Source: a virus. From it: 35,870 nt of DNA. A program made the position numbers and the translations under genes. Every line of letters begins with the position of its first letter. Position 1 is the first letter of the stretch. Under the pieces are notes generated by a model that had not been told where the DNA came from, made no database searches, and saw only the letters and a program-made list of their open reading frames with translations. This document shows, piece by piece, positions 1-35,870 of this stretch. The stretch spans positions 1 to 35,870 of IMG/VR virus record IMGVR_UViG_3300048065_000257. One strand, written 5' to 3'.

Positions 1-1347
1 TCCGCTTTTTAATTTAGCAAAAACAGAAAAGGTGTAAGTTAAATTTTGTGTAATAGAAACTGTATTTCTCATCACGTGAGTATCAGTTGTTGAGTTTTCT
101 ATTAAACTTGTAGCGTTTAAATTACCACTTGGAGAAATAACAGAATTTTCGACTGTTGTAACCCTATAATTAAATCTATTATTGTTTGCGTCTTCATAAA
201 ACAATTCTGAATACGTTATGAGGTTACTCCGAGTAGGTTCAAGTAAAAGCGAAGGGCAACTTGCACCACCGCTATAATCTAATCTTGGTAAATCTTCTAA
301 TATACCCGCTTTACCAGTTGTTGCACCACTTTCAATATAGTCAGTAGCTACTAAACCTTGTTCTAATTGAGCGTCCTTAATTGTTATTGCAACTGTACCT
401 GTTCCTGTATATGAAACACTACCATTATTATCGGTAGGGTAGAATACTGATGCGCTACCACTACTTGGAGTCAAAATAGTTGCAGAACACTTATAAAACC
501 CATTGCTTGTTGCTTCAATCTTGGTGTCAATAAAAGAAGGATTTGCTGCGCCTAATGTTCCATTTGCTACATCAAAAAAAGCATAGGTAAACCCACCTAA
601 CCTCATTGCTAAATAATCAACTGTACCTGCTTTTGCCTCAACACTTAATGTAAAAATAGTTGAAGCAGGAGTTGTTCCTCCCCAATAGATATAGTGGCTT
701 CCGCTTGTAGTATTATCAGTAATTTCCCAAGCACCATTAGATAACGCTACTGAAAGATTTGATTTAGCCCAAACACCATTGCTAAAGTCATTAGAATGAG
801 TCAAAAGATTCTCTCTACCCTTTTCAATTAGTCCGCTTTTATTAACTCGTGTTGCAGCTAAATTAGAGCCTCTGTTAAAAGTAAAATCAGCAGGTAATTC
901 ATCAACTTCAATAACTGATACGTTGTCTATTGAGCCAACAAATCCTGAAGGGCCTGACCTTGGACCTGACGAAGAAAAAAAAGTATTATATTCTAAATAT
1001 TCAGTATATATACCAACCTCATTTCTTTGAACTCCACTATTAGCGCCTAATGTCATAGAAATACTACCGGATGTTATCGAAATTATTTCAAATTTTATTT
1101 TATATTTTTTACCTAAAACTATAGGAATGATTTGTTGTAATGTATTATAAGCAGTCGTGTTTGCAATTGCTTTACCATTTGAAATAGACCAACCAGTTGG
1201 TTTAAACCAATCACTATCTGTGTCAAACGTACCATTTAAAACAAGTTCCCCTGAAATAGGAATTGGCTTTGGTTTTACACTATACAACTTACCATCTTCA
1301 ATAGCTGATGGTATCATTACTAAACTTGCATCATCATATAAACTCAT
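1..1347 (-). CDS. Tail fibre / LamG-like receptor-binding protein A (partial, C-terminus off window)
   Basis: The frame starts at the ATG at 1347 and stays open to base 1 (449 codons), so the C-terminus is missing. It shares landmarks with the fibre genes at 33-36 kb: an N-terminal 'ASLVMIPS', then 'ATRVNKSGLIEK', 'PRLDY', and 'CPSLLLEPTRSNL' in the second half. Unlike those, it has an insert at about residues 33-150, with 'NGTFDTDSDW' and 'ISNGKA', resembling a carbohydrate-binding beta-sandwich. The likely role is host-surface recognition at the tail or virion surface. The start overlaps the preceding gene by 4 nt (ATGA). Family resemblance is by eye; receptor binding is inferred. Confidence 0.8.
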   Translation of the reverse strand, partial: MSLYDDASLVMIPSAIEDGKLYSVKPKPIPISGELVLNGTFDTDSDWFKPTGWSISNGKAIANTTAYNTLQQIIPIVLGKKYKIKFEIISITSGSISMTLGANSGVQRNEVGIYTEYLEYNTFFSSSGPRSGPSGFVGSIDNVSVIEVDELPADFTFNRGSNLAATRVNKSGLIEKGRENLLTHSNDFSNGVWAKSNLSVALSNGAWEITDNTTSGSHYIYWGGTTPASTIFTLSVEAKAGTVDYLAMRLGGFTYAFFDVANGTLGAANPSFIDTKIEATSNGFYKCSATILTPSSGSASVFYPTDNNGSVSYTGTGTVAITIKDAQLEQGLVATDYIESGATTGKAGILEDLPRLDYSGGASCPSLLLEPTRSNLITYSELFYEDANNNRFNYRVTTVENSVISPSGNLNATSLIENSTTDTHVMRNTVSITQNLTYTFSVFAKLKSG

Positions 1348-1658
1348 AGTAAATTGTTTAATTCGTTAATAGTACACGTTCTTGCTTCTGCATCTCCTCC
1401 ATCTGCTTCACATCTTGTATCATAAGCCTCAAATAATAACCTACCAACATCTTGACTTGGAAATGTTCTTAATTTTTGACTTACACATTCAAAAGACTCT
1501 ATATAGCCTCCATTTTGTTCTGCTCTTTCTCTTACAAAAGCAACATCATATATATAAAATACACCATCTCCCCAATCTTTAGAGTTTGCTAATGCACTTC
1601 CTTCACCCCACCAAGTTGTTGTGTATATTGCTCCGTAACCTTTTTCGTCGATTGCCAT
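1344..1658 (-). CDS. Conserved hypothetical virion-module protein, 104 aa
   Basis: Short soluble protein rich in aromatics at its N-terminus ('YTTTWWGEG') with a Cys-containing C-terminal half. It has no transmembrane segment or signal peptide. It sits between the head-tail connector genes and fibre A in the late operon, and its stop overlaps the fibre start (ATGA). I do not recognise the family. The position suggests a neck, tail-tip or fibre-attachment component, but this is inference only. Confidence 0.7.
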   Translation of the reverse strand: MAIDEKGYGAIYTTTWWGEGSALANSKDWGDGVFYIYDVAFVRERAEQNGGYIESFECVSQKLRTFPSQDVGRLLFEAYDTRCEADGGDAEARTCTINELNNLL

Positions 1659-1664
1659 TTTTTA

Positions 1665-1790
1665 TTATTTGTTAAATACTTTATGCAATATCCTATTGCC
1701 CTTATCAGTATTTTTTATTTTATCTAAATACTTCTTTAATTTTATAATATTAACCTTTTTAGGTTTGTATATGTTAACGTCTTTATTCAT
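1665..1790 (-). CDS. Small basic protein, 41 aa
   Basis: ATG at 1790 overlaps the stop of the preceding gene (TAATG) and the frame ends at TAA 1665-1667. The product is lysine-rich ('KPKKVNIIKLKKYLDKIK') and predicted to be helical. The tight coupling and lack of any other gene in this gap support it as real. Function is unknown. Confidence 0.5.
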   Translation of the reverse strand: MNKDVNIYKPKKVNIIKLKKYLDKIKNTDKGNRILHKVFNK

Positions 1791-2308
1791 TATATGTACC
1801 AGCCTCCTGTGTAATTAACATCTCTGTCTGGGTGCATATCTTCATTACTGCTACTAGTGTATTCTGGATATAAATTAGAATAATTACATATATAATCTAG
1901 AAACCTCTTAGTATAAAACTCAGCAGTATCATTCATTCTCTGACCTAAATAAGTCATGTCATCGTGTGTTGCTGTCTCAGTATTCTCTGAAATATGTTTC
2001 CCAACACCTCCATTAGTGATAGAGAACGTGATATAAGGCAGTATAGTTGACTGTGTATACCATATAAGCATAGGCTTTATATAGTCGTCTAATAACGTCT
2101 TATAATTAACGTACTCTGTAGTTAAAATGTCACCGCTAATAACTAGCTGTTGCATTTTCTTATATAGCTTACCGCCTAAGTAGTTTTGTATGTGTAAATC
2201 CTGAGCAACCTCAATGTATTGTACAATCTTACTAGAGTCAACATTGCCTTCAATCATTGACCTTTTCTTTAGGTCTGATACGCTTATGAATAGTGCTTTC
2301 TTTGCCAT
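1790..2308 (-). CDS. Putative head-tail connector / adaptor protein, 172 aa
   Basis: The N-terminus 'ISVSDLKKRSMIEGNVDSSK' followed by 'LHIQNYLGGKLYKKM' matches the small DUF6712-like proteins that follow portal genes in Bacteroidota phages. These are thought to act like gp6-type connectors that build the ring under the portal. It is mostly helical, with no membrane segment. The gene follows the portal gene directly (shared base at 2308) and overlaps the next start, so it is translationally coupled. The connector role is inferred from position and family memory. Confidence 0.6.
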   Translation of the reverse strand: MAKKALFISVSDLKKRSMIEGNVDSSKIVQYIEVAQDLHIQNYLGGKLYKKMQQLVISGDILTTEYVNYKTLLDDYIKPMLIWYTQSTILPYITFSITNGGVGKHISENTETATHDDMTYLGQRMNDTAEFYTKRFLDYICNYSNLYPEYTSSSNEDMHPDRDVNYTGGWYI

Positions 2309-3528
2309 TACTCCTCTTCGTCTTTAGGTTCAACTTCAGATTCTTCTGGAGACTCTTCAACCTCTACTTGTGAGCTTAGTTTCTCTCCAGTTTCTTCTTC
2401 TCTTTTTACTTTAGTAGAGATATTGTCTAATTCTGTAAACTCAATAGGCTGTAATGTTATAAAGTATAAGTCTAAATCAATTCCATTGAAATTCAATATT
2501 TCTTCTAGGGCTTCTATAATACCATCTTGTAAAGGTCTTATAATTACGTTATCCATAAGCACAGCAGCAGTTCTTAATTCTTCTGCATTGTTACCAAAAC
2601 CTGTATTGTCTTTAATACCTAGTAGTATAGGAGAAACAATACCGTGACCTAACATAATCTTTTCTCTAGCTTCATCAGACATAAATTGATATTGTGCATG
2701 AGCGTCAGGCAAGTGAATAGGCTCTATGTCAGCCTTTGTATCTTGTGACTCGTTAAATGCAATTATAAATTTACCTGCATTGCTAGAACCTGAGAACTTC
2801 TCATATATCTTACGCTCTAAAGCTGCTTGAGTTTCTTCAGGTGGTGTGCCATTATTGAAGTTAATCAATAAACTTGGTTGCAGACCATTCTTAATGTTGT
2901 TTATATGATAATTAGAAACCTCTTGTTCTAAGTTACAATACTGTAAACAACCATTGTAATCTACAGGGGCATAATAATAAAATCCGCTTCTGTATGGTTT
3001 TACAATATAAAGTTCGTTTTGTTGTTTCTTAGAACCGTTACCAAAAGTAGGTATTCTTTTTGGTTTATCAGTTGTTTTATATTCTGACCACTTAGGATGG
3101 TAGTAATACGCTCTTATAATACCGTTAGAGTCGCATTTCTCAGCTCTAAGAGTCTCCATAGGAAAATGTGATACTTTTAGTATTCTATTCTTTCTTTTGT
3201 TGTATGTTACTTGTATAGCAGCTTGACCTAGCATTTTGTAATCGTGAGCAATACGCTTAACTGTCTTTTTATTAAGTAACTTTCTCATTTCAAGATACTG
3301 CTCAGGTTTTTCTTCTCTATTTGTAGCTTCTAAACCTCTACCTGCAATCATATCAACAATACCATTGATACATCTAGAATTTGTTGGAGAACCCATATAA
3401 TTATCTATGAGTGTCTTAAAATAGTTATTGTCTTCACCATACTTAACCCACTCCTTGTTGTATTGCTCTTCAACAACAGGGGTTTGGTATCCTGACAATT
3501 CTATTACTCTAATGTTTTTACTTTCCAT
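2308..3528 (-). CDS. Phage portal protein, 406 aa
   Basis: The size and features fit a portal, the dodecameric ring at the capsid vertex through which DNA is packaged and ejected. Landmarks are 'WVKYGEDNNYFKTLIDNY' near residue 27, 'INGIVDMIAGRGLE', the central 'YYYAPVDYNG' region, and 'GHGIVSPILLGI' followed by 'GFGNNAEELRTA' near residues 295-320, typical of portals paired with PBSX-type terminases. The last 30 residues are very acidic. Unusually, it lies about 18 kb downstream of the terminase, after capsid and tail tube. Confident as a portal. Confidence 0.85.
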   Translation of the reverse strand: MESKNIRVIELSGYQTPVVEEQYNKEWVKYGEDNNYFKTLIDNYMGSPTNSRCINGIVDMIAGRGLEATNREEKPEQYLEMRKLLNKKTVKRIAHDYKMLGQAAIQVTYNKRKNRILKVSHFPMETLRAEKCDSNGIIRAYYYHPKWSEYKTTDKPKRIPTFGNGSKKQQNELYIVKPYRSGFYYYAPVDYNGCLQYCNLEQEVSNYHINNIKNGLQPSLLINFNNGTPPEETQAALERKIYEKFSGSSNAGKFIIAFNESQDTKADIEPIHLPDAHAQYQFMSDEAREKIMLGHGIVSPILLGIKDNTGFGNNAEELRTAAVLMDNVIIRPLQDGIIEALEEILNFNGIDLDLYFITLQPIEFTELDNISTKVKREEETGEKLSSQVEVEESPEESEVEPKDEEE

Positions 3529-3546
3529 TCTTAATTATATAATAAT

Positions 3547-5238
3547 TTATTGAGGTTGAATCCAAGCTCTGTTGGATATTAAACCTGTGTATCTGTCTTT
3601 CTCTACAAAGAGCATAGGCATTTCATAAAAGTTTAACTGATATACTGGGTCGTATTTTTGAGCTAAAAGCTGAAAATAATATCTACTTGGTGAGTTTTGA
3701 ACGTACTCAGACTGCATAGCATCTTCAGTAGCTATTTGTTTATGAAATACTCTTTGAGTGTTAGTAGACTCTGTACTAACAAAAATCTTACTTCCAACAG
3801 GAGCTATAGTGCTATCCTGATTGTCAATAGGTAATCTATGACTGTGTCTTTCGACAGCAGTATTTACTTGAACTAATGCGTTTGTGTAATTTACAAACCC
3901 AGAACCTTCATAAAATACAGTTGTATTATGAGATAGTATACTCTCTATCCAAGTTTTTCTATCCTCAAAAGTAGTACCTACACTTGGTGAATTAGGTGCA
4001 CTACCATATGTATATACTCTATACATTTCAGAGAATCTAATATAGTTAGCAGACGTATCTTCAACGTGTGTTACAATACCATCTGTACATTTTATTAGTT
4101 GCCAAGTACTTCCGTTCTTGTATATAAAATGATACCTGCTTAAATCATCTACATCAGCAAATGAATCTTCAAAGTCTGTTAATGAAGTTCCTGACTGGTC
4201 TGAATATACGCTATCTCCAACACTAAATCCATATGAAGAGTCTTCTACATATATTGTTCTTTCAAAGTTAGTTATAGGTAATGAATTCTCTTCTCTTAAC
4301 CTTAAAGTAGTTATTGTTTCATTTAACTGATTGTCTCTACCGTTTATAAAGTGAGCATAAGGTCTTTCACCTATATTGTTACCTACAGGGTCGTTCCCAA
4401 AGTCCCTAGATAAATGATTTACTAAGTCTGGGTTTCTGCCATCTAAAAACTGTGCAGAATAACCATAGAAGTTTCCATTATTAGCATTAAAGTCATAGTC
4501 ATATACAGTTATAGCCTCTAATGATGATGGTGAACTGTTAAACGTTCCGTATTCAGCAGAACGAACTTTAAAGTCTCCGAATGTTTCCTCTACTGATTGA
4601 AGGTATGTATAGTTATTACCTAACTTCATTTCACCTCTACCATTATTGTTAGTATCATAAACAACAGAGTTATTTGTAGATTCAACTATAGTATCATCGT
4701 TAAGGTCTGTAAGTAAAGACTTACCTGCTAACGCACTTTGAGGTATAATTGTTGTAGAAGAGCTTGAACCAGTTTCTTCGTTATTAGAACTAGAACCAGA
4801 ACCAGAGCTAGAACCAGAGCTGCCAGAAGAACCAGAGCTAGGGCTGTATCCGCTAATATCATCTTCACCGTATGAAGTTGCATTGTCTGCATCAGTATCA
4901 TCTGGAGCTTCGTATATGAAGTAATCATCTTCATTGTTATATGCTATATAATCATTAGCAGTATTCATCTCACCACTAAATCTAACAATATCTCTATACA
5001 AAGGAATATTGTTATCATACAATATAACAGAAAGAGTTGTTGTTTCTTCTATTGAGTTTAAGAAGTCAACATCGCTTAGTGTAACCACTAATAACTCGTT
5101 TTGAGTATAGCTAAAGCTAGAGGCTTGTATATGCTCTTTAGACTCTTGATTTATTACAGTAACAGATGTTCCAGAACCTTCTCGTCCTGTAACATTTAAT
5201 GTAATGGTTGGTAAGCTATTTACGTCTGCTATTGTCAT
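3547..5238 (-). CDS. Large structural protein with Ser/Gly-rich linker, 563 aa
   Basis: An N-terminal beta-rich domain (about residues 1-120) is joined by a low-complexity Ser/Gly/acidic linker (about 125-160, 'SSGSSGSSSGSG') to a long C-terminal region rich in Tyr, Asn and Asp. This is a modular layout often seen in virion surface or head-fibre proteins. It lies between the tail tube and portal genes. The ATG at 5238 follows the recurrent leader TTGTTATAATATT. The linker encodes a short tandem repeat in the DNA near 4790-4850. I do not recognise the family; a head decoration or fibre role is inference. Confidence 0.7.
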   Translation of the reverse strand: MTIADVNSLPTITLNVTGREGSGTSVTVINQESKEHIQASSFSYTQNELLVVTLSDVDFLNSIEETTTLSVILYDNNIPLYRDIVRFSGEMNTANDYIAYNNEDDYFIYEAPDDTDADNATSYGEDDISGYSPSSGSSGSSGSSSGSGSSSNNEETGSSSSTTIIPQSALAGKSLLTDLNDDTIVESTNNSVVYDTNNNGRGEMKLGNNYTYLQSVEETFGDFKVRSAEYGTFNSSPSSLEAITVYDYDFNANNGNFYGYSAQFLDGRNPDLVNHLSRDFGNDPVGNNIGERPYAHFINGRDNQLNETITTLRLREENSLPITNFERTIYVEDSSYGFSVGDSVYSDQSGTSLTDFEDSFADVDDLSRYHFIYKNGSTWQLIKCTDGIVTHVEDTSANYIRFSEMYRVYTYGSAPNSPSVGTTFEDRKTWIESILSHNTTVFYEGSGFVNYTNALVQVNTAVERHSHRLPIDNQDSTIAPVGSKIFVSTESTNTQRVFHKQIATEDAMQSEYVQNSPSRYYFQLLAQKYDPVYQLNFYEMPMLFVEKDRYTGLISNRAWIQPQ

Positions 5239-5278
5239 AATATTATAACAACAAATAGGTGTTTTTGTTTTATTTAAT

Positions 5279-5310
5279 AAAAAAAGGGCTCTGTGTTAAA
5301 CAGTAGCCCT
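5279..5310 (-). terminator. Intrinsic terminator after the tail tube gene
   Basis: On the minus strand, stem AGGGCT/AGCCCT (5305-5310 with 5285-5290), extended by an inner ACTG/CAGT-type stem, is followed by a 7-T tract (5285-5279). It lies 24 nt after the stop of the 182-aa tail protein. The loop contains a TTAAAC on the plus strand. Confidence 0.8.
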
Positions 5311-5333
5311 CCTTTGTTAAAGATATTTAGTTA

Positions 5334-5882
5334 TTATGGGTTAATAACTGTTGTGTTTACGTCAAAGTCTAATCCAGCTCCTACTATTGCAGAATCTACA
5401 AAGTAAGCAGGCTCTTTTTCTTTTCCTTCAAATGTAATGTTGTAACCATTTAAGTCTCCCATTGCACCACCAGTAGCAGTACCTACAGAAACTTCAACAC
5501 CATTTTGAGCACCAGCTAAACGGAAGTTACCGTTGTAATCCTCAATTAAGATATGTGGTCTTCCATAAGAAAGTAATTTAAGAGCTTTTTGAGTAGCAGC
5601 ATCTTGTTTTTTAAGTGCTATTGTTCCACTCTGAGTCCAGAAAGAAGTTCCATTATCTCTTGAGTTCTCGTTAGTTTCCTCAAAAGTATTGTTATCTCCT
5701 CTTAGCTCGAATTTGTAAACAACAAGGTCAGTTGTTAATGCTGTAACTTGCTCATCAGAATCTAAGTTCGCAAGTACATCAGCGAAAAGTCCAGAAACGA
5801 AGTTTGCAATGTAGATGTTTCTTAATCCACCAACACTCTCTTTACACGCTTCTGTTCTTCCAGTTGCTATATCACAAGGCAT
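5334..5882 (-). CDS. Putative major tail tube protein, 182 aa
   Basis: Compact beta-rich protein of the usual tail-tube size. It starts 'MPCDIATGRTEACKE' and has the charged motif 'FEGKEKEPAYFVD' near residues 150-162, which I associate with major tail proteins of Bacteroidota siphophages. Terminators flank it on both sides, just as at the capsid gene, which fits a protein made in bulk. Such proteins stack as hexameric rings around the tape measure. The assignment rests on size, position and motif memory. Confidence 0.65.
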   Translation of the reverse strand: MPCDIATGRTEACKESVGGLRNIYIANFVSGLFADVLANLDSDEQVTALTTDLVVYKFELRGDNNTFEETNENSRDNGTSFWTQSGTIALKKQDAATQKALKLLSYGRPHILIEDYNGNFRLAGAQNGVEVSVGTATGGAMGDLNGYNITFEGKEKEPAYFVDSAIVGAGLDFDVNTTVINP

Positions 5883-5907
5883 AATTTTATATTTTTATTA
5901 GTTAAAC

Positions 5908-5938
5908 AAAAAAGGGGATGGGATAGACACCCACCCCC
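5908..5938 (-). terminator. Intrinsic terminator after the major capsid gene
   Basis: GC-rich stem on the minus strand: CCCC 5934-5938 and CCC 5930-5932 on the plus strand pair with GGG 5920-5922 and GGGG 5914-5917. A 6-T tract (5913-5908) follows. It sits 23 nt past the capsid stop. Confidence 0.85.
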
Positions 5939-5960
5939 TATATATTAAATGAACAGTTTA

Positions 5961-6887
5961 TTAAGCGTAATAAACAATCTCTGCACCAAATCCGTACTGG
6001 ATACCAGCAGTAAATCGTGCAATTACTCTTACGTTCTGAGAACCATCAAGGTCAGCCATATCTAAAACTTTTACTTGGTTTAAATCAGATAAAACACCTG
6101 TACCGAAGTATAAGTTTGAAGACTGAGCAGCTACCATTTTGTTATCTCCAAGACCGTTAGCCATAAAGATAGAGATTCCATCGAAAGATAACGCTCCGTT
6201 GTCATACCATTGAGTACCTTTGTTGTCAGTACCAGCGTTTGACGTTGCAGCAACACTAAATCCACCTAAAGCTCTAACGTAAGCTTTCATAACGTTTTTA
6301 GAAACGTATAATTTAAGGTCTTCTTTTCCGTAGATAGCAGAAGGAATAGCGTCTACTACTTTCCCCATCTCTTCGATAACGTTAGCAGCAGTAACAGTAG
6401 TTCCAGTTACGCTATTTACAGTTCCATCAGCAGCAAATAAAGTAGTAAATCCATCGAACTGTCCAGCAGTAGCGTTAGCTCCGCTCCAGATAGTGCTTTC
6501 CATTTCTTCAGCTACTTTAGCAGCAACGTGAGCTACTAAATAATCAGCAAAAGATGGAGGTAAGCTGTCAAATGCAGAATATCCCATAGAGATAGCATCC
6601 CAGTCAGAACGAAAATCGTCTTTACAAAGTTGTAAGTTAACTTGGAAAGTTTCTGGCTCAAGAATTCTTTCATCAAGAGTTACAGAAGAGCTGTCTGTAA
6701 AGTCACAAGTGTCATCAGCAATCAAAGTACCTGTAGCAAGTGATTTTATAACAGCTTTAAATTTAATGTTTGGTTTAACGCTTACACCACCATTTTCAAT
6801 AGTGTTAGCAGATAATAATGCAGCAGAGATAAAGCCTTGCAATTTCTCACCAGCATAAGTTGTAGTAATAGTTGTTGTAGTTGCCAT
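5961..6887 (-). CDS. Major capsid protein, 308 aa
   Basis: The size (308 aa), position after an acidic scaffold gene and overall character (Ala/Thr-rich, no membrane segment) fit an HK97-fold capsid protein. Features include a flexible N-terminus ('ATTTTITTTYAG'), 'ILEPETFQVNLQLCKDDF' near residue 80, 'DYLVAHVAAKVAEEME' (spine-helix-like), 'LYVSKNVMKAYVRALG' (P-domain-like) and a C-terminal 'RFTAGIQYGFGAEIVYYA'. The codon choice differs slightly from neighbours, with more GTT/GCA, as expected of a highly expressed gene. A strong terminator follows. Fold assignment is from family knowledge. Confidence 0.85.
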   Translation of the reverse strand: MATTTTITTTYAGEKLQGFISAALLSANTIENGGVSVKPNIKFKAVIKSLATGTLIADDTCDFTDSSSVTLDERILEPETFQVNLQLCKDDFRSDWDAISMGYSAFDSLPPSFADYLVAHVAAKVAEEMESTIWSGANATAGQFDGFTTLFAADGTVNSVTGTTVTAANVIEEMGKVVDAIPSAIYGKEDLKLYVSKNVMKAYVRALGGFSVAATSNAGTDNKGTQWYDNGALSFDGISIFMANGLGDNKMVAAQSSNLYFGTGVLSDLNQVKVLDMADLDGSQNVRVIARFTAGIQYGFGAEIVYYA

Positions 6888-6902
6888 TTTTATTTAAAAT
6901 AA

Positions 6903-7397
6903 TTAATTATTAAACATTTTGTTGAACACTCTGTCTTTAGTAGTCATTGGTCTGTTTCCACCTATAACAAATCTAGCTTTACTTTCTACGCCAGACTCAG
7001 GAGAGTGAGAAATTTCTTCAGCATCTTCTGATAAATCAACATCAGAGCTTAATTCTGCTGGTACTTCTTTTTGGTATTCTTCTTCTTTTTTCATAAGACC
7101 TTCGATAACATCCATAAATTCTTGTTTCATCTTTGATAGGTCTTCTTTAGTTGCGTATTCTGGAGCAGCAGCTTCTTCTTCTACTACCTCTTCTTCTACG
7201 ACTTCTTCTTCAGCTAGCTCAGTAGTTTCTTCTACTACTTCTTCGCTAACTTCTTCTTGAACTTCTTGCTCAACATTTTCTACCACTTCTTCAGAAGATA
7301 ATTCCTCTTTAACTTCCTCAACAGGAGTCTCAGATACTTCCGCCTCAGTAGATAGAAAAACATTTTGCAGCTTTTCTAAAATTTCTGTAGCTTTCAT
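6903..7397 (-). CDS. Capsid scaffold-like acidic protein, 164 aa
   Basis: Extremely Glu/Val-rich in residues 20-78 (repeats of 'EEVVEE'), then a predicted coiled coil around 'LSKMKQEFMDVIEGLMKKEEEY' (about 88-108) and a basic C-terminus ending 'TKDRVFNKMFNN'. An acidic coiled-coil protein with a basic C-terminal tail directly before the capsid gene is the classic scaffold layout. It would guide prohead assembly and be removed by the protease encoded upstream. No sequence family is claimed. Confidence 0.7.
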   Translation of the reverse strand: MKATEILEKLQNVFLSTEAEVSETPVEEVKEELSSEEVVENVEQEVQEEVSEEVVEETTELAEEEVVEEEVVEEEAAAPEYATKEDLSKMKQEFMDVIEGLMKKEEEYQKEVPAELSSDVDLSEDAEEISHSPESGVESKARFVIGGNRPMTTKDRVFNKMFNN

Positions 7398-7454
7398 AAA
7401 TTAAAGGTTTTTATATTAGTATAACAATTAAATTAAAGTTTATTTCATTTTTAT

Positions 7455-7589
7455 CTATTCATCGTCGTCATCAGAATCTGGTATACCAGTAATGACTCCT
7501 ATGCCTTGTTTCCAGTAATGAGCTGCATTGCAATCTTTGCAGCAGCTTATACAGTATGTGTTTTTACATTTACAGTATTTAGCTCTCAT
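7455..7589 (-). CDS. Cys-rich zinc-ribbon-like small protein, 44 aa
   Basis: ATG at 7589, stop TAG 7455-7457. The first 20 residues contain six cysteines in a CxC-x5-C-x2-CC-x2-C pattern, followed by a His, and the C-terminus is acidic ('DSDDDDE'). The pattern suggests a small metal-binding (zinc) fold, perhaps DNA- or protein-binding. It begins 2 nt after the preceding gene and lies before the scaffold gene. I do not know the family. The cysteine spacing argues strongly that the frame is coding. Confidence 0.6.
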   Translation of the reverse strand: MRAKYCKCKNTYCISCCKDCNAAHYWKQGIGVITGIPDSDDDDE

Positions 7590-7590
7590 A

Positions 7591-8214
7591 TTATGCTGAT
7601 TGAGTTTTTTGTATAAAATAGATTATATCCCATACCTTAGCAGTTCCGCCATGAGATTGTATTTTTATTTGAACTCCATTAGAAACAAAGTCCGCATCCG
7701 TATAGTATTGCATAACTTGATGAACACCTTGCTCGACATTGTTTCCTTTGTAGAATTGTTGAACCATGTGCACTCTTCCTATTTCACCAGAACCAACAAG
7801 AACTATATCTAAGTGAGTCTGATTTGCATTAGCTGCACTAGCCTTAAACACAACAGTTGTTATGAAAACGTCATTCTCATTTGTGGAAATTAACTTCTGA
7901 GTGTTTGCATCGTAATAATTAGCACCATCGCTATTTACTATATTACCAGCATTGTTAGGCAATACAACTTGTACTTGGTCTACTAGGTTTAGTTTGTTAT
8001 CAGAATCGTACTCAGTGTCATCAACACGCATCCAGCCTAGCCCTAAAGAGCCAGCACTTTGTGGATAGACTCTTACATTCTCTCCAGAGTGCCCCATATA
8101 AAGACCACTATCAGTCCTAACTAAAGAACCATTCTCTATCCTGCAATTAGACAGCACTTCATCTGTTATATTGTCTACTTTGACTTTGTATGACGTATTG
8201 TGTATTAAAGCCAT
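7591..8214 (-). CDS. Hypothetical beta-rich head-module protein, 207 aa
   Basis: The best start is the ATG at 8214 ('MALIHNTSYKVKVDNIT'), just past the stop of the protease gene. A longer frame to 8295 would overlap that gene. The protein is rich in Val, Asn, Thr and Gly with no membrane segment, suggesting a beta sandwich. It lies between the protease and scaffold genes, so a decoration, head-fibre or capsid-stabilising role is possible. I do not recognise a family. Confidence 0.65.
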   Translation of the reverse strand: MALIHNTSYKVKVDNITDEVLSNCRIENGSLVRTDSGLYMGHSGENVRVYPQSAGSLGLGWMRVDDTEYDSDNKLNLVDQVQVVLPNNAGNIVNSDGANYYDANTQKLISTNENDVFITTVVFKASAANANQTHLDIVLVGSGEIGRVHMVQQFYKGNNVEQGVHQVMQYYTDADFVSNGVQIKIQSHGGTAKVWDIIYFIQKTQSA

Positions 8215-8215
8215 A

Positions 8216-9562
8216 TTATTTCTTACTTGATTTAGGGTGTTTAGCTGGTAATAAATCGTAATCAGTAGTGTACTTAGCATTTTGCGGTTTACCATTCTTT
8301 ACTAAATACATAAAAGCGTTGACTCTTGCGTGTGCCCATTGACTTGCTGATTTTACGTTTGGAGAGTGGCTAGTGTTAAACGCACCTAGTCCTCTTTGAA
8401 ATACAGATGCTAACATACCAACTGTTACGCCATATCCAAGCTTTTCTTTATATTTCTTATTAAACTCATCAGCTTTTTTTTGCAAAGCCTTTCTGTCTTT
8501 TTGAGATACCTTAGCTCCAGTCTTACCAGAAGCATCACCCTTAGCACTTCCTTCACCTTTTGGGTTTTTATTAGGTGTATCTGATTTAGGTGCTTTAGGA
8601 CTACTCTTAACACCACCTTTAGGTCCTACTTCAGCCATCTTCTCAGAGTCTATCTTTTTTAGCTTACTGATAGCCCAGTTAACTCCAGCAGAGCCACCCC
8701 AAGCATCCCACATAAGACCACCGCATCCTTCAGAATAAGGTACGTCTTTGTGTTGTTGATGTCTTTTAAACGATGCCATTCTAGCAATCGTTGAGCGACT
8801 CAAGCTAGCACCTCTAGCTAGTTGAGCGGCTCTTGTCCAACCTACACTTGTCCCACAAGAACTACCATTCTCTTTCTTCCATTTTAAAGCTCTCTTAGCA
8901 TTGTTTCTAGCAGCCTTTGGATAATCACTATAAGTTTTTAATTCTACGTTATTATACGCACTTAAAATCTCTTCTATCTCATATATCTTAGCTAGGTCTT
9001 CTGGAGACAGTTCTTCTTCAACGCTTTCTTTAGGACCGTTTTGATTTTTGTCGCTAAAGAAACCTTCTATGCTAAATCCTTTCACCTTTTCAGTCTTAAT
9101 AAACTCTTCCCAAATCTCATCATTATTTACCTTAACTGAAACCATCCAAGTTCCTACAGGCATATTAAGATTGTATTTTCTAGACTTATCTTGTATTTCG
9201 TCTTCTATTATCCAAGACTCTACAACAGATAAACCACCTAGCTCTACTTCGTGTTCTAAAGTTGAGTTATTCTGCTTACCCCTTGATAGAAAAAGCTGTG
9301 ATGCTTTTCTTACAGTATCTTCTGAGAAATGTATGTAGTATTCTTTATCACCATTTCTTCTGTATATCTTCTTGTTAGGAATTAAAGCAGCTCCCATTAA
9401 TATACGCTTTTCAGAGTTTACCTCAGCAAGTTTTATTTCCTGTGATTTAAGAGCTATAAAATCCTCTTCTATTGCTGGATTTTCAACGATAGAGATAGCC
9501 TCTATGCCACCCCATTCATTTTCCTCGTCTATGAATAATTCAAATATATCTAAGTCTTCCAT
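8216..9562 (-). CDS. XkdF-like prohead protease with two extra C-terminal domains, 448 aa
   Basis: Start taken at 9562 ('MEDLDIFELF'), preceded by the recurrent leader TTGTTATAATATT; the frame extends to 9610 but without support. Residues 25-170 match the XkdF / Peptidase_S78_2 type of phage serine protease: 'SIVENPAIEEDFIAL', 'EHEVELGG' with His104, 'VESW' with Ser116, and 'KGFSIEGFF' at 161-169. It would cleave scaffold and capsid during maturation. Residues 210-305 form a second domain ('YPKAARNNAKRALKWK...CGGLMWDAWGG'). After a Lys/Gly/Ser linker, residues about 365-448 form a third ('GLGAFNTSHSP', 'SASQWAHARVNAF'), resembling DUF5824-type segments. Confidence 0.75.
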   Translation of the reverse strand: MEDLDIFELFIDEENEWGGIEAISIVENPAIEEDFIALKSQEIKLAEVNSEKRILMGAALIPNKKIYRRNGDKEYYIHFSEDTVRKASQLFLSRGKQNNSTLEHEVELGGLSVVESWIIEDEIQDKSRKYNLNMPVGTWMVSVKVNNDEIWEEFIKTEKVKGFSIEGFFSDKNQNGPKESVEEELSPEDLAKIYEIEEILSAYNNVELKTYSDYPKAARNNAKRALKWKKENGSSCGTSVGWTRAAQLARGASLSRSTIARMASFKRHQQHKDVPYSEGCGGLMWDAWGGSAGVNWAISKLKKIDSEKMAEVGPKGGVKSSPKAPKSDTPNKNPKGEGSAKGDASGKTGAKVSQKDRKALQKKADEFNKKYKEKLGYGVTVGMLASVFQRGLGAFNTSHSPNVKSASQWAHARVNAFMYLVKNGKPQNAKYTTDYDLLPAKHPKSSKK

Positions 9563-9593
9563 AATATTATAACAATTAATTTTCTTTTTATTT

Positions 9594-11882
9594 CTAATCT
9601 TCTCCTCCAAATGTAGCGTCAGACTCTATCATATTGTCTAGTTGCTGTTGAGACGTGATTTGAGAACTAACTACATATGCTTGAACAGGACCTTGACCGA
9701 ATTGTCCTCCAACAGTTTGTGCTAACTGGTCTTGACCTGTAGAGCCTACTAAATTAAAGTCAAAGGTTCTTCCGCCGCCTTCATCTCCTGCTCCACCACC
9801 GCCACCAGCACCACCTCTAGATTGTAATGTAGTTGCTGCAATTTTAGCAATAGATATACCAGCCCCAATCTTATTTTTTAAAACTCTTGTCTTACCTAAA
9901 CCTATAGCTGTTGGGTCTCCAGCCATTGCTCTTGCAGAAGCTGCAACCATAACTGTTTGGTTGGCTGCTGTAGTATCAATTATAATCTTAGCAATTTTAG
10001 AACCCTTTTCAAGAACAAGAGCAGCCTTAGCTAACCCCTCATTTTCTCCAGCTATACCCTTAAACACATCACTAAGCCCACCGACCCAAGAAACATACTC
10101 TAAATTAATCTGCTTCTTAGATTCTATCTTCATCCTTTCAAGCTCAATCTCTTGGTCCATTGTTTCAATATCAAAAGCGTGCTGCATTTGTCTAAGCTCC
10201 ATCTTTATTTGAAGGTCAGTAAAACCAGCTAATCTTAACTGCTGCTCTTTAGCTACAAGAGCTTCTTGGAACTCCTCTTCTCTTAAAACACCTACAGTCT
10301 CTTGTGCAGCAATTATGTTTTCTATATTTTCAGCACCTACATCTGATTGAGGTCTATTTAATCTACCTGTACTCGTGTCTGTACCTACAGAGCCAGCTCT
10401 TGTTCTAGCTAATTCTCCTCTTAGCTTAAGCATATCTGCATTAAACTTTCTAACTAACTCTAATTGTTGATTAAACCTTTTTGTAGAATGCAAGTATTCT
10501 AGAGAAGTTAATGCTTCTTGGTGCTCGTTTTCAGCTAATCTGATAGATTCATAATAATCTAATTTAGCTTTTGCCTTAGCTTCGTCTGTGGCATTTGAAG
10601 CCATAAATTCATCATACCTTAGTTTTTGTTTTCTTTTAAATGAAGTGAGCCTTATTAATAAATCTTTCTTTTCGTACTCCTGTTGATTTTTAAGAAGTTC
10701 GACTTGATTTATTTCTCTTAATGAAAACTCTTTTTTATACTGAGTATTTATGAATTTCTGTAAATCTAAAAGTTGTTGTTTAAACCTTCTATTAGATACA
10801 CCACCTATACCTCCTTTATCTTCATCATCAATTATATCTCTAATTTCTTCCATCCCTTTGGAAGCTATTTTTATTAAATCTTTTATTTTTTTATCTGATA
10901 AATCAGTTGTTTCATCTAAATTACTTAAAGCTTCTACTATAGCTCCTATTTGCCTACCTCTTGTAGTTGTGTATTCTCCAAACTGCTTTTTTTGTAATGC
11001 TATAGCTTCAGAACGAGTTGTAGCTTTTCTTGATGCCTCTAAGTATTTTTCAAACTCCTCTCTACTTTCAAAACTACTTTCTCTTAGTAGTTCTTCAACT
11101 TCTAACTGAGCTGTTATTGTTTTCTGCATCTCTTCTTCTATAGCTATCTGTATAGCGTTTGCTCTAGCTAATCTTTCTAATGCAAATATTTTTCTATTAA
11201 TAGCTTCTACAGAAGCATCTGTTAATTTTCCATTTTCATCTAAAGATACATTAAGGTCTTTATATTTTCTATTTGCATCTTCAACAAGCTCTATTCTTTG
11301 GCTTTGAGTTACGTTCTCATCATCCATAGCTCTTTTCAATATCATCAACTCAGATGTAGATGAAGCTATCTCAGATGATAAGTCTTTAAATTTACTCTCA
11401 GCAACACTTGAACTTTGACTAAAGTAATCAAAAGCAGCAATAACAGCTTGAAAAGCTACTAATAAACCAAGAGGACCCATTAATGCAGAACCCATAGCTT
11501 TTAATGCAGCACCTGCCCCTCCAGCTTGTTTAGCCATAAAAGTAAAGTTAGATGCTAATTGCTGTAAGTTGTTCGCAACACCCCTAATTCCATAAGGAGC
11601 ATCCGATACAACACGACCAAATTCAAGTACAGTTGCTGTAGCTCCACCTGTGGCAGCATCAGCCCCACCAATAGCCTTGCTTAGTTTATTAAAGTCATTT
11701 GCAGCTACATTTATATTTCCAGAACTCTGAATCTTGCTTATATCAACACCCAGTTGTTTTGCAGCTTGAGATGCCTGTTTTGCTGTTATTTTTATTTTAT
11801 CAAAACCCTTTTCAAGTGACTTAAGCTCTACGTTACCTTGCTTGTCAACTTTGATTTTAATATTTATACTTTGTTCTGCCAT
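9594..11882 (-). CDS. Tail tape measure protein, 762 aa
   Basis: The longest gene in the window. It has an N-terminal 'INIKIKVDKQGNVELKSLEKGFDK' segment typical of tape measures, a hydrophobic stretch near residues 125-150 ('GALMGPLGLLVAFQAVIAAF'-like), long coiled-coil helices between about 170 and 580, and a Gly-rich segment near 700. Tape measures set tail length inside the tube and help DNA entry. By the rule of about 1.5 angstrom per residue, it implies a tail of roughly 110 nm. It overlaps the preceding 46-aa gene (TAATG). Confidence 0.85.
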   Translation of the reverse strand: MAEQSINIKIKVDKQGNVELKSLEKGFDKIKITAKQASQAAKQLGVDISKIQSSGNINVAANDFNKLSKAIGGADAATGGATATVLEFGRVVSDAPYGIRGVANNLQQLASNFTFMAKQAGGAGAALKAMGSALMGPLGLLVAFQAVIAAFDYFSQSSSVAESKFKDLSSEIASSTSELMILKRAMDDENVTQSQRIELVEDANRKYKDLNVSLDENGKLTDASVEAINRKIFALERLARANAIQIAIEEEMQKTITAQLEVEELLRESSFESREEFEKYLEASRKATTRSEAIALQKKQFGEYTTTRGRQIGAIVEALSNLDETTDLSDKKIKDLIKIASKGMEEIRDIIDDEDKGGIGGVSNRRFKQQLLDLQKFINTQYKKEFSLREINQVELLKNQQEYEKKDLLIRLTSFKRKQKLRYDEFMASNATDEAKAKAKLDYYESIRLAENEHQEALTSLEYLHSTKRFNQQLELVRKFNADMLKLRGELARTRAGSVGTDTSTGRLNRPQSDVGAENIENIIAAQETVGVLREEEFQEALVAKEQQLRLAGFTDLQIKMELRQMQHAFDIETMDQEIELERMKIESKKQINLEYVSWVGGLSDVFKGIAGENEGLAKAALVLEKGSKIAKIIIDTTAANQTVMVAASARAMAGDPTAIGLGKTRVLKNKIGAGISIAKIAATTLQSRGGAGGGGGAGDEGGGRTFDFNLVGSTGQDQLAQTVGGQFGQGPVQAYVVSSQITSQQQLDNMIESDATFGGED

Positions 11883-12022
11883 TATTTACGTTTTAGTATG
11901 TTTCTAAATTCTTTCCAGCTTTCTGGTCTTTTGTATTTGCCTTTTGCTATATCTATATCCTCGTCTCCTACTAAGAAGTCATCAGCGTTTAATAAGTCTA
12001 TTAGTGCTTTTAATGATTCCAT
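11882..12022 (-). CDS. Small tail-module protein, 46 aa
   Basis: ATG 12022, one base after the previous stop; TAA 11882-11884 overlaps the tape measure start (TAATG). The acidic helix 'SLKALIDLLNADDFLVGDED' is followed by a basic tail ending 'FRNILKRK'. Translational coupling to the tape measure suggests a small assembly helper, but there is no family evidence. Confidence 0.5.
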   Translation of the reverse strand: MESLKALIDLLNADDFLVGDEDIDIAKGKYKRPESWKEFRNILKRK

Positions 12023-12023
12023 A

Positions 12024-14237
12024 TTAACTTAATTTACTTTCTGTTCTAGTCATTAATTCTAAATCAGCCTTACCTGTATTTAAGTTTAGCTTCATTTTAT
12101 TTATTCCGTAAAGCCTGTTGTTTATTATTATCTCATCATCTAAGGTCATCTTAAGTATTATACTAACTGGTAAAAACGCTTTTGCTTTTACTATTCTAGA
12201 CCTTCTATTGTAAATATCTTCTACATATTCTTTGTAATAAGTGTCAAATAAACTCTTTGTGTTTTCTACTTGATGAAATTCATCTACTTCACTACCAAAG
12301 TTTATAGACTGCTCTTCTACCAAAAGACTTCCGTTATAGTAAGACCTAGTATTTGAAGGTCTTATGTATTGAGTTAAAAACGAAGTGTCATAAGTTGAGT
12401 CACCGTTATCCCATAGTATTACACTAGGAGAATTACCTGAAGGGTCTGATGATAAACTTTGTTTTATAGCGTAAAAAAGTAGAGGCTTAATATTAACTGG
12501 GTCTTGATTGTCATTTACAAGCCAACCCCATCCAATATTAGTATTAGCACCTCCAGTTTGATTAGTACTTCTTTCATACATAACTTTCTCAAACTTATTC
12601 TTAACGTTATAAGTTCCTCCATCAAATGCCAGAGTATTAAATATCTCTGTGTTTTGAGATAGGTTATTCATCTTCTCATTACCAAACTCATCAGAAGTTA
12701 TGTTATTTGAATTTAAAACAGCAAATGTGCTAGGCTTTTCAAACTCAAAGTTTATTACAGAATATAAGTTTGTTCTATTTAGATTTATAGCATCATTATC
12801 TATATACTGTGTTAAGTCTATTTGCTGTCCTTCATCATAGTAGTCATTTAGCGTTTTGACTACTATTTCATCATTGTCAAAGTAAGCTACTAAATTAAAT
12901 GTTTTAAATAGTGAAGTAAGAAAGTCAATAACTTTAATGTCTGGCATACTTCCTATTGCATTAAACTTAAGAGTTTCTCCTGCTAATGAATACTCAGAAG
13001 TCTCTGTTGTGGTTACAAATCCACTACTTTCTACATACTCTCTTGTTGTTCTCTCTATTGATAATGACTGACCGAAATTACCAACATTCTCACCTTGTAT
13101 TTTAAATTGTAAATTTCTTACAATTTCCTCACGAATAAACCCACTTCCGCTCTCAACATTAAATACAAATGTAGTACTTAATCCTCCTCCGCTTTGTTCT
13201 AAGTACTCAGTACCTGTATTTGTATCTGTTACAGCAACACTATATACTGAACTAGGATATAGCGTTTGAACTGTGTAGGTAACTTCATATTTCTGATACC
13301 CAACATCAGAACTTCTAACCGCATTCCAAGTTGTTAAAGGTCTTAGGTCATTTCCAGAGTCTAATGAGAAGTCGTCTATATCAGTAACAACAGTTCCAGC
13401 AGTACCAGAGTATCTGCCAGATTCTTTACTTAACAACATATACAGCTCATAGAATTCTAAGTTTGTAGTAGAGAAAAAGTCATCACTAAATGTTAAACCG
13501 TATCTTTCTTCTATTGCTTTTATTATATGATAAATTCTTATACCAAACTTTAAGTCAGCAAATATAACTCCTCTTGGAGTGTTTGTCTCTGATATATTTA
13601 AGTTTCTAGATGCACTAGCTCCTTCTGCTGGATTTGGTGATGGAACTGTACTATCGTAGAAATAGTAATCTCTAGAACTTATAAAAGGAACACATAAGTC
13701 TCCAGCATGAGATGTTCCTGTATTATTTACAAGAGTACCTCCAACTAGATTATATCCATTCTTTAAACCAAACTTAACATTGTCTGATGTGTATGGTAGA
13801 CTAAATTTATTTAGATAACCTGTATTTAAGTCTTTTAGTTTATCGTCAGAGAATAGTTGCTTAAGACCTACTGTTTCTCCATAGAATACTATACTATAGT
13901 TCTTAGCCTTATTCTTTTTTAGTGAAGCACCTTTTAGAGTTATTCTTCCTTTTTTGTAATCTACTCCATTTATTTTTATAAGACCCTTTACTTTTATTCT
14001 AGCATCAAAACCATTTATTATATCCCAGTTATAATAGTGAGAGAATATAAAGTTATTGTTCTTAGAAGCTGGAACTTTAAATTCCTGTGTAAACTCAGTA
14101 AATACCTTTCCTATATCTCTAGCGTCTTTTATAGAGTTGTTTATGTTTATATCTTCAAATTCGTATAAATCAATTCTATTATATTCGCCAGCATCTGAAG
14201 AATCTAATTTTATGTATAGTTCTACGTTTCTTCTCAT
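12024..14237 (-). CDS. Large tail / baseplate hub-like protein, 737 aa
   Basis: An N-terminal domain starts 'MRRNVELYIKLDSSDAGEYNRIDLYEFED' and has 'FTEFTQEFKVPASKNNNFIFSHYYN', a segment I associate with tail proteins of Bacteroidota siphophages. The middle is beta-rich and Ser/Thr/Asn-rich. The C-terminus ends with a conserved-looking beta segment ('MTLDDEIIINNRLYGINKMKLN'). No enzymatic motif is visible. Size and position next to the tape measure suggest a distal-tail hub or receptor platform. This is an inference; the gene itself is certain. Confidence 0.65.
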   Translation of the reverse strand: MRRNVELYIKLDSSDAGEYNRIDLYEFEDININNSIKDARDIGKVFTEFTQEFKVPASKNNNFIFSHYYNWDIINGFDARIKVKGLIKINGVDYKKGRITLKGASLKKNKAKNYSIVFYGETVGLKQLFSDDKLKDLNTGYLNKFSLPYTSDNVKFGLKNGYNLVGGTLVNNTGTSHAGDLCVPFISSRDYYFYDSTVPSPNPAEGASASRNLNISETNTPRGVIFADLKFGIRIYHIIKAIEERYGLTFSDDFFSTTNLEFYELYMLLSKESGRYSGTAGTVVTDIDDFSLDSGNDLRPLTTWNAVRSSDVGYQKYEVTYTVQTLYPSSVYSVAVTDTNTGTEYLEQSGGGLSTTFVFNVESGSGFIREEIVRNLQFKIQGENVGNFGQSLSIERTTREYVESSGFVTTTETSEYSLAGETLKFNAIGSMPDIKVIDFLTSLFKTFNLVAYFDNDEIVVKTLNDYYDEGQQIDLTQYIDNDAINLNRTNLYSVINFEFEKPSTFAVLNSNNITSDEFGNEKMNNLSQNTEIFNTLAFDGGTYNVKNKFEKVMYERSTNQTGGANTNIGWGWLVNDNQDPVNIKPLLFYAIKQSLSSDPSGNSPSVILWDNGDSTYDTSFLTQYIRPSNTRSYYNGSLLVEEQSINFGSEVDEFHQVENTKSLFDTYYKEYVEDIYNRRSRIVKAKAFLPVSIILKMTLDDEIIINNRLYGINKMKLNLNTGKADLELMTRTESKLS

Positions 14238-15727
14238 TAATTTATTGAATTTATCTTGTCAAACGCAAATTCTAAATCTATCTCGTAGTTTATTAATTTA
14301 TCATTTAATTGTGTTTTATACTTTATTGAAGAAGCCTTTATGTTAGCAGGAAGAGTTACGTTGTCGTACTCAATCCATAAAACCTCACTAAGCATAAGTT
14401 GTCTAAATATTTCATTATATGATTCTCTATAGAATCCTGAACTCAATCTTAATGATTCCTTTCCTGATACATATATGTTTCTATATTGATGATTGCTTGT
14501 GTCATAAGTAGTGTTGTATACTCCTCCAGAATCTTTAACAGAACTTAATACAGAACTTCTATAAGAATCTGTTTCTACGTCCATAGATAAATCACTTCTT
14601 TTGTAGAACCATAAATCTTGTAGTGCACCAAACTTATTTATAAACGTTAGTTTGTATGGCTCGTATTTACATTCATCAATACTTTCTACGTCTATTATCT
14701 CAACACTTCCATCATATCCTGTTATGTATATTTTTTGTACAGGGTATATAGTATATAATCCTTCAAAACTCTGGAAGCAAGAACTATCTTCAAATATTCC
14801 ACCATCCATTAATACTCTTTGCATAAAATCATCAGCACCATTAACTACATTGCTTACATAAAGTATTTGCTCATCACAAAATGTAGAAGTTCCAATATCT
14901 GCTGAATATATAACATCTCCATTATAAACAAACTGAACAGAGTCTGTAGCGGCTCTTAACACAGGTATTCTTACTGGAGAGTCATCTGGCTTTGATATGT
15001 ATGTATTAGATTGCATAAGTGGCTTTTCTAATACAGGATTGTATCCATCTTCAAAATAACCATAGCCATCAAATCCAACAGCTAAGTCTGATGGAGCTGC
15101 AAATTCAAAATCTATTAATGTAGATGCATTTGTTGTTTTGTAAGTTCCGTTAAAGTTACTAGGCACAAAATCCCTAACCAAAGGACTTATATCTGATAAT
15201 GCTAATTCATTTACTAAGGTTACTGTAGATTCAAATAAGTTTTCATTGACAGGGTTTGAAATCCATAGCCTATCATTGTTTATGTCTAATGTTAGTTGAA
15301 AACTTGATGCAGTAGCGTCTTGCCTGCTTACATAGTAAGGGCTTCTTGTTAAGATATTATTAAAACTTCTATTTACAGTTCCAGTAGTTGCAGTTATAGC
15401 TCCTGTTGTATTAGAGCCTCCAGCTTGAACTACAGAAAATGTTAGCTTGTTGTTACCTAGAAAGAAGTTTTGAGTTGTAAAACTTATTACAGCACCGTAT
15501 GCAAGAAGCTGTAACTTACCACCATTTGTAGTTATGTTGTCACCGCTAATTAAATCTCCAGCAAAAGATAATAATGATTGAGAGAGTTCAGGAAAAACAG
15601 GAGCTGGGTATGTAGCTGGAGAAGTCCAAGTTATTGAATTACCAGCAGAGTCTGTAATTATTATTGTATCTCCTATTGTAAATTCAGATGTAACATCTAT
15701 TAGTACTTTATTGTATGTTATTGTCAT
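14237..15727 (-). CDS. Tail structural protein, 496 aa
   Basis: A beta-rich protein with an N-terminal fibronectin/Ig-like stretch (about 1-130), a central region containing 'FQSFEGLYTIYPVQKIYITGYDG', and a C-terminal domain ('FINKFGALQDLWFYKRSD', then 'EIFRQLMLSEVLWIEYD'). It has no membrane segments. It ends at the base where the 737-aa gene begins, so the two are translated together and probably form adjoining parts of the tail tip. I do not recognise the family. A distal tail (Dit-like) role is speculative. Confidence 0.6.
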   Translation of the reverse strand: MTITYNKVLIDVTSEFTIGDTIIITDSAGNSITWTSPATYPAPVFPELSQSLLSFAGDLISGDNITTNGGKLQLLAYGAVISFTTQNFFLGNNKLTFSVVQAGGSNTTGAITATTGTVNRSFNNILTRSPYYVSRQDATASSFQLTLDINNDRLWISNPVNENLFESTVTLVNELALSDISPLVRDFVPSNFNGTYKTTNASTLIDFEFAAPSDLAVGFDGYGYFEDGYNPVLEKPLMQSNTYISKPDDSPVRIPVLRAATDSVQFVYNGDVIYSADIGTSTFCDEQILYVSNVVNGADDFMQRVLMDGGIFEDSSCFQSFEGLYTIYPVQKIYITGYDGSVEIIDVESIDECKYEPYKLTFINKFGALQDLWFYKRSDLSMDVETDSYRSSVLSSVKDSGGVYNTTYDTSNHQYRNIYVSGKESLRLSSGFYRESYNEIFRQLMLSEVLWIEYDNVTLPANIKASSIKYKTQLNDKLINYEIDLEFAFDKINSIN

Positions 15728-16209
15728 TACTTTTTGTTTATTTCTTGATTCATTTCTTGAATTATCTCATCTATTGTTTGCTTAAATGCATTTGTAATCT
15801 CTTCATCTATTTTATTCTCTATAGCGTAGAATGCTTTTTGTATAACTTTACTTCCAGCCCAACCACTATTGTTTATTCTCTTTGCTATTGCAAAGGATGC
15901 TTTTTTATAACTAATGTCACTAAGACCACCACTTTTAGGTTTCAACCCTTTAAACTTCATCCACCTAGAAATACTACTTACCATTTCTGGAGAAGGTCTC
16001 TTAGATGTGTGTTTCTTTCCTTCAGATAAAGCCTGTAAGTATCTATTAGCTGTAATAGTAACAGCGTCAGCAGAAACTTTAGGCTTTATGCTATTTAATA
16101 AATCTTTAGAAGCAACATTGCCAGAAGCCTGTATACCGTTTTTTAATTCAACAATATAGTATTGACCAATTTTGTCTAAGGCATTCTGTATGTTTGCTTC
16201 AAAACTCAT
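15727..16209 (-). CDS. Putative HK97 gp10-like tail completion / head-closure protein, 160 aa
   Basis: Start at 16209 ('MSFEANIQNALDKIGQ'), overlapping the previous stop as TAATG; a start 6 nt earlier also exists. The pattern resembles small tail-completion or HK97-gp10-like proteins: an N-terminal helix, then 'GNVASKDLLNSIKP', a basic middle 'GKKHTSKRPSPEMVSSISRWMK', and a long C-terminal helix. These lie between connector and tail genes and cap the tube. The assignment is from character and position only. Confidence 0.5.
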   Translation of the reverse strand: MSFEANIQNALDKIGQYYIVELKNGIQASGNVASKDLLNSIKPKVSADAVTITANRYLQALSEGKKHTSKRPSPEMVSSISRWMKFKGLKPKSGGLSDISYKKASFAIAKRINNSGWAGSKVIQKAFYAIENKIDEEITNAFKQTIDEIIQEMNQEINKK

Positions 16210-16685
16210 TAGCAAGGTCCTACTCCAATAGATGAACCTCCATCTTGGAACTTCTTAAGTGTTATACTTGTTTCCCACCCAGCAATCTCATTCTCAAATC
16301 TATCTCTAAAAGGAGTTGCAGTTGCTTCGTCTTCTACTCTAGAATACTTAGAAGCTACTAAATCTAGCTTTCTAAGTGCATTAACAAGCTCAGTAACTAC
16401 TCTTAGTTGTGTGTTTAATATATCTTGAGTATTGTCGTTTCCATAAAAGTCATCTACACCTAAATTCTCGTCAATCACATCTACTATATCAGCAGCGATA
16501 ATATTTATTCTATAATCAATAGTGTTTTGTTGTATAACAGCCTCATCTAGCATTATATGTAATAATGGGAATGTGGTGTCTTTGTTGAGGTCTACATCTG
16601 ATATATCACCAAATGTAATTTTATTAGTGAAATCATTCTCCTCTATTAGTTGTTTAAGTAAGTCTATTAATTCGTAAAAGTTCAT
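16209..16685 (-). CDS. Putative tail terminator / neck protein, 158 aa
   Basis: Mixed alpha/beta protein beginning 'MNFYELIDLLKQLIEEND', with 'FPLLHIMLDEA', 'YRINIIAADIVD', and 'FENEIAGWETSITLKKF' near the C-terminus. Size, order and the beta hairpin near the end fit tail-terminator-like proteins. It starts 2 nt after the stop of the -1 frame of the chaperone gene, and its stop overlaps the next start. No family is recognised with certainty. Confidence 0.5.
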   Translation of the reverse strand: MNFYELIDLLKQLIEENDFTNKITFGDISDVDLNKDTTFPLLHIMLDEAVIQQNTIDYRINIIAADIVDVIDENLGVDDFYGNDNTQDILNTQLRVVTELVNALRKLDLVASKYSRVEDEATATPFRDRFENEIAGWETSITLKKFQDGGSSIGVGPC

Positions 16686-16686
16686 A

Positions 16687-16960
16687 TTATCTTTTCATTG
16701 ATTTCTTAATTAGAGCATTCTCAACTCTGTTTTTATCTTTTTCATATTCTAGCATCATAAAGCACTTATGAAGACTGGTTTTTGTAATTTCGTCAATTCG
16801 TCTAACATCTCCCTGAGCAAGTGTATGTATTGATTGATACCAACCCCACTTTTTCCCAAAGTTAGCTTGGATGCTTGTTGAGCTCCCTCCTTCAACATCT
16901 GCTTCGCTAAAGAGTCCAGAGTATAATTCTGTAATTTTATTCCTAAACGATAAAAAAAAA
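16687..16960 (-). CDS. -1 frame extension of the tail chaperone gene (programmed frameshift or sequencing indel)
   Basis: After slippage on T_TTT_TTT the reading becomes TTA TCG TTT..., giving 88 more residues to TAA at 16687-16689 and a fused product of about 264 aa. The extension looks like real protein: 'NFGKKWGWYQSIHTLAQGDV' and 'CFMMLEYEKDKNRVENALIK'. A TAG at 16981-16983 blocks the -1 frame just upstream, so it can only be entered near the T9 run. The stop lies 2 nt before the next gene's ATG at 16685, a tight operon fit. Lambda G/GT-type tail chaperones use the same trick. A miscounted homopolymer (T10 in reality) would also explain it. Confidence 0.7.
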
Positions 16961-17480
16961 CCGTAGCTGATAAAGCTACACTAACTGGCATATCTAACAT
17001 AGCCTCGCTATACTTAGCACTACCTTGATAATCTTCTATCAAATAATACCCTTTACTGTCTTTAGTAATAGGTCTGAACAATACAGCCATAGCTTTATGC
17101 ATAGACTCCCACTTACCAACATAAGTCTCTAAGTCAATATACTCACCAAATGATATATCATCTAGTTTAGGTATAAAACCAAACTCCACAGTCCTTTCTC
17201 CACCTTGTCCATCACTACCAGTCATCTTAAATCTATTAATTAACTTACTAGTGTCCTCATTAAATAAGTCGTTTATGTGTTGAATAGTATCTTCAAACTC
17301 TGACAACTTAATCCTCTGCACATCTTCAGCAGACATATTACAAAATATCTGTAATATCTTTAACTTAAGATACGTCTCATCTTCCTTATCCCACTTCTCC
17401 AATATCTTTAAATAATCCTGATACTGTCCTAGTGTAATCTGCCCCAAACTAAATGGTATCGTCAAATCTATTTTACTCAT
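16755..17480 (-). CDS. Tail assembly chaperone-like protein, frame-0 product, 241 aa
   Basis: First gene of the late operon. Start at 17480 ('MSKIDLTIPFSLGQITLGQYQDYLKIL'), preceded by TTGTTATAATACT; the frame to 17510 is not supported. Helical, acidic protein upstream of the tail genes, as tail chaperones are. At codons 174-176 it reads through a T9 run (plus strand A9 at 16952-16960). From there a second frame is open (next entry). The frame-0 sequence after the run uses TTG, CTG, AAG and GAG codons more than the rest of the genome does, suggesting that the -1 reading is the constrained one. Confidence 0.65.
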   Translation of the reverse strand: MSKIDLTIPFSLGQITLGQYQDYLKILEKWDKEDETYLKLKILQIFCNMSAEDVQRIKLSEFEDTIQHINDLFNEDTSKLINRFKMTGSDGQGGERTVEFGFIPKLDDISFGEYIDLETYVGKWESMHKAMAVLFRPITKDSKGYYLIEDYQGSAKYSEAMLDMPVSVALSATVFFYRLGIKLQNYTLDSLAKQMLKEGAQQASKLTLGKSGVGINQYIHLLREMLDELTKLQKPVFISAL

Positions 17481-17599
17481 AGTATTATAACAATATTTTA
17501 TAAATATCATTTTATCATAAATAATATCTATAGTTGTTTAAGTATTAATACTTTTTATCTATATACCTAAAATGAAATTAATAGGTTTTTGTTATAAGT
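17481..17599 (-). other. 3' part of the late-operon leader, AT-rich
   Basis: Non-coding stretch between the structured leader and the first late gene. It contains a perfect 14-bp palindrome AAGTATTAATACTT (17540-17553) and the start leader TTGTTATAATACT. I see no gene here. Confidence 0.4.
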
Positions 17600-17776
17600 A
17601 TGTAGCAGTCGCAAATCTGCCTAAGTTGCCAAACTTCTATAGATGATATAGTTGGTTCAGGTAAATTAAATCTCCTTAGAAATTGCACTACTTAATCCTT
17701 TGTTGTTTTCGCTGATGCCCAAGTAGTATTCAACCTAACGAGTAACACGCTAACCATTAGACTAGCAACCTAAATC
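17600..17776 (-). ncRNA. Structured 5' leader of the late operon (candidate cis-regulatory or stable RNA)
   Basis: On the minus strand, 17771-17763 (AGGUUGCUA) pairs with 17631-17623 (UGGCAACUU) over 9 bp including two G-U pairs, extended outward by three more. The G-U pairs fit a minus-strand RNA; the plus strand would have A-C mismatches. Inside are ACUACUU 17727-17721 with AAGUAGU 17693-17687, hairpin CUAUA/UAUAG (17651-17637), and possibly UGGUU/AACCA. Outside on the 3' side is GCAG/CUGC (17620-17605). The segment 'UAGUCUAAUGGUUAGC' resembles a tRNA D-arm, but no full tRNA folds. Folding was done by eye. Confidence 0.45.
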
Positions 17777-17799
17777 TAAAATAACAAGATATAAAAAAA

Positions 17800-17899
17800 G
17801 GGGGGCATCATATTAAACATAGAACTGTTTCCAAATATATTTCTGTAATCAATAAATCAGTTTTAGTCAAAAAGAGTTTTGACCCCCATCATATTAAAC
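17800..17899 (+). repeat. Two copies of the G/C-tract + TTAAAC element, one on each divergent promoter
   Basis: Copy 1: G6 (17800-17805), 7 nt, TTAAAC 17813-17818. It falls at the expected start point of the minus promoter. Copy 2: C5 (17883-17887), 6 nt, TTAAAC 17894-17899. It fills the spacer of the plus promoter. The G and C tracts could also pair with each other. The placement suggests operators. Confidence 0.7.
17832..17860 (-). promoter_or_regulatory. Candidate late-operon promoter
   Basis: TATATTTG on the minus strand (17839-17832) matches TAnnTTTG exactly. CTG at 17860-17858 is a one-mismatch -33 element with an 18-nt spacer. The expected start is near 17826, giving a leader of about 345 nt before the first late gene at 17480. 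Confidence 0.5.
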
Positions 17900-17908
17900 A
17901 TATGTTTG
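17877..17908 (+). promoter_or_regulatory. Consensus Bacteroidota promoter on the plus strand
   Basis: TTTTG at 17877-17881, 19-nt spacer, TATGTTTG at 17901-17908, which is an exact match to the -33/-7 consensus and spacing. It points away from the late operon and against all genes. The spacer holds a C5-ATCATA-TTAAAC element. Confidence 0.75.
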
Positions 17909-17913
17909 AAATC

Positions 17914-18070
17914 ATTGGAATGGATAACTCAACCCACCATACTTTCAATTTACGTTAATTGCACTAAAATACAGCTAATTACAGACGTTTTAAGGCTGTT
18001 TTAAGCGTGTTTACGCTGAGGTTAATAGTTGTATACTAGGCAAAAGATATTAGGCTCTTAGAAGGGCTTA
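17914..18070 (+). ncRNA. Candidate plus-strand non-coding RNA from the 17.9 kb promoter
   Basis: The region downstream of the promoter has no ORF beyond 12 codons. It folds into CAAUU/AAUUG (17946-17961), GCGU-GUUU-ACGC (18005-18016) and AGGCUCU-UAGA-AGGGCUU (18052-18069). The last contains two G-U pairs valid only on the plus strand. No U-tract follows, so the 3' end is uncertain. It could run as antisense into the small gene at 18188. Confidence 0.4.
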
Positions 18071-18135
18071 AAATCGGTCACAAACTACAAACATAATAAA
18101 TATTAATAATCAACAACTTATTAAAATAATTGCAT

Positions 18136-18161
18136 AAAAAAAGAGGCTAAAATATAGCCCC
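18136..18161 (-). terminator. Intrinsic terminator of small-gene unit D
   Basis: Minus strand: GGGGCUA (18161-18155) pairs with UAGCCUC (18149-18143), including one G-U pair. The loop is 5 nt and is followed by a 7-T tract (18142-18136). It lies 26 nt after the stop of the 78-aa gene. Confidence 0.8.
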
Positions 18162-18187
18162 TAATTTGTGTTAATATGTGTTTAAAT

Positions 18188-18424
18188 TTACTTAATATTC
18201 AAGTGTTTTAATATCTCATTAATTGTAAAGTTTGCAGAATCATTTAAAATATATTCCCTTTTAAATAAGTCTAACAATTTAAAAGTTTGAAACCTGTTTT
18301 TGTATCTTATAAAGTCATCATTTAATACATAGGTTTTTAGTTTCCCTTCATTGTCTAGTGTATAATTTATAAAGGTTTTATTACTCTTTATTATATTTAA
18401 TTTTTGTGTCAATGTTGCTTTCAT
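18188..18424 (-). CDS. Small protein, 78 aa; paralogue of the 66-aa protein at 19654
   Basis: Shares the pattern 'Y.LN.D...Y..RFQTFKLLDLFKRE' (about residues 33-60) with 'YRLTNDLTKFRGHYQTFRLVEVIREE' of the gene at 19654-19854. Both would give two beta strands then a helix. The two genes end adjacent small-gene units (D and C), each followed by a terminator. The protein is basic, soluble and of unknown function. It could be a host-takeover or regulatory protein, judging only by position in a small-gene block. Confidence 0.65.
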   Translation of the reverse strand: MKATLTQKLNIIKSNKTFINYTLDNEGKLKTYVLNDDFIRYKNRFQTFKLLDLFKREYILNDSANFTINEILKHLNIK

Positions 18425-18432
18425 AATGTTTA

Positions 18433-18726
18433 TTAATTAATAGTTATTAAATTGCCGTCCCATTCTTTGCCGTTAAGATACCAAATATAATTTTTTTGAT
18501 GTATATTAACATTTGGCAAACCGTTTAATCTTTCTTTTGTTGTGTTGGTAAACCAACCACAATTAGAAATTTTTATTTTGTTTGTTATTCTATCCCTTAT
18601 CGCTATTGTATTATCGTGTAATTGTAATTTTATAACGTCGTTAAATACTCTAACTTTTGTGTTTTGTTTACTGAAAGTAAATCCCCAAACAAATGCGTTA
18701 ATACTTTCCTTTGTTATTTGTCTCAT
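18433..18726 (-). CDS. Hypothetical small protein, 97 aa
   Basis: Basic protein starting 'MRQITKESINAFVWGFTFSKQ', with a beta-rich middle ('TIAIRDRITNKIKISNCGWFTNTTKERL') and a C-terminal 'NYIWYLNGKEWDGN'. The 'LNGKEWDG' ending resembles small phage proteins that act in host takeover, but I cannot name a family. The start overlaps the previous stop (ATGA), 9 nt separate it from the 78-aa gene, and it belongs to unit D. Confidence 0.65.
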   Translation of the reverse strand: MRQITKESINAFVWGFTFSKQNTKVRVFNDVIKLQLHDNTIAIRDRITNKIKISNCGWFTNTTKERLNGLPNVNIHQKNYIWYLNGKEWDGNLITIN

Positions 18727-19067
18727 GCTTTTATAGTTTTAAAATACTTATCATTAAATTTTATTTTTTCAGTCTCTAAATATGGATTATAAATTATAAT
18801 ATCATTTAAATTATATTTTAAAGATATACAGTCTTGATTTAATGACAAGCAAAAGTTTTCTATTATTTCAATTACTTTACTTAATTTAAAACTGCTATCG
18901 GAATAAATTACTAAGGTTTCTTCTTTATCTCCTTTATATTTGCTATTTTTTAACATTGAAGCCTTAACAGATAAACCCACATAATTAAGCCTATCAATAA
19001 TTTTATTTGATTTTATAGGGCAATTATTTAAACCTATATTAAGAAATATTTTATTTTGTCTTTTCAT
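18723..19067 (-). CDS. Hypothetical protein, 114 aa
   Basis: Starts 'MKRQNKIFLNIGLNNCPIKSNKIIDRLNYVGL', followed by 'EETLVIYSDSSFKLSKVIEIIENFCLSLNQDCISLKYN'. The alternating strands and helices look like a small alpha/beta fold. There are no membrane segments or catalytic motifs. It is the third gene of unit D, and its start overlaps the 33-aa gene by 17 nt, suggesting coupling. I do not recognise it. Confidence 0.65.
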   Translation of the reverse strand: MKRQNKIFLNIGLNNCPIKSNKIIDRLNYVGLSVKASMLKNSKYKGDKEETLVIYSDSSFKLSKVIEIIENFCLSLNQDCISLKYNLNDIIIYNPYLETEKIKFNDKYFKTIKA

Positions 19068-19152
19068 TTTGTAATTTAATTAAATAGTTGATAAAGTCTT
19101 TGTTTTGTGTTTTGATTAGTTTTATTAATTCCTTTTTATTTAATTTCTCCAT
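19051..19152 (-). CDS. Small basic helical peptide, 33 aa
   Basis: ATG 19152 to TAA 19051-19053. The product is Lys/Leu-rich ('KKELIKLIKTQNKDFINYLIKLQNEK') and likely amphipathic. It begins 2 nt after the preceding stop and overlaps the next gene start by 17 nt. Support is from spacing only. Confidence 0.4.
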   Translation of the reverse strand: MEKLNKKELIKLIKTQNKDFINYLIKLQNEKTK

Positions 19153-19154
19153 AA

Positions 19155-19268
19155 TTAAAAAGAATTAAAACCCTGAGTTAATGCCATTACCGTGAATAAT
19201 GAGCCAATAATTAAAGTGAAAATTAACATTGCTTTAACTTGTAAATCTAATTTTTTAAATGTTTTCAT
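19155..19268 (-). CDS. Small membrane protein, 37 aa
   Basis: ATG 19268 to TAA 19155-19157. A basic N-terminus ('MKTFKKLDLQVK') precedes one transmembrane helix ('AMLIFTLIIGSLFTVMAL'). It is the first gene of unit D, with a good promoter about 35 nt upstream. A role in the host envelope is possible; there is no family evidence. Confidence 0.5.
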   Translation of the reverse strand: MKTFKKLDLQVKAMLIFTLIIGSLFTVMALTQGFNSF

Positions 19269-19305
19269 GATGTTTTGTTTTAATTGTTATTGTTTTTGTT
19301 CTCTA

Positions 19306-19335
19306 CAAATATACAACCTTTTTTTAAATACCAAA
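19306..19335 (-). promoter_or_regulatory. Promoter of small-gene unit D
   Basis: TTTG (19335-19332), 18-nt spacer, TATATTTG (19313-19306) on the minus strand. This is an exact match to both Bacteroidota elements. The expected start is near 19300, giving a leader of about 30 nt before the ATG at 19268. Confidence 0.7.
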
Positions 19336-19539
19336 CAAAAATATTAATTTTTTTGCAAAATATTGTTATTTATATTGATTCTAAATAAAGTATTATAAAT
19401 GTATAAATATATGTACGTGTGCACGAATACAAAAATATTTTTAATTATCCAAACATTAATTTAATTTTTTTTGCTAGAATTTGCAAAGGTTGTTTTTTAG
19501 ATTTAACAAGAGCAAAAAAGAAGATATATTTTTTTGTGA
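19336..19539. other. AT-rich intergenic stretch with one small inverted repeat
   Basis: I see no gene here on either strand. It holds a short inverted repeat CGTG-TG-CACG (19416-19425) and several A and T runs. It separates the promoter of unit D from the repeat cluster behind unit C. Confidence 0.4.
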
Positions 19540-19606
19540 CCCCATAATATTAAACGCACCCCATTATATTAAACATATATAAAAATTCTCCCCCATTATA
19601 TTAAAC
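19540..19606 (+). repeat. Three C-type TTAAAC elements downstream of unit C
   Basis: C4-ATAATA-TTAAAC (19540-19555), C4-ATTATA-TTAAAC (19559-19574) and C5-ATTATA-TTAAAC (19590-19606). All are in the same orientation with the same 6-nt spacer. The TTAAAC starts are 19 and 32 nt apart. There are no G-type partners in this cluster. Confidence 0.8.
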
Positions 19607-19632
19607 AAAAAAAAGAGGTGCATGACTGCACC
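19607..19632 (-). terminator. Intrinsic terminator of small-gene unit C
   Basis: Minus strand: perfect 6-bp stem GGTGCA/TGCACC (19632-19617) with loop GTCA, then TC and an 8-T tract (19614-19607). It lies 22 nt after the stop of the 66-aa gene and abuts a TTAAAC element. Confidence 0.85.
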
Positions 19633-19653
19633 CCCTTAATATAAAATCTAAAT

Positions 19654-19854
19654 TTATTTTATTTTTATTCCGTTATTTATTTCTTCCCTTATTACTTCCA
19701 CAAGTCTAAATGTTTGGTAATGCCCCCTAAACTTTGTTAAATCGTTTGTAAGGCGGTAATCTGTAATTCTGTTATCATTACCTATGTTAAGTAATATAAA
19801 GTCCTTACGGCTATTTATAATGCGTGTAGCATCAAATATATTTATTGTGTACAT
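19654..19854 (-). CDS. Small protein, 66 aa; paralogue of the 78-aa protein at 18188
   Basis: The central segment 'DYRLTNDLTKFRGHYQTFRLVEVIREE' aligns with the 78-aa product of 18188-18424, including a QTF(R/K)L core. The start overlaps the previous stop at 19854. It is the last gene of unit C before a strong terminator. Function unknown. Confidence 0.6.
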   Translation of the reverse strand: MYTINIFDATRIINSRKDFILLNIGNDNRITDYRLTNDLTKFRGHYQTFRLVEVIREEINNGIKIK

Positions 19855-20111
19855 TATTTTAAATCGTTTTTAATCTCATTAATAAAATCCTTTAAATCTT
19901 CTTTTAGTGATTCTTCGCCTTTCTCTATGGCTAGTTTACACATTTTATATAAAGATGGTAAATCCCTGACTAGAGAATTTGCGTCCCATTCTATATAAAT
20001 TGATTCTTCAGGTAAAAACCCCATAGCTTCAATATGAACTACATCAGGACTTGACCATAAACTATTTGTTGTTGTAATAAATACTTCTTTTAATTCTGTT
20101 TTATTTTCCAT
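19854..20111 (-). CDS. Hypothetical protein, 85 aa
   Basis: Acidic protein with N-terminal strands ('ELKEVFITTTNSLWSSPDVVHIEAMGF') and a C-terminal amphipathic helix ('EESLKEDLKDFINEIKNDLK'). No membrane segment or known motif. Fourth gene of unit C, directly followed by the 66-aa gene. I do not recognise it. Confidence 0.6.
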   Translation of the reverse strand: MENKTELKEVFITTTNSLWSSPDVVHIEAMGFLPEESIYIEWDANSLVRDLPSLYKMCKLAIEKGEESLKEDLKDFINEIKNDLK

Positions 20112-20115
20112 TTTA

Positions 20116-20220
20116 TTATTTTTTAATTGTTTCTATATGTGTTAAAATTGACTCGTATACGTCAAAGAAGTGAGATTCTAAAACCTGTACAATTTCTCTG
20201 TCTGATATTATTTGTTTCAT
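20116..20220 (-). CDS. Small helical protein, 34 aa
   Basis: ATG 20220 to TAA 20116-20118. It fills the gap between the 119-aa and 85-aa genes with spacings of 1 and 4 nt, as expected of an operon gene. The product is a likely amphipathic helix ('DREIVQVLESHFFDVYESIL'). Function unknown. Confidence 0.45.
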   Translation of the reverse strand: MKQIISDREIVQVLESHFFDVYESILTHIETIKK

Positions 20221-20221
20221 T

Positions 20222-20581
20222 TTATTCTATTTTAAATAATTCTAAATATTCATTAAATAATTCTTCTAAATCGTCTTTTGCTTCATAGAGTTTTTCTTGT
20301 TCTGTCTCTTGCATCAATAAAGTAGCTAAAGTTTCACTACTTAATTCTCTAGGCTTAAAGTCGAAGCGTGAAGCCAAAGCTAAAGACTGAGACAAACTCA
20401 TATCGTTATCCATAAGGTACTCCATAGCTACTTTATAATAAATACATTCTATTGAAAAAGTAGCTTCAATCAAGTCATTAAAATATTCCTCAAAATCATC
20501 TTGTTCTGTTTCAGGAAACGTATCTATATCTAATTTATATCTTGTTTCTAAATCTGAGAATTTTTCTTCTATTGGTGTCAT
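20222..20581 (-). CDS. Hypothetical acidic protein, 119 aa
   Basis: Acidic and almost all helical: 'EEKFSDLETRYKLDIDTFPETEQDDFEEYFNDL' at the N-terminus and 'EKLYEAKDDLEELFNEYLELFKIE' at the C-terminus. The pattern could suit a small inhibitor or DNA-mimic-like protein, but that is speculation. The start has the leader AAAACAATATAATT shared with the gene at 20832. Second gene of unit C. Confidence 0.6.
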   Translation of the reverse strand: MTPIEEKFSDLETRYKLDIDTFPETEQDDFEEYFNDLIEATFSIECIYYKVAMEYLMDNDMSLSQSLALASRFDFKPRELSSETLATLLMQETEQEKLYEAKDDLEELFNEYLELFKIE

Positions 20582-20583
20582 AA

Positions 20584-20832
20584 TTATATTGTTTTGTTGT
20601 TATTATTAATTTTCATGTAAAAGTCAATCGCTTCTTCAGTAGCTTCCATGAAGTTATTACTATCTTCTTGAAATTCTTTTTGCTTAACATCATCTTCATC
20701 GTCTGAGTAGAAAATATATTTATTCCAATCCGCAAATAACTCACCATCTTCATACCAAACATCCACCCAAACATTAAATCCTTTTTTTGTATCAATCAAT
20801 ACACTTCCTTTCACTTCTCTTATTGCTTTCAT
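20584..20832 (-). CDS. Hypothetical protein, 82 aa
   Basis: Beta-rich N-terminus ('AIREVKGSVLIDTKKGFNVWVDVWYEDGELFADW'), an acidic middle ('SDDEDDVKQKEF'), and a C-terminal helix ('MEATEEAIDFYMKINN'). First gene of unit C, with a TAnnTTTG promoter element about 30 nt upstream. No family recognised. Confidence 0.6.
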   Translation of the reverse strand: MKAIREVKGSVLIDTKKGFNVWVDVWYEDGELFADWNKYIFYSDDEDDVKQKEFQEDSNNFMEATEEAIDFYMKINNNNKTI

Positions 20833-20862
20833 AATTATATTGTTTTATTGTTATTAATAGTA

Positions 20863-20893
20863 CAAACATACGAGCCATAATTCAATAAAAAAA
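20863..20893 (-). promoter_or_regulatory. Candidate promoter of small-gene unit C
   Basis: TATGTTTG (20870-20863) matches TAnnTTTG exactly. The -33 position about 20 nt upstream has only a T run without the G, so the promoter may need an activator. Leader about 25 nt to the ATG at 20832. Confidence 0.5.
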
Positions 20894-20898
20894 ACTAT

Positions 20899-20932
20899 TT
20901 CGATAAAATGCACAATTATTCGATAAGATGCA
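20899..20932 (+). repeat. Two direct copies of TTCGATAARATGCA upstream of the unit C promoter
   Basis: TTCGATAAAATGCA (20899-20912) and TTCGATAAGATGCA (20919-20932) differ at one base. They are spaced exactly 20 nt apart, about two helical turns, immediately upstream of the weak -33 region. The layout suggests a regulator site. Confidence 0.6.
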
Positions 20933-21027
20933 TATAACTTCTTATTACGAAAAATATTTTTAATGGCAAAGACTTTTTTGCTGATTTTTTTACTTAAACA
21001 ACATTATTATGTAAATATATTTGTTGT
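20933..21027. other. AT-rich intergenic stretch
   Basis: Contains A/T runs and a plus-strand TATATTTG (21016-21023) without a good -33 partner. I see no gene in it. Confidence 0.3.
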
Positions 21028-21147
21028 ATGAATAATTTTATAAAAAGACAAATAAAGCTATTAATTAAAATACTATTATTTTATGTGGTAATTTTTGTCA
21101 CAATAATATTTCTATATTTTGTTTTTGCATTCCCATTTATCCACTAA
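21028..21147 (+). CDS. Possible small membrane peptide on the plus strand, 39 aa
   Basis: The ATG-to-TAA frame encodes a basic N-terminus ('NNFIKRQIKLLIK') and one transmembrane helix ('ILLFYVVIFVTIIFLYFVFAF'). The basic-then-hydrophobic layout is sensible for an inner-membrane peptide. However, AT-rich DNA yields Phe/Ile/Leu-rich frames by chance. A TATATTTG (21016-21023) lies so close that the transcript would be nearly leaderless. It is the only plausible protein gene on this strand. Low confidence. Confidence 0.25.
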   Translation: MNNFIKRQIKLLIKILLFYVVIFVTIIFLYFVFAFPFIH

Positions 21148-21155
21148 CCAAGATA

Positions 21156-21235
21156 CCCCCATTATATTAAACATAGTGGGGGTATAATATTAAACACAGG
21201 GGGTATAGTATTAAACATACCCCATAATATTAAAC
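21156..21235 (+). repeat. Four TTAAAC elements in two inverted-tract pairs behind the terminase gene
   Basis: C5-ATTATA-TTAAAC (21156-21172), G5-7nt-TTAAAC (21178-21195), G5-7nt-TTAAAC (21199-21216), C4-ATAATA-TTAAAC (21220-21235). TTAAAC starts are 23, 21 and 19 nt apart, about two helical turns. The tracts form hairpins C5/G5 and GGGGTAT/ATACCCC, each with an AT loop. The cluster begins 3 nt after the terminase stop. Confidence 0.85.
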
Positions 21236-21238
21236 GTC

Positions 21239-22453
21239 TTACCTGATTACATATCTACCAGAGTTTACACCCTGAAGTAAATACATTAAAGAATATCTAA
21301 TCGCATCAATGTAGTGATTGAACTTATCTACAGGTCTTTGATTTCTTTCATGCCAAACATAGTTGTTTATCTCTCTTATGATGCCGTTAGATTCTCTGTC
21401 AACTATTATCTGATAGTCTTGCATAAGTGCAATACCTGAAAGTATTGAACCTTTCTTTTTTATTGTAGGCTTTATATTTAAACCCATATTCTTTAGCTCT
21501 GATATTAAACGAGGCTCTGAGTTGTCACATATAATTAAATCTGTACCACACTCTGTTTTATTCCTGTAAGCTATATCTGAAGTAGATAGATTTGTCTTTC
21601 CATATATTTGCTTTACATAAACACTTCTAGTGTCTTTATCTACTGCTACCTTCACTAAACTAGTTATATCTGTAGAGAAACCAAAATCCTGTCCATAACA
21701 CATAAGCTCTGTCTGTACGAAGTGACCTACCTTCCAGTTAGTTATTATAGTTCCCTCTGCCTTGTTTAGCCAGCCACCAAGTATCTGATGCTCAAACTTA
21801 ACTATATCACGTCTTTTAAGGTCATATAACTGCTCTAAATAACTTTTAGATAGGTTAGTCTTATTATCCTCAAAAGTAGTGTGTATGTACGTTACATCAG
21901 CCTTAGAGCCATTTGTACCAGCTTTTACATTAGGATACATAAAGAACCTCTGATATATCCAATGCTCTTTAGTTGTTGGATTTAGTATCAATATAACCCT
22001 GTTGTGTTTAGTGTTAGAACGTATGGAGAAGTCAATCTTACTGAAAGTATCTTCATCTACAAGTTCTTCTGCCTCATCCAATACAAACGTTGTAACGCCA
22101 CTAAGAGACTTCAGGGCGGCTGTTTGATTACCAGATGATGTTCTGATGCCTTTAAATATAATAGAGCTTCCTGTGGTTAGATTTATAATCTCATCCTTTG
22201 TTATCCTAAAGTCTGATTCAACTCCCATAAGCTCAATCTTTTCAATGAACTCTGGTATAATAGATGCAGCTGCTGAGGTTAAAGTAAATCGAGTAAACAA
22301 TACTTTATGTCCTGACTCATATGTTAAGTTAAGTAAGAATACATTTACACCAAATGACTTACCTGAACCACGACCCCCTGTAACAACAAAATACCTCGAT
22401 TTATCAGTAAAAAGAGGTACATACTTGTCGTTTAATTGTATTGAGTTTTTCAT
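21239..22453 (-). CDS. Terminase large subunit, 404 aa
   Basis: ATPase and nuclease motor that packages DNA into proheads. Walker A 'GGRGSGKS' is at residues 26-33. Walker B 'FVLDEAEE' is at about 123-130, with Asp126 and Glu127 acting as acid and catalytic Glu. The RNase-H-like nuclease has Asp256 in 'GQDFGF', Asp310 in 'IICDNSEP' and Asp383 in 'YIDAIRY'. Length and motifs fit the PBSX / Terminase_3 family, often linked to headful packaging. It is the last gene of unit B and overlaps the small terminase gene by 4 nt. The TTAAAC cluster follows at once. Confidence 0.95.
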   Translation of the reverse strand: MKNSIQLNDKYVPLFTDKSRYFVVTGGRGSGKSFGVNVFLLNLTYESGHKVLFTRFTLTSAAASIIPEFIEKIELMGVESDFRITKDEIINLTTGSSIIFKGIRTSSGNQTAALKSLSGVTTFVLDEAEELVDEDTFSKIDFSIRSNTKHNRVILILNPTTKEHWIYQRFFMYPNVKAGTNGSKADVTYIHTTFEDNKTNLSKSYLEQLYDLKRRDIVKFEHQILGGWLNKAEGTIITNWKVGHFVQTELMCYGQDFGFSTDITSLVKVAVDKDTRSVYVKQIYGKTNLSTSDIAYRNKTECGTDLIICDNSEPRLISELKNMGLNIKPTIKKKGSILSGIALMQDYQIIVDRESNGIIREINNYVWHERNQRPVDKFNHYIDAIRYSLMYLLQGVNSGRYVIR

Positions 22454-22842
22454 TCTTCTGATTCTATATCAATGGTATTATCAATCTGAGGCTGTTGATT
22501 ATTCATAACAAAGTTAATTGTAGGTGCTGACTTTGTTTTTCTTTTACTGTCTGCATTTATACTGTCTGATGGTTTACCATAAGCATATTCCATAAGCAAC
22601 TTCATCTGATTAAAGTTAGTCTTTGCTAGTTCTGCCATATGTTTAAATGCATCCTTCTCACTTCCAAACACCTCTTTCATAGCTGAAACAGCATAAGATG
22701 CTATTCGTTCTTTCTTAGCCTTAGTAGTTCTGGCAGGCTTTACCATTTTGTCTTTTGTAGATATTGGCTTTGGTGCTAATCTTTTATTATACTTTCTGCC
22801 ATCATTCTTAGAAGTCTCTTCTGATTTTTTATGTCTACTCAT
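22450..22842 (-). CDS. Putative terminase small subunit, 130 aa
   Basis: Lys-rich N-terminus, then a helical core 'YAVSAMKEVFGSEKDAFKHMAELAKTNFNQMKLLMEYAYGKPSDS' (about 50-95). The '(Y/F)GKP' motif after a long helix is typical of small terminase subunits, which select the packaging site and stimulate the motor. The tail is acidic. The start has the leader TTGTTATAATGTT. Overlap with the large subunit supports the call. Confidence 0.7.
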   Translation of the reverse strand: MSRHKKSEETSKNDGRKYNKRLAPKPISTKDKMVKPARTTKAKKERIASYAVSAMKEVFGSEKDAFKHMAELAKTNFNQMKLLMEYAYGKPSDSINADSKRKTKSAPTINFVMNNQQPQIDNTIDIESEE

Positions 22843-22856
22843 AACATTATAACAAT

Positions 22857-23060
22857 TTATTTATTGTTTTGTTTATTGTAGAGCTTTACATAAACGTCCT
22901 CAACTGCCTTATGTATAGTTCTTTTGGTATGTGTCTCAGTAAGCAAGGCTTTTTGGTGAGCCTTGCAAACTTCGACTTGGTAGGTTAGGTTATCTTTTGT
23001 AACTGGATATATTCTATAACCTTCTTTAAAGCACCATTTAATTATATCTTGAGACAACAT
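22857..23060 (-). CDS. Hypothetical protein, 67 aa
   Basis: Small basic protein ('MLSQDIIKWCFKEGYRIYPVTKDNLTYQVEVCKAHQKALL') with mixed helix and strand. It starts 1 nt after the preceding stop and ends 14 nt before the small terminase gene. No motif recognised. It could be a phage DNA-binding accessory given its charge, but this is open. Confidence 0.6.
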   Translation of the reverse strand: MLSQDIIKWCFKEGYRIYPVTKDNLTYQVEVCKAHQKALLTETHTKRTIHKAVEDVYVKLYNKQNNK

Positions 23061-23061
23061 A

Positions 23062-23208
23062 CTATTCTTCTTCGTCTTTGTTATATCCTGTCTTATCTTG
23101 AATGACTTTTATTTCACCCTCAATCTTTTTAGTTAATACAAATAGCTGAGATACTACTTTCTCTAATCTACCTATTCTTTGTTGCTGTGTTAGTTTTTTA
23201 AGTCTCAT
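23062..23208 (-). CDS. Small coiled-coil protein, 48 aa
   Basis: ATG 23208 overlaps the stop of the HTH gene (ATGA); stop TAG 23062-23064. The sequence 'RIGRLEKVVSQLFVLTKKIEGEIKVIQ' has heptad-like spacing, and the tail is acidic. Probable dimerising helix; partner unknown. Confidence 0.5.
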   Translation of the reverse strand: MRLKKLTQQQRIGRLEKVVSQLFVLTKKIEGEIKVIQDKTGYNKDEEE

Positions 23209-23735
23209 GATAAAAATGGATTTAATACTCTGTTATTTATTTTAGCACCTTTCTCTTGTACAATAGCTTTAGGCATAACTCTATTCTTCCTAGCCTTATC
23301 ATAAGGCGTAAGCCTATTGCTGAAGAAGTCGTTTAACGATTCTATATCCCAGTCAAACATTACTTCATTCATTTTGGTTATGACTTGTTTTATATTGTCT
23401 TGTATGTTAATCTTAATCTCTTTTTCTGTTTTAGCTTTTAATACATCTATAGGTCTATCATAAATAGGTTTTATGCATAAGTCATATTTAGATACAATAT
23501 CATCATATATAATCCTATCTGAGTCATCTATTACATCTAATGAGCAAGAGTGATAGTAAGCAACCTCGTGGCTTAGTCCAACTGTTTTACCTATAGATTC
23601 CCAAGTATAATCCAGCTCTCTTGCTAAACTGCAAAATACTTTTCTTGCATAAGATACTTTTCTAGTTCTACTTCTTTTAGCAATATCAAATTTATATCTT
23701 TCGTCTAATTCTTGTTTTAATTGTTCTAATGTCAT
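23205..23735 (-). CDS. DnaA-domain-IV-like helix-turn-helix DNA-binding protein, 176 aa
   Basis: Residues 22-63 ('SRTRKVSYARKVFCSLARELDYTWESIGKTVGLSHEVAYYH') resemble the DnaA C-terminal DNA-binding domain, with a basic loop, 'YAR' helix, and a helix-turn-helix ending in a sensor-like 'GLSHEVAYYH' in place of 'GRDHSTVLHA'. The rest is helical without an ATPase, so this is only the DNA-binding module. It sits next to the terminase and the TTAAAC repeats. It is the best candidate in the window to bind phage repeats for origin or regulatory use (inference). Confidence 0.6.
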   Translation of the reverse strand: MTLEQLKQELDERYKFDIAKRSRTRKVSYARKVFCSLARELDYTWESIGKTVGLSHEVAYYHSCSLDVIDDSDRIIYDDIVSKYDLCIKPIYDRPIDVLKAKTEKEIKINIQDNIKQVITKMNEVMFDWDIESLNDFFSNRLTPYDKARKNRVMPKAIVQEKGAKINNRVLNPFLS

Positions 23736-23875
23736 TATCTTGTTATTTTATTATCAATTTTCTCTATTAAATATCTTAATTCACTTTGTTCCCACTCCCC
23801 TAGCTTAACCCCATTTATGGATAAATCAAAGTGGTCTTTCTTTTCTGTTTTTTTTAGTTCAATGTTTATATACAT
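23735..23875 (-). CDS. Hypothetical protein, 46 aa
   Basis: ATG 23875 to TAA 23735-23737, which overlaps the next ATG (TAATG). Compact strand-helix protein ('YINIELKKTEKKDHFDLSINGVKLGEW', then 'ELRYLIEKID'). Coupled to the HTH gene. Function unknown. Confidence 0.5.
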   Translation of the reverse strand: MYINIELKKTEKKDHFDLSINGVKLGEWEQSELRYLIEKIDNKITR

Positions 23876-23885
23876 AATTTATTAT

Positions 23886-24110
23886 TTATTGTTCAATTTC
23901 ATTATCTAATTCATTTAAAATAGCTTGCATTGTATTGTTCTTAGCAAAATTTATAGCCTGTCTTATACCATCGCATTGCTCATATAAATCCTCATATTCA
24001 AAACCTGATATTACTTCTTCAAGCTCATCAATAGTTTCTCCTTGAGATATACTGTACAATGCTAGTAAATAATAAGAGTAAACTATATCTTGCTGTGTTT
24101 CATTATACAT
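23886..24110 (-). CDS. Hypothetical acidic helical protein, 74 aa
   Basis: Acidic and helical throughout ('DELEEVISGFEYEDLYEQCDGIRQAINFAKNNTMQAILNELDNEIE'). It overlaps the exonuclease gene by 8 nt, so it is coupled to it. No family recognised. Confidence 0.6.
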   Translation of the reverse strand: MYNETQQDIVYSYYLLALYSISQGETIDELEEVISGFEYEDLYEQCDGIRQAINFAKNNTMQAILNELDNEIEQ

Positions 24111-24786
24111 CTGTTCTTAGTTTAAGTAGGTTATAAGACTCAATATACTTTTCTCTAGCCTTAGACTTGTAATAGTCCTTGTAAACGTTGTAAACAGCCT
24201 TCACCATTTGGTATTTAGTTGTTAATTCACCTAATAACTTACCTGCATAAACCTTTCCCTTACCACTACATACTAATATGTTGTCTGCTGAGTCTCCTAC
24301 TATCATTTGTGTATAAAAATTCCTTAAAGCATCTACTTCAGATACTTCAATCAATGTATTTTTGTTATAATTGTATATTTTAGCTGGAAACTGCAAATAA
24401 TCTTTATCTATAGCCACAATAACAGGGTTTTCATCGTTATTTTTGCTATGTAACCATATTTTAGCAACTAAATCGTCAGTTTCTATGCCATATCCAAACA
24501 TAGATTGCCAATCTTGCTTACAATAGTCATGTAATTGGTCTAAAAAAGGAGGTGTATCTATATTTTTTCTATTAGCCTTGTATTTTTTAGTTATAAACTT
24601 CCTAAAATTACCTTTTGAACCACTACAAACAACTAAACTAACAATATCATAGCCTAAATCCTGTAAATTGTTCAAAGAATTGTTTATTTTAGCATCTAAC
24701 TTAACTTTAGCCTCCTCTAAGTCATCAGAAGCGGATGCTGAAGCGTAAATCATACTGTCTGCGTCTAAAATAGCTTTAATTTCCAT
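24103..24786 (-). CDS. FEN-family 5'-3' exonuclease, 227 aa
   Basis: Structure-specific 5' nuclease of the T7 gp6 / pol I small-domain type, removing primers and processing flaps. Visible metal-binding acids are Asp8 and Asp10 in 'ILDADSM', the basic arch 'FRKFITKKYKANRK' (61-74), Glu102/Asp104/Asp105 in 'GIETDDLVA', Asp127/Asp129 in 'AIDKDYLQF', and Asp165/Asp168 in 'VGDSADNI', the H3TH entry. Length is typical for phage members. A TAnnTTTG element about 20 nt upstream may boost it and the terminase genes. Confidence 0.85.
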   Translation of the reverse strand: MEIKAILDADSMIYASASASDDLEEAKVKLDAKINNSLNNLQDLGYDIVSLVVCSGSKGNFRKFITKKYKANRKNIDTPPFLDQLHDYCKQDWQSMFGYGIETDDLVAKIWLHSKNNDENPVIVAIDKDYLQFPAKIYNYNKNTLIEVSEVDALRNFYTQMIVGDSADNILVCSGKGKVYAGKLLGELTTKYQMVKAVYNVYKDYYKSKAREKYIESYNLLKLRTDV

Positions 24787-24805
24787 AATTCACTTATTTA
24801 TTTAA

Positions 24806-24813
24806 CAAATATA
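24806..24813 (-). promoter_or_regulatory. Possible internal promoter element before the exonuclease gene
   Basis: TATATTTG on the minus strand (24813-24806), 20 nt before the ATG at 24786. The -33 position lacks a clear TTG at the usual spacing, so this is weak. Confidence 0.3.
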
Positions 24814-24833
24814 AACAAAATAATCAACAAAAC

Positions 24834-25199
24834 CTAATTTTTTTTGTTATATTCACTCAAAGGAGCTTCTCCATCAGCTTCTAGCTCTTTTTGCAGGTTA
24901 GCTAAGGCTCTCCAAGCTACTTTTGCACTATGTCTAACCCCATCTGTGTCTATTGTACCAGATTCCATTAGATGTCTTGTTAAAGCGTCTAATTCGTCTC
25001 CAGATTTACTCCTATCCCAATGTAAAGGCTTGTCTGGATGATGTTGTTGATTTCCAGCCCAAGAAGTCTTAGATACTTCTCTTATTGCATCTGGAAAGTA
25101 TTTAAGCACACCACTAAATACAGGCATACTCTTTCTTTCTATTACATAAGCTGATTCAGTTCCGCTTATTATGTCTTGTGTTACATTCATAGTCCACAT
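24834..25199 (-). CDS. DUF5664-like dATP/dGTP diphosphohydrolase family protein, 121 aa
   Basis: The core 'MPVFSGVLKYFPDAIREVSKTSWAGNQQHHPDKPLHWDR' followed by 'GDELDALTRHLMES' and 'VRHSAKVAWRALANLQKELE' matches the MazG-like fold of DUF5664. That is an all-helical NTP pyrophosphatase group whose relatives (MazZ) act on dATP/dGTP in phages with altered DNA. The key acids and His (Glu69, Asp71, His76, His90) are visible. Start at 25199 or the Met codon 9 nt later. Activity here is unproven, and no PurZ-like partner is present in this window. Confidence 0.65.
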   Translation of the reverse strand: MWTMNVTQDIISGTESAYVIERKSMPVFSGVLKYFPDAIREVSKTSWAGNQQHHPDKPLHWDRSKSGDELDALTRHLMESGTIDTDGVRHSAKVAWRALANLQKELEADGEAPLSEYNKKN

Positions 25200-25201
25200 A
25201 T

Positions 25202-25546
25202 TTAAAATAATTCATTAATAGGCAACAGAATACCTTTTGAGGTATTGCTGTCACCACCTAACTTGTCTCTGTTTGTTCCTAGATACTTTCTGCATTTGTG
25301 TTTTAACAATTCAGAAGGTATCAAATGAAATGTATGTTTAATACAAAAGCAGTAGTAATCTGCTTCACTAGTACTTATACCACTAGCCTTGCCTCTGCTT
25401 TCATACTCAATAAACACATTACCTGTCTCAGAAGCCATAAGGTCATACTTAACCTCAATCTTTTTGCTTGAGAATATGTTAGCAAGTTCTTGTTCTTTAA
25501 CTTGCCCAACTTTTAAATCGTATTTGAAATCGTTATTGTAATTCAT
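25202..25546 (-). CDS. PD-(D/E)XK nuclease-like protein, 114 aa
   Basis: The N-terminal half holds 'GQVKEQELANIFSSKKIEVKYDL' and 'TGNVFIEYESRGKASGI', then 'EADYYCFCIKHTFHLIP'. The spacing of Glu19, Glu31/Lys33 and Glu46 is compatible with a minimal PD-(D/E)XK nuclease core (Glu...ExK), and the order of strands fits. Such small enzymes resolve branched DNA. It lies between the phosphoesterase and nucleotide hydrolase genes. The exact catalytic set is unclear, so this is a medium-confidence family call. Confidence 0.5.
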   Translation of the reverse strand: MNYNNDFKYDLKVGQVKEQELANIFSSKKIEVKYDLMASETGNVFIEYESRGKASGISTSEADYYCFCIKHTFHLIPSELLKHKCRKYLGTNRDKLGGDSNTSKGILLPINELF

Positions 25547-26259
25547 TATAAATTCATAAGTGCATTAATTACAGTATGCCCACCAATAACAACAGCACAT
25601 CCTATGGCTGGCTTCTTACCTGCCTTAGCGTATGCAAAGGCATATTTCTCGTGGTCTATACCACAACCTACTTGTGTTCCGAATACTTTGAACTTAGCAC
25701 CTACAGACCACTCTGTATAACATTGTGTATGCAAATGCCCTTGAACTGTACTCATCATATCTGCTTTAGATTTAGTTCTAGCAGTACCACCTTCTCCATG
25801 AATATACTGAACATCATCAATAACTAGCCTTTCTATAAAGTTCCAATTAGGTGTGTTAAGAACTTCCGAATAATCTCTCACCCATCTCTTTGGTATAGAT
25901 GAGGTCTGAGCTTTTCTAGATATTATCCTATCGTGATTACCGATAGTAACATCAGCCTTTGGAAAGGCTTTGTACCATCTAGCTATCCTGTCTATCGCTA
26001 GGTCCAGTTCATCTCCACCACCCATACCATCAGCATCTGTTTCGTGATAGCTTGAGTAATGATTGTCTATAACATCACCAATAAACACAACTCTATTACA
26101 ATTGTATTTAGAATAAACATCTTTACAATGTTTAAGATACGAGTCTAAACAAAAAGGCTCGTGTAAGTCTCCAATAACTAAAACTCTAGTTTCGTTCTTT
26201 GTTAAATTCTTAAACGCCTTTAGTTTGTTTCCTTTTAATCTTGGTCTAAAGTCTCTCAT
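25546..26259 (-). CDS. Calcineurin-like metallophosphoesterase, 237 aa
   Basis: Has the full metallophosphoesterase motif set: 'GDLHEP' (30-35; Asp31, His33), 'IGDVIDNH' (60-67; Asp62), 'IGNHD' (106-110; Asn108, His109), 'YIHGEG' (His154) and 'GHLHT' (174-178; His175, His177). These bind two metals and hydrolyse phosphodiesters or phosphomonoesters. In phages they may process DNA ends or nucleotides; the substrate is unknown. It is coupled to both neighbours (shared bases at each end). Confidence 0.9.
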   Translation of the reverse strand: MRDFRPRLKGNKLKAFKNLTKNETRVLVIGDLHEPFCLDSYLKHCKDVYSKYNCNRVVFIGDVIDNHYSSYHETDADGMGGGDELDLAIDRIARWYKAFPKADVTIGNHDRIISRKAQTSSIPKRWVRDYSEVLNTPNWNFIERLVIDDVQYIHGEGGTARTKSKADMMSTVQGHLHTQCYTEWSVGAKFKVFGTQVGCGIDHEKYAFAYAKAGKKPAIGCAVVIGGHTVINALMNL

Positions 26260-26681
26260 TATTTATAGTTTTGTATTAGTCTTCTAAGTTCATTAATCAT
26301 ACCCCTAACACAACTAGGACAGCTAGTCATTTGTTTTCTTTGGTTAAACACTCTATTGTATATATTCAACAAAGCTCTTTGCTCAACCATAGTTACATTA
26401 GGTTTATTTTTAGACATAAACTCATTTAGATAATTGTATTCGCTCTCCTCAAGACAATTTGTAACCTTATAGCTCATTATCTCATTAAGTTTAGCCTTTC
26501 TCTCATCACAACCACAATCCTCTCCAAAAAGTGCTTTAACAGCTTTTTTTACTCCTGTTGCTTTAGTAATCTTCTCAACAGTATCTCCAAGTCCTTTTGA
26601 CTTGTTATTGTTCTCTAGTTCAAACTTAGCCTTCCATTCTTTGTAAGCCTTAGTTCTTTTGTCTCCTTTAAACTCTTCCAT
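26259..26681 (-). CDS. Conserved Cys-containing phage protein of unknown function, 140 aa
   Basis: Basic N-terminus, then 'GLGDTVEKITKATGVKKAVKALFGEDCGCDERK' (about 31-63), a stretch I recall from many Bacteroidota phage proteins without known function, and a C-terminal 'CPSCVRGMINELRRLI'. Two Cys pairs (CxC, CxxC) could bind zinc. It sits between the sigma-like factor and the phosphoesterase in unit B. No activity is proposed. Confidence 0.65.
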   Translation of the reverse strand: MEEFKGDKRTKAYKEWKAKFELENNNKSKGLGDTVEKITKATGVKKAVKALFGEDCGCDERKAKLNEIMSYKVTNCLEESEYNYLNEFMSKNKPNVTMVEQRALLNIYNRVFNQRKQMTSCPSCVRGMINELRRLIQNYK

Positions 26682-26686
26682 AATAA

Positions 26687-27253
26687 TTAAATTTTATCGT
26701 AATCTCCGTTATAATAATCCTCAGCATCTTCTGAGAAGTTTTCTCTTATAATCTCTCTATATCTCTTTATTGAGTTATAAAGACTGCTTCTACCTATACC
26801 TGTCTCTTTAGATAATTTATCCAGAGACAGTCCTGTAGTAAAGTAAGCTATGAATATATTTCTAGAATAAAACTCCCAGCTATTTACTTCTGTAAATATT
26901 TTATCCATAAGCCTATTAAATCCTTTCTCTTCTTCAACATCTATAAACTCTTCTCTTATACTGTTTAAAGTAAAGTCTAGAGCGTCTTCTTGTATATCTA
27001 AAATCTCATTTGCTACAGACTTCTTTTTTGACTGATTAAGATATATGCTTCTCAATGTCATATACATATAAAAGTCATTTACATCATCTTCACCATAAGA
27101 TATATCAACACCTTTTTCTAGATATTCATAAACCCTAATATAAGCATCCTGAACAACATCTTCTACATAGGCTGGATTACAACCCATACTCTTCACTAGC
27201 CCAACCCAAGTACTATGCTTGGATGCAAGCTTCTCTAATTGCTTACTAATCAT
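26687..27253 (-). CDS. Sigma-70-like / HTH transcription factor, 188 aa
   Basis: Residues 28-46 ('AYVEDVVQDAYIRVYEYL') look like sigma region 2, where 'D(V/I)VQD' contacts core RNA polymerase. Residues 141-171 ('GLSLDKLSKETGIGRSSLYNSIKRYREII') form a region-4-like helix-turn-helix. The size fits small ECF-type phage sigma factors. It may redirect host RNA polymerase to phage promoters. The tail is acidic. Overlaps the RusA gene by 8 nt. Function as a true sigma is inferred. Confidence 0.65.
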   Translation of the reverse strand: MISKQLEKLASKHSTWVGLVKSMGCNPAYVEDVVQDAYIRVYEYLEKGVDISYGEDDVNDFYMYMTLRSIYLNQSKKKSVANEILDIQEDALDFTLNSIREEFIDVEEEKGFNRLMDKIFTEVNSWEFYSRNIFIAYFTTGLSLDKLSKETGIGRSSLYNSIKRYREIIRENFSEDAEDYYNGDYDKI

Positions 27254-27659
27254 CTATACATTTTATTAAAATCTCAACCCTACCATTACCTTTATCGTAT
27301 ACAGTTGGTAGTATTGTTTCTGTTTTTACATAATCATCATTATCATCTTCCCAACAACCCATTTCAGTTATAGCGTCTAATAAATACTTTGATGTGACAG
27401 CAATAACATTCATCTTATCTAATCTTCTTTTGCTAGGCTTAAATACCTGATAAAAAATCTCAACAGGAGTAGGTATATTTATTCCTATTAATTGGTCTTC
27501 TATTAGTTTTTTAAACTCCATCTTCACTTGGTTGTTTATAAAATGATTTACATTTCCATACGAGTTCATACTTATATAAACTCTTCTATTTTTCTTAGTC
27601 TTTCTTTCTAAGTCAATATACATAGGTGTAACTATGCGATATTCATTTTTTGTTGCCAT
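27246..27659 (-). CDS. RusA-like Holliday junction resolvase, 137 aa
   Basis: Length and pattern fit RusA: 'RRLDKMNVIAVTSKYLLDAI' (78-97; Asp81, Asn84, Asp95) followed by 'WEDDNDDYV' (103-111), where the acidic cluster binds metal. RusA enzymes cut four-way junctions as homodimers, clearing recombination intermediates before packaging. It overlaps the ATPase gene by 28 nt on its 5' side. Confidence 0.8.
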   Translation of the reverse strand: MATKNEYRIVTPMYIDLERKTKKNRRVYISMNSYGNVNHFINNQVKMEFKKLIEDQLIGINIPTPVEIFYQVFKPSKRRLDKMNVIAVTSKYLLDAITEMGCWEDDNDDYVKTETILPTVYDKGNGRVEILIKCIDD

Positions 27660-28537
27660 TTATTAGGTTCTTTCTTTTGGGGCTCAACAACAGCAAGGTC
27701 ATCATTCAGACTAGTAATAATCTTTGGGTATCCAAACTCTGTAACCTTAAAACTAAATGGCTCAAAAGAGAACCCTCTACTCTGCTTACATCTTACTGTT
27801 ATAAGCTCATCTTCAACTTCATTTCTCTCTAGTACTATACCTGTTTCACATTTCTTCTGAGCAAAGCTACCTAAGTGACCTGTAGGCTTCTCTGAACCGT
27901 TATTAGTGTGAATACAAAGAACAATATGACAATTATATCTTTCACTCCAAGTCATAAGCCTTTGTATACATTCATTAGACTCTTGTATATCATTGACATC
28001 AGAAACCAAATCAGCTATTCCATCAATAACAACTAAGCCTATCTCATTATCATTAGAAACAGTTTTTAGTTTATATTCTATAAATTCAATTCTTGTCTTG
28101 TATCCTATTGAACGTAATCCGTATGTATGGTAACATCCTACGTTTTCTGAGTTATTCATCTCTACAACTCTTCTAAACACCCTTTGAGCGTGGAACTTAC
28201 CTTGCTCTGTATCAAAGTGTATAACGCACTTACCCTTCCTATCAGCTCTCATCTTTCCTCCATAATCATTTCTACCATTAGATGATAAGTAGACTGAGGT
28301 TAATAGTGAGACAAAAAAGGTTTTCTTTGTTTTAGGAGGACCGCTGACAAAACTAAAATTGCCATAAGTACCGATAGGTATAGGGTATCTTACTATACCA
28401 CTTGGTGTATTTATGGAATACCTACCAAATGATAATGCAACAGGAGGATGTTTTATAGACTCAGATATATCAACATAGCAATCGCTATCGATTTTCTCCA
28501 TGTGCATTCTCTGTATCTCTTTATCGTCTGTACTCAT
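27632..28537 (-). CDS. RepA / DnaB-type RecA-fold ATPase, putative replicative helicase, 301 aa
   Basis: Walker A 'GPPKTKKT' at 66-73, a strand with 'VIHFDTEQG' (105-113), Walker B 'LVVIDGIADL' (168-177; Asp172), and sensor-like 'HIVLCIHTN' (204-212) followed by 'GHLGSFAQKKCE', a pattern typical of hexameric RepA-like helicases. Likely unwinds phage DNA during replication. No primase or polymerase gene is seen nearby, so host enzymes would be recruited. A terminator lies just upstream, so it depends on read-through. Confidence 0.75.
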   Translation of the reverse strand: MSTDDKEIQRMHMEKIDSDCYVDISESIKHPPVALSFGRYSINTPSGIVRYPIPIGTYGNFSFVSGPPKTKKTFFVSLLTSVYLSSNGRNDYGGKMRADRKGKCVIHFDTEQGKFHAQRVFRRVVEMNNSENVGCYHTYGLRSIGYKTRIEFIEYKLKTVSNDNEIGLVVIDGIADLVSDVNDIQESNECIQRLMTWSERYNCHIVLCIHTNNGSEKPTGHLGSFAQKKCETGIVLERNEVEDELITVRCKQSRGFSFEPFSFKVTEFGYPKIITSLNDDLAVVEPQKKEPNKWQQKMNIA

Positions 28538-28567
28538 ATTTTAAATGTTTTGTTTGTTTGTTATAAT

Positions 28568-28592
28568 AAAAAGGGGCAGGTTTCCCCACCCC
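28568..28592 (-). terminator. Terminator inside the replication operon
   Basis: Minus strand: stem GGGG/CCCC (28592-28589 with 28576-28573) with inner GG/CC, then a 5-T tract (28572-28568). It lies between the SSB-like gene and the ATPase gene, and may reduce expression of later genes. Confidence 0.7.
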
Positions 28593-28605
28593 TGTTGTTG
28601 GTTAG

Positions 28606-28887
28606 TTAAAATGGTAAGTCAGCACCAGAAGCAACTTTAAAGTTATCTCTTTTAGGTGCTGGAGCTTCACCAGACTTTGATTTAGGAGTAAATGTATTTA
28701 ACTCCATATAATACTTACCTGACTTACTCTGCTTTACGTCTAGGTTTACCCATCCGTTATTAGCATTAGAAGATAAGAACTTTTGAGCCTCATCAACCTT
28801 AATACTAATTCCACCTACAACAAACTCAGGTGCATTTTCATTTCGCTTAAAGATAAATCCATCTGCGAATACTTTTGTGTTTTCCAT
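28606..28887 (-). CDS. Putative single-stranded DNA-binding protein, 93 aa
   Basis: Small beta-rich protein ('FADGFIFKRNENAPEFVVGGISIKVDEAQKFL', 'YYMELNTFTPK') ending '...ASGADLPF'. The final acidic-Leu-Pro-Phe resembles the SSB C-terminal tip that recruits partner proteins. The position beside an ERF annealing gene and a helicase gene fits. It would coat ssDNA in replication and recombination. It is followed by a terminator, as expected of a protein needed in bulk. No OB fold is proven. Confidence 0.65.
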   Translation of the reverse strand: MENTKVFADGFIFKRNENAPEFVVGGISIKVDEAQKFLSSNANNGWVNLDVKQSKSGKYYMELNTFTPKSKSGEAPAPKRDNFKVASGADLPF

Positions 28888-28891
28888 AATT

Positions 28892-29419
28892 TTAGTTATT
28901 TAATAATTGTTTTACTTCTGCTGATATTTTATACTTCCCTTCTATTTGTGATATTGAACCACCATTAGAAACAAACTCTTGTGCTTTCTTAAACTCTGAT
29001 GTGTTTTTATTAAGCCATTTACGAGCATCCTTATGGTCGTTTGTGGCATCTGCATCCTTAGTATCATCAATAAGGAATAAACCGTTTAGAGCGTATTTAC
29101 GAGCATAAGAAGAGCTACTACCAAATGATTGAGCTATATCCATACCTTTTCTATTAGGGTCAATACCAGCTTGTGCTGTACACTCAATCCTACCTTCTGT
29201 ATCAAACAATACTGCTCTAGCCTCTACATAAACTAAACCAGCCACTTCTTTAATCTCATCAGTAATCATAAGTGTTAACGCATTTGCATTTAAAAGAGGT
29301 TTAACTGCCTCTAATATATCCTCACAAGAACGGTAATTATATTTACCGAAATTGTTGCGTTGGTTCTTAGGAGCTTTTAACTCCGATTGTACTATAAGTA
29401 CTTTGTCGTGAAAATTCAT
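28892..29419 (-). CDS. ERF-family single-strand annealing recombinase, 175 aa
   Basis: Has ERF landmarks: 'FGKYNYRSCEDILEAVKPLL' at about 24-43 and 'DIAQSFGSSSSYARKYALNGLFLIDD' at 94-119, the conserved Gly/Ser-Tyr-Ala-Arg-Arg/Lys-Tyr block. ERF proteins anneal complementary single strands for genome circularisation and recombination. The C-terminal 50 residues are basic and variable. It ends 5 nt before the SSB-like gene. Confidence 0.85.
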   Translation of the reverse strand: MNFHDKVLIVQSELKAPKNQRNNFGKYNYRSCEDILEAVKPLLNANALTLMITDEIKEVAGLVYVEARAVLFDTEGRIECTAQAGIDPNRKGMDIAQSFGSSSSYARKYALNGLFLIDDTKDADATNDHKDARKWLNKNTSEFKKAQEFVSNGGSISQIEGKYKISAEVKQLLNN

Positions 29420-29480
29420 AATGTTAATTGTTTTTAATTAATATTTTGCTAATATAGTAAATAAATGTGTTAAATACAAA

Positions 29481-29663
29481 TTAGTCTTCATTTTTACTTC
29501 CAAACAGCTCTTGTCTAATAACTTTTTTATAATCGTTTGGGTAGTTTTCTTCAGTTAATTCAAAGATAAACGTTTCTAGTCTAGTAATGTATTCATTAAG
29601 AGTACACACTTCTGTTTGTAGTGCTTTTATTTGTTGATTCTTAAAATCGTGTAAATCCATCAT
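29481..29663 (-). CDS. Small coiled-coil protein, 60 aa
   Basis: 'FKNQQIKALQTEVCTLNEYITRLETFIFELTEE' has heptad spacing through most of its length. Overlaps the preceding gene by 4 nt. Probably dimerises; function unknown. Confidence 0.55.
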   Translation of the reverse strand: MMDLHDFKNQQIKALQTEVCTLNEYITRLETFIFELTEENYPNDYKKVIRQELFGSKNED

Positions 29664-29887
29664 AATATATTGTTTAAATTATTTATAGCTTCTTTTATGT
29701 CTTCTAATTCACTTTCTAGTTCTCTTATCTCCTTGTTGAGCTTATTGTTGTGTATTCCTATAATTTCAACAGCTTTTAGTAAGTTTATTAAATCTTTATT
29801 TTGTGGTTTCTCTTCATGCCAATCTAATAGTTTGTTGCCTAAAGATTTAAACCAAGCATCATACGTTTGATGTTCTATAAGCTCCAT
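29660..29887 (-). CDS. Small helical coiled-coil protein, 75 aa
   Basis: N-terminal 'YDAWFKSLGNKLLDWHEEKPQNKDLINLLKAVEIIG', then a coiled coil 'LNKEIRELESELEDIKEAINNLNN'. It may pair with the 60-aa coiled-coil protein encoded next, with which it overlaps by 4 nt. Shares base 29887 with the preceding gene. Function unknown. Confidence 0.55.
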   Translation of the reverse strand: MELIEHQTYDAWFKSLGNKLLDWHEEKPQNKDLINLLKAVEIIGIHNNKLNKEIRELESELEDIKEAINNLNNIL

Positions 29888-30117
29888 TATCTATAATATT
29901 TCTCTATTATCATACTTTCTATCTCTTCTATTCTGTTGTATATTAAATCAGTAATATCTACATCAACAGGGTCTTGTTCAATATAAACACTATAAACCTC
30001 AAACTCTTCAGGTTCTGGTGCATTAAAATAATCCCCTGACATTCCCTCGCAGTAACATCCATAAACTGATAATTCTACTCCATCTAATTCTAAGTTATAA
30101 TTAATTGTTTTTTCCAT
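29887..30117 (-). CDS. Conserved small phage protein, 76 aa
   Basis: Beta-rich N-terminus ('INYNLELDGVELSVYGCYCEGMSGDYFNAPEPEEFEVYSVYI') and an acidic C-terminal helix ('DLIYNRIEEIESMIIEKYYR'). I recall similar small proteins in many phage replication regions, none with known function. Second gene of unit B. Confidence 0.6.
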   Translation of the reverse strand: MEKTINYNLELDGVELSVYGCYCEGMSGDYFNAPEPEEFEVYSVYIEQDPVDVDITDLIYNRIEEIESMIIEKYYR

Positions 30118-30256
30118 AGCTTTTTAATGATTTAGTTATTCTTTGTTCTTCTTTTGTTCTTCTGTCGTAAATAATTCTTTCTGAATCCTCTACTTTCCAT
30201 CCTGTGATTGGGTTTATCTTATAATCCCAAAAGTTCTTTGTTTGTCTTTTTTTCAT
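30101..30256 (-). CDS. Small basic protein, 51 aa
   Basis: ATG 30256 to TAA 30101-30103. It is the first gene of unit B, about 17 nt after the predicted transcription start. Very basic ('KKRQTKNFWDYKINPITGWKVEDSERIIYDRRTKEEQRITK'). It overlaps the next gene by 17 nt. A nucleic-acid-binding role is possible from charge alone. Confidence 0.55.
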   Translation of the reverse strand: MKKRQTKNFWDYKINPITGWKVEDSERIIYDRRTKEEQRITKSLKSYGKNN

Positions 30257-30278
30257 AGTATAAGTTATTAATTTGATA

Positions 30279-30310
30279 CAAACATAAATAACATTTTTTA
30301 ATTATGCAAA
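30279..30310 (-). promoter_or_regulatory. Strong promoter of the replication unit
   Basis: TTTG (30310-30307), 20-nt spacer, TATGTTTG (30286-30279) on the minus strand. Both elements match the Bacteroidota consensus exactly. It stands directly after the terminator of unit A. Confidence 0.75.
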
Positions 30311-30317
30311 TAAAAAC

Positions 30318-30346
30318 AAAAAAAAAGAGCCACATTTCTGTAGCTC
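30318..30346 (-). terminator. Intrinsic terminator of unit A
   Basis: Minus strand: GAGC-ACA/TGT-GCTC stem with one internal mismatch (30346-30327), loop GAAA, then a 9-T tract (30326-30318). It lies 27 nt after the stop at 30374. Confidence 0.85.
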
Positions 30347-30373
30347 CCTTCTTAACAAACAAAACAAAAAACA

Positions 30374-30799
30374 TCACTTAACGTGTAATGACATCGGTTT
30401 AAGGTCGTCAGTATCAAAGTAAACAAATTCATCACAAAGACTAATCCTAGTGACTCCTCTCATTATTAAACCTCTTACTAACTTTAATCTTTTCATATTA
30501 TTTATGATTCTAATTTTAACACCTAATCCAACTCTATGTGGATTTTTACTTGTTAATGCTATTCTGTCTGCATGAGACTTACAAGTATATGCTAACTTTA
30601 TATCAAACCTCATTCTTTCTTCCTGTGCTATCTCATCTAATATAAACACAGGTAATCTTTCCATAAGATTCTTTCCTGTCTTAATACTACAACGCCCACA
30701 TTTACACATAAATTGAGACCAAAGTAACTTTCTTAACCCCTCTTTATCTTCCTCTTCACTATATCCTATCTCATATTGTGGGCGATGTAATAATGACAT
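30374..30799 (-). CDS. Degenerate M15-peptidase-like protein, 141 aa
   Basis: The layout follows peptidase M15: 'FMCKCGRC' (30-37), 'LPVFILDEIAQE' (49-60), 'YTCKSHADRIALTSKNPHRVGLGVKIRI' (71-98), 'EFVYFDTDD' (124-132). In active members the zinc ligands are His and Asp of 'SxHxxGxAxD' and a later His in 'HxD'. Here His88 remains, but the Asp position is Lys95 and the late His is Tyr127. Two of three ligands are therefore lost, so peptidase activity is unlikely. It is a lone unit with its own -7 element and terminator, next to a divergent ncRNA promoter. It may be a binding or regulatory protein. Confidence 0.6.
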   Translation of the reverse strand: MSLLHRPQYEIGYSEEEDKEGLRKLLWSQFMCKCGRCSIKTGKNLMERLPVFILDEIAQEERMRFDIKLAYTCKSHADRIALTSKNPHRVGLGVKIRIINNMKRLKLVRGLIMRGVTRISLCDEFVYFDTDDLKPMSLHVK

Positions 30800-30806
30800 A
30801 ACAATA

Positions 30807-30814
30807 CAAATATA
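30807..30814 (-). promoter_or_regulatory. Candidate -7 element of unit A
   Basis: TATATTTG on the minus strand (30814-30807), only 7 nt before the ATG at 30799, so the transcript would be nearly leaderless. The upstream -33 region is a T run with no TTG. Confidence 0.35.
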
Positions 30815-30869
30815 TTATATATATACGTTATAAAAAAATACTAGTTATTAACATTGTTTATAAGTTTAC

Positions 30870-30900
30870 TTGACTTTACATGAAAAATGTAGTAACTTTG
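30870..30900 (+). promoter_or_regulatory. Consensus promoter driving a plus-strand RNA
   Basis: TTG at 30870-30872, 20-nt spacer, TAACTTTG at 30893-30900, a full match to TTG/TAnnTTTG. Expected start is near 30906. It points against every gene around it. Confidence 0.75.
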
Positions 30901-30905
30901 CTTCA

Positions 30906-31041
30906 ACTTTATAAAGACAGCCACAAGGCTCACAAAGCCGAAGTGGCAATATTGTCTTCCGTATAAATCAAGTATTTCTATGAAATACGATTTCTACTCT
31001 CTACAAAGTCAATGTATACAGGATAGCTATGTTTTATAGCC
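30906..31041 (+). ncRNA. Structured non-coding RNA on the plus strand, about 135 nt
   Basis: No ORF of note. Hairpin 1 has three nested helices: AAGACA/UGUCUU (30914-30919 with 30953-30958), GCCAC/GUGGC (30920-30924 with 30943-30947) and GGCU/AGCC (30927-30930 with 30936-30939). Hairpin 2 is a compound stem: AAAUC/GAUUU (30965-30969 with 30989-30993) stacked on GUAUUUC/GAAAUAC (30972-30978 with 30982-30988) with loop UAU. A third hairpin, GCUAU-GUUUU-AUAGC (31026-31040), closes the region. No clear terminator follows, so it may read on as antisense to the holin gene at 31087. Folded by eye; no known RNA family recognised. Confidence 0.65.
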
Positions 31042-31072
31042 AAAAAAGGGGCTTAATGTTAAACAAACCCCC
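31042..31072 (-). terminator. Terminator after the holin gene (late operon end)
   Basis: Minus strand: GGGG/CCCC stem (CCCC 31069-31072 with GGGG 31048-31051 on the plus strand) with a long AT loop, then a 6-T tract (31047-31042). The loop is part of a TTAAAC element. Confidence 0.6.
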
Positions 31073-31083
31073 TAATATTAAAC
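31048..31083 (+). repeat. Two TTAAAC elements behind the holin gene
   Basis: G4-7nt-TTAAAC (31048-31064) and C5-5nt-TTAAAC (31068-31083), starts 19 nt apart. They form a tract-paired hairpin as in the cluster at 21.2 kb. The element ends 3 nt before the holin stop codon at 31087. Confidence 0.75.
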
Positions 31084-31086
31084 AAA

Positions 31087-31563
31087 CTATTTCTTCCAGT
31101 TCTTGGTAATTTTCTCAGCACTTCTTGCACCAAAATAACCACCATAAACAAGTAATAGTAATGAAGATAGTAAATCTATCCAGTTAGAAGCTATTTTAAA
31201 GCCTTCTAAGGAACTATCTAGTATTATGTATATAAACAAGGTCAATGTTAAAAAAGCTAGGCTTAGAGGTCTTATATTTTTACTTAGCCAACTATCAGAA
31301 TTCATATCTGCTTCCCAACGTTTTGTTGACTCTTGCATTTCAATCATATCATATCTTAGCTCTTCTAGTAATAACTCTTTATCAGCTTCGCTGAGTTGTT
31401 TATTACCTTCTATTTTACCTGCAAGTTCTTTTAACTGTTCAATACCAGTTATACCTCCAGCTATAGATAATATATCTGGTGCTACTTCTTTACCTTGTTT
31501 AACTAACCAACGTAATGCATCACCTACTCTTGTTGTACCGTTCTTTTTCTTATAATCACCCAT
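31087..31563 (-). CDS. Holin of the 3-TM (GTA holin-like) superfamily, 158 aa
   Basis: The first 95 residues are soluble and helical ('GKIEGNKQLSEADKELLLEELRYDMIEMQESTKRWEADM'). These are followed by 'SWLSKNIRPLSLAFLTLTLFIYIILD' and a further pair of hydrophobic segments ('NWIDLLSSLLLLVYGGYFGARSAEKITK'). This soluble half plus 'SWLxKxIRPL' and 2-3 membrane helices matches the GTA_holin_3TM family, which makes the hole for endolysin release. Overlaps the endolysin gene by 8 nt. Confident on family, inferred on timing. Confidence 0.8.
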   Translation of the reverse strand: MGDYKKKNGTTRVGDALRWLVKQGKEVAPDILSIAGGITGIEQLKELAGKIEGNKQLSEADKELLLEELRYDMIEMQESTKRWEADMNSDSWLSKNIRPLSLAFLTLTLFIYIILDSSLEGFKIASNWIDLLSSLLLLVYGGYFGARSAEKITKNWKK

Positions 31564-31930
31564 TCCACCTTGCTTTAGTTTTTCTTATATCATAATGTAC
31601 AAACGTATCATACAAACCTAAACCACCTTGTAGCATATGCCCCATATCTATTAAGTCCTCTATAATTACAAACACCTCTGCTGGTTTTAAACTCTGTATA
31701 GTTATATCAGCAGCTTTACCTAACATATGCTGTGATTTTTTAGATGAGCCAGATATTTTAGCATTATACTCTGGACATCTATAACCACTATTAATAGTTA
31801 TAGGTCTACCAGTATAATCTCTAAGAAATTGTAATTGACTAGCAAGTTTAATTATGTTTTCATACACCTTTAAAGGCATATCACAACCACACTTGCACTT
31901 GAATTCTTTTAACTTAAAGTTCTTTGTCAT
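31556..31930 (-). CDS. Endolysin, M15 (D-Ala-D-Ala carboxypeptidase-type) peptidase, 124 aa
   Basis: Start at 31930 ('MTKNFKLKEFKCKCGCD') rather than 31972, as it fits the family length and the overlap with the upstream gene. The zinc-binding motif 'SQHMLGKAADI' gives His68 and Asp75, and 'FVHYD' gives His112. 'INSGYRCPEYN' (46-56) is the substrate-site segment. It would cut peptide cross-links of host peptidoglycan at lysis. No signal peptide, so it needs the holin encoded next. Its start overlaps the upstream small TM gene by 17 nt. Confidence 0.85.
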   Translation of the reverse strand: MTKNFKLKEFKCKCGCDMPLKVYENIIKLASQLQFLRDYTGRPITINSGYRCPEYNAKISGSSKKSQHMLGKAADITIQSLKPAEVFVIIEDLIDMGHMLQGGLGLYDTFVHYDIRKTKARWNG

Positions 31931-32078
31931 TCTTTTTATGATTAGCGTATATCTTTTGGAGTGTATATACAATAGAAGCCAATAACAGTATAACCTTTAA
32001 ACTGTTCTCAACATGAGTAAAGCTAACACCTAAAGTGATAGCATTTAAACAAGCTACTTTCAAATCGCTTAGGCTCAT
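31914..32078 (-). CDS. Small one-TM protein, possible second holin, 54 aa
   Basis: ATG 32078 overlaps the preceding stop (ATGA); TAA 31914-31916. The N-terminus is mildly amphipathic ('MSLSDLKVACLNAITLGVSFT'), one membrane helix follows ('VILLLASIVYTLQKIYA'), and the tail is basic ('NHKKNDKEL'). That is the layout of small class II/III holins, and it directly precedes the endolysin gene. Two holin-like genes flank the endolysin, so one may be an antiholin or regulator. Function inferred. Confidence 0.55.
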   Translation of the reverse strand: MSLSDLKVACLNAITLGVSFTHVENSLKVILLLASIVYTLQKIYANHKKNDKEL

Positions 32079-32173
32079 ATCATTAAACTCTTTAATAGGT
32101 TATTCCATTTAAGTATAAGCCAAAACTTAAACTCTTCTAATTTATCTGCTAAATATCTTAATCCTTTTATCAT
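32075..32173 (-). CDS. Small amphipathic peptide, 32 aa
   Basis: ATG 32173 to TGA 32075-32077, overlapping the next ATG. 'MIKGLRYLADKLEEFKFWLILKW' may lie at the membrane. It begins 3 nt after the stop of the 110-aa gene. Support is from spacing; function unknown. Confidence 0.4.
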   Translation of the reverse strand: MIKGLRYLADKLEEFKFWLILKWNNLLKSLMI

Positions 32174-32175
32174 TT

Positions 32176-32508
32176 TTATATTTTATTATTTTGATAATCT
32201 ATTCCGTAAAAACTATGTACTCCGTTACCATCAGAAATAGTAACTGCACTTGACTTCCATCCGTATGGGTGTTCTTCTAATCCTTTCCAAGCTACATCTA
32301 AATGGTATTTATCACTTAATACTGGTGCTTTAGTTTCGTTACCTTCTTCATCATACTCTCCTTGCTCTAAAACAATATGTCCTAATTTTACAATAGCGTG
32401 TCCGTGAGTTGGGTATTCGTTACCATCTTCATCAGTATCTGTACCAAGAGATTTTATCTTGCTTAAGGCAGTAGCCTCATCCTTGAACTCGTATTTTCCG
32501 ATTTTCAT
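32176..32508 (-). CDS. Fibre-associated accessory protein, 110 aa (paralogue of 33759-34130)
   Basis: Shares with the 123-aa protein the order 'KY.F....A..KI..LG.DEDGN.THGHAIV.LG.IVLE.G.YDE.G.E..APVLSD.YH.DV.W'. Each follows directly on a fibre gene, so fibre plus accessory gene form a cassette. Similar proteins occur in many Bacteroidota phages without known role. A fibre chaperone or tail-tip part is the obvious guess. Confidence 0.6.
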   Translation of the reverse strand: MKIGKYEFKDEATALSKIKSLGTDTDEDGNEYPTHGHAIVKLGHIVLEQGEYDEEGNETKAPVLSDKYHLDVAWKGLEEHPYGWKSSAVTISDGNGVHSFYGIDYQNNKI

Positions 32509-32509
32509 A

Positions 32510-33757
32510 TTATGTTGTTAATTCTGTTAATTCTGCATCTGTTAATGCTGTATCGTAATATCTTAAATCTTTTACTTTTCCGTAAAAATTAGAATTTGCT
32601 CCACTCTCTCCAAATTTTAAATCATTAAGAGTTGAACTTGGAAAAGTTGTAGCATTTGTGTCGGTAGCTACTTCAACACCATCAATCCATAAAGCATAAT
32701 CATTAACTTTATATTTTAACGCACATTTGCTAAATAATGTTATATCTGTAACAGAAGCACTTAAAAAAGCAGTTTCAACATTACCAACACGATTAAACGC
32801 TTGTATAACATTACTTTGATTGTCATATTTTAAAACTAATCTGTTATTGTTGCTTCCATCTGATAAAGTAATGTGTCTATTTGTGCTATCATCAGCTAAA
32901 GCACTTATTTCAGCATATAGTACACCTTCTGAATCGTTAAATATAGTAGCATCTCCAGCATCTGTGCAAGTTTCTGCAAAGCGTGTTTGTGTTGATGTAG
33001 TAGTAGGAATAAACGAAGTTAAATTGTCTAACTCACATTGAGCACCCCACAAGTAAACACTTGAATCGCTTGACGAATCAGTACTATCTACTTGACCACT
33101 TAAACTTCTTGCTGAAAATAAACAAGCTAAAGTAGGGTAAGCATCTGTATTAAATTTAGCTGATAAACGATACCACCCATTACCATAATCCTCGTAGCTT
33201 GTGCTTTCTATTGTAAAGTTAGTACCAGATACTGATGTTGTAAAAGTCTTTGTACTAAATTGAAATATAATATCTGCTCTTGATGGATAAAAGCCTTGAC
33301 TCCTCATAGCAAAGAAATCTCCTACGTTTTGTTTAACAAAAACAGATAGTGTCATATCTAATTCACTTGATGTTGGTTTAGAAAATGACTTACTAACATA
33401 CGAAGCTAATGCAGAGTTTCTTGTTATAGTGTCTGCATTATATTCTCCACTTGGAGATATTTGACTATCAGAAGAAATTGTTATATTTACTTTACTCCAG
33501 TTATCAAAATCACTTGAATACGTTAGTCTGTTTGTGCTTTCATTCTCTAACAATAAAACTGGACAATCACTATTTAACCAATCTAATCTTGGTGTATCAT
33601 TAGATACCTCTTCTATAAGACCATCTTTACGGACTCTTGTAGAAAGACCATTAGCTCTGTCAAAAGTAAAATCTCCACTACCATCATTAGGTAATATAGA
33701 ATATACTTCTCCAGACTTATATCCGCTTGGTATTAATGCTAACTTTGGCTTTTGCAT
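32510..33757 (-). CDS. Tail fibre / LamG-like receptor-binding protein C, 415 aa
   Basis: N-terminal 'LALIPSGYKSGEVYSILPNDGSGDF' and 'STRVRKDGLIEE', then 'PRLDW' and 'CPVLLLENESTNRL' (about 57-85). A middle beta domain has 'YGNGWYRLSAKF', and the C-terminal LamG / concanavalin-like domain (about 260-415) ends 'YYDTALTDAELTELTT'. These ends are shared with fibres A and B, so it is a paralogue with a shorter middle. It probably recognises host glycans. Followed by the 110-aa accessory gene. Confidence 0.75.
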   Translation of the reverse strand: MQKPKLALIPSGYKSGEVYSILPNDGSGDFTFDRANGLSTRVRKDGLIEEVSNDTPRLDWLNSDCPVLLLENESTNRLTYSSDFDNWSKVNITISSDSQISPSGEYNADTITRNSALASYVSKSFSKPTSSELDMTLSVFVKQNVGDFFAMRSQGFYPSRADIIFQFSTKTFTTSVSGTNFTIESTSYEDYGNGWYRLSAKFNTDAYPTLACLFSARSLSGQVDSTDSSSDSSVYLWGAQCELDNLTSFIPTTTSTQTRFAETCTDAGDATIFNDSEGVLYAEISALADDSTNRHITLSDGSNNNRLVLKYDNQSNVIQAFNRVGNVETAFLSASVTDITLFSKCALKYKVNDYALWIDGVEVATDTNATTFPSSTLNDLKFGESGANSNFYGKVKDLRYYDTALTDAELTELTT

Positions 33758-33758
33758 A

Positions 33759-34130
33759 TTATTCTATTTCTTCTATTGGCTCTGGGAAAAACTCTGGATG
33801 TAATTCTTTACATTTTTCTGTCCATTCAGCTATTGCAGATGATGAACCAAAAACGTGTACTCCTACTGGTTTACACCATACTATTTGATTTTCCCAATCT
33901 TCACTTGGCTCTCCATCCCAAAGAACATCAACGTGGTAATCGTCAGATAATACTGGCGGAGTTATTTCCTCTCCATCTTCGTCATAAGTGCCATTTTCTA
34001 AAACAATATTACCTAATCTAACAATTGAATGGTTATGAGTAGGGTTTCCATCCTCATCAATACCTAAAGCATTGATTTTAGTTGTGGCTGAACTTTTACT
34101 GCCAAATTTGTATTTTCTAAATTTTTTCAT
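33759..34130 (-). CDS. Fibre-associated accessory protein, 123 aa (paralogue of 32176-32508)
   Basis: Starts 'MKKFRKYKFGSKSSATTKINALGIDEDGN', with 'VLSDDYHVDVLW' in the middle and a proline/glutamate-rich tail ('EFFPEPIEEIE') that the 110-aa paralogue lacks. Lies between fibres B and C with spacings of 1-2 nt. Function unknown; the fibre linkage is from genetic context. Confidence 0.6.
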   Translation of the reverse strand: MKKFRKYKFGSKSSATTKINALGIDEDGNPTHNHSIVRLGNIVLENGTYDEDGEEITPPVLSDDYHVDVLWDGEPSEDWENQIVWCKPVGVHVFGSSSAIAEWTEKCKELHPEFFPEPIEEIE

Positions 34131-34132
34131 AA

Positions 34133-35821
34133 TTATATAGTTGTTAAATCGTTTAGTTCTGCTTCAGTTAATTGCGTAGGGAAAAGCATCATCTTATTTA
34201 TTTTAATTTTTGTAGAGTTTAGGTTAGACCTAACAATTCTATTTAACTCGGCTGCAATACTTGCATCAATAGTGTTCGTATAAGATGTTCCGTTTACCGA
34301 AGTAATCAAATTTGTTCCGCTCCAAGAATACGCAATCTTTTTTCTTCCCACACTTAAACCAGTAATTGTGCGAAGATTGGTTTGTACATTATTTGCTCTT
34401 TGAATTACAACTATGTATGTTTCCGCAAATCTAAATCTTAAAGCGTATTCCAAAGCGGTAGTTCCTTTTATGTCGTATTGAACTGCTGTTGAATCATCAT
34501 CCTCTGCATCCAAAACCATTGTTCCTTGAGTAGATGTGATGAGATTATTTGATTGCAAGTTTAATAATTGATTGTCTTCACTATTCCTCGTTACACTTGT
34601 GCCATAGGTTGGAATATAACTTGTTGGGTATGCTGCATTAGATTCTGCTTGTAATCCGTAAATTTCAAATTGTGTTGCAGTAGATTGTTGAAGAAATGTT
34701 ACATACCATTGTTTTACAGTATGAGCAGTTCCATCATAAGAAATTGTTTTTTCTATTCGTTGCCAATCACCAGTAAAGGTAATATATTCTTGACTATTTA
34801 AAACGTATGGAGTTAATTCGTATCTCAAATGGACAGTTTCCCCTGAATTTCCTTTGATATAAAAACTATAAGACCAATCCACATTAATATCACTATTAGA
34901 AAAAGAAACTTGTATACCTACATTCCCACTAGTACCTGATACAAGTGTGCTATTTTGTAAACCTTCAGGACTTATACCATAATTATAAGTAATATTTGCA
35001 CCACCTCTAGCAAAAGGAATTCCATCTATACCCGAATTATGTGGATATTCACTTGATAAAACAAGATTCGTCCTTGTAGGTTCTAATAAGAGCGACGGAC
35101 AAGAAGCATCAGTATAATCTATTCTTGGAACATTGTCTGTAATACCACCATAAACTGCTGATGTAGTTGTTTCTTGATAGTCTCTTGCTACAAGTCCCTG
35201 CTCAAGTTGGGCATCTTGAATGTAGATTGAACCTGCAGTTGAAAAGTCTCCATCTCCTGTTACAGGATATATTCTAACTTCCGATAATACTTCATTAAAA
35301 ACCATATCGCAACGATACCATCCATTGCCTATTGATTCAATGCTAAAGTCAATTACGGAAGAATGTTTAGTGCCAAGTACACCATTGGTCAAGTCATAAT
35401 AAGCATACGGATTATTTGAAGAACCGATACCAAGAAGTCTAATCCAAGTCAAGGTATTTGCTTTCGCATAAATACTAAAGACTTGCACACCGCTTGTAGA
35501 TAAACCTTGTGCGTTTCGGCTAAAAGCCCCTCCTGTAAATTTAGTTAATAACCAAGCATCACTTGAGCCATCATATCCTGCTTGACCGCCAGTTACACTA
35601 ACATCAGTATTTACCCAAGCAGATTCGCTAAAGTCATTAGAATAGTTCAGCAGGTTACCTGTTTCCTTTTCTATTAATCCACTTTGATTAACACGAGTCG
35701 CACTTGTTGAACGTGAAAAAGAGAAATCCCCATCTCCGTTAATAGGTTTTTGACTGTATATTTTACTTGTTTTTGTCCCACTTGGGATTAATACTAAACT
35801 TGCTTTATCGTATGTACTCAT
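34133..35821 (-). CDS. Tail fibre / LamG-like receptor-binding protein B, 562 aa
   Basis: The largest complete fibre. N-terminal 'ASLVLIPSGTKTSKIYS', 'FSRSTSATRVNQSGLIEKE' (about 33-51), a first beta domain to about residue 215 ending 'QLEQGLVARDYQE', then 'PRIDY' and 'CPSLLLEPTRTNLVL' (about 235-255). A second carbohydrate-binding-like beta domain runs to about 400, and the C-terminal LamG-like domain ends 'LTEAELNDLTT'. Fibre A has the same order. The start lies 1 nt after the stop of the partial gene at the window edge. Confidence 0.8.
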   Translation of the reverse strand: MSTYDKASLVLIPSGTKTSKIYSQKPINGDGDFSFSRSTSATRVNQSGLIEKETGNLLNYSNDFSESAWVNTDVSVTGGQAGYDGSSDAWLLTKFTGGAFSRNAQGLSTSGVQVFSIYAKANTLTWIRLLGIGSSNNPYAYYDLTNGVLGTKHSSVIDFSIESIGNGWYRCDMVFNEVLSEVRIYPVTGDGDFSTAGSIYIQDAQLEQGLVARDYQETTTSAVYGGITDNVPRIDYTDASCPSLLLEPTRTNLVLSSEYPHNSGIDGIPFARGGANITYNYGISPEGLQNSTLVSGTSGNVGIQVSFSNSDINVDWSYSFYIKGNSGETVHLRYELTPYVLNSQEYITFTGDWQRIEKTISYDGTAHTVKQWYVTFLQQSTATQFEIYGLQAESNAAYPTSYIPTYGTSVTRNSEDNQLLNLQSNNLITSTQGTMVLDAEDDDSTAVQYDIKGTTALEYALRFRFAETYIVVIQRANNVQTNLRTITGLSVGRKKIAYSWSGTNLITSVNGTSYTNTIDASIAAELNRIVRSNLNSTKIKINKMMLFPTQLTEAELNDLTTI

Positions 35822-35822
35822 A

Positions 35823-35870
35823 TTATAATGTTGTTAATTCTATACATTCTTGGTCTGTTAATGCGGTTGG
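35823..35870 (-). CDS. C-terminal tail of a fibre gene cut by the window edge
   Basis: The minus-strand frame from the edge reads 'PTALTDQECIELTTL' then TAA (35825-35823). This is the same C-terminal signature as fibres B and C ('LT(D/E)AEL..LTT'). Fibre A at the other edge lacks exactly this part, so both may be one gene in a circular genome. The frames at the edges also agree. Confidence 0.7.
   Translation of the reverse strand, partial: PTALTDQECIELTTL

Follow-up and report, generated by a model that had tools for sequence, protein, structure and literature searches.

The OOP RNA of phage lambda is a small RNA that has its own promoter at a regulatory junction, is transcribed opposite to the early/replication genes, and is antisense to cII. 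The CI RNA of phage P4 and the C4 RNA of phage P1 are small, structured regulatory RNAs from phage control regions, which pair with a nearby leader. The put RNA of phage HK022 is a hairpin RNA directly behind an early promoter that acts in cis on the same-strand genes downstream, and the packaging RNA of phi29 is an early structured RNA conserved by structure more than by sequence. Finally, RNA anti-CRISPRs (Racrs) are solitary structured RNAs behind a phage promoter, as described in the accessible text of PMC10651486. The locus analyzed here carries a predicted small RNA that resembles each of these in one respect and differs from it in another.

The window, i.e., the whole stretch of DNA that was analyzed, is a complete IMG/VR virus record of 35,870 bases. 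All of its genes with recognized functions lie on the minus strand: those for the portal, terminase large subunit, tail proteins, M15 endolysin and holin, and those for an ERF annealing protein, a helicase-like protein, a RusA-like resolvase, a sigma-factor-like protein, a metallophosphoesterase and an exonuclease. None of the 40 ORFs scanned in the window was identified as an integrase or repressor, and its GC skew was uninformative; the life style of the phage would be lytic. The host is probably a flavobacterial member of Bacteroidota, given the promoter type and the presence of a relative of the holin in Nonlabens phages. The features at and around the RNA are the following:

30374-30799, minus strand: gene for a 141-aa protein, the first gene of the divergent early/replication block
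30807-30814, minus strand: TATATTTG, candidate -7 box of the divergent promoter of the 141-aa gene
30844-30864, no strand assigned: imperfect inverted repeat GTTATTAAC-ATT-GTTTATAAG, between the two promoters
30870-30900, plus strand: Bacteroidota-type promoter TTG-N20-TAACTTTG (TTG at 30870-30872, TAACTTTG at 30893-30900)
30905-31041, plus strand: small RNA, both ends predicted (the 5' end from the -7 box, the 3' end somewhere between about 31041 and 31075)
30920-30947, plus strand: hairpin 1, covarying, with GCCAC/GTGGC, a purine internal loop AA/GAA, GGCT/AGCC and the loop CACAA
30961-30997, plus strand: hairpin 2, compound, with the loop TAT, in the window's close group only
31015-31038, plus strand: 3' element TATACAGGATAGCTATGTTTTATA, the most conserved part of the family, with the common form TAYAGGATAASTATGTTC
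31046-31073, minus strand: intrinsic terminator of the lysis operon
31087-31563, minus strand: holin gene, convergent with the RNA
31556-31972, minus strand: M15 peptidase endolysin gene

The 141-aa protein shares 31% identity over 103 aa with M15 peptidases from other phages, matched no PHROG or Pfam family at E 0.001, and was present in only one of 397 genomes of one flavobacterial family (E 7.8e-9); it may be a degenerate relative of the endolysin. On its side of the junction, the box TAnnTTTG occurs within 110 nt in 43 of 50 homologous loci, with the full TTG-N17-23-TAnnTTTG in only five of the 50. The inverted repeat between the two promoters is a possible operator, and elements related to it by pattern were seen in 29 of the 50 loci. 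Elsewhere, the window features a recurrent motif, CCCCATNATRTTAAAC (minus strand GTTTAAYATNATGGGG), at 17883, 19540, 19559, 19590, 21156 and 21220, with looser copies at 17810, 21187, 31056 and 31075. The motif has a single orientation and lies in gaps upstream of minus-strand gene blocks, making it a candidate phage-specific promoter or binding site.

The initial annotation had proposed that a TTG-N20-TAACTTTG promoter drives about 135 nt of structured plus-strand RNA with no ORF. We found the promoter at the expected place, with TAACTTTG fitting the flavobacterial sigma-A -7 box TAnnTTTG, which in F. psychrophilum lies at -12 to -5 according to the accessible text of PMC9723704; given this position of the box, the RNA is expected to start near 30905. 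The stretch is likewise free of plus-strand ORFs of at least 50 aa and of any convincing ORF; a 26-aa ATG frame opening at 31029 on this strand is not coding by comparison across the family. At the other end, the terminator hairpin of the lysis operon may also end the plus-strand RNA.

The 135 nt from 30907 to 31041 fold with -31.4 kcal/mol (z -3.76) and none of 200 shuffles folded as well, which agrees with the earlier judgement that the folding is unlikely to arise by chance, as does the conservation of the promoter, the 3' element and hairpin 1. The minus strand of the region folds well too (z -3.5), and, since folding alone cannot choose between the two, the strand was assigned from the promoter. 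Strong overall folding is not a family trait, as z fell below -2 in only six of the 18 homologues tested.

Close relatives were gathered through searches of IMG/VR with the holin, the 141-aa gene and ERF, two of the three returning at least 80 matches. Among the matches listed, the close homologues at the same place show 81-87% identity over 191-214 nt in blastn (84% over 135 nt in L090); the contig L002 is identical over the RNA, and L091-L093 gave weaker nhmmer matches to it. An alignment search with the 141-aa protein extended this to 56 loci, 36-100% identical and including 12 close ones, of which 53 have at least 400 nt upstream of the 141-aa homologue and could be evaluated. Of these 53 loci, which, being related to each other, are not independent events, 47 have a plus-strand promoter of the form TTGAY-N16-20-TANNTTY at most 700 nt upstream of the 141-aa homologue; elsewhere, the pattern has 75 occurrences in 330,479 bp, both strands counted. 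In 43 of the 53 the promoter is followed by a long element of the GGRTAASTATGTT type, compared to three of 2618 160-nt control stretches elsewhere in those loci. GGRTA alone is weak evidence, for it is found in 45 of the 53 loci, yet also in 529 of the 2618 control stretches. A promoter-plus-element search over L002-L176 gave 50 matches, with overlapping loci counted repeatedly, versus two for the reversed control and 0, 0, 0, 1 and 0 for shuffles. In all, 50 distinct promoter-plus-element sequences were found among the phage loci gathered.

The promoter pattern is absent from six loci (L331, L336, L348, L349, L365 and L367), and four of the 47 with the promoter lack the long element (L355, L357, L364 and L366); among these, L364 has a one-base variant of the element, seen by eye, and the promoter match in L366 is likely a chance one. 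In L348, L349 and L355 there is apparently just a promoter-like stretch with a simple terminator-like hairpin where others have the full RNA. Some 370-390 nt upstream of the 141-aa homologue, L366 and L367 share an unrelated, near-identical plus-strand stretch that follows a promoter-like site, TTG...TATATTTG; the stretch has no Rfam match at gathering scores, and none was listed for either locus up to E 0.1. The contig L132 carries two copies of the RNA (652-862 and 6285-6495), each beside a 141-aa homologue and ERF, reflecting either a duplication or a chimeric assembly. The RNA is absent from the Nonlabens phages P12024L and P12024S (7.3 kb examined), where the related holin is 67% identical over 104 aa, and from the Riemerella phage PJA1 (31 kb examined). 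DNA similarity searches against phage records returned only four matches at E 0.3-0.9 for the RNA region and nothing for 23.9 kb of the window, while queries with the RNAs of two other groups gave weak, short matches with E of 0.04 or more among the matches listed. A scan with the hairpin pattern yielded no new member: it gave 52 matches in 52 new loci, never with the promoter in the preceding 90 nt.

The 3' element, as TAYAGGATAASTATGTTC or a variant, sits in the last third of the RNA. Part of the element was fixed in the search pattern behind the 50 sequences, which inflates its conservation among them, and two scans that started from the motif carry more weight. First, 16 stretches of IMG/VR matched a 23-base pattern derived from the close group, and all 16 have the promoter upstream. 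These include L182, L183 and L189, from phages with a different middle part of the RNA; found by the motif alone, they are the same contigs as L340-L342, found by the protein alone. Second, the exact sequence TACAGGATAASTATGTTC was found in 25 stretches of IMG/VR (one contig being counted twice, as L399 and L409), with the promoter within 220 nt upstream in 22. Two further copies, L393 and L405, have only 84 and 106 nt upstream, at fragment ends, with the flanking sequence of the family present; the copy in L394 is unrelated and was set aside as a chance match. L397 has the promoter and element, with no visible hairpin, at another junction, namely upstream of small genes and a TerL 53% identical to that of the window; since, by a rough estimate, such an 18-mer should turn up a few times by chance in the collection, we take this locus as suggestive only. 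The spacing to the promoter varies, the TTG lying 92-159 nt upstream of the element, and the element occurs once in the window's record, even when three mismatches are allowed.

A looser 3' pattern hit 39 new loci, which were rejected: only L249, L250 and L257 had a promoter-like match, and no other likeness was seen. The element also has 31 matches in a scan of bacterial genomes, mostly in Bacteroidota, some within shared coding sequence and one set before what we take to be an aldolase-like gene in Flavobacterium. In 15 of the 31, a match to a looser promoter pattern lies no more than 300 nt away. We judged them by eye to be convergent, though, strictly, a host relative of the element might be among them.

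The hairpins differ in how far they extend through the family. In most groups, the stem of hairpin 1 is followed by a 3x3 loop of the form GNA/GNA and then by two or three pairs, which are capped by a loop like YYCAAA. Across 14 hand-picked sequences, all six of its pairs show two-sided changes, the compensatory changes expected of a structured non-coding RNA, and 89.3% of the cells pair, versus 68.2% in shuffles and 13-46% when the partner is slid; as a counter-measure, eight further pair types were seen versus a higher shuffled mean of 9.7, and the count as a whole leans towards structure because the hairpins were chosen by eye. These 14 sequences (alignment A3) come from the 23 hairpins of alignment A2; the nine excluded (four of the window's group, L091/L092 and L343/L344/L350) have a different internal-loop size and are absent from the count. 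Covariation across homologues, which the initial annotation had put forward as a check, is thus found for hairpin 1. In the window's group, whose eight sequences keep hairpins 1 and 2, two of 27 predicted pairs are changed on both sides (A-U replacing C-G in hairpin 1, and U-A replacing it in hairpin 2).

Of the architecture described earlier, a three-tier hairpin 1 followed by a compound hairpin and a third one, the core of hairpin 1 stands, but its outermost tier, GAC/GTC, is not generally kept in relatives. Hairpin 2 with its UAU loop is present as described but confined to the window's close group of eight sequences, and is missing in L091-L095. The third (31026-31040) is not generally kept as a hairpin, although its sequence falls within the most conserved element of the family. 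Hairpin 1 itself is missing or unrecognizable in L397 and the L332/L182 group. When 66 sources were searched with a covariance model of the window's group, 24 matches came up at E values up to 5, one of them the window itself; by their coordinates, they all lie at the RNA locus. In held-out groups, the matches reached down to E 0.00014: L091-L093 were found at E 0.001 or better and eight of the ten in the L126/L140 group at E 0.003-0.13, with the rest being weak.

In agreement with the initial annotation, which recognized no known RNA family, Rfam 15 gave no match at gathering scores in the window, in five further loci (two of them homologous) or in 15 homologous loci; at a loose threshold, the best matches at the RNA site were weak (E 1.3 and 3.9). 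Among the publications listed in the literature searches, we found no small RNA reported for Bacteroidota phages. The initial annotation's reading of a real, conserved and structured RNA with its own promoter and of no known family is supported by covariation, position and the motif-first scan, except for hairpins 2 and 3, which are local or not kept. The locus, the promoter sequence and the 3' element are conserved and hairpin 1 covaries; by comparison of these sequences the existence of the RNA appears well supported. We infer its transcription, early timing, action in trans and protein binding.

Our preferred reading, which we put forward tentatively, is that the RNA belongs to a new family of early, host-promoter-driven, trans-acting, protein-binding small RNAs of lytic Bacteroidota phages. 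Its members would be non-coding RNAs of roughly 80-160 nt in small, probably lytic phages, driven by a host-sigma-type promoter at the junction of a divergent early/replication block and a convergent lysis block. In most groups, the RNA would have a single hairpin on its 5' side, containing a purine-rich internal loop, and would carry the conserved element, commonly UAYAGGAUAASUAUGUUC, nearer its 3' end. It would act in trans, early in infection, either as a decoy or within a small RNP, with the element binding a protein of the phage or its host; hairpin 1 might serve as a 5' stabilizer or a second contact. Action in trans is favored because the spacing varies, the element is single in the window's record and the unit of L397 sits at another junction. 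Protein binding is proposed mainly because no pairing partner was found. The RNA could be any of what had been suggested earlier, a regulatory RNA, a decoy or part of a host-takeover system. More speculatively, and with doubt, these might be widespread takeover RNAs, in which a promptly made host-promoter RNA would capture a specific host (or phage) protein through UAYAGGAUAASUAUGUUC while the rest of the molecule diverges.

The foremost alternative, which we regard as possible though rather unlikely, is control in cis at the early/late border, exerted either by transcription of the plus strand or by an antisense overlap at the 3' end of the lysis mRNA. Either would block read-through into the early genes or restrain lysis early, with the RNA elements tuning termination. 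The gene order fits this: among the 50 distinct sequences, the RNA is divergent from a 141-aa homologue in 49 and convergent with a holin gene in 34, with an unlabelled 141-151-aa gene in 13 more, with nothing listed in two (cut off) and with sigma/RusA/helicase genes in one (an L132 copy). Moreover, in L116 and L343 the convergent gene has its stop directly beside the 3' element or overlapping it, and in several groups (L332, L183 and L345) the element forms an arm of terminator-like hairpins. A role in cis is also conceivable because the unit was not seen outside the synteny block save for L397, which could be chance. However, the gap between the element and the convergent gene ranges from about 0 to over 100 nt, the groups have weak or differently built terminators on the plus strand, and collision or antisense overlap needs neither a conserved element of 17-20 nt nor covarying stems.

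An immunity-like antisense RNA of the P4 CI or P1 C4 kind, or an antisense sRNA acting in trans on early phage or host mRNAs, seems improbable. The position between the early promoter and the lysis genes would suit it and the seed could lie in the conserved 3' element; the Riemerella phage PJA1 has an integrase and other genes of the opposite strand between its peptidase gene and ERF. Against this, pairing of the element with gene start regions never went beyond the 5% tail of shuffled elements in nine phage loci, although it was better than the shuffled median in five of them, and no long match was found in the window. Four flavobacterial genomes have no perfect copy of the element, but matches with up to three mismatches exceeded the backwards control in all four (24/16, 42/13, 21/14 and 36/27), so that a host target by pairing is not dismissed. 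With rRNA as the partner, 16S was mostly masked, and for 23S one of five query motifs (cons_C) beat all 40 shuffles, which we did not count since ten tests were made.

It is quite unlikely that translation of a short ORF or minigene starts in the element (AGGAUAASUAUGUUC...), with the RNA as its leader. A frame from the element opens with ATG or GTG in 45 of the 50 sequences, and nine have ATG/GTG-TTC-TAA, like a two-codon minigene; but the other five have ATA or GCG there, the frames run from two codons to more than 13 with little in common between groups beyond MF, and none of the 44 window genes examined uses this start context. A coding role of the RNA thus appears unlikely.

We give very little credence to an RNA-based anti-CRISPR (Racr) or other mimic of a host RNA. 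The RNA is solitary, structured and directly behind a promoter, as are the Racrs in the accessible text of PMC10651486, and its stems differ between phages; but a repeat mimic should vary along with the repeats of its host, whereas the 3' element is constant, and Rfam gave no match. Further, model R1 was found in none of 299 genomes from the family of flavobacterium BBFL7, a search with stricter filters and no positive control, in a family that may not be that of the host. The sequence ATTTCTACT near 30990 resembles what we take to be a Cas12a repeat, and was rejected as such because it is altered in close relatives. Lastly, chance folding of AT-rich intergenic DNA, with which the 12 of 18 homologues no better than z -2 would agree, is already contradicted by the conservation of the promoter, element and covarying hairpin over neighboring proteins 36-94% identical.

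Returning to the described systems, the predicted trans-acting RNA shares with HK022 put a hairpin directly behind the promoter, but it has no credible same-strand genes downstream: the downstream lysis and tail genes are all on the minus strand, with the plus-strand ORFs listed there being antisense to them. A put-type antiterminator was hence rejected, there being no same-strand gene for which it could be the leader. The phi29 packaging RNA is similarly an early structured RNA; the window phage, however, has an ordinary terminase large subunit and portal, and nothing links its RNA to packaging. The likeness to the Racrs of PMC10651486 (in its accessible text) lies in a solitary structured RNA behind a promoter, and the difference in the constant 3' element and the absence of a match to model R1 in the 299 genomes searched. 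Like P4 CI and P1 C4, the RNA is small, structured and from a phage control region, but no such pairing was found for its 3' element, and it has no Rfam match. Similar to lambda OOP, it has its own promoter and is read opposite the early/replication genes at a regulatory junction; in contrast to OOP, it overlaps no early gene, and no antisense target of its 3' element was found among the gene start regions of the nine loci compared. Small phage RNAs are a kind already known, whereas this family and its architecture appear new. The promoter and a short 3' element are kept while the adjoining protein falls to 36% identity, providing a precise handle on how Bacteroidota phages control early infection or their hosts.
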